55,883 nucleotides of DNA from a virus: positions 1 through 55,883 of IMG/VR virus record IMGVR_UViG_3300005264_000063; one strand, written 5' to 3'. Of the stretch, positions 1-55,883 are shown in pieces (the stretch's first letter is position 1; every line of letters starts with the position of its first letter). Both the position numbers and the translations under genes were made by a program. The notes under the pieces were generated by a model, which did not search any database, had not been told where the DNA came from, and saw nothing but the letters and a program-made list of their open reading frames with translations.

Positions 1-100
1 GCAGAATAGATATTTTTTCTTCCAATTCTTTAACATGTACTTTTAACACTCCGTTTTCACTTTTAATTGTTTCAATTTTATTTATTAATTCTAAATTCAT
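1..100 (-). CDS. Small coiled-coil protein, cut by window edge
   Basis: The gene starts at the ATG at 98-100 behind a strong AGGAGGTAATT ribosome site and runs off the left edge, so only the first 33 residues are seen. These match the start of the 69-residue protein at 48200-48409, except that this copy has one instead of two of the 20-residue N-terminal repeats. The visible part is charged and helix-forming (MNLELINKIETIKSENG). It follows a fibre gene, as does its homologue. Function unknown. Confidence 0.7.
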   Translation of the reverse strand, partial: MNLELINKIETIKSENGVLKVHVKELEEKISIL

Positions 101-105
101 AATTA
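1..105. repeat. 105-bp exact copy of 48250-48354
   Basis: Bases 1-105 are identical, in the same orientation, to 48250-48354. The copies diverge at base 106, where the internal copy enters a second 60-bp repeat unit. Because the window begins exactly inside this repeat, it may be an assembly break point, or a true gene duplication accompanying the duplicated fibre cassettes. Confidence 0.85.
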
Positions 106-121
106 CCTCCTTTATTTATAA

Positions 122-1735
122 CTAAAATACTTCTTTAATTGTTATCCACGTCTCAGCATTGCCTAATACTGGGCTTTGGAAATCATCATCTCTTATAACA
201 AATACCTCTATATAATCATTAGTATTTAATTCTAAATATATCCCGCAAGCATTAGCAACTCCATGTTTATCATAATTATATCCACGTGTATATGATGCTG
301 CTGTAGTGTAGTCTATTCTAGTCCCATTTACTTTGATATAACAAACAACAGTATTTCTTTGAGTATCGTCAGTGTCTAGGAGCATATCAACATTGTAATC
401 TATTAATACTTTAATATTTTTTTGAGCAGTTATTCTTCCAATATTTGTTGTCGTATCTAAAACAAAAGCAGTAGTATCTGTTTTTATGTTTGTTTCAAAA
501 GCTAACAAGGTTTCTGTAGCTGTTAAATTTTGTGTGTTTGATTTGCCATACCTTACCAAAGCAGGTTCTTTTATAGTAACCGTTGCAACACCACTTCCAC
601 TATCTTTCGCAGTTATTCTCTCGCCGACAAAATTAAGCGTACTATGTGGAGTATTAGGGACACTCGTTCCTTCTTCTTGTATATTTAAACTTGTTCCACT
701 TCCATCAAGACCTCTTTCAGCTAAAGTATCCCAGCCTGTCCCTGGTGGTTGTGTTATTGTCCCATTTGTTGTACAGACATAACTACTTCCGTTTCTTTCA
801 ACACACTGATTTTCATTATAAGTTCCAGCACTCCAAGTGCCTTCCCAAGTCATATCGCCGTCTGCACCAGTTGCACCTTGGATACCTTGGTCTCCTGTAT
901 CTCCCTTACTCGCTAATATATCCCAAAAATTTGTGTCTAAAGGATTCTGACTAGATGTCGTATCTGTATGACAAACATAAGCACTGCCTAGATATTCTAC
1001 TGCTTGATTAGACGTATAATTCTGCACTGTCCAAGCACCTTCCCAAGCAATATCTCCGTCTGCACCCTTTTCTCCTTTACTCCCAGAAGATGTCCACATA
1101 TTTAAACTATAACCATCTGGAATAGTGTTAAGGGTTGCTGTACCATCATATCTTACAGTTTGGATTCTTAATTTGAACCCAGCACCTAATTTTAATAATA
1201 TTGTTTGACTACCTGTATCATCTGAAATACCATAACCTCTATGATACTGTGAAATTAAAAGTGTAGCATCTGTAAAACCACTGCCATTATCTACTTGTAA
1301 ATAAGTTCGGCTTCCGCTACGAGATGTACCAGAATAAGTTCCATTACTAGATGTAACCGAAACGAAATAAATTCCATCTTTATCAATTATTACTTCACCT
1401 AAAGTTAAATGTGCAAAATCAGAAGAATCAAATTCTGTATCTAAATCAACACTTACTCTAGTCCCTATAAAAGCTTGAGCAGACGAAGGTCTAATAGAAT
1501 ATATTATATTTTTAACTTCATCCCAATCTGTAGAGATGTCTGGAGCGTTAGACATGTCATCGCGTAATACTCCAGTTATAGCTGTATTTGTTTCATAAAA
1601 AGAATGTCTATAGAATCTAGTTTGACCAGACCCAACATTTTCTGTCTCGTCGTAAAAACCATATCCACGATGTATAGAACTTCCAGTTATAGTATTATTT
1701 AATAATCTACTATTTCTTATCTCGTTGTTTGCCAT
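122..1735 (-). CDS. Tail fibre with collagen-like and chitin-binding-like repeats
   Basis: A 537-residue fibre-type protein, start ATG behind AGAGGATAT. Residues 1-85 are a shared N-terminal module (DNNTI/ITG..., GxYDET, SNAPDIS-x2-WD) also found at the start of the proteins at 48761-49900 and 49902-51428, presumably the virion attachment part. A jelly-roll-like beta region follows. In the middle there are two copies of a W-x-G-x-W ... Y-x2-NQ-x-V-x4-S-x-YVC unit resembling carbohydrate-binding (CBM5/12-like) modules, each next to short collagen-like Gly-X-Y stretches (GDTGDQGIQGATGADGD). The C-terminal ~180 residues form another beta-rich domain that is probably receptor binding. The role is inferred from architecture and position. 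Confidence 0.8.
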   Translation of the reverse strand: MANNEIRNSRLLNNTITGSSIHRGYGFYDETENVGSGQTRFYRHSFYETNTAITGVLRDDMSNAPDISTDWDEVKNIIYSIRPSSAQAFIGTRVSVDLDTEFDSSDFAHLTLGEVIIDKDGIYFVSVTSSNGTYSGTSRSGSRTYLQVDNGSGFTDATLLISQYHRGYGISDDTGSQTILLKLGAGFKLRIQTVRYDGTATLNTIPDGYSLNMWTSSGSKGEKGADGDIAWEGAWTVQNYTSNQAVEYLGSAYVCHTDTTSSQNPLDTNFWDILASKGDTGDQGIQGATGADGDMTWEGTWSAGTYNENQCVERNGSSYVCTTNGTITQPPGTGWDTLAERGLDGSGTSLNIQEEGTSVPNTPHSTLNFVGERITAKDSGSGVATVTIKEPALVRYGKSNTQNLTATETLLAFETNIKTDTTAFVLDTTTNIGRITAQKNIKVLIDYNVDMLLDTDDTQRNTVVCYIKVNGTRIDYTTAASYTRGYNYDKHGVANACGIYLELNTNDYIEVFVIRDDDFQSPVLGNAETWITIKEVF

Positions 1736-1880
1736 TTTTTATATCCTCTACATGTTTTAAATCTTTTAATATCTTTAAACTATTTTGCACATCGGAAACT
1801 AGCAGTGGATTACCCACTGCTAGCTTACCTATAACGTCTAATAATATTTGCCTATCTTTAATATTGATTTTTAAATCCAT
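1710..1880 (-). CDS. Small protein between fibre genes (56 aa)
   Basis: A 56-residue ORF starting at ATG 1880 behind AAAGGGAGATAAT and overlapping the next fibre start by 26 bp. It contains a hydrophobic helical core (QILLDVIGKLAVGNPLLVSD). The gene at 51430-51690 occupies the same place in the second cassette, just after the 583-residue fibre, and has a similar amphipathic stretch, so the two may be divergent copies of a fibre assembly or trimerisation helper. A perfect 10-bp inverted repeat (1799-1823) lies inside the coding sequence. Confidence 0.65.
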   Translation of the reverse strand: MDLKINIKDRQILLDVIGKLAVGNPLLVSDVQNSLKILKDLKHVEDIKNGKQRDKK

Positions 1881-1906
1881 ATTATCTCCCTTTTTTTATA
1901 TATTAT

Positions 1907-3547
1907 TTATGCGTCTTGTGTACTATAAGCAACTTGTACAGTATCAGCTGCATGAGTAACACCAATAAAAGAAATAACTCCAGTTAGTGCATTGTATGTA
2001 TAATCGTTTCCTGCACCTTCTAAAAGCATTTGACCTTCATAAAACACTTTAACTCTAACAACCTTGACAGTAGCATGCGTACCTAATTGAGTCAATGTAA
2101 CTGTTTCTCCACTAGCAGCTCCTGCTAATGTATACACATCTGCTTCTACTTCGTTAATTTTTACAGTAGCATCTGTCCAAGTAATTACGCCAGAACCGTC
2201 AGTAACAAGACTTTCTCCAGCACCACCATCAGTGTTAGGCAAAGTGTATGCTCCTATAGTTAATGGTTGACTAAATGTTCTATTTCCGTCAATAGTAGCT
2301 CTTAATTCTAAACCACTTGCTGAAACTTCTAAACTGTCGCCATTAGTATTGCCAATATTAACTTGCAAATCATCTGCATTAACTAATATAGATAAATCTG
2401 CTGCGACAACATCTAGTGTATTTCCTGATGTCCAGACTAAACCTGCACCAGCTGTAATATTGCCAGCTCCAGTAAGTTCTGAAACAACAATATCGTCTGT
2501 TCCAATTACATCAGAACCAGTATTATTAGTTACTAACCATTTTGTATCACCGTAATTTGTACCTTCTAAAATAGTTATTGTAATACCAGCAACACCATCT
2601 CCGACTTCCCAACCAAATTGACGTTCCCATGCACCTGCTCTAACAATATATAAACCGTCTTCTGATACAGTGGTTTGAGAACCTGCATAACAAGTATCCC
2701 CATCTGCTAGTGCAATTCCATCTACAGTTTGTGTTCCTGAAAGTGTTAAGTTACTATCTGCAAAAACTCTTGCTGTGTTATATCTCCCTTGAATTACTGA
2801 ATGAACATAAGCAACATCAACAACTGCATCTGCTACAGCTCCACTCGGAGTGTTAGACATTCTAAATTCATCTTGCCCCATTCTTATAAATAAATCTAAT
2901 GGGTTAGCATTATCTAAAAATTCAAAAGCTTTAGAACCTGCACTATTCCTTATTCTTATTCCACTATGTCCGCCATAGTAATTACTGTCTATTCTATTGC
3001 CAACACTAGATTCAATATTAGTATCACAATTTATATCTAAATTATAACTTCCACTACCAGGATATATATTAGTGTGACGTGTTAAAGGACCACCTAATTC
3101 TACTAATCCTCCGTTCATTTGAAGTCCATTTTGAGCATCTATCGCTCCAGTTCCTGAAATTTGTAGTTGCAATAAGTTATCCGTTCCTACAATACCAGCA
3201 CCTTGTGCATTTGTTATACTCCATTGAGTAGTAGCTCGAGTAGTCCCCTCAATAACCTGTATAATATGTCCTGACATATCATATCCAACTTCTGCTAAAT
3301 GTGACCGTACCCACGCTCCACCAGAATTATATACATAAATCCCAGTTTCGGTAACTGTAGTTTGTCCAAAAACAGCAATCAAATTGCCATCATTTGGAGT
3401 AATACCATCTATTACCTGCACTCCACTTAAAGTAATATTATTTAACGAAAGCACCCGAACATAAAACGCTGGTACGGTAGTAAGCCTATCTAATGTTGTA
3501 GACTTCCTCTGTATCCTATCATTACCCCTAATCTGATTAACTGCCAT
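1907..3547 (-). CDS. Tail fibre/tail protein with repeated TIDG modules
   Basis: A 546-residue protein. The ATG at 3547 is chosen because AAGGAGGAAATA precedes it; a longer reading would overlap the upstream gene. Two copies of a ~90-residue module (NNITLSGVQVIDGI ... GQTTVTETGIYV ... GAWVRS) occur near residues 25-110 and 230-320. This module is common in phage tail proteins. The C-terminus carries a beta-rich domain ending in a CALGVV-like phage motif (YNALTGVISF). It is a paralogue of the 583-residue protein at 51742-53493 and lies in the equivalent cassette position. It probably forms part of a side fibre or baseplate-like collar; exact role unknown. Confidence 0.78.
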   Translation of the reverse strand: MAVNQIRGNDRIQRKSTTLDRLTTVPAFYVRVLSLNNITLSGVQVIDGITPNDGNLIAVFGQTTVTETGIYVYNSGGAWVRSHLAEVGYDMSGHIIQVIEGTTRATTQWSITNAQGAGIVGTDNLLQLQISGTGAIDAQNGLQMNGGLVELGGPLTRHTNIYPGSGSYNLDINCDTNIESSVGNRIDSNYYGGHSGIRIRNSAGSKAFEFLDNANPLDLFIRMGQDEFRMSNTPSGAVADAVVDVAYVHSVIQGRYNTARVFADSNLTLSGTQTVDGIALADGDTCYAGSQTTVSEDGLYIVRAGAWERQFGWEVGDGVAGITITILEGTNYGDTKWLVTNNTGSDVIGTDDIVVSELTGAGNITAGAGLVWTSGNTLDVVAADLSILVNADDLQVNIGNTNGDSLEVSASGLELRATIDGNRTFSQPLTIGAYTLPNTDGGAGESLVTDGSGVITWTDATVKINEVEADVYTLAGAASGETVTLTQLGTHATVKVVRVKVFYEGQMLLEGAGNDYTYNALTGVISFIGVTHAADTVQVAYSTQDA

Positions 3548-3557
3548 TATTTCCTCC

Positions 3558-4025
3558 TTAATAGCTATATTGGACTTTAATTCTAGCTCCAATATATAAA
3601 TCGTTACTTGCATCTACAAAACTAATTCTATTCGTAGACACTGTATAAAACATTCCATTATCTTCACTTAGTCCATCATAAAAAATTAATAGGTCATTAA
3701 CATTATTAGGAATATTTGTTAAATCAATATATCCGTTTAATATTATAGTTGCATTTATTACAAAATGTTCTTGTGCGTTGTTAACAGAGCTAGAACTAGA
3801 AAATATAGACCAATCACCAGACACTGTAAAGTCTTGTCCAGTAGGGTCATTTATTAACTCATACCAATTACCTAAATTAGTATCATAGACTAACATGCCT
3901 ATTGCTCTTTGAACTTCTGTTAAAGTCAATCTTAGAGTAGTCGTAAGTCTTGACTTTTTATCAAGTTCTCCTTTACTATTTTTGACAAAACCAGAACTTA
4001 GTTGGATACCTGTTATATCAGCCAT
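3558..4025 (-). CDS. Tail-associated protein, paralogue of 53678-54187
   Basis: A 155-residue protein starting at ATG 4025 behind AGGGGTA. The C-terminal half (NGYIDL-x-N-x-P ... IFYDGL ... TVSTNRISF ... DLYIGARI-x-VQYSY) matches the C-terminus of the 173-type protein at 53678-54187. The N-terminal halves differ: here a short LTEVQRAIGMLVYD stretch, there a longer region. The shared C-terminus probably folds as a small beta domain in the tail-fibre complex. Function not established. Confidence 0.7.
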   Translation of the reverse strand: MADITGIQLSSGFVKNSKGELDKKSRLTTTLRLTLTEVQRAIGMLVYDTNLGNWYELINDPTGQDFTVSGDWSIFSSSSSVNNAQEHFVINATIILNGYIDLTNIPNNVNDLLIFYDGLSEDNGMFYTVSTNRISFVDASNDLYIGARIKVQYSY

Positions 4026-4033
4026 TTTTACCC

Positions 4034-4402
4034 CTAAAAATTATAATTGTTAGTAAAAGAACTAGCTTGTGTTGTATCTGCGTTAAGTACATAAAACCTA
4101 TATTGTTGTGTTGTACCGTCTAATCCTACTACATCATAATCATATATTGTATAATCACTAATCGTATCAAAACCTGTATTGTCAATTATTTCTACTAAGT
4201 GTCCATAACTTCTAGGATAACCTACTAAAAATCTACCGTTAGTCGGTGTTGTCGCATCACTTGTGTTTGACTTATTTTTTATTAGTTTTCTAACATCAGC
4301 TAAAGCTAGTAGTTGAGCCTGTGTTATTCCGGTCCCATTTGGTATCACTACATGTAACTGCTGTCCTATATGTCGCATTTGCTGACACAACAAAAGTATC
4401 AT
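4034..4402 (-). CDS. C-terminal part of a tail protein, out of frame with 4296-4922
   Basis: The open frame of up to 122 residues has no convincing ribosome site of its own. From residue ~20 on it reads as the C-terminal domain often seen in phage tail proteins: TQAQLLALADVRKLIKNKSN, then GYPRSYGHLVEIID and a YRFYVLNADTTQ-x-SSF ending. It overlaps the preceding frame by 107 bp. The simplest reading is that 4034-4922 is one gene split by a frame disruption (about +1), through a short deletion, an indel or programmed shifting. Confidence 0.55.
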   Translation of the reverse strand: MILLLCQQMRHIGQQLHVVIPNGTGITQAQLLALADVRKLIKNKSNTSDATTPTNGRFLVGYPRSYGHLVEIIDNTGFDTISDYTIYDYDVVGLDGTTQQYRFYVLNADTTQASSFTNNYNF

Positions 4403-4922
4403 TAAAAGAATAGTTAGTTAGATAATTCACTGGAGGAGTCAAATCTTGTCGCACTCCACCATTCCTCAACCATCTCAATAGTGTTATAGTCGCTGTACTA
4501 TTCGCACCTTGTTGAACATTCGCTGTTATAACAGGATTAATTACGTCATCTCCAAATTCTCTTAATCCAAAAGGAGGTACTGCTGTAACAGTTAAAATAG
4601 GAGGACCAGAAGAAAAGAAGATATCGCAACCACTTGTATCAACTACACCATTTATGTTTACTAGAAACAGAGATGAACCTTCTACTTTTTTAACTTTAAA
4701 AGAACCATTATTTACAATATTTGTAAATCCAGACATTACTATTATGTCATTTTTTGAAATATTAAGTAAAGAAACACTTCCGTCTGTAACGTACTCAGTA
4801 GCTCCTTTTGTATATGCTAAGACATTTGAGACAACGCCTGTTAATTGCTTAGGTATTGTTTCCCCTGTAGGAGAACTTGAGACTAACCCATTAACCTTAC
4901 TTGGTATTTTTATTTTTGCCAT
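4296..4922 (-). CDS. Fibre-complex protein with the shared ~110-aa domain
   Basis: The start is ATG 4922, sharing one base with the upstream stop (TAATG), giving 208 residues. Residues 1-105 are one of five copies in this window of a ~110-residue domain (SKNDIIVMSGFTNIVNNGSF and related). The second half (FGLREFGDDVINPVITA ... NYSFNDTF) aligns with the middle of the 364-residue protein at 54187-55281. There the homologue continues for another ~150 residues, whereas here the frame stops at TTT-AGC-TGA. The rest of the expected C-terminus lies one frame over in 4034-4402. Confidence 0.65.
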   Translation of the reverse strand: MAKIKIPSKVNGLVSSSPTGETIPKQLTGVVSNVLAYTKGATEYVTDGSVSLLNISKNDIIVMSGFTNIVNNGSFKVKKVEGSSLFLVNINGVVDTSGCDIFFSSGPPILTVTAVPPFGLREFGDDVINPVITANVQQGANSTATITLLRWLRNGGVRQDLTPPVNYLTNYSFNDTFVVSANATYRTAVTCSDTKWDRNNTGSTTSFS

Positions 4923-5287
4923 TATGGGGTAACCTCTAAAACGTGTATAGACCTTATAAGATATTGCCACTCAAACAATGCAGTGCTTGCAAATTCGTCA
5001 ACTGCAAAAGTATTATTAAGATATATCGTGTTTGTACTATAGTCAACTGATTTTACTTGAAAAAAGCCATTATTTACCGTATTAGAACAACCTGACACTG
5101 TGATAGCGTCTCCTCTTTGTATGTCATAGATATCTTCTACACCAGCTGTAGTATAGCCAGCTTTTCCGTTAGCGAATGCTGTTACCGTTACTACACCATC
5201 TGTTAATAACGCACGTGATGTTTCACCTGTTATAGCACTTGCTGTTAAGCCGTTGACATTGCTCGGAGCATTTATTTCATTACTCAT
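4922..5287 (-). CDS. Single-copy form of the shared fibre domain (121 aa)
   Basis: The start is ATG 5287 behind AAAGGAGATAT, overlapping the end of the ejection-type gene. The whole protein is one copy of the ~110-residue domain shared with 4296-4922, 45733-47007, 54187-55281 and 55310-55657. Landmarks are VNGLTASAITGET near the start, RGDAITVSGCSNTVNNGFF in the middle, and a W/F-x-YLIRSIHV ending. It is the first fibre-cassette gene after the internal virion proteins and may be an adaptor that docks fibres to the tail. That role is inferred. Confidence 0.7.
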   Translation of the reverse strand: MSNEINAPSNVNGLTASAITGETSRALLTDGVVTVTAFANGKAGYTTAGVEDIYDIQRGDAITVSGCSNTVNNGFFQVKSVDYSTNTIYLNNTFAVDEFASTALFEWQYLIRSIHVLEVTP

Positions 5288-6926
5288 CTTTTATATCTCC
5301 TTTATTTACTGCCCTTGATATAGCGTTTGTAAGCCCTCTTAATTGAGTAGCTGTTAATTTATTGCCGAGTTTTTCAATAGGGTATCCTAGCCTTTCTATT
5401 AATTCACCAAGGCTTTTGACACCAAGTTTTTTTAATATAACACCGACACCAGTTAGTGCAGGTGTAGATGAACTTAAATCAAAGGCTTTTTTTAGCAAAG
5501 CTGATTGAGGAGCTAAGACTGCTAGTCTTTTGTCCCATGCCCCCAGAAAAGCTTTTGCAGCTTCTCCTTTTTGCTCTTTTTGTAATTCTTTAGCTATAGT
5601 CATTATTACACCGTAAGTATCATTTAGTTTATCATGTAGCTTTATTGAATCATCACCTAATGTTTCTACATTTTTTCTAATAGAATCTTTCAATCCTTTT
5701 TTCTGTAGATTAGAAGACATTTGTTGTACTTCTGTCATAGCATTTTCGTTGAGTGCAGCATAATGCGATATGCCTTGTTTTTCTTTTAATGCTCTTTGTG
5801 TTGATATTCCTTCAAGGGCGTCTTTCTGTCTTTTAGCTGCGAGCTTCTCGCCAAATGCAGCCTTCTCTTTAGCTGTTATTTGTCCTCTTATTTTCGCTTG
5901 TAAATCTAGTTTTTCACTTGCAGCGGCAACACTTTTTGCCCCTGGATTTGTTTCTGCAATATCTTCCATTTTCTCTATTATAGGCTTGTAAACATTTTCT
6001 CTTTGTATTTTTCTTGCACCAGCAGTGTCTGCTTTTTTAGCAAGATTACCTAACCCTTCTACAGATTCTTTGCCTGCTTTCTGCAATGTCTCTGCGACTT
6101 GGTCAAAGCCACCAACGACATTTCTATCATATAATATATCACTAACTGTTTGACCTTTACCAGCCTGTTTTGTTGCAAAATCAAATTTTCTGAAAGGCAA
6201 AGAGTATATAGTCTTTGGAGCTTTTTTAACTACAGAGCCTACTTTTCTCAAAGCACCACTTGCTACCTTTCCAACACTTTTTAAAGCAGTAGGAAGGACT
6301 GCACCAACAGCACCTGTTATAGCCACGTCTTTTGCGATATCTGAGAAGTCTCTATTATTAAGTCCTATAGCACTAGACAAAGCTTGTCTTATTCCTTCAC
6401 TTCCAGCAGCAGCTAAACCTGCACCAGCAGCTTGTCCTATAATCGCACCAGGCACTGCACCAATTCCACCACCACCTACAGCCCCACCAGCCAAGCCGAC
6501 AGCCCCTCCACCTGCACGCCCGAGAAGTCCTACTCCTGTTTCTAATGCTTCATACCCTAAATCGCTTATATCTTGTAAATCAAAGCCTTCTGGGTCTAAT
6601 CTACCCCATTGTTCTGCATTTTTGTCTTTCGCAAGGATATCGCCTTTGTATAGTCTAAAATCCTTCTCTGGATTATTCTCTCTTAGATATCTTATGTTAT
6701 CTTTATCGTTAGTTCCTAAATTTTTAACAGCCAACCTGCTTTTAAATAAATCCCATTGAGTATCATTAGATATTTTTCCAGGGTCTGTTTTAGATATTTC
6801 TATATCTATCTCTTGCCCAATTTTATCTTTAGCCCAAGCACGGCGTTCATCTGTTAAAGAATTGTTGTTCAAGTCATTTAAAATACCTTGTAATTCTTGG
6901 TCTGTAAGTGCTTTAAAACTACTCAT
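5280..6926 (-). CDS. Internal virion/DNA-ejection protein (glycine-zipper)
   Basis: A 548-residue protein starting at ATG 6926 (AAGGAAT site). Residues ~125-195 are a long Gly/Ala-rich hydrophobic stretch (VGLLGRAGGGAVGLAGGAVG and following) of the kind seen in phage ejection proteins that insert into the host envelope. The N-terminal ~100 residues are charged, with a peptide SDERRAW-like TDERRAWAKDKIG. The C-terminal ~300 residues are Lys/Glu/Gln-rich and helical. With the three genes just upstream it resembles the P22 gp7/gp20/gp16 ejection set in position and composition, though I see no sequence match to a named member. Confidence 0.65.
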   Translation of the reverse strand: MSSFKALTDQELQGILNDLNNNSLTDERRAWAKDKIGQEIDIEISKTDPGKISNDTQWDLFKSRLAVKNLGTNDKDNIRYLRENNPEKDFRLYKGDILAKDKNAEQWGRLDPEGFDLQDISDLGYEALETGVGLLGRAGGGAVGLAGGAVGGGGIGAVPGAIIGQAAGAGLAAAGSEGIRQALSSAIGLNNRDFSDIAKDVAITGAVGAVLPTALKSVGKVASGALRKVGSVVKKAPKTIYSLPFRKFDFATKQAGKGQTVSDILYDRNVVGGFDQVAETLQKAGKESVEGLGNLAKKADTAGARKIQRENVYKPIIEKMEDIAETNPGAKSVAAASEKLDLQAKIRGQITAKEKAAFGEKLAAKRQKDALEGISTQRALKEKQGISHYAALNENAMTEVQQMSSNLQKKGLKDSIRKNVETLGDDSIKLHDKLNDTYGVIMTIAKELQKEQKGEAAKAFLGAWDKRLAVLAPQSALLKKAFDLSSSTPALTGVGVILKKLGVKSLGELIERLGYPIEKLGNKLTATQLRGLTNAISRAVNKGDIKDE

Positions 6927-6935
6927 TTATATTCC

Positions 6936-7850
6936 TTATAATTTCTTAAGTATTTGTTGCAATACTGAAAGCCTATTATCTTTTTTACTAGCTTCCTTTT
7001 TTGCTTTCCCATACATTCTTTCCTGTCCTTGTCTTTGTCTTTTATCTATTATTTCTACTCCTGTTATACCTTGTATTGGAGTAGTCCCATAATAAGAGTT
7101 TTGCATTCCTTCTCTTGCTCTATCATAAGTATCTGTTATGTTCTGTTTTAATACTAAATTAGTTCTTTCAAGCAATTCAGTTAATCCACTTGTTGCAAAA
7201 TCAGAAGGTTCCCAATCTTTTCCTTTACCCGTTATATAAGCCCATGTTTTGCTTAATTGGTCTTGAAAGCCTGTATCAAGAGCTAACGCTTGTTCTTTTT
7301 CTGCCAAGTTACCTACTTCTCCCATAACTTTTTTAATAATTGCCATTTTATTCTTTTCTAATTCGCCCCAAGTTCCTGTCTCTATCACTTTTCCTAATGT
7401 TGCAAAATCACGAGCTGTACTTTCATATTTTTCAAGAGGCTTTAACGCTTTATTTATATCAGCAGACCTTTGTCGAGAATGTTTAAAATCTGTCTTATTA
7501 GTACCTTTCATTGCTAATGCAGCTTTTTGCTTCGCTAATGCCATTTTATAGTTATTTTGCTTATCTAATAAAGCACTTTTTAACTTAGTAGCAAAAGCGT
7601 CATCAGGTGTCTTTTCCTGTAATTGCTGTACTTTAGCTTCGTCTACTCTCTTGTTACCAAAACTCTGCATATTCGCTACAGGCTTTTGTCCAAGATTAGA
7701 CGCCATCATGTTCGAGAAAGCTCCGACATCACGATACATTTGATTTTCATTTCTACTTTGTATAGCTTCTTTTAAATTAATCTTACGTTGAGCTTCAAGT
7801 TCTGCACGCTCTGCATCTTTTTGTGCTATGAGTTGCGACAATTCAGACAT
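6936..7850 (-). CDS. Helical internal virion protein (304 aa)
   Basis: A 304-residue, mostly helical, Lys/Gln/Ala-rich protein with no transmembrane segment, starting MSELSQLIAQKDAERAELEA. Its ATG shares a base with the stop of the disrupted small frame upstream (TAATG). It lies between two glycine-rich ejection-type proteins, which suggests it is packaged in the head and ejected with the DNA. No enzyme motif is seen. Confidence 0.6.
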   Translation of the reverse strand: MSELSQLIAQKDAERAELEAQRKINLKEAIQSRNENQMYRDVGAFSNMMASNLGQKPVANMQSFGNKRVDEAKVQQLQEKTPDDAFATKLKSALLDKQNNYKMALAKQKAALAMKGTNKTDFKHSRQRSADINKALKPLEKYESTARDFATLGKVIETGTWGELEKNKMAIIKKVMGEVGNLAEKEQALALDTGFQDQLSKTWAYITGKGKDWEPSDFATSGLTELLERTNLVLKQNITDTYDRAREGMQNSYYGTTPIQGITGVEIIDKRQRQGQERMYGKAKKEASKKDNRLSVLQQILKKL

Positions 7851-7883
7851 TATTCACCATTCCCGCTTAGAATTGAAAATATA

Positions 7884-8039
7884 TTAGCTTTTTCTTGTTG
7901 AGCTTGAGCTTGAGCTTAATAGGTTAGAAGCTAGTAGTCTTTGTACTTGAGAAGTATTGCCTTCTTTTATAGCGTCAACCAATGCTGATGACATCTTTTT
8001 GTCTATATCTGTATTAAAATTATCTACTCTATATTCCAT
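7884..8039 (-). CDS. Small ejection-cluster ORF, probably frame-disrupted
   Basis: The start is ATG 8039 behind ACAGGAGATAAAT. The frame gives 51 residues ending in a serine run (LLSSSSSSTRKS). One base over, the same DNA reads AQAQAQQEKANIFSILSGNGE and stops at 7850-7852, exactly overlapping the next start (TAATG), the junction style used throughout this operon. The native product is therefore probably ~62 residues, reached by removing one base (or a +1 shift) between 7887 and 7917. The region contains a (GCTCAA)3 repeat. Function unknown. Confidence 0.55.
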   Translation of the reverse strand: MEYRVDNFNTDIDKKMSSALVDAIKEGNTSQVQRLLASNLLSSSSSSTRKS

Positions 8040-8042
8040 TAT

Positions 8043-8675
8043 TTATCTCCTGTAATATTGGCTTTTATTTCCCATATTTTGCAAAAAATCTCCCCATGAG
8101 AATTGCTTAGGCTTTTCAGGCGTTGGCGACCATGGCACCCATTGCTTAGAATACCCGCCTGTTTCTTCTAAAGTATTTGGGTCAATTCTACTTTCGTGCA
8201 TAACTGGAAACGCTCCATTTTTGATGTATTGAGGATTAGATTGGTCTGCTTCTAATAAGGACATATCCAAATTAGCCTGTGCATCATTTAACAATTTAGG
8301 AGTTGCTACTGCTGCAACATCACCTATTTTCTTTACAGCACTGACACCTTTTTTACCTTTTTTCAAAGCATTAGTCGCTGCTTCTATTTTGGCTGTCTCT
8401 TCTTGTATTTTCTTTATATCATTAAAGCCTTTTTCTATACTACTACCAGTTTTAGCACCTAGTGCTGCTCCACCGAGAGTCTTTGTCAATCCACTCCAAA
8501 ATCCACCTTGTGTACGACCTGGCTCTTGAACAGACTTTCCAGTCAAAGCACTATATTTATTGATATCTCTTGCTCTATTTATTGCGTCTTTCTCTTTACT
8601 GTTGCCAGATATAGCAGACCCTAGTCCAGATAAAGCACCTATTCCACCACCTATTAAAGCTCCAAGTCCTAACAT
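8043..8675 (-). CDS. Glycine-zipper internal virion/DNA-transfer protein
   Basis: A 210-residue protein starting at ATG 8675 (AGGAGA site; TAATG overlap with the upstream gene). The N-terminus is a hydrophobic glycine zipper (LGLGALIGGGIGALSGLGSA) and a second Gly/Ala segment occurs near residue 70 (KTLGGAALGAKTGSS). This pattern is typical of podovirus ejection proteins that cross or line the envelope. The C-terminus is Pro/Trp-rich and polar. Assignment rests on composition and neighbours. Confidence 0.65.
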   Translation of the reverse strand: MLGLGALIGGGIGALSGLGSAISGNSKEKDAINRARDINKYSALTGKSVQEPGRTQGGFWSGLTKTLGGAALGAKTGSSIEKGFNDIKKIQEETAKIEAATNALKKGKKGVSAVKKIGDVAAVATPKLLNDAQANLDMSLLEADQSNPQYIKNGAFPVMHESRIDPNTLEETGGYSKQWVPWSPTPEKPKQFSWGDFLQNMGNKSQYYRR

Positions 8676-9478
8676 TATGCTTTCTCCTGATTAGTTTTAA
8701 ATCCGCCAAATAACTCTCCGCCTTTTGTTCTAGCACCTAATCTTGATTGGCGTTCTTCTTCTGCAAATCTATCTTTTCTATCCATATTATAATTATCTAT
8801 AGATTGTCTTTGTCCACCTAATGCACTAAACATTCCTGGTAATTGCCCCATCATTTGTTGCTTACGCCCCATATCAGTTTCAGATATTCCAGCACGTTGT
8901 TCTAGTCCTTGTCTTGCCAACCCTTGACTTCCAAACATTTGGTCTCTACCCATGGAATTAGCCATACGCTCTCTTGAACCACTGCTTAAACCACCACTCT
9001 GTGCGAGTCTTGAAAACATTCCAGCTTGCTGTCCAGCTGTTCTTTTATTAAGGTCATCTTGAGCTGTTTGCTCTCCTAATCTTTGCCTGTCTTCACTAGC
9101 TTGCCCCCAACGAGATAAACCACCTGAACTAGCTTCACCATATAAATCGTCTAAAATTCCACCAGCTTTTCCAAATTCTTCTCTTTCTGCTACGTCTTGA
9201 GGCTTATACTCTCCATACATTTGTTTTATAGCGTCATCAGACAGTCCTAGTTGCCCCATTAACGCTTGTGTTCTATCAATCGTATTATTGTCTAAAGAAG
9301 AGTCAGAAAAATTCTGTTTAAAGTCGTCTACGTCTATGTCTCCCATACTATGCCTTATACCCGAATCTAATAGCTGCCGCTTTTCATCATCTGTGAAATT
9401 ACCAAGATTCTGCATTCCGCCCATCTCTTGCAATTTGCCTAGTAATTCTGGACTTATTTTTGATTTATCTATTGCCAT
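8675..9478 (-). CDS. Internal virion protein, Gly/Gln/Met-rich
   Basis: The start ATG 9478 shares a base with the stop of the adaptor gene (TAATG) and is preceded by AGGGAG. The 267-residue product is polar and repetitive (SGGLSSGSRERMANSMGRD, QQMMGQLPGMF), with no transmembrane segment. It sits directly behind the head-to-tail adaptor and before the glycine-zipper protein, matching the place of podovirus internal proteins. Specific function unknown. Confidence 0.58.
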   Translation of the reverse strand: MAIDKSKISPELLGKLQEMGGMQNLGNFTDDEKRQLLDSGIRHSMGDIDVDDFKQNFSDSSLDNNTIDRTQALMGQLGLSDDAIKQMYGEYKPQDVAEREEFGKAGGILDDLYGEASSGGLSRWGQASEDRQRLGEQTAQDDLNKRTAGQQAGMFSRLAQSGGLSSGSRERMANSMGRDQMFGSQGLARQGLEQRAGISETDMGRKQQMMGQLPGMFSALGGQRQSIDNYNMDRKDRFAEEERQSRLGARTKGGELFGGFKTNQEKA

Positions 9479-10554
9479 TAACATATACTCCCTGAATACG
9501 GGTCATGTTTTATCCGTATGTCTGTATTATCATCTGGTTGACGATAACTTAATGTTTGTTTCATAAGTTGTAGTTGTGTCATAACTTCTATATCAATATC
9601 TCTTTTTATCGGATTGCCTGGGTCTTTCAGCAATAGTAACTGCTTACTTCTTGAAATTATGTAACTGTCAAATTCTGGTATATCCAATATATCATCATCA
9701 CTAACTAATTTTCTAGGTTCTCTTATATAGTGCAATATAACATTATGTTCTATATCTGAAATAGGCAACTCTGTTATCTCATGGATATCAATAATAGCAT
9801 GACTATCTGGACTAGATATATGTAATATATAAGCTGCACGTATCTCGTTGAGACGTTCACTCGCTTCTTTTAAAGTAGATACTATTGATACATCTGGGAT
9901 AGAGCTATCAACGAGTTCTTGCCCAGTATGATAAGACCAAACAGAACTTTTAGCACTATCTGCTTGATGAGAAGAATAATTAAGCGATAATTCGTAGACT
10001 AAATCAAAAAGAAGATTTTTATTATATGGAGTTACACCTGTTACGACATCTGCCGTGTCAACACCTGTAGTATGAACGGTTATGTCAGATATATGAGAAT
10101 TAAAATTATCTCTTAAATTTATTGCTAATTTTATTGCTTTTGTAAAAGAAGTATCCTCATGCCCTGTCGGAAAAAGCTTTAATCTTACACCTTCTCTACT
10201 ATCATTTATTAATAGATATGCGTAATCATCATTTTCTTGATACAGAGATTCTAGCGAGTTATCTAAATCAAGTATTCTTTTTATTATATATTCTTCATAA
10301 TGCTTTGCATAAATTACACGTCTTATTTTGTCAGCGTATATATTGTCTGGTAAAGTGTATAGTGATTTGTTTATTTCTAACGGCAAGTAACTTTCTTCTA
10401 AAAAGTAATCCTCGTACATATTAAGGATTGTCGCTCCTGCATCAGTAATAGCTCTATTTATAGCACGATTGACTTCTTTAGACGTTATAAATTTCTCGTC
10501 ACCTAAGTCTAAGTCGTCTTGGAGTATTTCTCTTAAATCCAATAATGTTGTCAT
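9478..10554 (-). CDS. Head-to-tail adaptor (connector) protein
   Basis: A 358-residue protein. The N-terminus (LREILQDDLDLGDEKFITSK-type, then VNRAINRAITDAG) is the helical start typical of podovirus adaptors such as P22 gp4 or tail-tubular-A-like proteins that bind under the portal ring. A beta-rich middle and a C-terminal helical segment follow. It overlaps its neighbours by 4 bp (ATGA) on the upstream side. It would form the ring joining portal to tail hub. Family call by pattern and position, not by alignment. Confidence 0.62.
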   Translation of the reverse strand: MTTLLDLREILQDDLDLGDEKFITSKEVNRAINRAITDAGATILNMYEDYFLEESYLPLEINKSLYTLPDNIYADKIRRVIYAKHYEEYIIKRILDLDNSLESLYQENDDYAYLLINDSREGVRLKLFPTGHEDTSFTKAIKLAINLRDNFNSHISDITVHTTGVDTADVVTGVTPYNKNLLFDLVYELSLNYSSHQADSAKSSVWSYHTGQELVDSSIPDVSIVSTLKEASERLNEIRAAYILHISSPDSHAIIDIHEITELPISDIEHNVILHYIREPRKLVSDDDILDIPEFDSYIISRSKQLLLLKDPGNPIKRDIDIEVMTQLQLMKQTLSYRQPDDNTDIRIKHDPYSGSIC

Positions 10555-10886
10555 TTGTAAGTCCCTATTAATGCTCGTATTTCACAAGCTCTGTCTGTTG
10601 ATAAAACAATATTATTTTTATCAAACTTCTCATAAGTAAAACTATAAGTTGTATTAGACGGGATAACAGACATAACTATCACATCTTTTGGGACGTAACG
10701 CAAATTATGCTTTATCTTATAATCTGTTACAGTAGCTAAAACTTTAATGACCTTAAAAGTTCCTACAAAATTATTCAGAATATTACTATTTACTCCCTTA
10801 TTTAATTCTAGTAATATTTCTTTCAAAACGAGTTTATCTATATTTCCTTCATTGTCAAGCAATAAATTTATATCTATACTATTCAT
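10551..10886 (-). CDS. Tail/head-completion protein (111 aa)
   Basis: A 111-residue protein with a helical N-terminus and a C-terminal beta domain (FVGTFKVIKV ... IKHNLRYVPKDVIVMSV). The H-N-L-x3-P-K-D-V-I-V motif recurs in small phage virion proteins encoded next to tail genes. It overlaps both the tail-hub gene and the adaptor gene, so translation is coupled. It is probably a virion component of the neck or collar. Confidence 0.55.
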   Translation of the reverse strand: MNSIDINLLLDNEGNIDKLVLKEILLELNKGVNSNILNNFVGTFKVIKVLATVTDYKIKHNLRYVPKDVIVMSVIPSNTTYSFTYEKFDKNNIVLSTDRACEIRALIGTYK

Positions 10887-13800
10887 TTACTTCACTCGCA
10901 TTAGAAGAATAAGTGTCAAAATTCTCGCTAAATATATTGTAATATAGGTTATAGCTAATAATATTAACTATTTCGTTCTTAGGAATCCCTCTTATTATCC
11001 ATTTTTTTGTACCATTAATTAGTCGCCCAACATTATCAAATATCCTTATTGTTGCATCATCTATAACATCTGTTATTAAATAATCTTTAGTATATTCATC
11101 ATCTTCAAAACTTATATAGTACCCTGCACTATCTTTATCCCAAAAATAGTCTGTATTCGTTAGAGTAACTTTTAATATAGAAGGTAATATTGCTTTTGCA
11201 TGATAAGAGTTATAGCTACTAAAAACATATATGTTGCCTTCAAATTCGTATATACCATTAGTGTCGTGTCCGTTAAAAAAACTGTTTATCTCTCTATTGT
11301 CAAATCCTGTGCCATCATAAGATATACCGTATTCCCCGTTGTTAGCTACATATATCCAGAAACCAATATACTCTAATCCTTTTATATCCTCGCTAGTTGC
11401 TGTACCTATAATTGTCCATAAATCATCATCTACAGAGAATAAAGCTATACCATCTTTTCCCATAGTTATAACTTTAGAGTTATCACTAGCTACAGTAAGT
11501 AAATCTTTTGTAGTCCCTGTTGTTTTTTGAAACCAGTTCTCTCCATCAGAAGATACTGATAATTTGCCATTATCCCCAACGATATATATTTTATCACTTG
11601 CTACACATATATCATTTATATTGTTGCTGCCAAATCCTGTAGACCCTAAATTCCATGTGTTTTTATTTGTTGAATTATAACAACTTCCGTTCTTGCCTAT
11701 TACTACATAGACCCCGTCTTTATATTTAATTTTGTTAAGCTCGCCTGCTGTTACTGGCTTTATATCCCATGAAGGCAGTAAAGGAGAAAAAGCTATGCTT
11801 TCAGTGCCGTTGTGCTGTCCTATTACTGCGAACTCACCATTGACATAACCGACACCGTGTAAATCACCGTTTAAAGGAGATGTTATTTCTCCAAAAGTTC
11901 CACCGTTGTCTATATATAATGTATTATTTTCACAAAGGAATAAACGTGTATTATCATCTGAAACTACATTTAATATAGTATTGTGAAACATTTTTACATT
12001 ATCTGCAAATTCGTAAATGTCAGTATTCCATAAAACAGAAACTTCACCAGTACACATATCATCTGATTTTTCTATTTCTACAAATCCATTCGTTAATTTT
12101 ATTTGCTTAGTATAACTTCTTAATCCATTTTTAGCAATATATCTGATATGGTTAATATCTCTTGCGTTTTCCCATTTATAATCATTGCCAGCGTCTTCCC
12201 ATAAGACATAAGGTGTATTATACCTTAATTGGTCTTTAATATTGACTACACCTGTTTCTTTAAAAGATTGTAAGCCATCATTAGCCGAACTAGGTTGCAA
12301 GCTTAAATTAGAGATATTCTTACTTCTAACAGCTATTTTAGACCACCATTTTCTTACAGTCCTATTTCCACCATCTAACTCTGATGAGACATATTCCCAT
12401 ATTATCGCATCATGCCCCCATTCAGGAAGTGCTTTAGCATAATTAGGAGATATATCACTTCTGTATTTGCTTTTATGTATATAAATATATCCAAATATAT
12501 CACTTCTTATTATCTCGTTATCGTTGTTTATGTGCATTGCTATAGGATTAAAACTAATCCCACTCCATGTCGCAAAAGTCCCTGTTTGCTTAATTCCATA
12601 CCTTTCGTAAAAAATAAAAAAACTATCATTCATTAAAGAGTTATCATTTTTTTGACAAGCAAAATACATCTTCTTTTCTATTTTATCATAACGCCCTATT
12701 ATTTGACGTGCTTTATCAACCTTTTTATCTCCTACTTTTATTGTTTTTGTAATGCTAGAATATGTCTCGTTAAATTTATCACTTATTTTTATAAGTTTAT
12801 ATCCATCAGTAAAACAAAAACCTGTATTACCTGCGAAATAAGAACCATAAGTGCTTTTAGCAATACTGTTATCACTTACACATCCTACAGCACTGTCTAT
12901 TAAGACAGCTGTAATCATGCCCATACCTAAACTGTCTACAGAACCTTCTAGTCTGTAAGTAGACTTCTTTGTAAAGGCTATCATTATTTTATTAACACTG
13001 GTAAGTCCTGTAATATCATCATCCAGGTCTACATAAAAACTTCCAGGTACACTGTCTGGGTCTACAGAAGAATACATTATTCTATATGGCTTATCTTTAA
13101 AATTACCATAATACCCAACATTGTTTACTATTTCTACATATTTGCTTGGTATCGGTTGGTCATAATCAAGAACGCCACCATTAATGTATAGTTCTTGCAT
13201 TGTTTGTAAATCATTATCATTAAGCGTATCAACGATATTAGCACCACTATTTACGTCCGTCTCTCCAACAAGGTGGAAGTTTTGTCCGCCTTTTATAGTC
13301 CTAAATATTTTTACTTTTATATCTGCTAAACCATAATTAAACTGGTCAGAGTTATCTATCGTTTGAAATACTGATAGAGTTACGTTATCAGCACTTATAT
13401 CCGCTGGTCCATCTGTGATTTGCTTAAAATGTGTACTACTCCAATCTTCAAAAAGAACATTATTAACATTATAAGGTCTAACAAACACTAATGCGTATAT
13501 ATAGCTATTAGTATTAGCAGAATAAGACATTGTTGGGTCAGTTGTATATTCAGGTAAACCAGATGTTAATACTTTATAAGAGCTAGTTATACCATCATAA
13601 AAGACTTTTATTGACTTTGAGTTCTTGTCATTTGTTATAAACATGTGATTACGCCATTCAGCAAAACTAAAGTGTACTGTTTTTGACATTGGCTCATTAG
13701 GGTCGTCTATATAATCACCTGTATCAAAAGCCTTGTTGCCTGTATCTCCCAAAATCTCAATCATTTCACTTTCATTATATTTATATAATCTTCTTCCGCT

Positions 13801-14034
13801 TAGAAAGAACTCTTTCTCATTTAATGTGAAAAAAGTGTTTATTCTTTGCCCATTAGGCGACCGTGTTATCTCTATATCAGTAGAGAGTAGTTCGCTTCCA
13901 GATCTGGACTCAATACTTACATCATCAAGTATATTAAAATTATCTAAAGTTGTAGCTGTAGTGATATCTCCTATTTTTGGGTTATCTGTTATACCCCCAG
14001 AGAAGTTAGCTGATGTGAAACTTTGGTAGCCCAT
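10879..14034 (-). CDS. Tail hub/stabilisation protein with beta-propeller insertion
   Basis: The ATG at 14034 shares one base with the upstream stop (TAATG), giving 1051 residues beginning MGYQSFTSANFSGGITDN. The first ~600 residues look like a podovirus tail hub or stabilisation protein (P22 gp10-like, usually ~470-800 aa): GxTDNPKIG start, FFTLNEKEFFLSGRRLY, then TKKSTYRLEGSVDSLGMG. Residues ~690-950 hold a run of ~45-residue repeats of a WD40/BNR-like propeller (IAFSPLLPSWDIKP, YNSTNKNTWNLGS, SVSSDGENWFQKT, FSVDDDLWTIIG). The product is longer than usual, apparently because of this propeller. It may carry host-surface binding in addition to closing the portal channel. Confidence 0.65.
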   Translation of the reverse strand: MGYQSFTSANFSGGITDNPKIGDITTATTLDNFNILDDVSIESRSGSELLSTDIEITRSPNGQRINTFFTLNEKEFFLSGRRLYKYNESEMIEILGDTGNKAFDTGDYIDDPNEPMSKTVHFSFAEWRNHMFITNDKNSKSIKVFYDGITSSYKVLTSGLPEYTTDPTMSYSANTNSYIYALVFVRPYNVNNVLFEDWSSTHFKQITDGPADISADNVTLSVFQTIDNSDQFNYGLADIKVKIFRTIKGGQNFHLVGETDVNSGANIVDTLNDNDLQTMQELYINGGVLDYDQPIPSKYVEIVNNVGYYGNFKDKPYRIMYSSVDPDSVPGSFYVDLDDDITGLTSVNKIMIAFTKKSTYRLEGSVDSLGMGMITAVLIDSAVGCVSDNSIAKSTYGSYFAGNTGFCFTDGYKLIKISDKFNETYSSITKTIKVGDKKVDKARQIIGRYDKIEKKMYFACQKNDNSLMNDSFFIFYERYGIKQTGTFATWSGISFNPIAMHINNDNEIIRSDIFGYIYIHKSKYRSDISPNYAKALPEWGHDAIIWEYVSSELDGGNRTVRKWWSKIAVRSKNISNLSLQPSSANDGLQSFKETGVVNIKDQLRYNTPYVLWEDAGNDYKWENARDINHIRYIAKNGLRSYTKQIKLTNGFVEIEKSDDMCTGEVSVLWNTDIYEFADNVKMFHNTILNVVSDDNTRLFLCENNTLYIDNGGTFGEITSPLNGDLHGVGYVNGEFAVIGQHNGTESIAFSPLLPSWDIKPVTAGELNKIKYKDGVYVVIGKNGSCYNSTNKNTWNLGSTGFGSNNINDICVASDKIYIVGDNGKLSVSSDGENWFQKTTGTTKDLLTVASDNSKVITMGKDGIALFSVDDDLWTIIGTATSEDIKGLEYIGFWIYVANNGEYGISYDGTGFDNREINSFFNGHDTNGIYEFEGNIYVFSSYNSYHAKAILPSILKVTLTNTDYFWDKDSAGYYISFEDDEYTKDYLITDVIDDATIRIFDNVGRLINGTKKWIIRGIPKNEIVNIISYNLYYNIFSENFDTYSSNASEVNE

Positions 14035-14432
14035 TATAGAAAACGTACCTTTAATCTTAATGTATTGTCTATTGTATATAACCAAAAACTTGTGCTATCG
14101 TATTGCGTAATTGTTGGATTAAGTTCTGCTCCATGATAAGTATGCGGAAAATTATCTATATTTACTTTCAAATAAGCATTGTCAAAATCATATCCAGATG
14201 GCATTATAACTTTTGCTCTATATTTGTTTCCGAATATTTCCCAGTCTACTGCTTCTATAGTTTTTGTTTTCTTTTGTATATTAGAGAAATTAACAAGAGG
14301 AGAATTTATTCCATCATGGGAGTGTATATCTTGCTTCACCCAGTTCTTGGATAGTTTTTCCATCCATTTTTCTTTAGTGGCACTACTGTCTCCTGCTTCT
14401 GGAATAAAATACCCATAACTTGTTATTTTCAT
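14034..14432 (-). CDS. Podovirus tail-region virion protein (132 aa)
   Basis: A 132-residue protein behind GAAGGAAAAT. It follows a recurring podovirus pattern: YGYFIPEAGD at the start, a HSHDGINSPLV motif near residue 37, a beta region with IMPSGYDFDNAYL, and an ending FWLYTIDNTLRLKVRFL. Proteins with this pattern lie beside tail-hub genes in other short-tailed phages, but I know no assigned function. Confidence 0.6.
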   Translation of the reverse strand: MKITSYGYFIPEAGDSSATKEKWMEKLSKNWVKQDIHSHDGINSPLVNFSNIQKKTKTIEAVDWEIFGNKYRAKVIMPSGYDFDNAYLKVNIDNFPHTYHGAELNPTITQYDSTSFWLYTIDNTLRLKVRFL

Positions 14433-14433
14433 T

Positions 14434-14712
14434 TTATTTTCCTTCTATTTTTTCTAAATTTTTATTATTCTCTATCTTATCTTTTGCTTTCTTGTTAGAT
14501 AATAATAATTTGGTAAACTCTTTGTCATACTCTATCTTCTGTATATTTTCTGTAAAAGCTTCTATTATTCTGTTATCCATTTTTGTTATATATATAATTT
14601 TATTGTCTGTACTATAAACGTGGTTTATCACTTTAAAATCATCAAATTCGCCAGTAACATAATCTATTCTCATAGAATAATATTGTGGCTTGCTTTTTAA
14701 ATTATTGTTCAT
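14434..14712 (-). CDS. Small virion-region protein (92 aa)
   Basis: A 92-residue, Lys/Glu/Ile-rich protein behind AAAGGGAT. The first half is beta-like (YYSMRIDYVTGEFDDFKVI) and the second half a charged helix (LLLSNKKAKDKIENNKNLEK). It lies within the run of genes between the capsid decoration-like proteins and the tail hub. No family recognised. Confidence 0.55.
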   Translation of the reverse strand: MNNNLKSKPQYYSMRIDYVTGEFDDFKVINHVYSTDNKIIYITKMDNRIIEAFTENIQKIEYDKEFTKLLLSNKKAKDKIENNKNLEKIEGK

Positions 14713-14713
14713 T

Positions 14714-15079
14714 TTATATCCCTTTTATTTCGTTTCTTTTATCTAACCATACTTGTTTTTCTATTTCACCAGCTTGGTATTTGAAAAACAAAGAGTCGCT
14801 TTCTTCTCTGTACGCAAGTTCTTTTTTTCTTTCAAAATACGATTCATATTCTCTTGTTGCTTTTAACTGTGTTTCTGTGTACTTTTTAAGTATTCCTGTA
14901 GCAGTTAAGTAATATTTAGTAGCACCATATTCAGTTAAACAAGAACCTTGTATTGACTCATTTTCTGCAATAGTGAAATCTACTTTTTTAATATCTTTTA
15001 ATTCTATTTCAGGATTGCCAGCGTCATAATTATCAGGCACTATATTTATTATTTTTCCGTTTTCAATCATTGCTTTCAT
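14714..15079 (-). CDS. Tail-fibre-assembly-like small protein (121 aa)
   Basis: A 121-residue protein with a small beta N-terminal domain (MIENGKIINIVPDN) and a C-terminal charged helix (YESYFERKKELAYREESDSL ... LDKRNEIKGI). A short beta domain followed by a helix ending in W/L-x-KR-x-E-I is reminiscent of phage fibre-assembly chaperones, where the C-terminus commonly contains W-x-A/K-KR-x-I. The start overlaps the stop of the upstream gene. Identity uncertain. Confidence 0.5.
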   Translation of the reverse strand: MKAMIENGKIINIVPDNYDAGNPEIELKDIKKVDFTIAENESIQGSCLTEYGATKYYLTATGILKKYTETQLKATREYESYFERKKELAYREESDSLFFKYQAGEIEKQVWLDKRNEIKGI

Positions 15080-15465
15080 TAATTCACCTTCCTTATTGTT
15101 AATATAGGTTCTCTATTTCCTGCTACATATTGCACTGTTCCAGTTGCAGAAGCTGCGTATATTCTTGATGTCACGCTGTCGCCTTTTTTTAATAAAATAA
15201 CAGGAGGGTGTAAAGTTATACAACCCCTTGAATCATCCGCTGTTCCTTGACTATATCCTTGTCCACCATACAAATTATCATTATTTATTCCTATATTAGG
15301 AAAATAAACAGTTGTAGAAGTGCCGGGGTTTATTGTAAATGAAGTAGAAATGTCATAATATCCATCTTCTGGTGCTATACATTCTAAACCTGGTATATTT
15401 GCTGATGAAGAAGTTACACTATAATCATCAGTCGCTTTACTCGTTACTATTACAGGTCTTTTCAT
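15079..15465 (-). CDS. Beta-sandwich virion surface protein (128 aa)
   Basis: A 128-residue protein behind AAGGAGTG. The composition and pattern (PEDGYYDISTSFTINPGTS, then ILLKKGDSVTSRIYAAS) resemble C1q/TNF-like jelly-roll heads found on phage fibres and decoration proteins. It follows the LamG-like gene and both sit immediately downstream of the capsid gene. It may therefore be a capsid-surface or head-fibre knob rather than a tail protein; this is inference. Confidence 0.5.
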   Translation of the reverse strand: MKRPVIVTSKATDDYSVTSSSANIPGLECIAPEDGYYDISTSFTINPGTSTTVYFPNIGINNDNLYGGQGYSQGTADDSRGCITLHPPVILLKKGDSVTSRIYAASATGTVQYVAGNREPILTIRKVN

Positions 15466-16544
15466 TATTCACTCCTTGCGATAATTTTCACTGTATCATC
15501 GCTACATTCAGTATATCCAGCTCTATATATATTATTGCCATATTTTGCAACAACTTCACAATCTTGTTCGTATTCAAAATTTGCATTAGCATTAGGACGT
15601 ACTTTTTCTTTTAATGTGTAATCAGTGCCTTGTATTGCTGTTGGCTCTGCTATTTTACTTGAGCATAAAAAGTCTATATCATTTTGTGTTACTGTACCAC
15701 TTGTTAAGTGTGCTACAAAAAGAGAAGCTATTATGCCATCATAAAAAGTTGTTACCCCATTGCCTATTTGAAAATCTCCAAAAGTTCCATTAATCATCAA
15801 AGTAGTTTCTGAAGTATCTTGTGCCACACATTGACCGTCAATATATATTCTTTTACCTATAGCATCCCAAATACATATGCCATAATGAAAAGGATTTACT
15901 CCATTTTCAAGTTTTTTTGTTGCAAATAATTTTTTTAAACCATTATTGTTTTCTTCGGTTTTAAAAGAAATAGCTCCGTCTGAAGATATATCAACAAATA
16001 TTCTATCTTGACCACTTACATTTTCTTTTTTAAAGATTGTTTGAGTTAAAGCACCTTGCCCATCATCTATTTTAAATGCAAACCCAATTATTAAATTACT
16101 AGGCACAACATCAAGCAAAGTCGCTTGACTAAAATAGTTACTACCGTCAAACTCTGCACCAAAACCAGTATTTAAAATACCATTAGCGTCTGTTACTGAA
16201 CCATTATTAGTTAAGGGATAAGAACCAGCGTCATCAACTGTTAAACTTCCATTTTCAAACCTATATAAAGCGTCAACGCTAAAATTAGTTAAAACTGCTT
16301 CTATAGTTGATTTATCCCATATCCAACCAGCTTGTTGTTGATTTGTTTCACCGACCAGACCAGTTGCAGTATAATCTTGTACTAACTGAGAGCTGCCAGC
16401 AACATGAACCCATTGCGTTCCATCATGGTATTTCATCAAGTTGTTATTATTGTCTAAAACAACACGCCCTTTTAATCTTCCATTAGTAGGCAACGTATCT
16501 ACTGTTTCAAGACTGGCTTCTTGTAATTCTCCAAAAACTAGCAT
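15465..16544 (-). CDS. LamG/concanavalin-like virion surface protein
   Basis: A 359-residue protein starting at ATG 16544 (GAGG site). The N-terminus (residues 1-60) has a small beta motif (VVLDNNNNLMKYHDGTQWV). Residues ~90-290 read as a LamG/Con-A-like jelly roll (ALYRFENGSLTVDDAG, AEFDGSNYFS, FAFKIDDG, YGICIWDAIGKRIYIDGQ, FQIGNGVTTFYDGIIASLFV). Lying directly after the major capsid gene, it may be a head fibre or decoration protein that binds glycans. An alternative is a tail-fibre protein. Confidence 0.6.
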   Translation of the reverse strand: MLVFGELQEASLETVDTLPTNGRLKGRVVLDNNNNLMKYHDGTQWVHVAGSSQLVQDYTATGLVGETNQQQAGWIWDKSTIEAVLTNFSVDALYRFENGSLTVDDAGSYPLTNNGSVTDANGILNTGFGAEFDGSNYFSQATLLDVVPSNLIIGFAFKIDDGQGALTQTIFKKENVSGQDRIFVDISSDGAISFKTEENNNGLKKLFATKKLENGVNPFHYGICIWDAIGKRIYIDGQCVAQDTSETTLMINGTFGDFQIGNGVTTFYDGIIASLFVAHLTSGTVTQNDIDFLCSSKIAEPTAIQGTDYTLKEKVRPNANANFEYEQDCEVVAKYGNNIYRAGYTECSDDTVKIIARSE

Positions 16545-16556
16545 TTGAACCTCATA

Positions 16557-16578
16557 TAGGGGGCATTTAAGCCCCCTA
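16557..16578 (-). terminator. GC-rich hairpin after the capsid gene
   Basis: A perfect 8-bp inverted repeat TAGGGGGC/GCCCCCTA with a 6-base loop lies 9 bp beyond the capsid stop. No T-run follows on the minus strand, so in the late mRNA it is more likely an mRNA-stabilising or attenuating 3' hairpin than a full terminator. On the plus strand it is followed by GTGTTTTTC and could stop antisense transcripts. Confidence 0.5.
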
Positions 16579-16586
16579 GTGTTTTT

Positions 16587-17888
16587 CTATACAGATACGC
16601 TATGTATAATAGCATTTGCTTGTGGGTTATCACAAACAACATTTCCGTCCAATGCAGCATCCCATACATAAGTAAAACCAGATGTAGAGTTTCTGTCTAA
16701 GAACAAGCCACTGTTTCCATGTTTCTGTCCTTTTTGACGCAATTTACCATTAGTTACGTGAGTAAAAGTGTTCGCATCAATTATTGGTATAATATCAGAA
16801 CTCAATTCAGGGACTTCAATTATATTCAATTCTAATCCACGTCTAACTTTTACAGCAACAGAATCATAATGGAATTTTGTTTTCTTCATACTAGAAACAT
16901 TATAAGCACTTGCATTCTTCTCGTCAGCTTCTAACTGAGCCATAGCAAGAGTATAAAGTTTAGTATTAAGTAAAACATCTTTAGGCTTAGTATTACCAAG
17001 ACCTTTTTTAACCTTTCTGTTGATTTGCATAGAGTAGATATTAAATATCTCATCTAATATATTAGAACCAGTTATGCCAGAACCATCAGCGTTTATACCT
17101 TGTAAGAAAGTATAATCAGCTTTAGCAATACCGTATAGGTTTGCAGGTCCACCAGCAGAATTACTTAAAAGAATATCTCTCAAAGTATTCATTTGGTTTA
17201 TAGGCATGTGAGTAGCTAAATCAACATCTCCATCAAGAAAGATTTCATCATCAGTAATAAAACCAGCACCTAAAGCTGTAAAGTCTAAGGCTGTTGCCAA
17301 TGTTGCATCTGTTGCAACAGTAATTGTATCAGTTTCTAGGTTGATTTTGCTAATCCAACCAGCTACACTTGCAGGAGTAGCTTTTTCACGGAATATCAAT
17401 TTTTGACCTATTTCAAAAATCTCTACTCTATCAATAGACACTTCACCAGAAGCATTACCAGCTCCAGTCGCACGAGATAAAAAGCCTGTTAACATTTTCA
17501 TGTTTAGAGACTGTCTAGTTTTGTTAAGCATTTGTGCTATTTCAAAAGTTACGTGTTTTTGGACAGCCATAAAAGAGTCCTTTTTAGAACCACTATCATG
17601 TTTATCTTCATCGTCTTCATTAAATGCTAGAGCAGCTTTAATTCTTATTTGAGCGTCCATATAACCTCTAATTGTACTAGAACGAGAGATTTCTGCTATT
17701 GGAGTTAAACCACTACCAGAACTTATGCTAGAAGCACCATTTCCATAAAAAGGAATAGGGTACGCCCCACCTTTCCAGTCTGTTGCTTTTTTAATTTTCT
17801 CTAAAAAATAAGTATATCTATAGATAGAGTTATATATTAAATCAGCTCTCAAATATTCATTAAGCATGTTGTCATATAAAGTTGACAT
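16587..17888 (-). CDS. Major capsid protein
   Basis: A 433-residue protein behind ATAGGAGAAAAAA. Size, position after portal and scaffold, and content fit an HK97-fold major capsid protein: a helical N-arm (residues ~1-60), an extended-loop region (ISSGSGLTPIAEISRSSTIR), a long spine-helix-like stretch (VQKHVTFEIAQMLNKTRQSL), and a C-terminal axial-domain-like region (LLNTKLYTLAMAQL). It is not identical to any family I can name. No protease gene is seen nearby, consistent with uncleaved P22-type assembly. Confidence 0.8.
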   Translation of the reverse strand: MSTLYDNMLNEYLRADLIYNSIYRYTYFLEKIKKATDWKGGAYPIPFYGNGASSISSGSGLTPIAEISRSSTIRGYMDAQIRIKAALAFNEDDEDKHDSGSKKDSFMAVQKHVTFEIAQMLNKTRQSLNMKMLTGFLSRATGAGNASGEVSIDRVEIFEIGQKLIFREKATPASVAGWISKINLETDTITVATDATLATALDFTALGAGFITDDEIFLDGDVDLATHMPINQMNTLRDILLSNSAGGPANLYGIAKADYTFLQGINADGSGITGSNILDEIFNIYSMQINRKVKKGLGNTKPKDVLLNTKLYTLAMAQLEADEKNASAYNVSSMKKTKFHYDSVAVKVRRGLELNIIEVPELSSDIIPIIDANTFTHVTNGKLRQKGQKHGNSGLFLDRNSTSGFTYVWDAALDGNVVCDNPQANAIIHSVSV

Positions 17889-17904
17889 TTTTTTCTCCTA
17901 TTAT

Positions 17905-18987
17905 TTAAAACACACCATTTGTTTCAACCAATTCTTCAAAAGTAAAGGCGTTTTTCTTTCCTTTAGTGCCGTTACCTTTTACATTGTTTGGCAAACTCGT
18001 CTTCTTACTTGGTGCAACTATGGTAGTCTTCGGGTTAGACGCTACAGTAGTTTTTTTCGGTACAGAATGATTGATATAAGAAAAATTATTCATAGTATTC
18101 CTTATTGTAGTCGGAATATCTATAAATGTGTTATTATACTCTTCCATTTGTCCCTGTCTTATAACAGCATCTCTAAAAGACATTCCTTTAACACTCTCGT
18201 GTCCAGAAAACTTTTCAGAGAAAGATTGTACATCTTGATTAGTTAAAGCCATATCTAGCATTAACTCCGCATTTTTATGGTACAACTCTTTATTTCTTTG
18301 TTCCTGTGTCTCTCTATATTTTTGCTGTTCTGATAACTGCTTGTTATACTTTAATTCAGCTTGTATATGCTTGCTTTTTTGGTCATAATCTTTCTGTACT
18401 GCATCATCACCAACAAGGATACCAGCTGCTTTTAGAATAGCTTCATTGTCAAAGCCCAATTCTCTTAAAGCACCTAAAACATCACCTTTCTTACCAAGTT
18501 CTCCAACGTGGTTAATTTCTGCTACGATTTTCTCATGTTCGGATTTTACCCTATCATGCTCCATCTTAGCAGCATTATACTCTTTCTCAAGAGCAGTGTA
18601 ATCACCTTTAGCCTTGTCGGCTCTGTCCTTAACATGCTTCAAGCCCTCCGCACGTTGGTACATATCCCGAACAAAATCTTCATCTTCCTTAGTCTTTATT
18701 ACAGCTTTAAACCTATCATCAAAAACGCTTTCAACGTCTTGAACTTTATAACTGTAATTAGGCTCATAGTCAGGCAAATCTTCCGTGTCGCTATCAGTGT
18801 TCTCAGTATCTCCATCAGTATCATCATCAGCACCAGTAGTATCAGTGTCATCTTCTACTTCTGCTTTTGGTTCTGTTTCCGAAGGAATTACATCCGTGTC
18901 ATCATCTGATGTATCATCATCAAAATCAATTCCCATTTTTGCTGCTAAATCCTCAGCTCCAAATTCTTCTACAGTATCAGCTGGCAT
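17905..18987 (-). CDS. Scaffolding protein
   Basis: A 360-residue protein starting MPADTVEEFG behind a GGGGGGTAG site. Residues ~20-70 are extremely acidic (runs of DDDTD). Residues ~110-240 form a long charged coiled coil (AKMEHDRVKSEHEKIVAEI and following). The C-terminus is basic (KKTTVASNPKTTIVAPSKK), as expected for the capsid-binding tail of a scaffold. It lies between portal and capsid genes, the usual place. It would guide procapsid assembly and leave before packaging ends. Confidence 0.75.
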   Translation of the reverse strand: MPADTVEEFGAEDLAAKMGIDFDDDTSDDDTDVIPSETEPKAEVEDDTDTTGADDDTDGDTENTDSDTEDLPDYEPNYSYKVQDVESVFDDRFKAVIKTKEDEDFVRDMYQRAEGLKHVKDRADKAKGDYTALEKEYNAAKMEHDRVKSEHEKIVAEINHVGELGKKGDVLGALRELGFDNEAILKAAGILVGDDAVQKDYDQKSKHIQAELKYNKQLSEQQKYRETQEQRNKELYHKNAELMLDMALTNQDVQSFSEKFSGHESVKGMSFRDAVIRQGQMEEYNNTFIDIPTTIRNTMNNFSYINHSVPKKTTVASNPKTTIVAPSKKTSLPNNVKGNGTKGKKNAFTFEELVETNGVF

Positions 18988-19006
18988 GCTTCTACCCCCT
19001 TTTTTT

Positions 19007-21103
19007 TTATTGTAGTGCTTTTCCTACACCACTTAAAATATCAATCTGTGCCTGTTCTGGCATATCTTGAGCAAACTCTGTTTGGACTTTTTGCTTCTTG
19101 GCTTTTTCCATTACCCACTCAACTGTTTTTTGAGGTAATTTCACTCTGTCGCCGTCTGCATTATACATGTCTACTTTAACCATATTCCCGTCCATTGGAA
19201 TAAGACCGTTTTGTGCTTCTTTAAGTTCTTCCATTTTTCTGTTAAGTATTTTCGCTCGTGCCCTATATTGCTCCATATAATTTGCATGTATTGTTTGATT
19301 CTTGCTTGTTATGTATTTATAATCATTCTTCTTCATTCTCTTAACTAGAGCATCTACGATAGCTTCATTGTCGTCAAATTCTGACATCAACGGCATCTCT
19401 CCTCTATCAAGTTGCAATATCATAGATTCAATAACATCAGTGCTATCTATAATGTTTGTAAATATATCACGGTTTATAAAACTCATACCATCTCTAGCTA
19501 TTACACCAATTTGTCTTGCATCCAAGTTCCCGCCTGCATACTGTATCAAATCTCTTGATTGGATATATTTGCCCATGATACTATCTATATCGCCACTAAC
19601 AGGTTCTATTTTGATACTATAATTCATCGGATCTGTTTCTCTAAACTCTGCTATATTTATAGCTTCGCTTCTGCCTACAGCTCTTATAAGCATCTCATCA
19701 CGGTAAGAAGTTTTTGCTATTCTCAAACACACTTCCGTTATATCTATTAAAAATCTTTCAAAGGATGCTGCATATAAACTAAAAGCTTTTTTGTCTTTTA
19801 AAGAGCTATACAATGAAGCAAGTATATCTTGTTGACCTTTTTCTACTTCCATCTCTTTTATCATAGCTAGTCTATAAATCTCTGCTATCTGACTATCTAA
19901 GTAACTAAAAAATTGGTCTCCTGCACGCCCTTGTATTACTTTTGGCTCTAAGCCACTCTTTACTTTTATCTCACGCATACCAGGCAGTTTTGCCCCTTCT
20001 GACATGCCTTCACCAAACTGTGTGATTATTTTATCGTCACCCCATAATATTTGAGTTTCAGCAATCTTACTCGCCGTTCTATTTATCTCTGCTTGCACTG
20101 GACGCAATTGTTTTATTATAGAGAAACCACGACTACTTCCTGGATAACTATCAAATTGACAGTTAAGTATAGGAAAAATTGTCTTGCCGTCTTTATCCTG
20201 CATAAGATTGCTTGTTAGCAATATACCTCTGTCAGAAATAAGAAAGTATTTTCCTTCTGGAAATTCTGGCGATGGACGAAAGAAGAACTCTCTTACGTAA
20301 ACTCTACCATGTTTCTCAACAACACCTTCTCCAAGCATATCAAGCATATTGTATTTATCTTCTTCATCATTACCATCATCATTATCGCAATCTCCACCTA
20401 TAAAGCCTATCTTCTGCTTTAGCTCTTCACCAGAGAAATTTTCTTTTAACAATTCTATTAAATCTTTTTTCTTTGACATTTTTCTTAAACCAATGTATAT
20501 AGCATCATCAGGAGTTTCTGCACCTGTGTCCATAAACACATTATACGCTTCTATTATCTCAAAGTCAAAATCACCACTAAATACAGGTTTCTCTTTATCT
20601 ATAACTTGACGTTCTTCTACGACTACACCATCTACAGCGACCTGTTCTATAGAACCTTCATAGCCGATTAAATCTCCTTTGTTCTCATTAAAATCTATTT
20701 TAATCCAAGCACTGCCTATTACTATAAAATGTTTAGCTAACTTGTCGACCTTCTTTTCAAATTTATGCCTATATCTAATATCTTTCCATACTGCATCACT
20801 TAACTCTGCATCCTTCTTATCCTGTAATTCATCTTCATTATGTGGCATAACAGTAGTGCCTGGCGATAAACTAACTATACTATTCTCGTAACGCCTGCAT
20901 ATAGAATGTATATAGTTTTTAGTTAGTCTAATCTTGGCTTTATCGCTAGCCCTAGACTGTCTAACTCTCTCGTTAAATTTTGATTTCTGCTTAGAATAAT
21001 GTCTTCCAACGTCCAAGAGAACATTAGATTTCATCTCGCTGAACGTTTTATCGTCCTTTGAAATAGCAGATTCATATAGACTATCTAAATCTCGGTAATT
21101 CAA
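19007..21103 (-). CDS. Portal protein, P22 type
   Basis: A 698-residue protein, close to the ~725 of P22 gp1. N-terminal YTKNYIHSICRRYENSI-like segment, then VDKLAKHFIVIGSAWIKIDF, and the long helical stem and crown regions (IKQLRPVQAEINRTASKIAE) match P22-like portals. It forms the dodecameric DNA channel at one capsid vertex and binds the terminase and the head-to-tail adaptor. The start is TTG at 21101-21103, overlapping the upstream stop (ATTGA) and preceded by AAGGAATTT; no ATG fits the N-terminus, so this is a coupled rare start. Confidence 0.85.
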   Translation of the reverse strand: MNYRDLDSLYESAISKDDKTFSEMKSNVLLDVGRHYSKQKSKFNERVRQSRASDKAKIRLTKNYIHSICRRYENSIVSLSPGTTVMPHNEDELQDKKDAELSDAVWKDIRYRHKFEKKVDKLAKHFIVIGSAWIKIDFNENKGDLIGYEGSIEQVAVDGVVVEERQVIDKEKPVFSGDFDFEIIEAYNVFMDTGAETPDDAIYIGLRKMSKKKDLIELLKENFSGEELKQKIGFIGGDCDNDDGNDEEDKYNMLDMLGEGVVEKHGRVYVREFFFRPSPEFPEGKYFLISDRGILLTSNLMQDKDGKTIFPILNCQFDSYPGSSRGFSIIKQLRPVQAEINRTASKIAETQILWGDDKIITQFGEGMSEGAKLPGMREIKVKSGLEPKVIQGRAGDQFFSYLDSQIAEIYRLAMIKEMEVEKGQQDILASLYSSLKDKKAFSLYAASFERFLIDITEVCLRIAKTSYRDEMLIRAVGRSEAINIAEFRETDPMNYSIKIEPVSGDIDSIMGKYIQSRDLIQYAGGNLDARQIGVIARDGMSFINRDIFTNIIDSTDVIESMILQLDRGEMPLMSEFDDNEAIVDALVKRMKKNDYKYITSKNQTIHANYMEQYRARAKILNRKMEELKEAQNGLIPMDGNMVKVDMYNADGDRVKLPQKTVEWVMEKAKKQKVQTEFAQDMPEQAQIDILSGVGKALQ

Positions 21104-21411
21104 TCTTTAAATTCCTTTACTTTGTTTTCTTCCAGACTTTGTATAAACTCATGTGGATTCAACAAATTCTGTAAATCCATATCGTTTTCTTCATTTTTAT
21201 TACTATCTTTTTCAAGAATACCTATATCTTCCAATTTGTCAAGCTTAAAATCAAACTGTAAGGAGATTTTTTTTGTTTTTAATACCACAGCCCCTGTGTT
21301 CATCTCTCTGCATGCCCTGATAAATGTTATGGCTTCCTTAGTCTCCTGTCCCATAATAGTCGTTCCACTCTTCAAACTCCGAGTAAATATCTTCTTCAAC
21401 AATGACTTCAT
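21100..21411 (-). CDS. Small protein between terminase and portal
   Basis: Several starts are possible. ATG 21411 is preferred because GGGGAGACGATT precedes it; it gives 103 residues and overlaps the large terminase by 74 bp. Another ATG at 21354 would overlap by only 17 bp. The protein is charged with a short beta segment (AVVLKTKKISLQFDFKLDKL). No family recognised. The position suggests a packaging or head-assembly role. Confidence 0.5.
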   Translation of the reverse strand: MKSLLKKIFTRSLKSGTTIMGQETKEAITFIRACREMNTGAVVLKTKKISLQFDFKLDKLEDIGILEKDSNKNEENDMDLQNLLNPHEFIQSLEENKVKEFKD

Positions 21412-22849
21412 AATCGTCTCCCCTTGTATCATTCTTCTTTTCTACTTTTATCTCTTTTTTCTTTTCAATATTTTTAAAGTTAAACATTATTTTGCTTGTA
21501 GCATATCTTAACCCGTCTATACCATCATCTGTTGCTTTTGCTTTTAATGTACCTACCTTTAATCCTTTTAATTCATTCTCTAATAAGTAAGTATGTTCCA
21601 TTTCGAAGATATCTAGCATTCTATTCTTAAACAATGTGTTTAATAGTGTCTCCCCTATTGCATGAGACTTCTCTGCTGGTAAGACAGGTATCCCTGCTCC
21701 TAATGCTATATTCTTGAAGTCAGCACAAGCAAAATCATAATAGCAGCAAGTTACATTCTCACCTTTTTTCATTATAACATATCTATCTAAAACATCTTTT
21801 GCTGTAGTTATTTCTTTTGCATGCCCACCATGCCATAGTTTATACAGAGCAGCCTTCTCGTAAGTAGGACTAACAGCTACAAAGGCTATAGCAGATGGAT
21901 GGTTTTTACCACCACTGCCAATATCTATGCCAACATATTTATGCCAATGTTTAGGAATATCATACGGCTTAACAACATTGACAGACGGATTAAACGACTC
22001 ATATACACGCCCCTCATCTAAGACAAATCTCCCATATATCCTTCTTAGTATTTCAGATTCACTACTACATAAATTCTTTGCTTCTATTATATCTTCTTCT
22101 GTAAAACGTACAGTACCATCAGTATATTTCATACAATCGTACATGCTTATGTTCTGCTTAAAAGCTTTCTTAAAAGTCTCTCTCTCACCTTTTTCTTCCA
22201 TAGCACAACGCCACATCTCATTACCAGCTGTCGCTGTAAACACCATGTTAAAATATCCTTTAGTAGCAAATGTCCTCGCAACCAACTCATGGTAGAAGTC
22301 AGGAGGGTCTAATTCTTCATCAGTAGTAACCATATGCACAGAACTAGACTGTATATTACTAGCTTTCTGACCATAGTATTTAAAGACAAGTTTGGCTCCA
22401 GAATTAAAACGTAACATAGTAGGAGTTCTACCTTGTCCACGCTCTATCTTAAAGCCATACTTCTCGCTATTCTCAAAGCCTTTACACGGCAATAACTCTT
22501 GCCATTTTGTCTCAAACTCATCATATGTTATTTTTGCACCAGGGTATAGATACCACAATAAAGGAGGAGTACCTATACTATCTGCCCACAACTCATCCCA
22601 ACTAGGGATACATAATGGAGGGTAACCTTCTGGGTGAGTCGCTATTATTAAGTTTTTCTGTATAGCTGTTGTTGATTTACCTATCTGATTAGCGGCACAT
22701 ATAAAGTTAGTTCGGTTTAATGACTTAAAAAACTCTAGTCGCCATTGAAACGTCTTGCCACCTCTAATATATAAAAGAGGTAGACCTTCTTGCATTTTCT
22801 TTAATCTTACACGTAGTATCTCTTTTTTCTTATCAGATATAGATTGCAT
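21338..22849 (-). CDS. terL: Terminase large subunit
   Basis: A 503-residue packaging motor and headful nuclease. The ATPase domain has a Walker A-type loop AANQIGKST (residues 52-60), and Walker B plus catalytic glutamate in VHMVTTDEELD (near 171-181). The RNase H-like nuclease domain starts at YVGIDIGSG (Asp near 309), with later acidic residues including CCYYDFACAD and TDDGIDGLRYAT. The start ATG directly follows the upstream stop (TAGATG). It acts with the small subunit (24076-24708) at the portal. Confidence 0.9.
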   Translation of the reverse strand: MQSISDKKKEILRVRLKKMQEGLPLLYIRGGKTFQWRLEFFKSLNRTNFICAANQIGKSTTAIQKNLIIATHPEGYPPLCIPSWDELWADSIGTPPLLWYLYPGAKITYDEFETKWQELLPCKGFENSEKYGFKIERGQGRTPTMLRFNSGAKLVFKYYGQKASNIQSSSVHMVTTDEELDPPDFYHELVARTFATKGYFNMVFTATAGNEMWRCAMEEKGERETFKKAFKQNISMYDCMKYTDGTVRFTEEDIIEAKNLCSSESEILRRIYGRFVLDEGRVYESFNPSVNVVKPYDIPKHWHKYVGIDIGSGGKNHPSAIAFVAVSPTYEKAALYKLWHGGHAKEITTAKDVLDRYVIMKKGENVTCCYYDFACADFKNIALGAGIPVLPAEKSHAIGETLLNTLFKNRMLDIFEMEHTYLLENELKGLKVGTLKAKATDDGIDGLRYATSKIMFNFKNIEKKKEIKVEKKNDTRGDDYEVIVEEDIYSEFEEWNDYYGTGD

Positions 22850-23773
22850 CTAAGTAGTTACTATCCAACCGTTATCTGTTAAACTTGACATTAATGTTGA
22901 CGAAGCACCACTTGTGCCAGGATTACCAGAAATATCAACGACGCCATCAGCGACCCCACTATCTACTAAACTCCCTAAGAAAATATCTATATTAGCTGTA
23001 CTCATATTACAATTAGCTATTGTAGCGTAAAAGTTAACAGAAGGAGAAGAACATTCTATAGGGATATTTAATAGAGCGTTGTCTTGATAAGCTAAACTAT
23101 ATGACGAATCCAATATATTATTTAGTGATATTAACTTAGGATTGCCAAATACTGATACACAAGCATCGTTTAACGATATTTCCTGTGTTTCATTAACATA
23201 TATTTCAGTAAGCTCTGGACAATACCCCAAACTAAAATCAACATAAGACATCTCTTCTGGGTAAACAAACCTTGCTCCAGTATATCCCGTAAGATAAAAT
23301 GAATCCAAATCTTTCTTTATCTTTCCCATGAAAAAATAATCTAATTGACTAGGCGTATCACATTTTAAATGTAAATAATCAAGGTTAGGTAAGTCCTCGA
23401 AATGGGCGTATTTTAAACCTGGTATAACAAAATCTATATAGATTAAATTAGCAAACCCTTTTATCTTTACAGAGTCTATAAGTCTATAATCAGGAGCAAT
23501 ATCGTTGTTAATATAAAGAGATTCTAGCCTAGATACATTTGAAAAAGAAACAGTGTAATCTCCAGCTACAGAGTAGTCATGTGTATGAATCCCGTCTGCT
23601 AGATTAACTACAGGAGAACCATCGCCCCAATCCACAGTAATAAAGCCGCTTGCGTCTATCATCCCTATCCTAAAACCTATTTTATCTTTGTTGACAACAG
23701 AAATTTCAGCTTCAACAGTGTTGCCAATTTTTATTACTCTACTTCTTTTCTCAAAGCTCTTTGTTATTCCCAT
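22850..23773 (-). CDS. PKD-like plus LRR-like surface protein between terminase genes
   Basis: A 307-residue protein behind AGGGG. Residues ~40-85 form a PKD-like beta domain (FITVDWGDGSPVVNLADG, then HTHDYSVAGDYTVSFSN). Residues ~85-290 look like irregular leucine-rich or BspA-like repeats (RLESLYINND, ANLIYIDFVIPGLKYAHFED, LPNLDYLHLKC, PELTEIYVNETQ). It has no signal peptide or membrane segment. Such combinations are usually adhesive surface proteins, so a place between small and large terminase is odd. It could be a virion decoration or receptor-binding protein. Confidence 0.6.
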   Translation of the reverse strand: MGITKSFEKRSRVIKIGNTVEAEISVVNKDKIGFRIGMIDASGFITVDWGDGSPVVNLADGIHTHDYSVAGDYTVSFSNVSRLESLYINNDIAPDYRLIDSVKIKGFANLIYIDFVIPGLKYAHFEDLPNLDYLHLKCDTPSQLDYFFMGKIKKDLDSFYLTGYTGARFVYPEEMSYVDFSLGYCPELTEIYVNETQEISLNDACVSVFGNPKLISLNNILDSSYSLAYQDNALLNIPIECSSPSVNFYATIANCNMSTANIDIFLGSLVDSGVADGVVDISGNPGTSGASSTLMSSLTDNGWIVTT

Positions 23774-23782
23774 AACAGCCCC

Positions 23783-24073
23783 CTAAGCATTTAGAGCATT
23801 TATTGCGTCTGCTTTAGTCTTTTTAGAGTTACTTAGTATCTCTACAGCCCCTTTTATCTTTTCATAAAGAACAGCGTTGCCACTCTCATCTGTACTCATA
23901 ATCATGTTTATAACGTCTTTATACCCGTTATCTATGTTAATCTCGCCATAACGCCCATCTCTTATCATAAAGATAACACAGCCTTTACCTTTCTCCATAA
24001 CATAGCCAATTTCAGCTACGTTAAAACATATCTTTGTCTTTCTATCTGCCTTTAATAAGTTAATAAATTTCAT
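23783..24073 (-). CDS. Small FlbD-like protein (96 aa)
   Basis: AGGAGA precedes two close ATGs; 24073 has the better spacing and is chosen over 24079. The N-terminus (FINLLKADRKTKICFNVAEIGYV) resembles the fold of small FlbD-like proteins. The C-terminus is helical and Lys/Ala-rich (NSKKTKADAINALNA). It overlaps the small terminase gene. Function unknown. Confidence 0.5.
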   Translation of the reverse strand: MKFINLLKADRKTKICFNVAEIGYVMEKGKGCVIFMIRDGRYGEINIDNGYKDVINMIMSTDESGNAVLYEKIKGAVEILSNSKKTKADAINALNA

Positions 24074-24075
24074 AA

Positions 24076-24708
24076 TCATTCTCCTAGTTTTTTTAATTCT
24101 TCTTGTATCTCTATAGCACTCATGCCCTCTATTTTAGCATCGTACTTACTATTCTCTATCTTTGTCGTTGTATTTTGGATTATATTTTGATTCTGGACAG
24201 CTGTCCCGTAAACTCTATTCTGCATATCATCTATGACACTCTTTTTTAAACGTGCTAGATTTATATCAAGAACAACATTCCCCTTACTGTCTGTCTTATA
24301 CAAATCAGCTTCTAATATCTCATTATAAAAATCTAGGGCATGTTCTCGCAAGAGTAAACCTATTTCAGATATGAAATTAGCAGGAGGAATAAGGATATAG
24401 CTTAATATATCAGGATTGTCTAAATATCTACTAAATGTAGCTTGAGAACATACAGCCGTTGTGATTCTCAAACCAACCATTTTGCGACCATCTGCTTTAG
24501 CATTTTTATATTCTATCCAAAAACGCTCTCTAAGTTTAGTATAGACTTTCATCTTTCCACCATGGAAATTCTTAATCAAGTCTTTCTCTGACTTCTCAGT
24601 ATAGTCTTTATCCAAGATACGGAGGCTATCTAACATCCATGCAGGAAGATAATCCTCTAAGTCATTGACTAAATGTATTTCGGCTTCTGTCTTTTTAAAA
24701 CCCTTCAT
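24076..24708 (-). CDS. terS: Terminase small subunit (probable)
   Basis: A 210-residue protein. The central region (RERFWIEYKNAKADGRKM, VCSQATFSRYLDNPDILSYI, LIPPANFISEIGLLLREHAL) fits the pattern of podovirus small terminases that recognise the packaging site: an N-terminal helix-turn-helix-like part followed by a helical oligomerisation part. It lies upstream of the large terminase with two small genes between them. The C-terminus (IQNTTTKIENSKYDAKIEGM) is polar. Confidence 0.62.
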   Translation of the reverse strand: MKGFKKTEAEIHLVNDLEDYLPAWMLDSLRILDKDYTEKSEKDLIKNFHGGKMKVYTKLRERFWIEYKNAKADGRKMVGLRITTAVCSQATFSRYLDNPDILSYILIPPANFISEIGLLLREHALDFYNEILEADLYKTDSKGNVVLDINLARLKKSVIDDMQNRVYGTAVQNQNIIQNTTTKIENSKYDAKIEGMSAIEIQEELKKLGE

Positions 24709-24718
24709 TCAAAGTAAC

Positions 24719-25015
24719 CTACGCCTTGTTTTCTTTTATTATCTTCTCTAAAGCCTTTTCTCTAGCTACTAAACTAGCTTCTCTTGTCTTTAACTGACCA
24801 GACAATGTCTTTAACTCTTTTTCTTTACCTTTTAACGTCTTTTTAAGCTCATTTGTTTCATGCACTATATCGCCGTCGGGTAAGTCAACACCATCCATAA
24901 ATTTAACCTTAGCTATACCAAAACCACGTGCTATTAAAGCACTATTCAACACACCTTCAGTGAAGTTATGGGGCTTTATATCTTTAAATTCTACTTCTAT
25001 TAACATCTTTTTCAT
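24719..25015 (-). CDS. Coiled-coil protein upstream of terS (98 aa)
   Basis: A 98-residue protein behind GGAGGGAC. A small N-terminal beta part (MLIEVEFKDIKPHNF) is followed from residue ~52 by a Lys/Glu/Leu coiled coil (ELKKTLKGKEKELKTLSGQ ...). It is probably the first gene transcribed from the candidate promoter at 25095-25124. Function unknown. Confidence 0.55.
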   Translation of the reverse strand: MKKMLIEVEFKDIKPHNFTEGVLNSALIARGFGIAKVKFMDGVDLPDGDIVHETNELKKTLKGKEKELKTLSGQLKTREASLVAREKALEKIIKENKA

Positions 25016-25034
25016 TAGTCCCTCCGTTTATAAC

Positions 25035-25088
25035 GGTCTGCACTTTGAGCATAACGAATAAAGGGATATCATCATAGGCTTGCAGACC
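25035..25088 (-). promoter_or_regulatory. Inverted repeat in late-operon leader
   Basis: GGTCTGCA (25035-25042) and TGCAGACC (25081-25088) form a perfect 8-bp inverted repeat around a 38-base loop. It lies between the candidate promoter and the first gene of the packaging operon, so it would form in the leader mRNA. ATAAAGGG (25058-25065) can alternatively pair with CCCTTTAT (25106-25113), which lies closer to the promoter. Confidence 0.4.
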
Positions 25089-25094
25089 AAATAA

Positions 25095-25124
25095 ACAATA
25101 AACACCCCTTTATCTATTTGTCAA
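25095..25124 (-). promoter_or_regulatory. Candidate late-operon promoter
   Basis: Reading the minus strand, TTGACA (25124-25119) and TATTGT (25100-25095) are separated by 18 bases. It lies ~80 bp upstream of the gene at 24719-25015 and overlaps the end of the Cys-rich gene. The -35 is perfect and the -10 matches four of six positions of the sigma-70 consensus. Confidence 0.45.
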
Positions 25125-25792
25125 CCTTTTTCTTCTAAGTCATTAAGCTTAAGATAGACATTCTTGATATCCTTATCCCATAAGCAAGGCATACGAGATA
25201 TATTCAAACCTTTCTCTTCCACTACCTTACATTTTTTAAGCACGTCTGGTTCACAAAGAACACAAGAAGAACAACTTTCGCAATCCTTTATCATTTTTAA
25301 TATCCTTTCTTCTGGATATTCTATATCACTCTCTTTTAAGTCAGGAATATTATTCTCTTCATTAGCTTTCTTTATATTGTTTATTATCACACGTATAACA
25401 GATAAGGACCAACAGCCTGGAGTACCCGTGCAATCCTTCATATACTTCTTTTCGTGAGTTATACCATCACAAAGGCGAGTATACTCACAATTATCACATA
25501 TTGTTCCCGTTTTATAACAACGACTAGATATAAACTCTAAATCACTCTCAGTTAAGTCAGATACATCCTTATCTCTTAAAACATCTTCACCACAATCAAA
25601 TACTTTTGCAATATCGTCTATATCCCACTTCTCTGGGTAACCACAACTACCATATTCACTTCTGTTTATATATGACTTCGTTACTATACACTCATGTCTT
25701 AAACGACAACCAGTACATCCAACTTCATCTTTACAACAGTCTTTTAACTCCTCTAAAACAGACCTATCCACTTTTACCTTAATTTCAAACAT
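25121..25792 (-). CDS. Cys-rich protein with three repeated metal-binding-like units
   Basis: A 223-residue protein behind AAGGGGGAGTGTA. It contains three ~70-residue repeats, each with a Cys cluster C-x(5-7)-C-x2-C-x5-6-C, then a spacer and a final C with W: residues ~18-60 (GCTGCRLRHEC ... CGYPEKW), ~92-128 (CDNCEYTRLC ... CW), ~170-205 (CESCSSCVLC ... PCLW). Each is followed by a helix containing D/E and hydrophobic residues (DIDDIAKVF, LSVIRVIINNI, DIKNVYLKLND). The pattern suggests three bound metals or Fe-S clusters. It is the first minus-strand gene facing the control region and could be a late regulator. I recognise no named family. Confidence 0.6.
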   Translation of the reverse strand: MFEIKVKVDRSVLEELKDCCKDEVGCTGCRLRHECIVTKSYINRSEYGSCGYPEKWDIDDIAKVFDCGEDVLRDKDVSDLTESDLEFISSRCYKTGTICDNCEYTRLCDGITHEKKYMKDCTGTPGCWSLSVIRVIINNIKKANEENNIPDLKESDIEYPEERILKMIKDCESCSSCVLCEPDVLKKCKVVEEKGLNISRMPCLWDKDIKNVYLKLNDLEEKG

Positions 25793-25824
25793 TACACTCC
25801 CCCTTATTAAGTTGTTAATTACAT

Positions 25825-25853
25825 GTTTACTACTTTTTAATACTCTTTGTCAA
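25825..25853 (-). promoter_or_regulatory. Possible promoter for the Cys-rich gene
   Basis: A perfect TTGACA on the minus strand at 25853-25848 lies ~55 bp upstream of the Cys-rich gene. The -10 region (GTAAAC at 17 spacing, TAAACA at 18) is poor, so activity may need an activator. The three tandem 23-bp repeats lie just upstream. Confidence 0.3.
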
Positions 25854-25878
25854 TAGTTAAACTCTTCTGGATTTTTTT

Positions 25879-25947
25879 CTGGTTTTTTTAAACAGTTGGT
25901 TCTGGTTTTTTTAAAAGATTGGTTCTGGTTTTTTTAAACAGTTGGTT
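25879..25947. repeat. Three tandem 23-bp direct repeats
   Basis: Copies at 25879-25901, 25902-25924 and 25925-25947. The first and third are identical; the second differs at two to three positions. Each begins CTGGTTTTTTTAAA and ends TTGGTT. A partial copy starts at 25866. They sit in the divergent control region just upstream of the minus-strand -35, and look like binding sites for a phage regulator or replication protein. Confidence 0.7.
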
Positions 25948-26393
25948 ATACTAATGTCATACATTTATTTAACCCCCTCCCCTTAACAATTAAATAAATT
26001 TTAACAATCAAAAACAATTAAATAAAAACACTTTAACAATTTTTATATCATTATATATATATATATATAAATTTAATAGTTGAATTAATGTATCATTATA
26101 TATATAACTAAATGTTAGACATACCCATGTCTACAATAATATCTAACATACATACAGTCTACTCGTCAACACTTAACTATAAATATTGTAGAATAATATA
26201 ATTAAGTTGTGATAGTAATATAATTAAAATACCACAAAAAAGTAAAAATGTAAAGCCAATTATCTATTTATTTTAAATATATTTATAACTAACTGTTATA
26301 ACAGTCTATTTATTTACATGTCAAAGGAGGTTGTAATTAGTCTTTAATGATATTAGCAAGTTATAACTATTTGTTGTTTTTTGTTGTTTTTTG
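25948..26393. other. AT-rich non-coding control region
   Basis: No gene is seen here. The stretch contains repeats of AACAATTAAATAAA (near 25986-26040), a (TA)n tract around 26050-26070 and another near 26096-26106, a small palindrome (26116-26133) and three partial copies of TTTTTTGTTG just before the early promoter. The low melting stability and repeats would suit a regulatory region or a secondary origin. Confidence 0.5.
26116..26133. promoter_or_regulatory. Palindromic operator candidate
   Basis: TAGACAT and ATGTCTA form a perfect 7-bp inverted repeat with a 4-base spacer in the control region, ~260 bp before the early promoter. The XRE-type protein at 31200-31427 is one possible ligand. 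No second copy was seen. Confidence 0.35.
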
Positions 26394-26422
26394 TTGACAA
26401 AGGAAGATGCTTATAGTAAAAT
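26394..26422 (+). promoter_or_regulatory. Early promoter
   Basis: TTGACA (26394-26399), a 17-base spacer and TAAAAT (26417-26422) form a near-consensus sigma-70-type promoter pointing into the early operon. It is preceded by TTTTTTGTTG repeats. The first gene starts ~235 bp downstream, leaving a long leader. Confidence 0.65.
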
Positions 26423-26511
26423 GTTATTAGTTGAAAAGGAATAAACAACGAAAGGCACGCATTGACTTAGTTCAATTCACTCTTTTGTAACATTCTTTTA
26501 AACTGTTTTAT

Positions 26512-26596
26512 AAAAGATAAAAAAAGCTTTTAGACACCTTCGAGCAGGTCGTTAGACTTGCTTTAAAACTACTTAAAAGCCTCTTAATTATCTTTT
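26512..26596 (+). ncRNA. Structured leader RNA of the early operon
   Basis: Three nested or stacked helices can be drawn: AAAAGATAA (26512-26520) with TTATCTTTT (26588-26596); GCTTTTAG (26526-26533) with TTAAAAGC (26573-26580); and an 8-bp hairpin AGCAGGTC-GTTA-GACTTGCT (26543-26562) with one G-U pair. It lies between the early promoter and the first gene and is followed by a T-rich stretch. It may be an attenuator, an antitermination site or a small RNA; no known family recognised. Confidence 0.45.
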
Positions 26597-26666
26597 TATT
26601 GTTGTTTGGTGGGTTTTATAAGTGGTAGTTCTTAAAACTATCTATTAAAAAATAAGGGGTTTTAAA

Positions 26667-26945
26667 ATGAAAGGAATGCAGGGTCTAGCTAGTTTATTGA
26701 GTCAAAAAAGCTTGTTTCATAATTTAGGAACGTATACACAAAAAGATATCTTAGCAATATTAAAAGAATTTAAGATATATTATTGCACGGGTAAGTATAC
26801 AAAAAAAATCAAGGCAAAAGATTTTGCTTGTTTGACGTGGTATAAAAAAAAAAAAGACAGTGAAGGGGTTTATTATATGGTTTATACAGTTGACAGCAAC
26901 AGAAACATCCATGCAAACAATTTAAGAGAATTATATTTAAAATAA
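26667..26945 (+). CDS. First early gene, unknown (92 aa)
   Basis: A 92-residue, basic protein. The start follows AAGGGGTTTTAAAATGA, a ribosome-site block repeated before several early genes. There is a possible DNA- or RNA-binding character (TKKIKAKDFACLTWYKKKKD). No family recognised. As the first gene from the strong promoter it may be a host-takeover protein. Confidence 0.6.
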   Translation: MKGMQGLASLLSQKSLFHNLGTYTQKDILAILKEFKIYYCTGKYTKKIKAKDFACLTWYKKKKDSEGVYYMVYTVDSNRNIHANNLRELYLK

Positions 26946-27005
26946 TATTTTTTTAAAAGAAGGTTATAAATAATAAAAGATAATAAAATAACAAGGGGTT
27001 TTAAA

Positions 27006-27428
27006 ATGAGTAAAATAGTATTAAGAAAAGCAATAGCTTCTATTGAAAAAGCTACTATCTCTAAAAATGAGATATTGAGAATAAAAAAAATAATATCAGA
27101 TGAAACGTATTCTATTGAAGATATAGATTTTTTACAGAATGCTGTTTGTGAAAAAAATGGTATAATGCTGGAAGATAAACAGATTAAACAGGGGTTAGAG
27201 TGGCTTAAAAACTTATATTACACCACAAAAGGCAAAATAAAAAAGAATGCTCCATTCTGTGAATGGTATGCTAATATTTTAAATAACCTTGAGAAAATAG
27301 AGCTATCTTATTTTTATGATATATCAACATATAATTTTGTAATATTTACACCTGTGTTTAAGGTTACAAGTAAAAACGGGGATACTTTTCAGTATTTTGT
27401 TGAAAAAGGTATTTTTAAAGAAGCGTAG
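27006..27428 (+). CDS. Early protein, unknown (140 aa)
   Basis: A 140-residue protein behind the AAGGGGTTTTAAAATGA block. The N-terminal half is helical (LRKAIASIEKATISKNEILR) and the C-terminal half is beta-like (YNFVIFTPVFKVTSKNGDTF). No family recognised. Confidence 0.6.
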   Translation: MSKIVLRKAIASIEKATISKNEILRIKKIISDETYSIEDIDFLQNAVCEKNGIMLEDKQIKQGLEWLKNLYYTTKGKIKKNAPFCEWYANILNNLEKIELSYFYDISTYNFVIFTPVFKVTSKNGDTFQYFVEKGIFKEA

Positions 27429-27464
27429 AAGGTTATAAATAATAAAAAAATAAGGGGTTTTAAA

Positions 27465-27638
27465 ATGATAAATTTAACAAGTTTTAATGATAAAGAATTA
27501 AGCTTAATTGTAGCGAATGAAGAGTATTTGTATAATGCTCGTAATGAAAATGGTTTTATAGACTTCTTAAAAGAGTTTTATATTTTCACAACTTGTCAAA
27601 TGCTTGTGTTATTAAAAGATTTAAAAGAGGGGTTATAA
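27465..27638 (+). CDS. Small early protein (57 aa)
   Basis: The start ATG 27465 follows a third AAGGGGTTTTAAAATGA block, and the stop comes just before the next start at 27640. The 57 residues are acidic with a hydrophobic end (DFLKEFYIFTTCQMLVLLKD). No family recognised. Confidence 0.55.
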   Translation: MINLTSFNDKELSLIVANEEYLYNARNENGFIDFLKEFYIFTTCQMLVLLKDLKEGL

Positions 27639-27639
27639 A

Positions 27640-27942
27640 ATGAATAAATATAAAAAACAGATGTTACTTGACGAACTAAAAGAACTAAAAGGCTTGTTGT
27701 TGATATGTGTTATCGGATTGCTTTTTGCTTCAAGCGTTGTTTTTTCGTCCGAAGCGACTAAGCAACGAAAAGAAACTATTAAAAACGTAGTTTATGCGAT
27801 TGAGCAAGGGGCTAGCATTGATAATTTAGCAGATATGGAAATGCTAAAAGAGTTTGATTCAAGCGGGGCGTATGATGTTGATGCTTGCTTAATTTTGCTT
27901 CAAGCAAAAAGAAAAGACTTATATAATAAGAATTGTAAGTAA
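27640..27942 (+). CDS. Membrane-anchored early protein (100 aa)
   Basis: A 100-residue protein with one transmembrane helix at ~18-37 (LLLICVIGLLFASSVVFSSE), a short basic N-terminus, and a ~60-residue helical C-terminal part with two Cys. By charge, the C-terminus faces the periplasm. It could alter the host envelope or exclude other phages; this is inference. Confidence 0.6.
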   Translation: MNKYKKQMLLDELKELKGLLLICVIGLLFASSVVFSSEATKQRKETIKNVVYAIEQGASIDNLADMEMLKEFDSSGAYDVDACLILLQAKRKDLYNKNCK

Positions 27943-27957
27943 TAAAAGGGGTGCAAA

Positions 27958-28113
27958 ATGAAGAATAAAATAGAAAAGTTATACTTAACGTATTTTAATG
28001 ATTTTTGTAGCATACAATGCTTCTCAGAGTATTGCAATACAACAATAAAAAATGCAAAAAGAATTATAAAAATAGGTAGAGAATTGAACCATAGGAGGTA
28101 TAAAAATGTATAA
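27958..28113 (+). CDS. Small basic early protein (51 aa)
   Basis: The start ATG 27958 follows AAAAGGGGTGCAAA. It encodes 51 residues, Cys-containing and basic (KNAKRIIKIGRELNHRRYKN), with the end overlapping the next start by 8 bp. It may bind nucleic acid. No family recognised. Confidence 0.5.
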   Translation: MKNKIEKLYLTYFNDFCSIQCFSEYCNTTIKNAKRIIKIGRELNHRRYKNV

Positions 28114-28432
28114 AATAATATTAATTAGCTTAATAGCTATAAGCCTGCAGGCTGGTGAGTTTGAAGGTGTGAAAGGATATAAAGAAACAAAAAAGGGAGA
28201 TGTTAAACATATAATAACATCTAATTTTATTAGCACTACTGTAATTATACACGTGCTAAAGCTGTCTATTATTAAAAATATAGAGCTTAAGAGCAAAAAG
28301 CAAGCATTAGACTTTGTTTTTAAAAACTCTTCTAATTTTGATGATTTAATGGATAAAAGCGAGCTTAACAATAAAGCATTAAAGCTTTACAATAAAATAT
28401 TTAAAACAAACTTTGATAATCAAGTTTTATAA
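28106..28432 (+). CDS. Secreted early protein with signal peptide (108 aa)
   Basis: A 108-residue protein behind AGGAGG. Residues 1-16 (MYKIILISLIAISLQA) form a typical signal peptide with cleavage after LQA. The mature part is basic and helical (VIIHVLKLSIIKNIELKSKK ...). It probably acts in the periplasm. No family recognised. Confidence 0.6.
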   Translation: MYKIILISLIAISLQAGEFEGVKGYKETKKGDVKHIITSNFISTTVIIHVLKLSIIKNIELKSKKQALDFVFKNSSNFDDLMDKSELNNKALKLYNKIFKTNFDNQVL

Positions 28433-28436
28433 AACA

Positions 28437-28453
28437 GCTAGTGTTTGACTAGC
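28437..28453 (+). promoter_or_regulatory. Intergenic hairpin
   Basis: GCTAGT-GTTTG-ACTAGC is a perfect 6-bp stem just after the stop at 28432. A second hairpin, GTGAGT-ACAA-ACTCGC (one G-U pair), follows at 28464-28479, before the next ribosome site. There is no T-run, so this is more likely RNA processing or translational control than termination. Confidence 0.4.
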
Positions 28454-28493
28454 ATAACAACATGTGAGTACAAACTCGCAAGGTACAAAAAAA

Positions 28494-28802
28494 ATGAAAA
28501 AGATAACTAATTTTGGAAACTTTGAAGTATCACTAAATATAAAAACACCGAAGGGGGAGCCGTTGACTGATCACCAAAAAGTTTTAACAAGCAAAGGCGA
28601 GGTTTTTGTTAGCTGCGATAAAAATATTGTTTTTGTAGAAGCTGGAGCAGATTGCTTATGCGATGTTTTTATTGATTTTAAATATTGGAATTATTCTAAA
28701 GCGACTGATTGTTATATAAACATATTTTTAAACGAAACTAAAAAAGAAACACAAGCAAAAATTGAAAAAGGCATATACAAACTAGCAGATTTAAACAGCT
28801 AG
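28494..28802 (+). CDS. Early protein, unknown (102 aa)
   Basis: ATG 28494 is chosen because AAGG precedes it; a GTG at 28464 in the same frame lacks a ribosome site and lies in a hairpin. The 102-residue product is beta-rich with three to four Cys (VSCDKNIVFVEAGADCLCDV). No family recognised. Confidence 0.55.
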   Translation: MKKITNFGNFEVSLNIKTPKGEPLTDHQKVLTSKGEVFVSCDKNIVFVEAGADCLCDVFIDFKYWNYSKATDCYINIFLNETKKETQAKIEKGIYKLADLNS

Positions 28803-28825
28803 AACAAATAAAAAAGGGGTATAAA

Positions 28826-28945
28826 ATGAATGATTTACTAGAAAATGTATCAAATGAGGAACTAGAAACACTAGACAACTTATTTAATATAAACAATGAT
28901 GTTTTTATTGAAACAAGCGTTGATAAAATAGGAGGAATATTATGA
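28826..28945 (+). CDS. Short acidic early ORF (39 aa)
   Basis: ATG 28826 lies behind AAAAAGGGGTATAAA, and the ORF ends in an ATGA overlap with the next gene. The 39 residues are very acidic (LLENVSNEELETLDNLF), possibly a DNA mimic or a coupling leader peptide. Supported by ribosome site and overlap only. Confidence 0.45.
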   Translation: MNDLLENVSNEELETLDNLFNINNDVFIETSVDKIGGIL

Positions 28946-29457
28946 TAATAAATTATGAAGTAATAAAAAACATAGTTAGCATTGAGAAGGAAGCTAAAAG
29001 AGATAAGGTTAACTTCCACGGGTTAAAATTTGACTCAAAAAAAAATAGTCTAGTTTGCACAAGCAAATTTAGACTTTTTATAAAAGAGTTTGATGAAACT
29101 ATTGACGAGCATTTTAAAAAACAAGATGAGCTACTGCAAGAAATACAAATAATTAATAAAAATGAATATTGCAGAATATTATTTGATGGGACTAACTTCG
29201 TACAAGAAGTTTTTAACAAAAAAGACGGGTTTAAAAAAAAATCATATTTATTAAACAATAAAAGAGATTATACCTATCCAGATTATAATAGAATTTTAAT
29301 CGAGTACAAGCAAGAAAAACATGTGAAGATTTCTATAGGAAGAGAAAATCTACTCCTCGCTTATGACACTATTTTTATTGAAAAATACAATGAAAGCATG
29401 ATAAAAATGACTAATGATACAGATGACTGTGTTTTATACACTATGAAAAAAGAATAA
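28942..29457 (+). CDS. Early protein, unknown (171 aa)
   Basis: A 171-residue protein behind AGGAGGAAT, coupled to the preceding ORF. It has an N-terminal helix and alternating beta segments (NEYCRILFDGTNFVQEVF ... EKHVKISIGRENLLLAYD). The alternating pattern is faintly like a sliding-clamp half or a PCNA-like domain, but I cannot support that. No family assigned. Confidence 0.55.
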   Translation: MIINYEVIKNIVSIEKEAKRDKVNFHGLKFDSKKNSLVCTSKFRLFIKEFDETIDEHFKKQDELLQEIQIINKNEYCRILFDGTNFVQEVFNKKDGFKKKSYLLNNKRDYTYPDYNRILIEYKQEKHVKISIGRENLLLAYDTIFIEKYNESMIKMTNDTDDCVLYTMKKE

Positions 29458-29482
29458 ATATTAAAAAAAGGGGGGGGGTATT

Positions 29483-29722
29483 ATGGAATATTATAAATTG
29501 ACAAAAAACAAGCTATCAAGTCAAAAGGTAAAGAGGTTTTATAAAAAATATTACAAACTGTATAAACACACAAGCATTGAGCTTATTTTTGAAGAGATTT
29601 TAAAAGATTTTTCAAATGAAAGCTTAACGCATGAGCTAAGATTTTATGAGACTACAACGGGTCGCACTGAGTCAATCAGTTTAAAAGAACTTGTTTATAA
29701 AAAATACATGTATCAATTTTAA
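29483..29722 (+). CDS. Small early protein (79 aa)
   Basis: A 79-residue, Lys/Tyr-rich protein behind a GGGGGGG run. Basic N-terminus (KLTKNKLSSQKVKRFYKKYY) and a polar C-terminus. No family recognised. Confidence 0.55.
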   Translation: MEYYKLTKNKLSSQKVKRFYKKYYKLYKHTSIELIFEEILKDFSNESLTHELRFYETTTGRTESISLKELVYKKYMYQF

Positions 29723-29775
29723 AAATGGGGATCTGTACTGCTAACTTTAAATAATCTATTAGAGGGAGATTAAAA

Positions 29776-30096
29776 ATGATAAATAATGCAATTTTAACGG
29801 GAACTATAGGGGCTTCTCCTATGGAAATAAAAAACGATGAAGAAGAAACTGTTTTAAGTTTTAATTTATCTACAAAATCAATTTCTACAATATTAGGAAT
29901 TGAAAAGGAACGAATAGACTGGCATAGAATAAGCATTTTAAAAGAAAATGCAAAAGACATAAAACATATTTTGAAAAAAGGTGTTAAAATTTTAGTGAGG
30001 GGGAATTTGCAGAATAACGTTTATGTTAAAAACGAAAAAAAGGTTTATAGATATGAAGTCTTTACAAACAGCATAAAAAAAGTGTCTAATGACTAG
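29776..30096 (+). CDS. SSB-like OB-fold protein (106 aa)
   Basis: A 106-residue protein behind AGAGGGAGA. It fits the bacterial SSB OB-fold order: NNAILTGTIGASPM, VLSFNLSTKS, DWHRISILKENAKDI, KKGVKILVRGNLQNNVY, and VYRYEVFTNSIKKV. The acidic C-terminal tip that recruits partner proteins is missing (ends VSND), unlike the other two SSB-like proteins here. It may be a specialised early ssDNA binder. Confidence 0.65.
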   Translation: MINNAILTGTIGASPMEIKNDEEETVLSFNLSTKSISTILGIEKERIDWHRISILKENAKDIKHILKKGVKILVRGNLQNNVYVKNEKKVYRYEVFTNSIKKVSND

Positions 30097-30159
30097 AATA
30101 AAAAATAAAATCTATTAACTGGGTTTTAACTGTTTTTAATAAAAAAAAGGAGTAAAAAA

Positions 30160-30645
30160 ATGATTAAATATATTATATTACTAAGTGCTTTTAGTAGCTT
30201 ACACTCTACACAATACATTAAAAGCGGGTATGTAAGTGATGAGCTATCAACTGCAATTGCTTTTGTAGAAAGCTCTTTTATAGAGGGGGCGACTTCTCAT
30301 AAAGGAGCTAAAGGCTACTGGCAAATTACAGATATAGCCTGTAAAGACGTAGGAATTGACTGCAGGAAGCCCGATTTAATAACACAATATAGAGTAATGA
30401 ACGCTTTTATATTAAAATGGTATAAAAAAACTAAGTGTATTTATAAAACTTTAGATATCTATAATCGTGGCTATGGGAATGTTAAAAAATATCCTTATAA
30501 AGGAGAATATAAAAAACACCCTTATATTGGACGCATACTTTCATATTTAAAAGAGATTAAAAAATTTAATGGTGAAGTGCCTTATAAAAAAATCAAAGGC
30601 TTTAAAAGGATTAAAAACGGGTTTAAAATAGTTTATAAAAAATAG
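30160..30645 (+). CDS. Lytic transglycosylase-like protein with signal peptide
   Basis: A 161-residue protein starting with a signal-like segment (MIKYIILLSAFSSLHS). The SLT/goose-lysozyme-like core follows: IAFVESSF with the candidate catalytic Glu37, GAKGYWQIT (52-57, equivalent to G-L-M-Q-I), and YNRGYGNVKKYP (101-112). It would cleave peptidoglycan glycan strands in the periplasm. It lies in the early operon, away from the lysis cassette, so it may alter cell-wall turnover early, or exclude superinfecting phage, rather than cause lysis. Confidence 0.7.
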   Translation: MIKYIILLSAFSSLHSTQYIKSGYVSDELSTAIAFVESSFIEGATSHKGAKGYWQITDIACKDVGIDCRKPDLITQYRVMNAFILKWYKKTKCIYKTLDIYNRGYGNVKKYPYKGEYKKHPYIGRILSYLKEIKKFNGEVPYKKIKGFKRIKNGFKIVYKK

Positions 30646-30674
30646 TAATAAATAAAAAAAGAGGAGTGGATAAA

Positions 30675-31013
30675 ATGGATAAAATAAAAATAGAAGCATT
30701 AGCAAAATCTTTGAACGTAGAAAAAAGTAAAATAAAGAAAGGCTATCGTAAAGATACTTTTCTTTATGAAAAAGAAGAGTATCTCGTTTTAGAAGACAAT
30801 GAAGCAGAAACTTTATATGAAGAGTACCTAAACAATTATATTGATGATTGCTTAGAGATACCAGACGATATCAGAATATATTTTGATGATGAAAAATGGA
30901 AAAGGGAAGCAAGAATAAACGGTAACAGGGAAGGAGCATTGGCTTCTTATGACGGATACGAAGACTCCGAGACTATAGACGGTATAGAATTGTTTATTTA
31001 TAGAATTAATTAA
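30675..31013 (+). CDS. Acidic early protein (112 aa)
   Basis: ATG 30675 follows AGAGGAGTGGATAAA; the upstream GTG in the same frame lies inside that site. The 112-residue product is acidic (LVLEDNEAETLYEEYLNNYI) with C-terminal residues RINGNREGALASYDGYED. No family recognised; phage proteins of this composition are sometimes antirestriction-like. Confidence 0.55.
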   Translation: MDKIKIEALAKSLNVEKSKIKKGYRKDTFLYEKEEYLVLEDNEAETLYEEYLNNYIDDCLEIPDDIRIYFDDEKWKREARINGNREGALASYDGYEDSETIDGIELFIYRIN

Positions 31014-31026
31014 AAAGGGAAACAAA

Positions 31027-31203
31027 ATGAAAAAACAAGAACAAAAAGAGATAATAGTCAAATATATAGACGGGATAACGAACTTAGCAAAGCGTTATAG
31101 CAAGGAAGGAGAAGAGCTTATAAGTGTTGGTAACATCAATAAAAAAAGTGAAGGTTACACTCTTAAAAAAGTATCAACAGACCTTTTGGAATTGCTAATA
31201 TGA
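31027..31203 (+). CDS. Small early protein (58 aa)
   Basis: ATG 31027 to a TGA that overlaps the next start (ATGA). 58 residues, helical and Lys/Glu-rich (KQEQKEIIVKYIDGITNLAK). No family recognised. Confidence 0.5.
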   Translation: MKKQEQKEIIVKYIDGITNLAKRYSKEGEELISVGNINKKSEGYTLKKVSTDLLELLI

Positions 31204-31427
31204 CAGCACCGATAAACATAAAAATAACAAAAATAATAGGGAGTAATATAAAACTAGCTAGGGAGTGTCAAGGAATAACACAGCATGAACTATCAAAAAG
31301 CACTAACATATCAATTAGTACGATAAGCAATTTTGAACGTGGTTTAAGGCTTCCTAGCCTTGACATGCTGTTAAAATTAAAAGATACTCTAGGAATAAAG
31401 TTAAACGATTTTATTGACGGTGCTTAA
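31200..31427 (+). CDS. XRE-family transcriptional regulator
   Basis: A 75-residue protein that is a single Cro/C1-type helix-turn-helix domain: IGSNIKLARECQGITQHELS, then ISISTISNFERGLRLPSLDM, then LLKLKDTLGIKLNDFI. Its start overlaps the preceding stop (ATGA). It lacks a dimerisation or cleavage domain, so it resembles Cro rather than a lysogenic CI. It may act at the control region near 26 kb. Confidence 0.85.
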   Translation: MTAPINIKITKIIGSNIKLARECQGITQHELSKSTNISISTISNFERGLRLPSLDMLLKLKDTLGIKLNDFIDGA

Positions 31428-31445
31428 AACAAGGAGATTTTAAAA

Positions 31446-31670
31446 ATGAATGAAGAGACTACTTCAATAATGGCTATAATAGCGTCTATATGCTTAGTAC
31501 TGTTCTTTATAGGTGCTATAGGATACAAAGAAGGCATGGATGCAGGAATAGAGGAAGCAATACTAGACAACAAAAAGTACATAACTTTTTGTAATAAGCC
31601 GTATAACAGCCTTAGAAAAGAGCAGAAAAAATATTGCTTAATAATAGGTAAAGATAACAATGGGGAATAA
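31446..31670 (+). CDS. Small membrane protein (74 aa)
   Basis: A 74-residue protein behind AAGGAGATT, with one transmembrane helix (SIMAIIASICLVLFFIGAIG, ~7-26) followed by a glycine-containing helix (YKEGMDAGIEEAILDNKK) and a C-terminal part with two Cys. Small phage membrane proteins with this layout are common; function unknown. Confidence 0.6.
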   Translation: MNEETTSIMAIIASICLVLFFIGAIGYKEGMDAGIEEAILDNKKYITFCNKPYNSLRKEQKKYCLIIGKDNNGE

Positions 31671-31804
31671 TGGAAAAATTTGACATATTTATTATTAAAC
31701 TAAAAGAGTGCAAATTAAGACTCAAATGCGACACATACGAGAGCTTATTAGACATGAACCCTTTCATACATAGTGTTAGAAGAGTATGTTTAAAAACATC
31801 TTGA
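31670..31804 (+). CDS. Short early ORF (44 aa)
   Basis: The ATG overlaps the previous stop (TAATG). 44 residues, with three Cys and a basic centre (KLKECKLRLKCDTYESL). No family recognised. It is followed by a non-coding structured interval. Confidence 0.45.
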   Translation: MEKFDIFIIKLKECKLRLKCDTYESLLDMNPFIHSVRRVCLKTS

Positions 31805-31835
31805 CAAATTAACACAATGCAGTAAGTAAATAATA

Positions 31836-31937
31836 GACCAAGTAAAAATCAAATATTTTTATATGCAGGGGTTTTCAAGTTTTCTTTGCTTGGTCGCTTG
31901 AATTTTTATAAACCCTTGCACCCTTTGGAGACCAAGT
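31836..31937 (+). promoter_or_regulatory. Switch-like leader RNA with competing pairings
   Basis: TGCAGGGGTTT (31864-31874) pairs with AAACCCTTGCA (31910-31920), enclosing CAAG/CTTG (31876-31879/31897-31900). The loop contains CTTGGTC (31889-31895), complementary to GACCAAG, which occurs twice as GACCAAGT: upstream (31836-31843) and immediately before the next ATG (31930-31937), overlapping the GGAG ribosome site. A local hairpin TTTGG-AGA-CCAAG (31924-31936) can also hide this site. Such competing pairings are typical of translational switches. No known riboswitch class recognised. Confidence 0.5.
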
Positions 31938-32048
31938 ATGAAAGAATTTAAATTTAGAGCATGGCATGTTACAACTATTCATTCTCAAGAAAGAGATTTT
32001 AGAATAATCGGAAACGTACACGAAAACAAGGAGCTTTTAAATGAGTAA
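31938..32048 (+). CDS. Miniature YopX-like protein (36 aa)
   Basis: The 36 residues begin KEFKFRAWH and end FRIIGNVHENKELL. YopX-family phage proteins (~120-140 aa) begin M-R-E-I-K-F-R-A-W and end V-I-G-N-I-x-E-N-P-E-L-L, so this looks like a YopX gene whose middle has been deleted in frame. It has a ribosome site (GGAG) inside the structured leader and overlaps the initiator gene by 8 bp. It may be a remnant kept as a leader peptide for the initiator. Confidence 0.6.
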   Translation: MKEFKFRAWHVTTIHSQERDFRIIGNVHENKELLNE

Positions 32049-32727
32049 GAAAAGCTTTATACTTTACATAGACGCACTCAATATACTAGACGAAATGAGC
32101 GATAAGGATATTGCTTTATTATTCAAAGCAATGAGAGATTATCATCTAAAAAAAGAAATTAAATTAACTGGGTTGCTCAAAGTCGTGTTTAAACAATTTG
32201 AGAATCAATTCTCAAGAGATAACGACAAATACTTAGAGGAAATAGAGAAACGTAGAGTAGCTGGGCGTATTGGAGGTCTAGCAAAAGCTAGCAATGCTAA
32301 GCAAGTGCTAGCAAGTGCTAAAAGTGCTAAGCAAAGTGTAGCAAACTTAGGTGATAATGTTAATGTTAATGTAAATGATAATGTAAATGATAATAAAGAA
32401 ATAATACTATACCTTAACGCGAAAGCAGATAGGAAATATTCTGTTACAGGCAAAGAAACACTTGCTAAGATAAAAGCAAGGAGAAAGGACGGGTTTGTAT
32501 TAGCTGATTTTAAAAAGGTTATAGATATTAAAACAAAAGAATGGTTGAACACAGAGCAAGATAAGTATCTGAGACCAGAAACGCTTTTTGGTGGTAGATT
32601 TGAAGGTTATCTTAACCAGAAAGATATACAGCCAGCTAAAAAATACTCTGCTAAAAAAGAATATGACTTGAACAAAGAAAGTGAAAGTGCTGACAGGATA
32701 TTAGAAAGCTTAGGAATGGGAGGTTGA
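32041..32727 (+). CDS. Replication initiator with Phg_2220_C-type domain
   Basis: A 228-residue protein behind AAGGAGCTTTTAA. Residues 1-75 resemble the DUF6291 region (SFILYIDALNILDEMSDKDI). Residues ~85-115 are a low-complexity linker (AKQVLASAKSAKQSVANLG, NVNVNVNDNVNDN). Residues ~120-195 match the conserved phage C-terminal domain Phg_2220_C (YLNAKADRKYSVT ... DFKKVIDIKTKEWL ... YLRPETLFGGRFEGYLNQ). Proteins ending in this domain are replication or replisome-organiser proteins that recruit the host helicase. The linker DNA carries repeats that may be the origin. Confidence 0.75.
   Translation: MSKKSFILYIDALNILDEMSDKDIALLFKAMRDYHLKKEIKLTGLLKVVFKQFENQFSRDNDKYLEEIEKRRVAGRIGGLAKASNAKQVLASAKSAKQSVANLGDNVNVNVNDNVNDNKEIILYLNAKADRKYSVTGKETLAKIKARRKDGFVLADFKKVIDIKTKEWLNTEQDKYLRPETLFGGRFEGYLNQKDIQPAKKYSAKKEYDLNKESESADRILESLGMGG
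32281..32408. other. Candidate replication origin inside the initiator gene
   Basis: Repeats of GCAAGTGCTA/AAGTGCTA-type (four to five near-copies at 32281-32345) are followed by an AT-rich block of TTAATG/AAATGATAATG repeats (32346-32400). Iterons followed by an AT-rich unwinding tract inside the initiator gene is the arrangement of lambda O and its origin. Both blocks keep the reading frame, coding only a low-complexity linker. No test of function is possible here. Confidence 0.5.
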
Positions 32728-32730
32728 TTT

Positions 32731-32850
32731 ATGGATATAATATTAGATGATTTTATAGAAAAAAGAGTAGATACTTTGCTCAAGTGCATGTCTCCTAGAG
32801 CAGAGAGAAAAGCAATATCAATGAAACACACTTGCGAAAAGGGGTATTAA
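32731..32850 (+). CDS. Short early ORF (39 aa)
   Basis: ATG 32731 follows GGGAGGTTGATTT just after the initiator stop. 39 residues (IILDDFIEKRVDTLLKCMSP). No family recognised. Confidence 0.5.
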   Translation: MDIILDDFIEKRVDTLLKCMSPRAERKAISMKHTCEKGY

Positions 32851-32854
32851 TAAT

Positions 32855-32953
32855 ATGACATTACAAGATTTTTGCAAAGGGTTATTTATTAAGTACGGAC
32901 AAGAAATAAGTAGAGAAAAATACAGGAAGCAACTAAGGTTAAAATTGCTATGA
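32855..32953 (+). CDS. Short basic ORF (32 aa)
   Basis: ATG 32855, preceded by AAAAGGGGTATTAATAAT. 32 residues, basic C-terminus (REKYRKQLRLKLL). Supported only by ribosome site and placement. Confidence 0.4.
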   Translation: MTLQDFCKGLFIKYGQEISREKYRKQLRLKLL

Positions 32954-32986
32954 AAAAGGAATTAAAATTACTGGGGGAGGGGAAAA

Positions 32987-33164
32987 ATGGAGTTTAAATT
33001 AAGTACGGCAGATTGTCTTTACAGCCAAGAGGATAAAGAGAAATATGAAGAGCTTGGGTTTAGCTTTAAAAAAAGCACAAGATATCGCTGAATTTACAAA
33101 AAAGTATGGTCCAATTATTGTATCTGAAAATGATATAACAATTTATGACGGTTATATGGAATAA
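32987..33164 (+). pseudogene. Small gene split by a +1 frame change
   Basis: ATG 32987 follows GGGGGAGGGGAAAA and opens a frame of 34 codons that stops at 33089-33091. One base over, the DNA continues as AQDIAEFTKKYGPIIVSEND then a Y-D-G-Y-x-E ending at 33162-33164, the usual end of a small phage family (KKYG-x-IV ... IEIYDDYRE). The frames would join by loss of one A in the A7 run at 33068-33074, giving ~58 residues. Either a true or artefactual homopolymer indel, or slippage-regulated expression. Confidence 0.5.
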
Positions 33165-33176
33165 AACAGAGGGAAA

Positions 33177-33228
33177 AGTCTAATTTACTGCTAATACGTA
33201 TAGTATTTTTAGCAGACGGGAGAATGAT
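33177..33228 (+). promoter_or_regulatory. Leader hairpin, copy 1
   Basis: Begins with AGTCTAATTTACTGCTAATA, which is repeated at 33831-33850. CTGCTAA (33188-33194) can pair with TTTAGCAG (33208-33215) to form a hairpin whose 3' side abuts the GGGAG ribosome site of the pentapeptide-repeat gene. Confidence 0.5.
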
Positions 33229-33837
33229 ATGAATAACACAGGCTACAGGAACACAGGCGACTGGAACACAGGCGACAGGAACACAGGCTACAGGAACACA
33301 GGCGACAGGAACACAGGAAACAGGAACACAGGCAAATGGAACACAGGCGACTGGAACACAGGAAACAGGAACACAGGCAAATGGAACACAGGCGACTGGA
33401 ACACAGTTAATAAAGAAACAGGCTTTTTTAATACTAAGCCGATTGAAAAAATAAGAGTTTTCAATAAAGATTGTAATGTAGAAGAATGGGAAAATGCAGA
33501 AAAACCAGAGTTTTTATATTTTTATTTAACTAAATGGGTTATGGAAGATGACATGACTGATAAAGAAAAAGAAAATAACTCATCGTATACAACCACTGGT
33601 GGATATTTAAAAGTTTTTGAATATAAAGAAGCATTTAAAAAATCTTATAATGATTTATCTACAGAAGAAAAAGAAAAACAAATAGAAATACTCAAAAAAC
33701 TGCCTAATTTTGATGCTGATGTTTTCTTTGAAATTTCAGGAATTGATATAAAAAAAACAGACAAAATAAAAGTAGAAGCGAACGGGAAAACTGTTTATAT
33801 ATCTAAAGAAAGTGCAAAAGAGCTAGGATTAGTCTAA
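33229..33837 (+). CDS. Pentapeptide-repeat protein (202 aa)
   Basis: Residues 3-60 contain 11 perfect NTGxx units plus one degenerate unit (NTVNK), with x pairs YR, DW, DR, NR or KW. DNA units are 15 bp and near-identical. From residue ~65 the protein changes to a ~140-residue charged domain (FYLTKWVMEDDMTDKEK; EISGIDIKKTDKIKVEANGK). Asn-Thr-Gly five-residue repeats with beta-helix potential occur in phage proteins with unknown roles; some pentapeptide-repeat proteins mimic DNA or bind topoisomerase. The uniform DNA repeats can easily expand or contract without frame change. Confidence 0.7.
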   Translation: MNNTGYRNTGDWNTGDRNTGYRNTGDRNTGNRNTGKWNTGDWNTGNRNTGKWNTGDWNTVNKETGFFNTKPIEKIRVFNKDCNVEEWENAEKPEFLYFYLTKWVMEDDMTDKEKENNSSYTTTGGYLKVFEYKEAFKKSYNDLSTEEKEKQIEILKKLPNFDADVFFEISGIDIKKTDKIKVEANGKTVYISKESAKELGLV

Positions 33838-33877
33838 TTTACTGCTAATATAGGCAGTGATTTTGGCAGGGGGAAGT
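33831..33877 (+). promoter_or_regulatory. Leader hairpin, copy 2
   Basis: The second copy of the 20-bp AGTCTAATTTACTGCTAATA (33831-33850). ACTGC (33841-33845) pairs with GCAGT (33854-33858), and GGGGGAAGT and the ATG follow. The copy overlaps the end of the pentapeptide-repeat gene. The sequence after the repeat differs from copy 1 but again forms a hairpin before the start. Confidence 0.5.
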
Positions 33878-34105
33878 ATGAAAGAACATAAAGATTTAGA
33901 AATAAAAATAAAACCAGTTTTTGAAATATCAATAAGAGAATATGACAAAAAAAGATGTAGTTGGCATTGTCAATTTGCAAGAAAAATAAGTGGTAATTAC
34001 GTTTGTAAGTTATTTGACAAAAATATTGATGAAGGAGACGATGAGATAAGAGACGATTATTTTTTCAAAAGAACTGATGAATGCAAGGAGCTAACCAATG
34101 ATTAA
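33878..34105 (+). CDS. Cys-cluster protein (75 aa)
   Basis: ATG 33878 behind GGGGGAAGT. Cys pattern C-SWH-C ... YVCKLF ... RTDECKEL resembles small phage zinc-binding proteins with C-x3-C and C-x-LF ... C motifs. N-terminus beta-like (LEIKIKPVFEISIREY). Function unknown. Confidence 0.6.
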   Translation: MKEHKDLEIKIKPVFEISIREYDKKRCSWHCQFARKISGNYVCKLFDKNIDEGDDEIRDDYFFKRTDECKELTND

Positions 34106-34223
34106 ACTAATTAAAAGACTATGGTGTAAGCATGAATGGGTGCAAAAAACACCGCATATACTACAATATGACGAACCTTTATTAATAACGAATGTATGTA
34201 TAAAATGTGGAAAAATCAAATGA
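34098..34223 (+). CDS. Zinc-ribbon mini-protein (41 aa)
   Basis: ATG 34098 behind AAGGAGCTAACC; ends in an ATGA overlap. 41 residues with W-C-K-H near the start and CIKCGK at the end, typical of phage zinc-ribbon mini-proteins. Function unknown. Confidence 0.6.
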   Translation: MIKLIKRLWCKHEWVQKTPHILQYDEPLLITNVCIKCGKIK

Positions 34224-34501
34224 AAAGCTTCTACATAAAAGTAAACAATAAAATGGAACGGTTGGACACAATATACTGGTTTGGGTACTTAAAAACAAAG
34301 TTATCAAGTGGCGTTAGAGTAAATGCGTTAAAAGAAAAAAAGATTAAGTATATTTTATATAATGCTAAATTTAATTGTATAGACACTGATTTGAATACAA
34401 AAATGGCATTTATAATAAACGAAAACCAACTATCAATAACCGATTTTCTAGACTGTGAAACGATAGAACAAGCTTGCAAGAAAGCAGGAGGTGGAGAGTG
34501 A
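34220..34501 (+). CDS. Early protein, unknown (93 aa)
   Basis: ATG 34220 overlaps the previous stop (ATGA). The 93-residue product starts KSFYIKVNNKMERLDTIYWF and has a mixed alpha/beta pattern, ending CETIEQACKKAGGGE. No family recognised. Confidence 0.5.
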   Translation: MKSFYIKVNNKMERLDTIYWFGYLKTKLSSGVRVNALKEKKIKYILYNAKFNCIDTDLNTKMAFIINENQLSITDFLDCETIEQACKKAGGGE

Positions 34502-34983
34502 GCAAATTAAAAACTTGTCCGTTTTGTGGTGAAAAAATAGGAATACATATAATGGACGCAGAAGGGAATATGCGAGACGAGAGTTATTTAGATGACCCGT
34601 GGAGTGGTGTTTCATACTCAATAAAACATTATGCAACAGACGAAAACAGTTGCCCCATAGCTGGTCATGAAGATGAAAGTGTGGGTATTTGGTTGTATAA
34701 CACAAAAGAAGAATTAATACAAGCATGGAACAGAAGAGCCGACCATATTCCCGAAGCCAGCAAAAAGGGTAAACCAACTATCAAGGAAAGCTTGACAGTT
34801 GAACAACTAACTAAAGAAGCTGAAGAGAATATTGAATATTGTAAAAACTCGGTATGTTTATCATGTAAATATCATAATAAAAGTACAAGATGGTGTAGAC
34901 TTAGAATAAAAGGTGGAATAATTACACCTTACCATTATGCTAGATACATAAAAGAATATGTAAAATCAAAGGATGTCAAATAA
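34498..34983 (+). CDS. Lar-like zinc-ribbon protein (161 aa)
   Basis: The start is GTG 34498 behind AGGAGGTGGA, overlapping the previous stop. Residues ~1-80 resemble the restriction-alleviation (Lar) family: LKTCPFCGEKIG at the start and a closing T-K-E-E-L-I-Q-A-W-N-R-R-A motif, with a Cys/His pair between (NSCPIAGHEDES). The C-terminus adds a second Cys cluster (CLSCKYHNKSTRWC). Lar counters type I restriction, but many Lar-like phage proteins are untested. Confidence 0.65.
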   Translation: MSKLKTCPFCGEKIGIHIMDAEGNMRDESYLDDPWSGVSYSIKHYATDENSCPIAGHEDESVGIWLYNTKEELIQAWNRRADHIPEASKKGKPTIKESLTVEQLTKEAEENIEYCKNSVCLSCKYHNKSTRWCRLRIKGGIITPYHYARYIKEYVKSKDVK

Positions 34984-35240
34984 TGAAAAAAGGCTTTACA
35001 AAAAAAGACGTTAAAAAGTTTGAAGATTATTCTAAGATTGATATATTTTATCAGTTTGCAAAAGAAGCTGGGGATATTTGGGAGCATTGCAGTAGCAAAA
35101 CAGGAGACCCTTGTATAAATTGTGTAAAATATATAAAAAGAAACTGTGAAATAAAAACAGAATATGTACCGTATATTTATAAAAAAGAAGAGTTTATAAA
35201 AGAATATGTAGGAGCGAAAAATGAAACATTGGATATTTAA
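34983..35240 (+). CDS. Cys-containing early protein (85 aa)
   Basis: 85 residues; the start overlaps the previous stop (TAATG). Basic N-terminus (KKGFTKKDVKKFEDYSK) and Cys motif HCSSKTGDPCINCVKYIKRNC, a probable metal site. Overlaps the next gene by 20 bp. Confidence 0.55.
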   Translation: MKKGFTKKDVKKFEDYSKIDIFYQFAKEAGDIWEHCSSKTGDPCINCVKYIKRNCEIKTEYVPYIYKKEEFIKEYVGAKNETLDI

Positions 35241-35409
35241 AAAACTATTTAGAAAAGAAATTGAGGAGTTGAAGGGAATTAAAAAATACGGAGAGAGCAG
35301 AGTTAAACTTTTTTTAGATGAAACAATTAAAATATATAGCAACAAAGAAATTTTAATAATACAAAACAGGCTGATATCAGAAATACTTAAAAAACTAGGA
35401 GTTAGATAA
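35221..35409 (+). CDS. Small basic helical protein (62 aa)
   Basis: 62 residues behind AGGAGCGAAA. Amphipathic, Lys/Ile-rich, ending ISEILKKLGVR. Many phages carry such short helical ORFs near zinc mini-proteins; function unknown. Confidence 0.5.
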   Translation: MKHWIFKKLFRKEIEELKGIKKYGESRVKLFLDETIKIYSNKEILIIQNRLISEILKKLGVR

Positions 35410-35861
35410 TGAATAATATGTACAGTAAACCTTACGAAGCAAAAGCGGCGGGATTCTTTGACATAGAAAGTATTGTGCAAGACTGGTTTAAAACATGCAG
35501 GAGAAACCCTTCTAGGATGCTTACAAAAATGTACACAAACCTTATAAGTGCATACGAAGCAAAAACAGATATGGATTTTACGGAATCCGAACTTGAAGAT
35601 GCTCTACTGTATATGTATGAAAGAGACGGAGAGATTCTACCCAGCTCTATGAGATTTAATAATCTTATGACACAGTATAGAGCTAAAGGAAAAATAAACG
35701 ATAAGCCTTTTATAGAAAAATGTTATGTGTATAAACATGGCATTAAAGTGCCTTTAGTTGACCATATAAGAGAGATACAGGAGAAAGGGGAAGGAATGAT
35801 TAATAGTGGTGAAGTACCACGTTTTTTACAGGATATAATTAATTGTCCAGAATTTTACTAG
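35409..35861 (+). CDS. Early protein, unknown (150 aa)
   Basis: 150-residue protein, starting in a TAATG overlap. Mostly helical (IESIVQDWFKTCRRNPSRML), with a conserved-looking ending (VPRFLQDIINCPEFY). No family recognised. Confidence 0.55.
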   Translation: MNNMYSKPYEAKAAGFFDIESIVQDWFKTCRRNPSRMLTKMYTNLISAYEAKTDMDFTESELEDALLYMYERDGEILPSSMRFNNLMTQYRAKGKINDKPFIEKCYVYKHGIKVPLVDHIREIQEKGEGMINSGEVPRFLQDIINCPEFY

Positions 35862-35870
35862 GAGGGGGAT

Positions 35871-36029
35871 ATGTTTTGTTGGCATAAATGGTTTTATTTA
35901 TATGTATTTAGTAAAATCACTCGGTATAGATATTGTAAAAAATGCGGATGTGTGCAAAGCTTCTGGATATCTTGGGAAAACGCAGATTTAACAATAAAAG
36001 AAGTAAAGGAGTTAAGCAATGAAAAATAA
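35871..36029 (+). CDS. Zinc-ribbon mini-protein (52 aa)
   Basis: ATG 35871 behind AGGAGGGGGAT. Starts FCWHKWFYLY and has YCKKCGCVQSFW, a C-x2-C zinc motif, then a helical end. Overlaps the next gene by 11 bp. Confidence 0.55.
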   Translation: MFCWHKWFYLYVFSKITRYRYCKKCGCVQSFWISWENADLTIKEVKELSNEK

Positions 36030-36318
36030 AATAGCAGAGTATTTTAAAAGCAGGGGAATTGAGTTTGAGTTTAAAGTTCTTGATGATTGTTTTCGTTTTT
36101 ATTTTGAACTAGGTGAGTATAGTCTAGCTAGTCAAGGTGATGACGAGACAGAACACTTATATGGCATGAGATTGGCTAATAAAAACTGTAATCTTGTAGA
36201 TATAGCACGAGAATATAATAATAATTCACAAAATCTAGCCGACTTTATACAAGACTTTAACGAATACCATAAAAAAAGCTATGATAGAATATTTGAAAGA
36301 ATGGAGGGTAAGGAATGA
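36019..36318 (+). CDS. Early protein, unknown (99 aa)
   Basis: 99 residues behind AAAGGAG. A small alpha/beta protein (KIAEYFKSRGIEFEFKVLDD), acidic in the middle. No family recognised. Confidence 0.5.
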   Translation: MKNKIAEYFKSRGIEFEFKVLDDCFRFYFELGEYSLASQGDDETEHLYGMRLANKNCNLVDIAREYNNNSQNLADFIQDFNEYHKKSYDRIFERMEGKE

Positions 36319-36509
36319 ATTTGCCTATTTGCCCGTTTTGTAAAACAAAAATGTATCTAACAACTGACTATGAGCATGAATTAACACCATTTACTTATTG
36401 GGAGTGCGAATGTTACTATGAATGTTTAATAGAGATAAATGATAAAGTTTTTGAGAAATACTATAAAAAAGAAACAAAGGAGCTAAACACAGACAGTACG
36501 GACAGTTAA
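36315..36509 (+). CDS. Zinc-ribbon protein, last early gene (64 aa)
   Basis: 64 residues overlapping the previous stop (ATGA). N-terminal CPFCKTKMYL and CECYYEC motifs suggest a zinc ribbon. The last 25 bp encode part of a large hairpin (36487-36532). Confidence 0.55.
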   Translation: MNLPICPFCKTKMYLTTDYEHELTPFTYWECECYYECLIEINDKVFEKYYKKETKELNTDSTDS

Positions 36510-36532
36510 TAAAGTGTCTGTTCTGTCTGTGT
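36487..36532. terminator. Long hairpin between convergent early operons
   Basis: ACACAGACAG/CTGTCTGTGT (10 bp), one T-T mismatch, then ACGGACA/TGTCTGT (7 bp with one G-U) around a 10-base loop. It starts inside the last plus-strand gene and lies at the junction with the minus-strand resolvase cluster. No long T-run on either side (plus AATGC, minus TTTAGC), so it may terminate poorly or protect mRNA 3' ends from both directions. Confidence 0.55.
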
Positions 36533-36570
36533 AATGCTTAGGAGGATTCTATGACAGACAATGTCAAACT

Positions 36571-36789
36571 CTAATTAATAATCCTACCTTTACCTCCATG
36601 AAAACTATTATGTCTATGTGCCATACACATCCTTTGACCTGAAGTATCTGCAGAAAAGAATATTTTACCGCAAGTAATACAAGGTATTTCTCCATATTTT
36701 ATCTCTGCCATTCCCATATCTTTACGCCATACATTGTTTTCTTTTATTGACTTAATAGTCTTTTTTATTCCTATTTGTTTATTATACAT
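36571..36789 (-). CDS. Small Cys/His protein downstream of RusA (72 aa)
   Basis: 72 residues; ATG 36789 overlaps the RusA stop and follows GGGGGAG. Zinc-type motif CITCGKIFF ... MCMAHRHNSF, ending HGGKGRIIN. May be a nucleic-acid-binding partner of the recombination proteins. No family recognised. Confidence 0.55.
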   Translation of the reverse strand: MYNKQIGIKKTIKSIKENNVWRKDMGMAEIKYGEIPCITCGKIFFSADTSGQRMCMAHRHNSFHGGKGRIIN

Positions 36790-37124
36790 TACTCCCCCTT
36801 ATATTTTTCAATATCTATCTCTATATAATGTTTTTCGGATTTATGTTTGATTAGAATTATTTTCTTTATATACCTGTCATCAAGAATAATACCTTTTTTA
36901 ACTAGAATATCGGACAGACTCTTTTCAAAATTACCAACATCCGACATAGCATAATTTTTAATATAGAAATTGTAAGTTATCGTTAATTCTTTGTGTTTAG
37001 TGTTGATATCAGGCAATAAGGCAAGAGCGTTTTTTTCATAGTTTTTGTATTCTTGTGTCTTGAATCTACGCCCTTGCCAAGCCCTGTTAACCGAAAGTGC
37101 CTTAATGTCAAGCCTTATCCTCAT
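36789..37124 (-). CDS. rusA: RusA-like Holliday-junction resolvase
   Basis: 111 residues. The RusA signature SDVGNFEKSLSDILVKKGII and LDDRYI supplies the catalytic Asp residues (D in SD, D in LS-D, and DDR) and Lys used for junction cleavage. Length is close to E. coli RusA (120). Pairs with SSB upstream; with ERF and the YqaJ exonuclease it forms a recombination set that could resolve replication intermediates before packaging. Confidence 0.8.
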   Translation of the reverse strand: MRIRLDIKALSVNRAWQGRRFKTQEYKNYEKNALALLPDINTKHKELTITYNFYIKNYAMSDVGNFEKSLSDILVKKGIILDDRYIKKIILIKHKSEKHYIEIDIEKYKGE

Positions 37125-37127
37125 TTA

Positions 37128-37487
37128 CTAGAATGGAATTTCTGAGTCATCTACGTAAGAATCAGATTGCCCTTCTAATTTTATTTCTGCAATCTTTATC
37201 ACTGTTTTATAAATAACAGAGCCGTTCTCATCCAGCCTGTCGGAGTATCTACCGTCTTCACCTTTCGCACTATCTTTTGTCCCCATTAAACTACCCTCTA
37301 TTGATAGCCTCGCACCTTTCTCTATCTTGTTATCATGTAAAAAATTGATAACACCATAATCAAAAGACAAACATTCGTGAAAGGCACTGTACCCTCCATC
37401 CATTGTCTTCATTGATACTTTTGCAAATTTTTCCTTTGCTAAAACATAAGTTACTTCTCCAACTAATTCTACCTTGTTAATGTCCAT
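37128..37487 (-). CDS. ssb: Single-stranded DNA-binding protein
   Basis: 119 residues behind GGGGAGTAGATT. OB-fold pattern (MDINKVELVGEVTYVLAKEK, then ARLSIEGSLMGTKDS, VIYKTVIKIAEIKLEG) and an acidic C-terminal tip DDSEIPF, the partner-binding peptide of bacterial SSBs. First gene of the minus-strand recombination unit, divergent from the RHH-ERF unit. Confidence 0.8.
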   Translation of the reverse strand: MDINKVELVGEVTYVLAKEKFAKVSMKTMDGGYSAFHECLSFDYGVINFLHDNKIEKGARLSIEGSLMGTKDSAKGEDGRYSDRLDENGSVIYKTVIKIAEIKLEGQSDSYVDDSEIPF

Positions 37488-37518
37488 AATCTACTCCCCT
37501 TTTTTTTAAAGATAAAAG

Positions 37519-37547
37519 ACACTAGCACTTTTAAAGAAAAATGTCAA
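37519..37547 (-). promoter_or_regulatory. Possible promoter of the SSB-RusA unit
   Basis: TTGACA on the minus strand (37547-37542), a 17-base spacer, then TAGTGT (37524-37519). Weak -10. Divergent from the plus-strand promoter at 37573-37601. Confidence 0.35.
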
Positions 37548-37572
37548 TAACAAAAATAAATAAAAATAACTG

Positions 37573-37601
37573 TTGACGACGGCGTATATCTGTGTTAACT
37601 A
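37573..37601 (+). promoter_or_regulatory. Possible promoter of the RHH-ERF-NAD operon
   Basis: TTGACG (37573-37578), a 17-base spacer and TAACTA (37596-37601), 29 bp before the ribbon-helix-helix gene. Because that gene is first and encodes a DNA-binding protein, the promoter may be autoregulated. Confidence 0.4.
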
Positions 37602-37629
37602 TATTCTATATAAAAAAAAAGGGGGTTTT

Positions 37630-37794
37630 ATGATAGGCGAAAAGAAGACAACGTCAGTTGGGACTAGGTTTACCGAAGCAACAACGAAACAATTAAGGCA
37701 ATTAGCTCTTAAAGAAAGGAGACCTATTTCTGTTATGGTAAGGTTGATTGTTGAAGATTTCTTTGACAAAACAAAAAAGGGGGAAAAGAAATGA
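37630..37794 (+). CDS. Ribbon-helix-helix regulator (54 aa)
   Basis: ATG 37630 follows GGGGGGTTTT. 54 residues with an Arc/CopG-type fold: beta strand TTSVGTRFTEATTKQLRQL, then helix ALKERRPISVMVRLIVEDFF. Likely a dimeric DNA-binding repressor of its own operon, which contains ERF, exonuclease and NAD genes. Confidence 0.75.
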   Translation: MIGEKKTTSVGTRFTEATTKQLRQLALKERRPISVMVRLIVEDFFDKTKKGEKK

Positions 37795-38450
37795 AGGAAT
37801 TAGTTAGCATACAAAGTGAGTTAAAAGCCCCAAAGGGACAAAAGAATAACTTCGGGAACTATAAGTATAGAAGTTGTGAAGACATACTAGAAGCGTTAAA
37901 ACCTTTGCTAAAGAAGCATGAATGTTTTTTAACAATAGAAGATGAGATAGTACAGGTGGCTGACAGAATTTATGTCAAAGCTACAGCGAGCATAAATAAG
38001 GTGTTAGACGTAACCAAAGCCAAAACTGTAAAAGTATCTGCTTATGCAAGAGAGCCTTTAAACAAAAAGGGGATGGATGAAGCACAGGTTACAGGGGCTA
38101 CAAGCTCATACGCTAGAAAATATGCTCTTAATGGGTTGTTTGCTATTGATGATACTAAGGACTCGGATTTTACAAATAAGCATGGAAAGGATAAGCAAGA
38201 AACTACTGTTAAGCCAAAAGTGTCAGTTAAGCAGCCAGAAACACTTGTTAAACGGATATCTGTTAAAGACAGAAATGCCTTGATTAAGAAAGTGCAAGAC
38301 AAAGATATGTCGCTTGATGATATTAAAAAAATACTCTCCGAGTTTAAGTTTAATAGCACTACAGAGGTGACAGTTGATAAGTACGAAGATGTAAAAAAGG
38401 CAGTTGATAATTATGGCATAGATTTTGCTTTTGGTAAAAACAAGAGTTGA
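37791..38450 (+). CDS. erf: ERF-family ssDNA-annealing protein
   Basis: 219 residues; start overlaps the previous stop (ATGA). ERF signature: FGNYKYRSCEDILEALKPLL near residues 21-40, and AQVTGATSSYARKYALNGLF then AIDDTKDSD near 97-125. P22 Erf is 204 aa. It anneals single strands after exonuclease resection and can circularise or recombine the genome. The C-terminal part is a separate helical domain (KVQDKDMSLDDIKKILSEF). Confidence 0.85.
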   Translation: MKELVSIQSELKAPKGQKNNFGNYKYRSCEDILEALKPLLKKHECFLTIEDEIVQVADRIYVKATASINKVLDVTKAKTVKVSAYAREPLNKKGMDEAQVTGATSSYARKYALNGLFAIDDTKDSDFTNKHGKDKQETTVKPKVSVKQPETLVKRISVKDRNALIKKVQDKDMSLDDIKKILSEFKFNSTTEVTVDKYEDVKKAVDNYGIDFAFGKNKS

Positions 38451-38515
38451 TTGAAGTTATAGCTGTGATTATTTGTGCTTTTGTTATAGGTATTCTCGTT
38501 AAAGATGATGAATAA
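38447..38515 (+). CDS. Possible 22-aa membrane peptide
   Basis: TTG 38447 overlaps the ERF stop and opens 22 codons that read almost entirely as a membrane helix (EVIAVIICAFVIGILVKDDE). Hydrophobic composition and overlap suggest a real small protein; only a weak AAGAG precedes it. Confidence 0.3.
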   Translation: MIEVIAVIICAFVIGILVKDDE

Positions 38516-38531
38516 AAAATAAGGGGTTTTT

Positions 38532-39200
38532 ATGAAAATATATAATATGGAACAAAGAAGTGAAGAGTGGTTTAATATTAAGAAAGGTAAGATAAGTGCT
38601 AGTGATGCACATGTGTTATTTACTCTAGGTAAGGCAAAAGTTTTAAAGTCTGGGATAGTTTATCCTTCTACTCTAACAGCAGGAGCTAGTACGCTGATTG
38701 ATAAATTAGTCGCACAAGTATTTCAAAAAACGAGAGAGGAAACATTTATCTCTGCAGCAATGGAACGTGGGATTTTGCTAGAGCCGATTGCAAGAAACCT
38801 TTATGCAGAAACAATAGGTGAAGAAATAGAAGAAGTCGGTTTTATAGAGAATGACTTAGGTGAATATGGTTGCTCTCCAGACGGTGTTATTAAAGGAAAA
38901 AAAAGGGGGGCAGAAATAAAAGTTAGGAACAATGCTCTGTTTAGTGCCTTTGTAACATCTGGACAATTAACGCCAGAAGAGTTCTCTCAAGTGCAGTTTA
39001 GCATGTTTGTTACAAAGTATGACTCATGGGACTTAGTGCAATATAACGACAATTTTAATAATCCTATACATAGCGTTAGAGTATTACCAGAACGAGAAGG
39101 AGACAATTCTGCTTTCGCTAGGTTTGATAGAGCTTTAGCTATAATGTTACCAGAGTTAAAAGAAAGGGTGGCTAAAATGGCTGCACATCAGGGGGTGTAA
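38532..39200 (+). CDS. YqaJ-type recombination exonuclease
   Basis: 222 residues behind AAGGGGTTTTT. Lambda-exonuclease/YqaJ pattern: RSEEWFNIKKGKISASDA at the start (W-x-R/I ... ISAS), GILLEPIARNLYAE, then GCSPDGVI and GAEIKVRN, giving the catalytic D ... E-x-K. It resects dsDNA 5' to 3' to feed the ERF annealase upstream. Confidence 0.85.
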   Translation: MKIYNMEQRSEEWFNIKKGKISASDAHVLFTLGKAKVLKSGIVYPSTLTAGASTLIDKLVAQVFQKTREETFISAAMERGILLEPIARNLYAETIGEEIEEVGFIENDLGEYGCSPDGVIKGKKRGAEIKVRNNALFSAFVTSGQLTPEEFSQVQFSMFVTKYDSWDLVQYNDNFNNPIHSVRVLPEREGDNSAFARFDRALAIMLPELKERVAKMAAHQGV

Positions 39201-39202
39201 AG

Positions 39203-40657
39203 ATGATTAATTCTCAAGTTTTAACATTGACAGATTTTTATAAAACAGACCATAGGAGTCAATATCCTGATAAAACACAAATGGTTTATTCTAATTGGAC
39301 ACCTAGAATGAGTAGAATCAGTGGCGTTGACTCAGTCGTGGTTTTTGGGTTGCAATATCTTATTAAAGAATATTTGATAAAACAGTTTAACGATAATTTT
39401 TTCAATAAGCCTTTAGAGGAAGTGTTAACTGCTTACAAGAGAAGATTAGATAATTCTTTGGGAAAAGACTCTGTAGATTTATCTCATATTACAGATTTGC
39501 ATAAATTAGGTTATTTACCTATAGAAATTAAGTCATTGCCAGAAGGAACTGTCTCTCCAATAGGGACTCCTATGATAACAATCTGTAATACTGACAAAAA
39601 TTTCTATTGGATTACTAATTTTTTAGAGACACTTATTTCAAATATTTTATGGCTTCCAATGACTTCTGCTACTACAGCATATAGTTTTAAAAAGATGCTG
39701 AACAAGTACGCCGAGAAGACATCTTCATCTCCAGAGTTTGCATGTTTTCAAGGGCATGATTTTAGTATGAGAGGTATGGCTGGAATAGAGTCTGCCGCTA
39801 TGAGTGGGGCTGGGCATTTATTGTCTTTTAAAGGAACAGATTCTATTCCTGCTATAGATTTTTTGGAAACATATTATAATGCTAATAGCGATAAAGAGTT
39901 AATAGGGGTGAGTGTCCCTGCTACAGAGCATAGTGTTATGAGTATGGGTAGAAAAGAAAGCGAGAGAGAAACTTACATAAGGCTTATCACAGATGTTTAC
40001 CCTACAGGAATAGTAAGTATAGTATCTGACACATGGGATTATTGGAAAGTTTTAACAGATATTCTTCCTTCTATAAAAGAGTATATAATGAATAGAGCTG
40101 GAAAACTTGTAATAAGACCAGATAGCGGAGACCCTGTTAAAATTATTGTCGGAGATGAGAACGCAGCAAAAGGTAGCCCTGAATTTAAAGGCTCGGTTGA
40201 GGTATTATATGAGACTTTAGGCGGTCTTGTTAACGATAAAGGGTACAAAGAGTTAGATTCTCATATAGGTCTAATATATGGAGACAGTATAACATTCGAT
40301 AGAGCAAATGAGGTTTGCAAAAAATTAGAAGCTAAGGGTTTTTCTAGCACTAATATTGTTTTTGGAATAGGTAGTTATACTTATCAATATGTTACTAGAG
40401 ATACATTTAGTTTTGCTATTAAATCTACAGCAGGGATTATAGACAATAAACTTGTAGAGATATTTAAAGACCCTAAGACAGACAGCGGTTTTAAAAAGTC
40501 TGCCAAAGGTTTGTTAAAAGTAAATAAGGATTTGTCTTTTGTTGATAGAGTTAGCTTAGAGGATGAAAAAAATAGTATATTAGAAACAGTTTTTAAAAAT
40601 GGAAAGATAACAAAAGAAGTCTCGTTGCAAGAGATAAGAACAAGGATAGGTGTGTAA
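39203..40657 (+). CDS. Nicotinamide (phospho/ADP-)ribosyltransferase, NadV/Namat type
   Basis: 484 residues, like NAMPT (~490). Landmarks matching NAMPT: FSMRGMAG with Arg190 (human R196), FKGTDSIPAI with Asp213 (D219, nicotinamide specificity), VPATEHSVMS with His243 (catalytic H247), VIRPDSGDP with Arg305/Asp307 (R311/D313), LIYGDSI with Asp361 (D354). The phosphate-binding loop reads FGIGSYTYQYVTRD instead of the animal FGSGGGLLQ form, as in phage enzymes. It either makes NMN from nicotinamide and PRPP, or, as Namat in the NARP1 system, makes NAD+ directly from nicotinamide and ADP-ribose pyrophosphate. The PRPP-synthetase-like gene 1 bp downstream favours a two-gene NAD+ rescue unit. Confidence 0.85.
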   Translation: MINSQVLTLTDFYKTDHRSQYPDKTQMVYSNWTPRMSRISGVDSVVVFGLQYLIKEYLIKQFNDNFFNKPLEEVLTAYKRRLDNSLGKDSVDLSHITDLHKLGYLPIEIKSLPEGTVSPIGTPMITICNTDKNFYWITNFLETLISNILWLPMTSATTAYSFKKMLNKYAEKTSSSPEFACFQGHDFSMRGMAGIESAAMSGAGHLLSFKGTDSIPAIDFLETYYNANSDKELIGVSVPATEHSVMSMGRKESERETYIRLITDVYPTGIVSIVSDTWDYWKVLTDILPSIKEYIMNRAGKLVIRPDSGDPVKIIVGDENAAKGSPEFKGSVEVLYETLGGLVNDKGYKELDSHIGLIYGDSITFDRANEVCKKLEAKGFSSTNIVFGIGSYTYQYVTRDTFSFAIKSTAGIIDNKLVEIFKDPKTDSGFKKSAKGLLKVNKDLSFVDRVSLEDEKNSILETVFKNGKITKEVSLQEIRTRIGV

Positions 40658-40658
40658 T

Positions 40659-41420
40659 ATGATTAGTGTAAAAAATGTTAAATATAAAGATTTTTCGTTT
40701 AGTGCTGGAGAGTACCAGTTTAAGATACTAGAGGTTGAAAGCGGTGGCGTAATAGAAATAGATTTAAGGTATGAATCAGATGCAGAGCTGGTTAGAATAA
40801 TGCTGATAAATAATGCTATCAGAGCATATTTGGAATTGAAGGGGTTATCAAAAAGAGTAGTGTTGAATATTCCATATATACCGTATGGTAGACAAGACAG
40901 AATTTGCCATGAGGGGGAGGCTTTTAGCTTGGAAGTCATCGCTGGGTTGATAAACATGTGTTGTTTTGACGAAGTTCTTACATTAGACACTCATAGCGTG
41001 GTGTCTTATTCTATAAACAATCTGGTGGACATGGCTCTTGACTATGGTTCTGCTAGACGCAAGACATGTGTTATTGCCCCAGATGCAGGAGCTGGAATAA
41101 GAGCCAAAAATTTTGCAGAAGCCAATAGTATACCAGATGTGTTTATACTAGATAAACAAAGATGTTCTAAAACTGGACATTTGCTTTACAAAGATATATC
41201 AGAAAAACTGTTAGAGAGCATAAATAGCTATGAAAATATTATAGTAGTAGACGATATATGTGATGGAGGAAAAACTTTTATAGAGTTAGCTAAACTTATT
41301 AAAAGAAAAGACTTAACACTGCGTGTGTCTCATGGTATTTTTTCAAAAGGCAAGAAAGAATTAGAGTTGTATTATAAAAATATAATTGTTTTAAATAATA
41401 TGGAGAGGGGCGTAGCATGA
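40659..41420 (+). CDS. PRPP-synthetase-like enzyme (Prs or ADP-ribose pyrophosphokinase)
   Basis: ATG 40659 follows AAGGATAGG, one base after the transferase stop; 253 residues, shorter than cellular Prs (~310). Motifs: IPYIPYGRQDR (72-81; ATP site), EVLTLDTHS (105-113, with His112), VIAPDAGAGIRAK (138-150), and the ribose-phosphate loop VVDDICDGGKTF (196-207, where cellular enzymes have VDDxxDTxGT). Shortening and the changed loop (DGGKT) suit a different substrate. In NARP1 the equivalent Adps pyrophosphorylates ADP-ribose for Namat; alternatively it simply supplies PRPP. Confidence 0.8.
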   Translation: MISVKNVKYKDFSFSAGEYQFKILEVESGGVIEIDLRYESDAELVRIMLINNAIRAYLELKGLSKRVVLNIPYIPYGRQDRICHEGEAFSLEVIAGLINMCCFDEVLTLDTHSVVSYSINNLVDMALDYGSARRKTCVIAPDAGAGIRAKNFAEANSIPDVFILDKQRCSKTGHLLYKDISEKLLESINSYENIIVVDDICDGGKTFIELAKLIKRKDLTLRVSHGIFSKGKKELELYYKNIIVLNNMERGVA

Positions 41421-41629
41421 AAAGATTAGAAGACGAAAGCTTTGACAAGTATAAGGAAAGAAGGTTGGAAGACAATAAGAGTACAGAGAAAAATCTTAAA
41501 GGAAAGGTTGTGTGGACTGTAGCAAAAGGGGCGTACGTTAACCATTATAAACCTATTAGGAAAGCTCTGCAAGAAGAAAAAGCTGCGATGAAAGAAGAAA
41601 GAAGAAAGGTTAAAAGGGCAGCTAAGTAA
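41417..41629 (+). CDS. Small basic protein after the NAD genes (70 aa)
   Basis: 70 residues, ATGA overlap with the synthetase gene. Very basic and helical (FDKYKERRLEDNKSTEKNL; EEKAAMKEERRKVKRAAK). Probably nucleic-acid binding. No family recognised. Confidence 0.55.
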   Translation: MKRLEDESFDKYKERRLEDNKSTEKNLKGKVVWTVAKGAYVNHYKPIRKALQEEKAAMKEERRKVKRAAK

Positions 41630-41853
41630 TGATTGAGTGCAAAGAGTGTGGGAAAAAGTTTAGAAGTATAGCTCCCCATGTTTTATTTAAACATAGTATA
41701 ACTCTTATTGAATATTACAATAAGCATATAGGAAAAACATTCTGCAAGAAATGTGGGAAACCTTCTAAGTGGAAAAACTTTAGAGAAGGGTATGAAGATT
41801 TCTGCAGTACATGCAGACCGAAAGGGAAACACAGTAAAGGGGTCAGGCATTGA
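41629..41853 (+). CDS. Zinc-finger protein, MucR/Ros-like (74 aa)
   Basis: 74 residues, TAATG overlap. First motif IECKECGKKFRSIAPHVLFK with H ... H gives a C2H2-type finger followed by S-I-T-L-I-E-Y-Y as in MucR/Ros-like phage fingers; a second site is FCKKCGKPSKW ... FCSTC. Such modules often accompany homing-nuclease or DNA-binding proteins. Confidence 0.65.
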   Translation: MIECKECGKKFRSIAPHVLFKHSITLIEYYNKHIGKTFCKKCGKPSKWKNFREGYEDFCSTCRPKGKHSKGVRH

Positions 41854-42020
41854 CAAGCAATAAGCCTAAAGTATGTATAAAATGCGGGCAGGTGTTTTAT
41901 TCTCAAGAAGAATGGGACACCTGTTTTGAGTGCAGATTAAAAGGAGGGGGCAATGAAAGAAAGTCAAAAAACATGGATTGTGAAAATGCTAAACATAAAA
42001 GGGAATATAACAAGGAATGA
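41850..42020 (+). CDS. Zinc-ribbon ORF, possible (56 aa)
   Basis: TTG 41850 overlaps the previous stop and follows AAAGGGGTCAG. VCIKCGQVFYSQEEW and TCFECRLKGG give a C-x2-C/C-x2-C site in the first 30 residues. The rest overlaps the next gene, which has its own strong ribosome site, so the C-terminal half may be incidental. Confidence 0.4.
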   Translation: MTSNKPKVCIKCGQVFYSQEEWDTCFECRLKGGGNERKSKNMDCENAKHKREYNKE

Positions 42021-42147
42021 ATGTCTAGCTGCCTATATCTCAAGATTAGGAGCGATTATTAACATATTGAAAAAAGAAGGCTGGGTGTTTGAATCAAAAT
42101 ATGTGAATGGCGACTATGTATATAAAACGGTCAAGAGAGGTAAATAA
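41953..42147 (+). CDS. Winged-helix-like DNA-binding protein (64 aa)
   Basis: 64 residues behind AAAAGGAGGGGGCA. IVKMLNIKGNITRNECLAAY, then ISRLGAIINILKKEGWVFES is the pattern of small phage winged-helix proteins (helix-turn-helix, then a wing). Likely a DNA-binding regulator. Confidence 0.65.
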   Translation: MKESQKTWIVKMLNIKGNITRNECLAAYISRLGAIINILKKEGWVFESKYVNGDYVYKTVKRGK

Positions 42148-42320
42148 TGCCTAAGTATTTATATGAATGTGAGAAATGTAAAAAAGAAGTTAGCCTAGTC
42201 AAAACAATAAAAGAAAGAAATAAAGCTGTATGCGAAAAATGCAAAACTCCACTAAAAAGAAAAGTGGAAGTCAATAGTTTTATATTATTAGGGACTGGGT
42301 GGCAAAGAGACTTGGGTTAA
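42147..42320 (+). CDS. FmdB-like zinc-ribbon protein (57 aa)
   Basis: 57 residues, TAATG overlap. Begins PKYLYECEKCKKEVSLV, second pair CEKCKTPLKRKVE, then FILLGTGWQRDLG: the FmdB/putative regulatory-protein zinc-ribbon pattern ending in F-x-L-x-G-x-GW. Last gene of this plus-strand operon; its end overlaps the convergent spanin gene by 33 bp. Confidence 0.65.
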   Translation: MPKYLYECEKCKKEVSLVKTIKERNKAVCEKCKTPLKRKVEVNSFILLGTGWQRDLG

Positions 42321-42524
42321 GTCCTCTTTTAAGCAGATATCCAAATAGGAGCTATTATTAAGGCGTATTAGATATAATACGCCTTCATGGGATATATCCC
42401 CTTTATTGTATAAAATAGGCTTGTATATGTCGCAATAATCGCTTGACATATTCGTAGTAGCACATGAACTAATTAAATTAATTACGCTTAAACCTATTAT
42501 CAAGTTTTTTAACATATTCTTCAT
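42288..42524 (-). CDS. Outer-membrane spanin lipoprotein (Rz1-like)
   Basis: 78 residues. Signal with lipobox LISSC (residues 17-21), then SDYCDIYKPILYNKGDISHE and LIRLNNSSYLDIC: the pattern of Rz1-like phage lipoproteins (YC-x2-x-P-I ... D ... N ... C). Its start lies inside the preceding spanin-like gene (47-bp overlap), as in Rz/Rz1. It would link to the inner-membrane partner and fuse or disrupt the outer membrane at lysis, which implies a Gram-negative host. Confidence 0.75.
   Translation of the reverse strand: MKNMLKNLIIGLSVINLISSCATTNMSSDYCDIYKPILYNKGDISHEGVLYLIRLNNSSYLDICLKEDLTQVSLPPSP
42360..42385. terminator. Perfect 11-bp palindrome at operon convergence
   Basis: AAGGCGTATTA (42360-42370) and TAATACGCCTT (42375-42385) with a GATA loop, all inside the spanin gene and ~40 bp past the end of the convergent plus-strand operon. 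A bidirectional transcription stop is likely, though neither side has a long T-run. Confidence 0.5.
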
Positions 42525-42669
42525 CCTTTAATTTATCACGACCATTTTCTACTTTACGCATATTCTCGTTATGGCTTTTGTTCTGTTTTATCACAACAGA
42601 CTTTTTTCCATTCTCATATGCAAGCAAGATTATTGCAATCTCTTTGAAAAGAGCTTTTAGCCATTCCAT
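42478..42669 (-). CDS. Inner-membrane spanin-like protein (63 aa)
   Basis: 63 residues. N-terminal hydrophobic stretch WLKALFKEIAIILLAYENGK, then a charged helical tail (NKSHNENMRKVENGRDKLKD). Overlaps the lipoprotein gene out of frame, as in Rz/Rz1 pairs, and follows the holin. Shorter than lambda Rz (153), so a minimal i-spanin. Confidence 0.6.
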   Translation of the reverse strand: MEWLKALFKEIAIILLAYENGKKSVVIKQNKSHNENMRKVENGRDKLKDEEYVKKLDNRFKRN

Positions 42670-42672
42670 CTC

Positions 42673-42846
42673 TTAGTCTTTTTTTGTCTTAGAAACTGCT
42701 AAAATTATAGTTACAATACTCATGCCAATACTTGTTATAGCATCAGTCATCTCTGGAGCTATAGTCCTACCTATCAATGTACCTACTGTTGTTATTATCG
42801 CAGCCCACGTACTCTTCTCATGCAACCTTTCTATAATCCAATCCAT
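42673..42846 (-). CDS. Holin (57 aa)
   Basis: ATG 42846 directly follows the endolysin stop region; the 57-residue frame ends at TAA 42673-42675. It has two hydrophobic segments, WAAIITTVGTLIGRTIAP and ITSIGMSIVTIILAV, and charged ends (DWIIERLHEK; SKTKKD), the shape of small two-span phage holins. Endolysin, holin, i-spanin and o-spanin lie in this order within 1 kb. Confidence 0.7.
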   Translation of the reverse strand: MDWIIERLHEKSTWAAIITTVGTLIGRTIAPEMTDAITSIGMSIVTIILAVSKTKKD

Positions 42847-42849
42847 AAT

Positions 42850-43296
42850 TCATTTACCTCTTAAGATCTGACTTACCTTCTCGTAAGGTACACCGAAGTC
42901 TAAACTATATTTGTAAGAGCCACTTTTTGTCCTATACCAATATTGGGATTTTCCAGGACTCCTAAGTTTACTTCTATATCCATTATCTATATGCAAACCA
43001 AAGACATTCCAGTAAGGATACAAACCTAGCCCAATAACAATATTGTCCTCTTTTGCAATCCTGTATATATCACTCGCTAATTTAAAAGTTGTATTCACAC
43101 TGTGGTCAACAGGTCTAAAATCTATAGCTCTGCATCTCTCATCTCTACCATGATAAGTATGAGTATTCCTATAAGAGTTATTAATCTCTATCGGTATGTC
43201 AACCTTGCTTAGTATAAAATCTATAGCGAGTAAAAATCCACCATCCATTTTTTCATATTTATCAAAATCACTCTTTTTTAAAAATTTTAATTCCAT
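42850..43296 (-). CDS. Endolysin, peptidase M15 type
   Basis: 148 residues, no signal peptide. Zn-peptidase M15 pattern: YRNTHTYHGRDERCRAIDFR with His49 and Asp59, and VFGLHIDNG with His102 (plus Asp104). It would cut peptide crosslinks in peptidoglycan after the holin opens the membrane. Position directly upstream of the holin supports the lysis role. Confidence 0.75.
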   Translation of the reverse strand: MELKFLKKSDFDKYEKMDGGFLLAIDFILSKVDIPIEINNSYRNTHTYHGRDERCRAIDFRPVDHSVNTTFKLASDIYRIAKEDNIVIGLGLYPYWNVFGLHIDNGYRSKLRSPGKSQYWYRTKSGSYKYSLDFGVPYEKVSQILRGK

Positions 43297-43659
43297 TTAA
43301 AAATCCACCAAATCCTCGTTTTTACCTATCCTTTCAGATAGCATTTGATTTTTAGAACGGCTTGTTATCTCAAACTGCAATACTTTTAAAACAAGAGTGG
43401 ATATCCTTTTGCCGCCTAACTCCATTTTTTTTGTGCCTATATATCCTGTTGCGTTTATCTTATCGCCAAGGTTTATATAGTCAAGTGCTATTTTTGCAGG
43501 TCCTCCATTTGCAGCGACTTTTATTGGCTCGCTGATTCTTTTTCCAAAATGGTTAAACCTGTTTACATAGACTGAAAAAAAAACTGAGTATTTGCCAAAC
43601 TCACGAGAGTAGTCTTTGATAGTCTCGCCGACTACCCCTGATATTGCAAAAGTATTCAT
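43297..43659 (-). CDS. SSB-like protein in the lysis operon (120 aa)
   Basis: 120 residues behind AAGGGGGCTT. OB-fold order (MNTFAISGVVGETIKDYS; KYSVFFSVYVNRF; IKVAANGGPAKIALDYI; KINATGYIGTKKMELGGKRI; TLVLKVLQFEI) and an acidic tip EDLVDF that resembles the SSB partner-binding peptide. Unusual in a late, lysis-side position. It may coat DNA late in infection, or be an SSB decoy. Confidence 0.65.
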   Translation of the reverse strand: MNTFAISGVVGETIKDYSREFGKYSVFFSVYVNRFNHFGKRISEPIKVAANGGPAKIALDYINLGDKINATGYIGTKKMELGGKRISTLVLKVLQFEITSRSKNQMLSERIGKNEDLVDF

Positions 43660-43680
43660 AAGCCCCCTTATACTATTTGT

Positions 43681-45723
43681 TTATACTGTAAAAGGAGCGT
43701 CCATCCCTTCACTTACTCTTTTGACCTCTCTTTCTGTTAAAACTACCCTATACATCTTGTTTGCATTACAAATCCATAAGACTATCATACGGCATTCCTT
43801 TAAGCGAGGGTCTTCTACATATTCTACGTGAATATACTCCGCATGATTTTCACTTATAGTTATTCCTTTTTCTTGCAAACCTGCTATGCTTAAAGTAAAA
43901 GAATCTCCTGTCTTTGTGTTTACTAATTTTACAACGTTATTTAAATAAGATGATAGATTGTCACAAACATAAGCTATATAGGATTGGTACTCTCCACTTG
44001 TTTCATATAAACGTCCTGAAAGAGAACCGACACACAGACCTTTTTCACCTGTCTTAAACATTGAGCTATCATAAGCCTTCGCTATAGGGTTGTATTTGTT
44101 ATACGATATATAACCAAAGCCAGTTCCTGGTTGTTTATAATTAGAGACGAAGTCTGAACCAACAGAATATGTAGAAATGCTGCCGTTAATATCATCTCCA
44201 GTGTCAATTTCTATAGCTGGGTTAAAACTAGACCCATTCCAGATAAAAGACAAAATTCTTACTGGACCAGTAATCCCATTGCTTTGCTCATAAGTAGCGA
44301 TAACACTATTATCTTGCACCCCTCCGCCTTTCGTTGGACTGATAGATAGGTTACTTTGTCCTAAATCATTGTGTGTTGTTGTCGGTGAATGAGTAAGAAG
44401 ACCGAGTAGCGTTTGCGTACTACTAGATAAAACATATACTTCTATACGCCCTTGGGAGGTTTGTGAACCACTATAAGTCGTTGCTACCGCTAGCCAATTA
44501 CCATTTAATGCGATATTTCTAATATCGCCAGAAACAGTGAATGTGTATAAGTAAGCTCCTTCGCTATCATATATATATATGTTATCACTGCTGTTTATGC
44601 CTGTTACTATAAAATCATTACTAATACCACACTTTTGTCCAAACATCCCGTTATTTATCCCACCAGGAGGGTAAATTACTGTAGTATCAGTGTGCCCAGT
44701 ATTGCTGTAGTACGTTGAGAGTAATAATACTCCAGTGACCCTTCCAGAATCAGATCCGTCATCCTCATAGTTTCCATATAGTTCTTTAATTGTGTAGTTG
44801 TGGGAGGAAAAATTGTTTTCTATATGTGTTGATACAGCATGCGAGAGAAACATTCCATATCCCTCTGATGGTGCGATAATTCCTGCGTATGCGGAAGGGT
44901 TATTGCCGTAATCTGTTTCTATAGCCGTGTCTATTTCTAGTTCTCTAGCCGTATTTGCTTTAGAAAGACACCATATACTTGCAATAGTTCCTTGTACCGA
45001 AACATACACAGGAGAATTAACTACATGGTCAGCATCAGCATACGCCTTTCTACTATACCATGCTCCTTCTGAAACCACATAACAAGTATCTCCATCACTT
45101 GTTCCAGTAAGAGATTCTAATTGTGTTAAATTATCTGCCTTAAAGAAAACAGAGCTTGCCGAGTCTTCCGCTACTTCCATATTACTATCATCATCTACAA
45201 AAGCGTCATCAAGGACTAATCCTTTAACGAATTTTAAAGCTACATTTATGCTAGTGTTTAAAGCTGTTTCTATTATTACTCCACTTGTGTCATAGTAAAA
45301 GAAAGATATCTGCGTATTAGTCCCAGTATTAGCTTGACCGTCAGTAGCAACCGTTTGTATTAAGCCAAATACTTCCGAATCATTTACGATTATTTTTTGT
45401 CTAGTCGTATTATCACGCAAATAAACTTTATTTATCACCTTGCCAGAAACATTTTTTATTTGCCCACTAGACCAAGTACCCATTGTTGCACCTGGAAAAG
45501 CCATTAAGCCATCTTTCTGTAAAGTAGTTAAACCATTAGCTAAGACAGCTGTTGTTATAGAAGAAGGCAACAATACGGTACTAGAAGAAGATACTGAAAT
45601 ACTCGTAGAATGGAAATTTGACGTTTCTATTCTTGTCTTTACTAAAACTTCACTTAACAGAGGATATTTACTATTCGGAATACCTCTATCTGTACTTATC
45701 GATTTTGAATTGTCTAAACTCAT
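43681..45723 (-). CDS. Tail fibre with propeller-like C-terminal half (680 aa)
   Basis: 680 residues behind CTAGGAGACAATA. The N-terminal ~270 residues contain tail-protein motifs (LESLTGTSDGDTCYVVSEGA), and ~300-570 look like an integrin-type or WD-type propeller (GMFGQKCGISNDFIVTGINS, DNIYIYDSEGAYLYTF, DIRNIALNGNWLAVAT, GRIEVYVLS). The last gene of the second fibre cassette before the lysis region. Likely receptor binding. Confidence 0.65.
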   Translation of the reverse strand: MSLDNSKSISTDRGIPNSKYPLLSEVLVKTRIETSNFHSTSISVSSSSTVLLPSSITTAVLANGLTTLQKDGLMAFPGATMGTWSSGQIKNVSGKVINKVYLRDNTTRQKIIVNDSEVFGLIQTVATDGQANTGTNTQISFFYYDTSGVIIETALNTSINVALKFVKGLVLDDAFVDDDSNMEVAEDSASSVFFKADNLTQLESLTGTSDGDTCYVVSEGAWYSRKAYADADHVVNSPVYVSVQGTIASIWCLSKANTARELEIDTAIETDYGNNPSAYAGIIAPSEGYGMFLSHAVSTHIENNFSSHNYTIKELYGNYEDDGSDSGRVTGVLLLSTYYSNTGHTDTTVIYPPGGINNGMFGQKCGISNDFIVTGINSSDNIYIYDSEGAYLYTFTVSGDIRNIALNGNWLAVATTYSGSQTSQGRIEVYVLSSSTQTLLGLLTHSPTTTHNDLGQSNLSISPTKGGGVQDNSVIATYEQSNGITGPVRILSFIWNGSSFNPAIEIDTGDDINGSISTYSVGSDFVSNYKQPGTGFGYISYNKYNPIAKAYDSSMFKTGEKGLCVGSLSGRLYETSGEYQSYIAYVCDNLSSYLNNVVKLVNTKTGDSFTLSIAGLQEKGITISENHAEYIHVEYVEDPRLKECRMIVLWICNANKMYRVVLTEREVKRVSEGMDAPFTV

Positions 45724-45732
45724 TATTGTCTC

Positions 45733-47007
45733 CTAGACTATATTTTTATCATATCCTGTTACTAGCAATGTATCGCCAATATCAAGTATGCCATTTACAG
45801 TGAAAGTATTTGCTGTCCCCCATGTTACACTGTATGCCCCGCTTCCTGTCTTATCTAAAACTTTGTTGTTTAATTTAACACTTATATTTTTTGAGTTAAC
45901 AAAATTCTTATTACTACGTCCAACAAACAACTCGCCTGTATTCCATTTACCATCTACTTCTGATGTGAAAGTATAATCTGGTGAAGTATCAGTAGTCATA
46001 TCAAAAACTTTATTTGTTACTTGTTGTGTTATCGTTATAAGTTTAGTCGCTACACGACCAGTATTTTCGTCTATATAAGCACGGTTAGTTACTTCTTTAT
46101 TTGCATCACTCATTGCTGTAGAGCTGCCGTCCATAGAAGCCCCATTTTCTCCTATTATGTAATCTATGTTTTTAAGAGAGAAAACATTCGCAGCTTCTTC
46201 TATTGTAACATCATCTGCAGTCTTTTCTGCTGAGTCTACATAAGCTTTTATAGATTGTTGTGTTGCTGCTTGAGTATCACTATTACTAGACATGTCATCT
46301 TCATCTAGCATAGTAAAATGTTCATTTTCAAGATAATTCAACAAATTATCGTGATTTACTTTTGTCTCATCAAATATAAACGCTAGGCTTTCATCTGCCC
46401 CAACGTTATTTTTGATTCGTTGCAATGCGTTAGTAGAGTTTACCCCTATACCAGCATCTATCTTATCTTCCAAATACCCAGCGGCAGTATCTGCAGCACT
46501 GACTTTTAAATGCTCATCTGTACTTGTGTTAAGTACAAAAGCAAGCCCTGTAGCACTACTATTTACTACTACCGAGTAATTGTTATATCCTGTGTACGCA
46601 TTAGGCGTATCTAATAATTCTCTAAATCTTTCAGCCACGGGTGTAATACCTCCTCCACCTTGCCCAACTGCGACATGTAATGCACGTATAATATAATCCC
46701 ATGTGAACGTACCTATACCTGCCCAATTAACGGCTTTCGGGTTACTTAAATATATATAATTGTTTTCATAATCAACTCCAGCTACACGAAAATAACCGTT
46801 GTTATCAGATGTACATCCAGTAATTGTTATCCATTCTCTATAAGTTAAATCAAGGATGTTTAGGTTAGGGTCTACCGTATATCTAGCATGCCCATTAGAT
46901 GTTATAAAGACTTCTGCAATAGTTCCTGTTAATGTTTTCTTTATTGATTGTGCGGTTATTCCACTTGCCGCAACTAAACTATTTAATGAACTTGAAGCTG
47001 ATGGCAT
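45733..47007 (-). CDS. Fibre protein with shared domain and long stalk (424 aa)
   Basis: 424 residues behind AGAGGAATA. Residues 1-112 are a copy of the shared ~110-residue domain (REWITITGCTSDNNGYF; DYIIRALHVAVG, then a GGGG linker). Residues 130-330 are a coiled/repetitive stalk of a type common in phage fibres (SADTAAGYLEDKIDAG; VNHDNLLNYLENEHF; ATQQSIKAYVDS). C-terminus (VFDMTTDTSPDYTF ...) beta-rich. Probably an elongated tail fibre whose N-terminus docks on the tail. Confidence 0.72.
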   Translation of the reverse strand: MPSASSSLNSLVAASGITAQSIKKTLTGTIAEVFITSNGHARYTVDPNLNILDLTYREWITITGCTSDNNGYFRVAGVDYENNYIYLSNPKAVNWAGIGTFTWDYIIRALHVAVGQGGGGITPVAERFRELLDTPNAYTGYNNYSVVVNSSATGLAFVLNTSTDEHLKVSAADTAAGYLEDKIDAGIGVNSTNALQRIKNNVGADESLAFIFDETKVNHDNLLNYLENEHFTMLDEDDMSSNSDTQAATQQSIKAYVDSAEKTADDVTIEEAANVFSLKNIDYIIGENGASMDGSSTAMSDANKEVTNRAYIDENTGRVATKLITITQQVTNKVFDMTTDTSPDYTFTSEVDGKWNTGELFVGRSNKNFVNSKNISVKLNNKVLDKTGSGAYSVTWGTANTFTVNGILDIGDTLLVTGYDKNIV

Positions 47008-47009
47008 AG

Positions 47010-47276
47010 TTATTCCTCTATCAAATCAATATTTAATGATTCTCTCTCTATATCGCAATGGACACATTTGCATCTTTGCAAGATGTATGACAAGAATTTT
47101 CCTACTATTGTCAGATTACTAATATCTCTTTCAAACATATTTACTTTATGCTTGTCAGCAGAGTACCCTTTTAAGTGGTCTAATAACAATTCATTATTAA
47201 CTAAGCTTTTCGTTTTGTCAATAGATTTAATTTTTAAATTGTTTATTTTGCAATATTGTTTAAAATCGTTTATCAT
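47010..47276 (-). CDS. Small protein in fibre cassette (88 aa)
   Basis: 88 residues, overlapping the next upstream gene by 4 bp. Helical N-terminus (NDFKQYCKINNLKIKSIDK) and a Cys cluster at the end (QRCKCVHCDIE). No family recognised. Confidence 0.5.
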   Translation of the reverse strand: MINDFKQYCKINNLKIKSIDKTKSLVNNELLLDHLKGYSADKHKVNMFERDISNLTIVGKFLSYILQRCKCVHCDIERESLNIDLIEE

Positions 47277-47524
47277 TTTTTATACTCTCTTTCTTTTAAC
47301 TCTTTAAATAAATAAAACATTTTATATTTCTTTAACCATATAGGCTGTTTTTCCATTAAAGGAATAGACGCTATATTTCTATAAAACCAATCAAAAGTTT
47401 CAGTAGTAAAATCATCAAATTCATAAACATTTGTGTCAGGGTCTAATCCAGGCAAATATCCTTTTTCATTATTTGTCATTTTAATATAAAAATTTGCTTT
47501 TTCTTTTAGACTTAAAGTTGTCAT
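47273..47524 (-). CDS. Small protein in fibre cassette (83 aa)
   Basis: 83 residues. The ATG lies immediately after AAAGGA, an unusually close spacing; no better start is visible. A W/Y-rich helical protein (TFDWFYRNIASIPLMEKQPI). No family recognised. Upstream to 47633 is non-coding AT-rich DNA with two ATGTTCTA copies. Confidence 0.5.
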   Translation of the reverse strand: MTTLSLKEKANFYIKMTNNEKGYLPGLDPDTNVYEFDDFTTETFDWFYRNIASIPLMEKQPIWLKKYKMFYLFKELKEREYKK

Positions 47525-47633
47525 TCCTTTATATTTAATAATAATAGTTATTTTTTTTAATAGAACATCACATTTTGCTGGTAGAACATTTATGAAAAAG
47601 ATATATGTTATTAAAAATTTTATATAAAACTCC

Positions 47634-48215
47634 TTATTTATAATTTACTAAAGATTTATCTAAGTCACCGTTCATTGTTCTTAATACATTTAAGATATCG
47701 TAGTAAGTAAAATCCATAGTATTACGAACTATGCTATAAATCTCTCTTATTTTTGTATCACAAGGCTTATATCCATTGCATATATCATAAATACCTTTTT
47801 GCATATATTGAATATGTGGTTTGTGAAATTCAGTAAACTTATCTAAAAATATTTGTGGTATACCCCTGTTTAAAGCGTTCTCTTCATATTTTTTTACAAT
47901 ATCATTTATTATCTTTGTATGAAATTCATAAGAACAATAATTATCGCATTCTGTTTTCTTGTCTATATTTATCGCAATATTCTTATAAGTCCTGGAAACT
48001 GATTTTATTTTTATATCAACAAAATCTTTTATAGCTTTTTCTTTTTTTTTATTAGCAACATTCAAGTAAATCATATCATCGTTTATTTTATACAAAGATG
48101 TAAAAAGAGGGTGGTCTTGCAACAAGAACTTTTTTTTACGATTATACTTAATTTTATATGTTGTTATAACGGAAGCTAATATGGTTGTTATAGCAATTAT
48201 TATTGTTTCTTGCAT
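47634..48215 (-). CDS. Membrane-anchored protein (193 aa)
   Basis: 193 residues. N-terminal transmembrane helix (ETIIIAITTILASVITTYKI, residues 3-22), then a long basic helical cytoplasmic-type domain with paired Cys (TECDNYCSYEF; ICNGYKPC). Translation is coupled to the preceding coiled-coil gene (16-bp overlap). It may be a late membrane protein affecting the host envelope; no family recognised. Confidence 0.6.
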   Translation of the reverse strand: MQETIIIAITTILASVITTYKIKYNRKKKFLLQDHPLFTSLYKINDDMIYLNVANKKKEKAIKDFVDIKIKSVSRTYKNIAINIDKKTECDNYCSYEFHTKIINDIVKKYEENALNRGIPQIFLDKFTEFHKPHIQYMQKGIYDICNGYKPCDTKIREIYSIVRNTMDFTYYDILNVLRTMNGDLDKSLVNYK

Positions 48216-48409
48216 TGATTAACTACTTTGATTTTTTTTATTGTATTTTGCAGAATAGATATTTTTTCTTCCAATTCTTTAACATGTACTTTTAACACTC
48301 CGTTTTCACTTTTAATTGTTTCAATTTTATTTATTAATTCTAAATTCATAATTAACACTCCGTTTTCACTTTTAATTGTTTCAATTTTATTTATTAATTC
48401 TAAATTCAT
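48200..48409 (-). CDS. Coiled-coil protein with duplicated N-terminus (69 aa)
   Basis: ATG 48409 follows TAAAGGAGGGAAT. Residues 1-20 (MNLELINKIETIKSENGVLI) are repeated as 21-40 because of a 60-bp tandem duplication; both units begin with Met, but only the first has a good ribosome site. The rest is a charged coil (VKELEEKISILQNTIKKI). Homologue of the gene cut at 1-100. Confidence 0.65.
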   Translation of the reverse strand: MNLELINKIETIKSENGVLIMNLELINKIETIKSENGVLKVHVKELEEKISILQNTIKKIKVVNQCKKQ

Positions 48410-48412
48410 AAT
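48293..48412. repeat. Tandem 60-bp in-frame duplication
   Basis: Two identical 60-bp units, 48293-48352 and 48353-48412, adding exactly 20 codons to the coiled-coil gene. Their identity suggests a recent event, or assembly of a repeat. Confidence 0.85.
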
Positions 48413-48470
48413 TCCCTCCTTTAGGTTGAAGCTTTCTTTTTAAGAATATTATATGTCTTTTTTCCCCTCG

Positions 48471-48734
48471 TTACTTTGTTTCCTTAAACCACGCTGTTAT
48501 TGCTGGATAGTCTAAATCTCCTGAACTTCCTATGATTGCTTGAAAGCTTATTTTATCACCTGCTGAAAAGCTTCTAATAATATTATCACTAAATCTATTA
48601 TCAGCAGAAGATATGGATAAATTATATCTAATTGCTCCATTTCTCCGTATTCTTGCCGTCCATGTCTCTGCACCATATGTAGTAGCAGACATTGCCACTA
48701 AGTTACAATTAAAAGGGACAACAAAAGGAGCCAA
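48471..48734 (-). CDS. Fibre-tip jelly-roll domain, out of frame with 48761-49900
   Basis: The open frame from a TTG at 48734 gives 87 residues, but it has no clear ribosome site. The same frame is open further upstream and reads EWIDCEYLRREDGTDTKLAP before the TTG, a typical fibre head-domain start; then MSATTYGAETWTARIRRNG, a small jelly roll. It is most likely the C-terminal domain of the fibre upstream, separated from it by a frame change near 48761-48785. Confidence 0.5.
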   Translation of the reverse strand: MAPFVVPFNCNLVAMSATTYGAETWTARIRRNGAIRYNLSISSADNRFSDNIIRSFSAGDKISFQAIIGSSGDLDYPAITAWFKETK

Positions 48735-48760
48735 TTTTGTGTCAGTCCCGTCTTCTCTTC

Positions 48761-49900
48761 TTAAATACTCGCAATCAATCCATTCATGTCGTTAGCTAAC
48801 CCATTATATGTACCTACAATCAAATCACTTGTGGTATCTTCAATATCATTTACAGCATTACTAGATTGTTGTCTAAAGGCTCCATTTAAATAAAACCCAG
48901 ACTTGCTACCTGCCTCCCATTTCAACTCACCTATACTATAATCACCTATAATCATATCTTCGTATGTTGATGCCTCGTTTCCTGACTGGTCGCCATTTTC
49001 ATATATTCTAGTAGAGCCTGTTCTAAAAAACCACTCTCTACGGTCTCCAGATGTCGTATATTTTGCTATACATACATCACCAGTAGCATTAGGGTTAGCT
49101 ACAACATATATATGCAAACCCCTTCCAATTGCGTTGCTATGAAGTTCTACATCCCCAAAATTAATATTATCATTGTTTCCATCAAAATAGATAGAGTTTT
49201 TTCCGTTTATTTGAGCTGTTTGTAGTTGTGGTGTTCCACTCACTGAAACAGAACTATGGCTATTAGGAGACCCCTCTGTAACTGCTGTAATAGTGTTTCC
49301 TGATGTTGTAAATTGAGAAGTATCATTTGCGTCTAACCAAAATTCTAAATTTGTTAAATCACTTGGGATAAATTCTTTGATGATATCTTTTTTTCTTATA
49401 ACGTTTAAATGACTGCTACCGATATATTGTATTTCTAAATAACCACCAGGAGGAATTATAACATTCTCGGTATCTCCTTCCAAATTATGACCATTCAAAT
49501 CTATAACAGTATTATAGGTATGAGTATTTAAAGATTGGAAAAACTTTATATCTCCAACTTCCCAATTAGCAAGAGAAGAAGGTAACGAGATAGTTATATC
49601 TGTTACTGGATTACTTTCCATTGTTCTAAAAATCCAAGACTCCGTACTTCCATAATCCGCTGTTACTGTAATAAGACCATCTGCATCTTCCCAATTAGAA
49701 GAAACATCTGGTGCATTTGATAAATCACCTTCACTTGAACCTGTAACACTTGTATTGTTTCTATATTTTTTACCATTCCAAACAACCTGAGAATAAGAAG
49801 GATAATCACTAGTTTCATCATAGATACCAATGTTAAAACATACCGTAGAACCTAATATAGTATTATTATCTATACTTCTGTGGTCTATTTTTTTTATCAT
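48761..49900 (-). CDS. Tail fibre with LamG-like domain (379 aa)
   Basis: 379 residues behind AAGGAAAT. Residues 1-80 are the shared N-terminal module (DNNTILGSTVCFNIGIYDET, LSNAPDVSSNWEDAD). Residues ~195-379 are a LamG-like jelly roll (TNLEFWLDANDTSQFTTSGN; INGKNSIYFDGNNDNINF; SKSGFYLNGAFRQQSS). It stops at MNGLIASI, earlier than usual for such a domain, with a further head domain in another frame downstream. Probably glycan-binding. Confidence 0.72.
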   Translation of the reverse strand: MIKKIDHRSIDNNTILGSTVCFNIGIYDETSDYPSYSQVVWNGKKYRNNTSVTGSSEGDLSNAPDVSSNWEDADGLITVTADYGSTESWIFRTMESNPVTDITISLPSSLANWEVGDIKFFQSLNTHTYNTVIDLNGHNLEGDTENVIIPPGGYLEIQYIGSSHLNVIRKKDIIKEFIPSDLTNLEFWLDANDTSQFTTSGNTITAVTEGSPNSHSSVSVSGTPQLQTAQINGKNSIYFDGNNDNINFGDVELHSNAIGRGLHIYVVANPNATGDVCIAKYTTSGDRREWFFRTGSTRIYENGDQSGNEASTYEDMIIGDYSIGELKWEAGSKSGFYLNGAFRQQSSNAVNDIEDTTSDLIVGTYNGLANDMNGLIASI

Positions 49901-49901
49901 A

Positions 49902-51428
49902 TTATATTTCCTTCTTATATTTGTATTGTATTATAAAATAATCTGTATTATTAAACCAACTAGACCAATCACCAGTATTAACTTCTGAAATAATATTGTC
50001 CTCAACTTTATAATCAATATCTTCTTCTTGTATTAATCCATCAAATACTAATGTTATAGTATTATCTACAGGTTGATGTTCAAGAACAATTGATGTTGCC
50101 ACGGAAAGGTCACTTGTTGTTTTAACTTTGATATAAGCATCTTCTTCGGTAGAAGTTAAATTACTATTTAATAATAACCACTCATCAGTGTCATTACTTA
50201 TAATTTCAATTCCTTCATATTCATGTGCTATTGTGTATAATTTTTCATTTACTATTTTCTGATTTGATGTTGTTTTTAAATTCACGACACCAACATTAAG
50301 AGCATAATCAAAAACTGAATTAGAACCCTGGTCAACAACATATAAATTTTCATCATCAGCAAATATCCCTTGAGGCCAAGAACTTTGAGCAGATATATCC
50401 ATAGTATCTTGAAAATCTATATTTGAAGATAAATCAAAAGAAGAACTTAATTTATATTGACATAATGTGCTTTGGCCAGAAACGTAAAGTATATCATTAT
50501 TATAACTCATGCCTAACGGTGTTGGAACCTGTGCTGATATATCTAAGCTATTCCCCGTGTAAGATAGAGTACTAATATCAAAAGGTGTTCCAAATGAACA
50601 TTCATATAAAGTATCATGTTGTTGCCCTATAAAGATTAATTTCGTTCCATATTCGTTTATTGATAATCCAACAGGGGTGTTATCCATTCCAGAAACATCA
50701 AAACTGTTAGAATTATATATAGCTGTAGTAATATCCCAAGCAACAGTTAAGTCATATTCAAAAATACGTGTATTATTTAATCCTGGTACATAAAGTTTAA
50801 ATCCATTATTACTGAAGAACAAGTCCGCCATTGTACTATCTTGTGGATGTGTGTTAAATGAGTTTCCATTATATGTAGCTGTAGTTATATCTTTTTCTGT
50901 AGATAAATCATATTCAAAAATAACACCATTAACATCAATAATATACATCTTGAACCCTGCGTTATTTATAAAAACACCGTGTGAATTAGATAGTTGAGTA
51001 CTGGCATCATAAGAATTGTTAGTATATTGACAAAGTCCATCTTTTTTATTTTTGAATATTTTTAATTTTTTATTATATGTAGAAACAGAAGCATCCGGAA
51101 TAGTGACAGTACTAATATCATTAAATTTTGTATTAACATAATAATTTCTATTTAATTCTGTTATTGTAGCTGTACCACTAGTTGCATCTAAAAATATTAT
51201 CTTTGAAGATAAATCCCAATCGCTACTAATATCTGGTGTACTTGATAAATCACCTTCTGTAGTGGCTGTTATGTTTGTATTAGCAACATAAAAGTTACTA
51301 TTCCATATTACTTTGTCACCTGAGGAATAATTATCGGTCTCATCATAGATACCTATTTTATCATTAAGGTCAGCACCTGTAATTGTATCCTCAGCGATTT
51401 GTTCTTGTCTTGCTACATTTTTTGGCAT
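49902..51428 (-). CDS. Tail fibre with propeller repeats (508 aa)
   Basis: 508 residues. Residues 1-85 are the shared N-terminal module (EDTITGADLNDKIGIYDETD; LSSTPDISSDWDLSS). Residues ~135-380 are five or more ~48-residue propeller repeats of type S/N-x-G-x-K-x-Y ... I-x-EYDLS-x-x-x-DITTA-x-Y (FSNNGFKLYVPGLNNTRIFE; INEYGTKLIFIGQQHDTLYE). C-terminus is a beta domain (TITLVFDGLIQEEDIDYKVE). Sensor-like receptor-binding fibre. Confidence 0.75.
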   Translation of the reverse strand: MPKNVARQEQIAEDTITGADLNDKIGIYDETDNYSSGDKVIWNSNFYVANTNITATTEGDLSSTPDISSDWDLSSKIIFLDATSGTATITELNRNYYVNTKFNDISTVTIPDASVSTYNKKLKIFKNKKDGLCQYTNNSYDASTQLSNSHGVFINNAGFKMYIIDVNGVIFEYDLSTEKDITTATYNGNSFNTHPQDSTMADLFFSNNGFKLYVPGLNNTRIFEYDLTVAWDITTAIYNSNSFDVSGMDNTPVGLSINEYGTKLIFIGQQHDTLYECSFGTPFDISTLSYTGNSLDISAQVPTPLGMSYNNDILYVSGQSTLCQYKLSSSFDLSSNIDFQDTMDISAQSSWPQGIFADDENLYVVDQGSNSVFDYALNVGVVNLKTTSNQKIVNEKLYTIAHEYEGIEIISNDTDEWLLLNSNLTSTEEDAYIKVKTTSDLSVATSIVLEHQPVDNTITLVFDGLIQEEDIDYKVEDNIISEVNTGDWSSWFNNTDYFIIQYKYKKEI

Positions 51429-51429
51429 A

Positions 51430-51690
51430 TTATTTTACCTTCTTAAGATTTCCCTTTGTAACTTTAGGTTTCGCAGGTTCTTCTTTACCTTTATTTTCTA
51501 AAATTGGTTGTAAATTTGTTAAGTTTTTAATTGCAAACTGTATTTGTGCTAAATTTACTCTTTCTGGTGCAGTGGCTATTAGCTGTACTATATTTAAAGT
51601 ATTTTGTGCAACACTCTCGCTTATTAAATACATTTGTTCTTTTACTACTTCTTTTACTTCTTGTTCTACTTTTACTTCTTTCTCACTCAT
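51430..51690 (-). CDS. Small coiled-coil protein in fibre cassette (86 aa)
   Basis: ATG 51690 is chosen because AAGGAGAGAGAA precedes it; an upstream in-frame ATG lacks a site. 86 residues: acidic/basic coil (EKEVKVEQEVKEVVKEQMYL) then a helical core (QNTLNIVQLIATAPERVNLA) and a Lys-rich tail. Same cassette position as the 56-residue ORF at 1710-1880; may assist fibre folding. Confidence 0.6.
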   Translation of the reverse strand: MSEKEVKVEQEVKEVVKEQMYLISESVAQNTLNIVQLIATAPERVNLAQIQFAIKNLTNLQPILENKGKEEPAKPKVTKGNLKKVK

Positions 51691-51705
51691 TTCTCTCTCC
51701 TTTTT

Positions 51706-51733
51706 AAAGGGTGTGCTATACACACACCCCTTC
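51706..51733 (-). terminator. Hairpin between fibre genes
   Basis: AAGGGTGTG pairs with CACACCC(C)TT with one bulged C. It lies between the stop of the 583-residue fibre and the next gene. Followed on the minus strand by only three T, so an attenuator or stabiliser rather than a strong terminator. Confidence 0.3.
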
Positions 51734-51741
51734 TTTATTTA

Positions 51742-53493
51742 TTAAGCGTTTTGACTATAATGATGTATCTGAACATTCTCGCCGTTAGCAGGTGCTGTCG
51801 TAAAAGTAACAACTCCTGTTAAAGGATTATAAGAATAGTCATTGTTAGCATTAACTGTATCTGTACCATATAGTTTTGAAGTTCCTAAGAATACAACAAC
51901 GTGTCTAACCTTCACTGTAGCGTGAGTACCTAGATTAGTCATTGTGAAATCTGTAGTAGTTCCATCACCAGTAAAGACATCTTCGTCTTCTCTAACAACT
52001 TTGCTTGTTACATCACTCCAACTTACTGCTCCAGAGCCATCTGTTATAAGAGCTTGTCCAGCTGCACCATCTAATACAGGAAATGTAAAACCTGTTGCCA
52101 CTACACCAAAACTCATAGCGTCTTCAAATCTTCTAGCACCAGAAATAGTTGGTGTCAACTCTAAACCAGTTGCGGATACTTCTAGTGAAGTTCCGTTTGT
52201 TGTACCTATATTGACTTGCATATCATCAGCATTGATTGTTAATGAAGCGTCAGCTGCTACAACATCAAAAGCCGAACCATTTCTAACCATACCAGCACCA
52301 GCAGTTATTTGTGTTGCTGAACCTGTTTGGGCTGTGATTAAAGTATCTGTATCAATAACATCCGAACCTTCGTTGTTTGTGATAGTCCAAGTTATATCTG
52401 CGTTTAATGTTCCTTCTGAACTGAAAAAAGTATAGTTTCTAGCTTCTTCTCCAGCTTCCCAATCTCTTGCTCTTACAGAGTTACCAGCACCAGAAACTAC
52501 TTCATATACACCGTTATCAGAACCAGTAGTCTGGTCAAATAAACCAACTCTATCCCCAGCAGCTAATGTTACGCCATCTATTACAGTTCCAACTAGGTCT
52601 GTACTTAAATCTATATTTCCTGTTACACTTGTACCATCAACAATAGCAACGACAGGAGTTTTCCAAGAACGACCATTTACTAAATTATCAGCATATCTTT
52701 TTGTGATTAAACTTTCGTTTACGAAGTTTGCTGAAATATCAGAAGCATAAACAGCACCTTCAAATAATGCGTCATCAGAAGTAATATCAATTCTTTGTGT
52801 ATCATTAAAACTAAAACCAGTTTCTTCGACTGTAGTATCATTTCTGTAATACATTCTCATTGCACTACCAGCAGACCTTATTACATGGCGATGGTTGTCT
52901 ATTGTATTTGTGTGGTCAAGTGTAAAATTATAAAGAGAACCTGGAGGATAAAGATACAGACTATTATTTCCTTGAGAAGCTCCTGTGTTAGTTCCATTTC
53001 TAAGTCCCATTACAAAATTATCTGTAAATCTACCTATTTCAAAATGTTCTAATACAGCCCCACCAATTCGTATATTTCCTGTCCCTACGTCTATATGTAG
53101 ACCTGAATTAGCACTAGCTCCTGCAGCATTACCACCCTGTGGTGAAACATTCAAGTCGTTTGTCCCAACAACAGCAGGATTTTCTGAAATAGCAAAAGTA
53201 GACTCACCATTTACTGCCCCTTCTTCAACGTAGAATATAGAACCATGTAAATCTCTACCAACCTGAGCATCAAAACTTCTTGTATAAGCACCAGAAGTGT
53301 TGACAATATATATTCCGTCTTCTGTAGGAGTAGTTTGACCTACAACCATTATTCTGTCTCCAGTAGAGACCGCATATCCGTCAATTGTGTTTGCACCAGA
53401 CAAAGTTATATTATTAACAGCCAATGCTTTAACAGGAATTAAGTGTTGAAGTTCACTTATCCTATCTACCCTCATTTTGTTTTTTATAGCCAT
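51742..53493 (-). CDS. Tail fibre/tail protein with repeated TIDG modules (583 aa)
   Basis: 583 residues behind GGGGGTCTTAA. Paralogue of the protein at 1907-3547, with the same module order: LAVNNITLSGANTIDGYAV ... GQTTPTEDGIYIVN near residues 22-110, a beta region, a second module (LVGTVIDGVTLAAGDRVGLF; WEAGEEARNYTFF), then a C-terminal domain ending YNPLTGVVTF and IHHYSQNA. The modules are widespread in phage tail proteins. Confidence 0.78.
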   Translation of the reverse strand: MAIKNKMRVDRISELQHLIPVKALAVNNITLSGANTIDGYAVSTGDRIMVVGQTTPTEDGIYIVNTSGAYTRSFDAQVGRDLHGSIFYVEEGAVNGESTFAISENPAVVGTNDLNVSPQGGNAAGASANSGLHIDVGTGNIRIGGAVLEHFEIGRFTDNFVMGLRNGTNTGASQGNNSLYLYPPGSLYNFTLDHTNTIDNHRHVIRSAGSAMRMYYRNDTTVEETGFSFNDTQRIDITSDDALFEGAVYASDISANFVNESLITKRYADNLVNGRSWKTPVVAIVDGTSVTGNIDLSTDLVGTVIDGVTLAAGDRVGLFDQTTGSDNGVYEVVSGAGNSVRARDWEAGEEARNYTFFSSEGTLNADITWTITNNEGSDVIDTDTLITAQTGSATQITAGAGMVRNGSAFDVVAADASLTINADDMQVNIGTTNGTSLEVSATGLELTPTISGARRFEDAMSFGVVATGFTFPVLDGAAGQALITDGSGAVSWSDVTSKVVREDEDVFTGDGTTTDFTMTNLGTHATVKVRHVVVFLGTSKLYGTDTVNANNDYSYNPLTGVVTFTTAPANGENVQIHHYSQNA

Positions 53494-53697
53494 TTAAGAC
53501 CCCCTTTTAAAATTCTTTAAGTCAAGTAAGATTTTATCAAACTTGCTAAACTCACTATTTACCCACTCTATCCTCAACTCACTCTCACTTTTCTCACTCT
53601 CAAACACCCACTCATTTTGTTCAAATTTCACTAACTTACACTCTTTTAATTTTAAAAAGGCGGCAAACCCTAGCTCTCTAATATGTATATTTGACAT
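53494..53697 (-). CDS. DUF5659-like small protein (67 aa)
   Basis: 67 residues behind GGGAGCAAAAA. IRELGFAAFLKLKECKLVKF, then WVFESEKSESEL and LLDLKNFKR fit the DUF5659 pattern (short helical protein with a central beta hairpin). Function unknown; overlaps the next gene by 20 bp. Confidence 0.6.
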   Translation of the reverse strand: MSNIHIRELGFAAFLKLKECKLVKFEQNEWVFESEKSESELRIEWVNSEFSKFDKILLDLKNFKRGS

Positions 53698-54187
53698 TTA
53701 TTTTTGCTCCCTCGTATAAATCTTTTGTAGGGTTATTAAAAGTAAGCCTGTTAGTACTTATTGTCCAGAACCCATCGCTTGGATTTAAACCCGTTGCTTT
53801 TGGCTCTTCTAACCCATCGTAGAATAATATTATATCATTACTTGGTGTGTTAACCAAGTCAATATAACCATTTGTTATATCTGTATTAGAGATTAAGAAC
53901 ACGTCCATTGTTGGCGTTAAAGAACTTCCACCTGTTCCAAGCCTTTCCCAACTTGCTGGTAAAGTAGGGTTATTAACATCTATTAACCAGTATGTACCGT
54001 TATTAGCTCCGTCATTAAAGACAATAGCTTGCATATGATAATAAACATAAGTATTCCCGTCATAAGCTTGCTGTTCGGTTGCGTTAGTTAAATCTGCCAA
54101 AGTTTCGCAGTACCAATCTATTAACGGTTGAGCCTTTAATCTTTCAAAATTGGCTGGAAACGATTGACCTGTTTTAATCCTTGCCAT
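53678..54187 (-). CDS. Tail-associated protein, paralogue of 3558-4025
   Basis: ATG 54187 follows GGAGAGTATA, giving 169 residues. The C-terminal half (NGYIDLVNTPSNDIILFYDG ... WTISTNRLTF ... LYEGAKINVKYTY) matches 3558-4025. The N-terminal half has a beta domain (YVYYHMQAIVFNDGANNGTY) not present there. Likely tail-fibre adaptor or chaperone-associated protein. Confidence 0.7.
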   Translation of the reverse strand: MARIKTGQSFPANFERLKAQPLIDWYCETLADLTNATEQQAYDGNTYVYYHMQAIVFNDGANNGTYWLIDVNNPTLPASWERLGTGGSSLTPTMDVFLISNTDITNGYIDLVNTPSNDIILFYDGLEEPKATGLNPSDGFWTISTNRLTFNNPTKDLYEGAKINVKYTY

Positions 54188-55281
54188 TATACTCTCCAAA
54201 ACCGCAATTGACGGCTTCCTGTTTGTGGGTTATTATTAGTAAATCTTGTATAGTTTACAACTGAACCTTGTACCGTATGAGTCACAGAACTAGTATCAAA
54301 CTGATTTAATGAATTAGCTTTACTACCTGCTAACCATTCCCATTGACCACTAACTGTATTATAAAATTCTATACCTGTTATTGTTATATTAGCAGTTTCA
54401 AAATCTGCCATTTGGTGAACACTAGAGCTAGACTCAGCAACCATTGTCATTTGAAAATAACTAGAAGTTAAACTTGCGAGCGGTTGTTTTGTTAGTGTTG
54501 TAATATTTACAGTAGTTGCGTAATGAGGGTAAGTGAAAATATAAGAGCAATCAATACTGTTGACTCTTCCACTTACATCTATCGCTCTTACTATGTATGT
54601 AGTATTTACCGTGTCTGTATTATAAGTGTCATTAAAAGTATAAACTGTACCATAATCAACTGAACTTTCTGTGTGTACCAAAGTTCCATTTCGCGTTATT
54701 TCAAACCTGTCAAGAGAGTTTCCGTTTGCTCCTCGTGTAGCACTAAATTGAATAACAGGGTTTGTTATTGTATCGTTAAATTCTCTATATCCACAAAGTG
54801 GATTTACGCTGTTAATATGAACAATTGGCGACTGTGCAACAAAATGTATATCAATCCACTCTTGTAAAGAGTTTCCACTCACGTGACCACTAGGTTGTGA
54901 GTAAATACCATCAAAATGACAAGAGCCACCACCCCCGCCACCACTATACGAAACGTGAAGAGCATTGACTGTATATTTATGTTCAAAAGTAGCAGGATTT
55001 ATTTCGTTTGTTGTCCCCATGCTATATACAAATAAAGATGTTTCTGAAACATCTTTTACAGTAAAAGAACCATTGTTGTTTGTATTAGAAAAACCAGAGA
55101 CAACTATTTCTGAGCCTTGTGCAATGTTTAAGATATTTACTGACCCATCTGTCACAAACTCAGAACAATCGCTAAGAAGAGCAACACTTATAATATTGCC
55201 TGTTAGAGTTATTTTTTTCTTCTCTCCTGTTACAGGAGAAACTAACTCACTTCTTATGTTACTAGGTACAGTTATTGACAT
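54187..55281 (-). CDS. Fibre-complex protein with shared domain (364 aa)
   Basis: ATG 55281 behind AGGAGAGATTG, giving 364 residues. Residues 1-110 are a copy of the shared domain (AQGSEIVVSGFSNTNNNGSF; YTVNALHVSYS), followed by a GGGGGG linker. Residues ~150-260 align with the protein at 4296-4922 (LCGYREFNDTITNPVI). The last ~100 residues (YFQMTMVAESSSSVHQMADF ... RQLRFWRV) are beta-rich. Shows the intact organisation that is broken at 4 kb. Confidence 0.72.
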   Translation of the reverse strand: MSITVPSNIRSELVSPVTGEKKKITLTGNIISVALLSDCSEFVTDGSVNILNIAQGSEIVVSGFSNTNNNGSFTVKDVSETSLFVYSMGTTNEINPATFEHKYTVNALHVSYSGGGGGGSCHFDGIYSQPSGHVSGNSLQEWIDIHFVAQSPIVHINSVNPLCGYREFNDTITNPVIQFSATRGANGNSLDRFEITRNGTLVHTESSVDYGTVYTFNDTYNTDTVNTTYIVRAIDVSGRVNSIDCSYIFTYPHYATTVNITTLTKQPLASLTSSYFQMTMVAESSSSVHQMADFETANITITGIEFYNTVSGQWEWLAGSKANSLNQFDTSSVTHTVQGSVVNYTRFTNNNPQTGSRQLRFWRV

Positions 55282-55309
55282 CAATCTCTCCTATCGTAAA
55301 GGAAGTATA

Positions 55310-55657
55310 TTATACCTCTGTTATATGTATAGCCATAATGGTATATCTAAAAGACATCGTCCCTAAAGATATCTCGTTAATAGCTGCAACGTTTAAAACC
55401 TTTATTTCATTTGTGACTGCATCTACGTTTATTATTTTAAATAACCCATTGTTTTCTGGGTTGGTAAATCCTGTCACTTCTATTATATCATTTTTTACAA
55501 GTTTATTTAAGTCAAAAGTTCCGTCTGTTATATATATCGCCCCACTTGTTGTCGTTGCAACGTTTGTAAGCCCACAGGTCAATGTAGATTTAGATATCTC
55601 GCCTGTAACAGGGTATTCTTTTCCTGACTCAATAGAACTAGAAACAGTTAATCCCAA
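55310..55657 (-). CDS. Single-copy shared fibre domain, TTG start (115 aa)
   Basis: The start is TTG 55657 behind AGGAGGGATTAAA; no ATG fits. One copy of the ~110-residue domain (VKNDIIEVTGFTNPENNGLF; MSFRYTIMAIHITEV). Same position as 4922-5287 in the first cassette, directly before a longer shared-domain protein. Confidence 0.7.
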   Translation of the reverse strand: MGLTVSSSIESGKEYPVTGEISKSTLTCGLTNVATTTSGAIYITDGTFDLNKLVKNDIIEVTGFTNPENNGLFKIINVDAVTNEIKVLNVAAINEISLGTMSFRYTIMAIHITEV

Positions 55658-55658
55658 T

Positions 55659-55883
55659 TTAATCCCTCCTGATGCCCTGCAAAATTCTATTATACAAAGG
55701 CAGTTGTAAACTTTTGTTCACTCTTTTTTTAGGTACTTCCATTAATCCTCTCTTAGCCACACCCTTGGAATACACGCTTGGGATTTTATTAGCTAATGGC
55801 TCTAAGACATTACTTAGTGCATTAAGAGGCTTTATTTTCTTAGCAGCGTTCCCTGCGTCGTGAAGAAAAGAAGCCGTCCCAGT
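55659..55883 (-). CDS. C-terminal end of an unknown basic protein, cut by edge
   Basis: An uninterrupted frame from the right edge to TAA at 55659-55661 encodes 74 residues: SFLHDAGNAAKKIKPLNALS, then PLANKIPSVYSKGVAKRG, VPKKRVNKSLQLPLYNRIL. Basic, with an amphipathic helical character that recalls membrane-active minor virion proteins, but too little is visible to assign. It precedes the fibre cassette. Confidence 0.6.
   Translation of the reverse strand, partial: TGTASFLHDAGNAAKKIKPLNALSNVLEPLANKIPSVYSKGVAKRGLMEVPKKRVNKSLQLPLYNRILQGIRRD

Follow-up and report, generated by a model that had tools for sequence, protein, structure and literature searches.

A predicted phage NARP1 pair for NAD+ reconstitution, with Namat encoded ahead of a divergent Adps

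Two adjacent genes of a phage genome (IMG/VR record IMGVR_UViG_3300005264_000063), coding respectively for a NAMPT-like and a Prs-like protein, raise the question of whether their products rebuild NAD+ from ADP-ribose and nicotinamide or constitute a conventional salvage route via PRPP and NMN. We analyzed the entire record, a stretch of 55,883 nucleotides (henceforth the window), and the features of the two proteins lead us to predict, with a probability of roughly 90%, that they form a phage example of NARP1, a counter-defense system that was reportedly published in 2024. The genome is AT-rich (33% GC) and codes for a terminase, a portal, and decoration proteins. The two genes lie in a plus-strand run extending from approximately 37573 to 42320, which comprises, in order, a small ORF, the genes for an ERF annealing protein and a YqaJ-like exonuclease, the NAMPT-like and Prs-like genes, and further small ORFs, some of them zinc-ribbon-like (Table 1). 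The NAMPT-like ORF begins 2 bp after the YqaJ-like stop codon and ends with TAA, and the Prs-like ORF follows after 1 bp with no gene in between, as an earlier note made from the sequence alone had observed. The start codon of the Prs-like ORF is most likely the ATG at 40659 rather than the GTG at 40650, which would add three residues. More tentatively, we suggest that the pair might be expressed early along with the ERF/YqaJ recombination genes; a promoter scan of the window gave no clear excess over shuffles.

Table 1. Features of the predicted NARP1 locus and its upstream neighbors, in window coordinates
Feature	Position	Strand	Basis or remark
ERF-family annealing protein, upstream neighbor	37791..38450	+	Pfam ERF E=1.4e-40; context only
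YqaJ-like exonuclease, upstream neighbor, outside the pathway	38532..39200	+	Pfam YqaJ E=1.4e-16
Predicted Namat-type nicotinamide ADP-ribose transferase, NAMPT/NAPRTase superfamily, 484 aa	39203..40657	+	PHROG 448; identity to SPbetaL1 Namat; Namat clade
R38 codon (SPbetaL1 Namat R40), clamp loop, adenine stacking	39314..39316	+	ungapped local alignment
Selectivity-clamp helix motif GIGSYTYQYVTRD, residues 388-400	40364..40402	+	consensus GSX-phi-X-phi-X-phi-TRD of PMC12774641
Predicted Adps-type ADP-ribose pyrophosphate synthetase, Prs-related, 253 aa	40659..41420	+	PHROG 619; Adps clade; AlphaFold model
Adps-type ribose-phosphate loop DDICDGGKTF, residues 198-207	41250..41279	+	versus E. 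coli Prs DDMIDTGGTL

The 484-residue protein matches PHROG 448 ('nicotinamide phosphoribosyl transferase', E=3e-197), Pfam NAPRTase (E=2.5e-42), and NAMPT_N. Its best relatives of solved structure (9w5x/9w5w, E=1e-169) align with it end to end, and their sequence and residue numbering fit the Namat of Bacillus phage SPbetaL1 (PMC12774641), to which the window protein is 54.8% identical. The catalytic core and nicotinamide site are complete (F187, R190, D213, H243, R305, D307, and D361, situated in the motifs HDFSMRG, GTD, PATEH, IRPDSGD, and YGD), and all of these residues except F187 had been picked out by the earlier note at exactly these positions. Crystal structures of SPbetaL1 Namat revealed an adenine 'selectivity clamp' that sets Namat, acting on ADP-ribose pyrophosphate (ADPR-PP), apart from NAMPT, acting on PRPP; it is made up of the loop residue R40 and the motif GSX-phi-X-phi-X-phi-TRD, whose third and seventh positions are aromatic, and the R40A/F392G double mutant loses the formation of NAD+ from ADPR-PP while keeping that of NMN from PRPP (PMC12774641). 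This clamp is complete in the window protein: R38, Y392, Y396, T398, R399, and D400 correspond to R40, F392, Y396, T398, R399, and D400 of SPbetaL1 Namat, with the motif GSYTYQYVTRD at residues 390-400 placing Y392 and Y396 at motif positions 3 and 7. In the alignment around R38 (WTPRMSRISG versus WTPRTSRVED) window residue n locally equals SPbetaL1 residue n+2, and R38 is itself of the kind by which the stacking function of the clamp loop is recognized (either Arg, or Lys/Tyr with a stacking residue next to it on the C-terminal side). The ligand pocket, inspected through these residues, hence favors NARP1. The caveat of the earlier note that the substrate is not readable from sequence is in part outdated, as the clamp (PMC12774641) predicts the use of ADPR-PP.

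The 253-residue protein is recovered by PHROG 619 ('ribose-phosphate pyrophosphokinase', E=2e-59) and is weakly Prs-like by general models, with TIGR01251 scoring it at 85.6 bits, below the cut-off of 113. We could confirm that it falls some 60 residues short of cellular Prs (253 against 315 aa in E. coli) and that it has DGGKT, followed by F, in place of the canonical loop DTxGT. Judging from the homologs compared, both traits are the norm for phage Adps, whose ORFs are mostly 253-327 aa long, and not peculiar to the window phage. The loop takes the form DDICDGGxTF in most Adps, versus DDLSSFGGTF in SPbetaL1 and DDLTSYGGTF in Staphylococcus phage 812; the Thr is gone and the Phe is present in both types. 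The Prs catalytic residues are kept (R78, D80, R81, H112, D142, K166, R168, D198, and D199), and the protein displays the Adps signature S113, V115, C201, G203, and F207, where E. coli Prs has A, Q, I, T, and L. Two of the signature residues, viz., S113, directly after the catalytic His (E. coli H131), and F207, after the loop (E. coli L229; Leu, Ile, or Met in Prs), occur in 59/59 non-redundant Adps, whereas C201 is found in 52/59 and G203, replacing the loop Thr (E. coli T225), in 46/59. We located no paper defining the residues by which Adps chooses ADP-ribose over ribose-5-phosphate, a selectivity called obscure in the introduction of PMC12774641; the Ser after the catalytic His, the Phe after the loop, and the loss of the loop Thr are candidate determinants of this choice.

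Phylogenetic trees, which the earlier note had proposed as a check, place the 253-residue protein inside the Adps clade and apart from cellular Prs, and the 484-residue protein, in a tree constructed without H. ducreyi NadV, inside the Namat clade and outside the PRPP-type NAMPTs (SH-aLRT 99 for each clade stem). Neither protein clusters with NadV/Prs enzymes, and both placements favor NARP1. The Adps clade makes up 76 rows of the 84-sequence Adps/Prs tree and includes the proteins from DyoEdafos, ICP1, SPbetaL1, and Bas63, with bacterial, archaeal, and one huge-phage Prs lying outside it. The DyoEdafos Adps and Namat have been reconstituted, making NAD+ in vitro (PMC13232231), and there is genetic evidence for the ICP1 Adps (PMC11559045). 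The window Namat groups with those of the IMG/VR contig L041 and the Manatee Spring podovirus, and the window Adps with that of L045 rather than with the Adps of the former two. Although the two trees differ, neither forcing the window Adps together with L041 and Manatee Spring (p-AU 0.27) nor forcing the window Namat together with L045 (p-AU 0.11) is rejected; therefore, we do not claim a partner swap. The differing groupings and the reversed gene order would also fit a scenario that we regard as highly improbable: the Adps expected to accompany this Namat was exchanged or changed strongly, and the pair may thereby have been adapted to another substrate derived from ADP-ribose and released by a different defense.

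Across the loci that we fetched, an Adps-like gene is present in 69 of the 76 with the aromatic clamp; among the remaining seven, six come from contigs that are short or truncated, and in one (P100) the partner was detected only with the SPbetaL1 query. Phage NAMPTs with no Adps neighbor mostly have GMGGGLLQ at the clamp region, and no Adps was found in the fetched regions around the GGGLLQ-bearing NAMPTs of K41P2, AS4, and PVA23. This comparison yields an annotation rule, namely that the clamp motif is to be judged jointly with the loop of Adps. Adps precedes Namat in 49 of the 58 non-redundant Namat loci, with the order reversed in five and no partner seen in four; the Namat-first order (5/54 non-redundant pairs) is that of the window, cr111_1 (L004), L007, L008, and L042.

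We propose that the 253-residue Adps would move the pyrophosphate of ATP onto free ADP-ribose to form ADPR-PP, whose pyrophosphate the 484-residue Namat would then replace with nicotinamide, yielding NAD+ directly. By analogy to the characterized homologs, this NARP1 chemistry is very probable for the window pair. As ADP-ribose and nicotinamide are the products that NADase defenses (TIR, SIR2, and SEFIR effectors) would leave behind, the infected cell would regain NAD+ and the phage could finish its replication, and counter-defense is probably the chief use of the pair. The competing interpretation of canonical salvage, with the 253-residue protein as a short PRPP synthetase and the 484-residue protein as a NadV-type NAMPT that together supply NMN from ribose-5-phosphate and nicotinamide, draws on the same superfamilies, on most annotations naming both enzymes thus, and on the consideration that a host NMNAT would complete NAD+ and render a phage one unnecessary. 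Moreover, PRPP is also a substrate of Namat in vitro, turned over roughly half as fast as by human NAMPT (PMC12774641), so some NMN synthesis by the window pair is possible. Salvage as the actual pathway is nevertheless very unlikely: the window protein has clamp aromatics (GSYTYQYVTRD), unlike NAMPTs with the clamp-less signature (GGGLLQ or similar), human NAMPT with GSGGGLLQKLTRD in the clamp region, and the solo NadV of H. ducreyi with GAQTYQRNTRD, in which both adenine-stacking aromatics are missing. Likewise, the 253-residue protein groups with neither cellular nor archaeal Prs and has G203 for the loop Thr and F207 for Leu, whereas L033, a Prs-like protein outside the Adps clade, has a Prs-type loop end and is encoded near a clamp-less NAMPT. 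The H. ducreyi NadV, a member of the same enzyme family, is 47% identical to the window Namat, because of which closeness to Namat alone leaves the substrate unsettled; however, it stands alone on the 5.6-kb plasmid pNAD1, with neither the clamp aromatics nor an Adps, and helps as a natural control for the window, which has both.

If the chemistry is that of NARP1, the pair might still serve mainly to sustain a high NAD+ level while the phage replicates, or to reuse ADP-ribose of other origin, rather than to defeat a defense. Its position among DNA recombination genes with no visible anti-defense island, and the presence of homologous pairs in bacterial genomes (see also PMC12774641), would be compatible with such a function; but the window proteins scanned yielded no ADP-ribosyltransferase, macro, Nudix, or NADAR domain, and the characterized phage pairs counter NADase defenses (PMC12774641, PMC13232231, PMC11559045), making it unlikely as the main role. 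It is extremely unlikely that either gene, or both, has lost its activity or been repurposed. Adps is indeed short and divergent (39% identity to its nearest match; a terminal branch of 1.6). Its divergence, together with the outlier sites C169 (D in most Adps) and FSAGE (FSDGE in E. coli Prs), also counts against the NARP1 reading itself. Against inactivation, both reading frames are intact, Namat retains its full core and clamp, and the window Adps keeps all 15 columns that are invariant among 35 Adps. Its AlphaFold model is also confident (pLDDT 92.4, pTM 0.81) and has a Prs fold (best PDB match 3mbi, TM 0.67), a result that bears on the fold and not on the ligand.

The window pair is an ordinary, well-supported new example of NARP1, the peculiarities of which, namely the reversed gene order and the divergent Adps, are small. 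It resembles the SPbetaL1 system in its adjacent genes, the same catalytic core of a 55% identical Namat, and an equivalent clamp, with a Tyr for Phe392; it differs in that SPbetaL1 has Adps first, with an Adps of the other loop type that is a distant relative of the window protein. Mycobacterium phage DyoEdafos likewise has members of the same clades, with the Adps loop DDICDGGGTF and the Namat clamp GSFTYQHNTRD, but encodes Adps first and RyDEP (gp78) between both genes. The nearest viral Namats, those of the Manatee Spring podovirus (MW202524) and L041 (about 61-62% identity), are accompanied by similarly short Adps (253-259 aa ORFs) with the same loop DDICDGGKTF as in the window, but there too Adps precedes Namat. 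NARP2, reportedly described in a 2024 Nature paper as comprising Nampt and Nmnat and operating via PRPP and NMN, is akin to the window pair in also being a phage system that rebuilds NAD+ from nicotinamide. Pfam and PHROG scans, covering a subset of the ORFs of a record that may be a fragment, gave no NMNAT-type domain.

Searches with the portal gave no match in a collection of 50,697 phage records, and the terminase yielded no relative in IMG/VR, which places the phage in a group that has been sampled poorly; with this carrier the NARP1 pathway extends to little-known phages. The region in question spans 19007-22849. Apart from the enzyme pair, comparison of the window ORFs with the fetched loci gave at most a weak terminase hit, and no tRNAs or terminal repeats were found in the window. 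Two SSB-like proteins are encoded at 29776-30096 and 43297-43659, and a third candidate (37128-37487) has no Pfam match.

Several of the fetched loci show variations of their own. In L019 (IMG/VR 3300003886_000013, 8662-11076), Namat has an in-frame insert of ~270-300 residues within the active-site IRPDSGD motif, with intein features, viz., a starting Cys, a TPNHR block, and a terminal VCGN. The Namats of L029, L030, and L034 are in two ORFs, a pattern that an intron, an insertion, or a frameshift could produce; these ORFs are ~680-730 bases apart in the first two and overlap in different frames in L034. A hybrid pair occurs in L046 (6515-8550), where the Adps-type loop DDICDGGKTF adjoins a clamp-less NAMPT with GGLLLQQHNRD, and L013 (9950-11473) codes for a Namat-like protein whose clamp is altered to GSGAYMFNVTRD and longer by one residue, next to an Adps with the unusual loop DDVCAKGGTF. 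Adps-Namat pairs are also present in many bacterial contigs (L062-L088, from Saprospiraceae, other Bacteroidota, Acidimicrobiales, and Erwinia), the nearest Namat among these being 62% identical to that of the window. Lastly, L058 (2084-5301), which is labeled Acinetobacter phage MD-2021a and looks chromosomal, has a prs-nadV-nadM cluster; its prs product has the Adps signature DDICDGGATF and its nadV product the Namat signature GSFTYNYLTRD, such that this may be a NARP1-like pair beside NadM.
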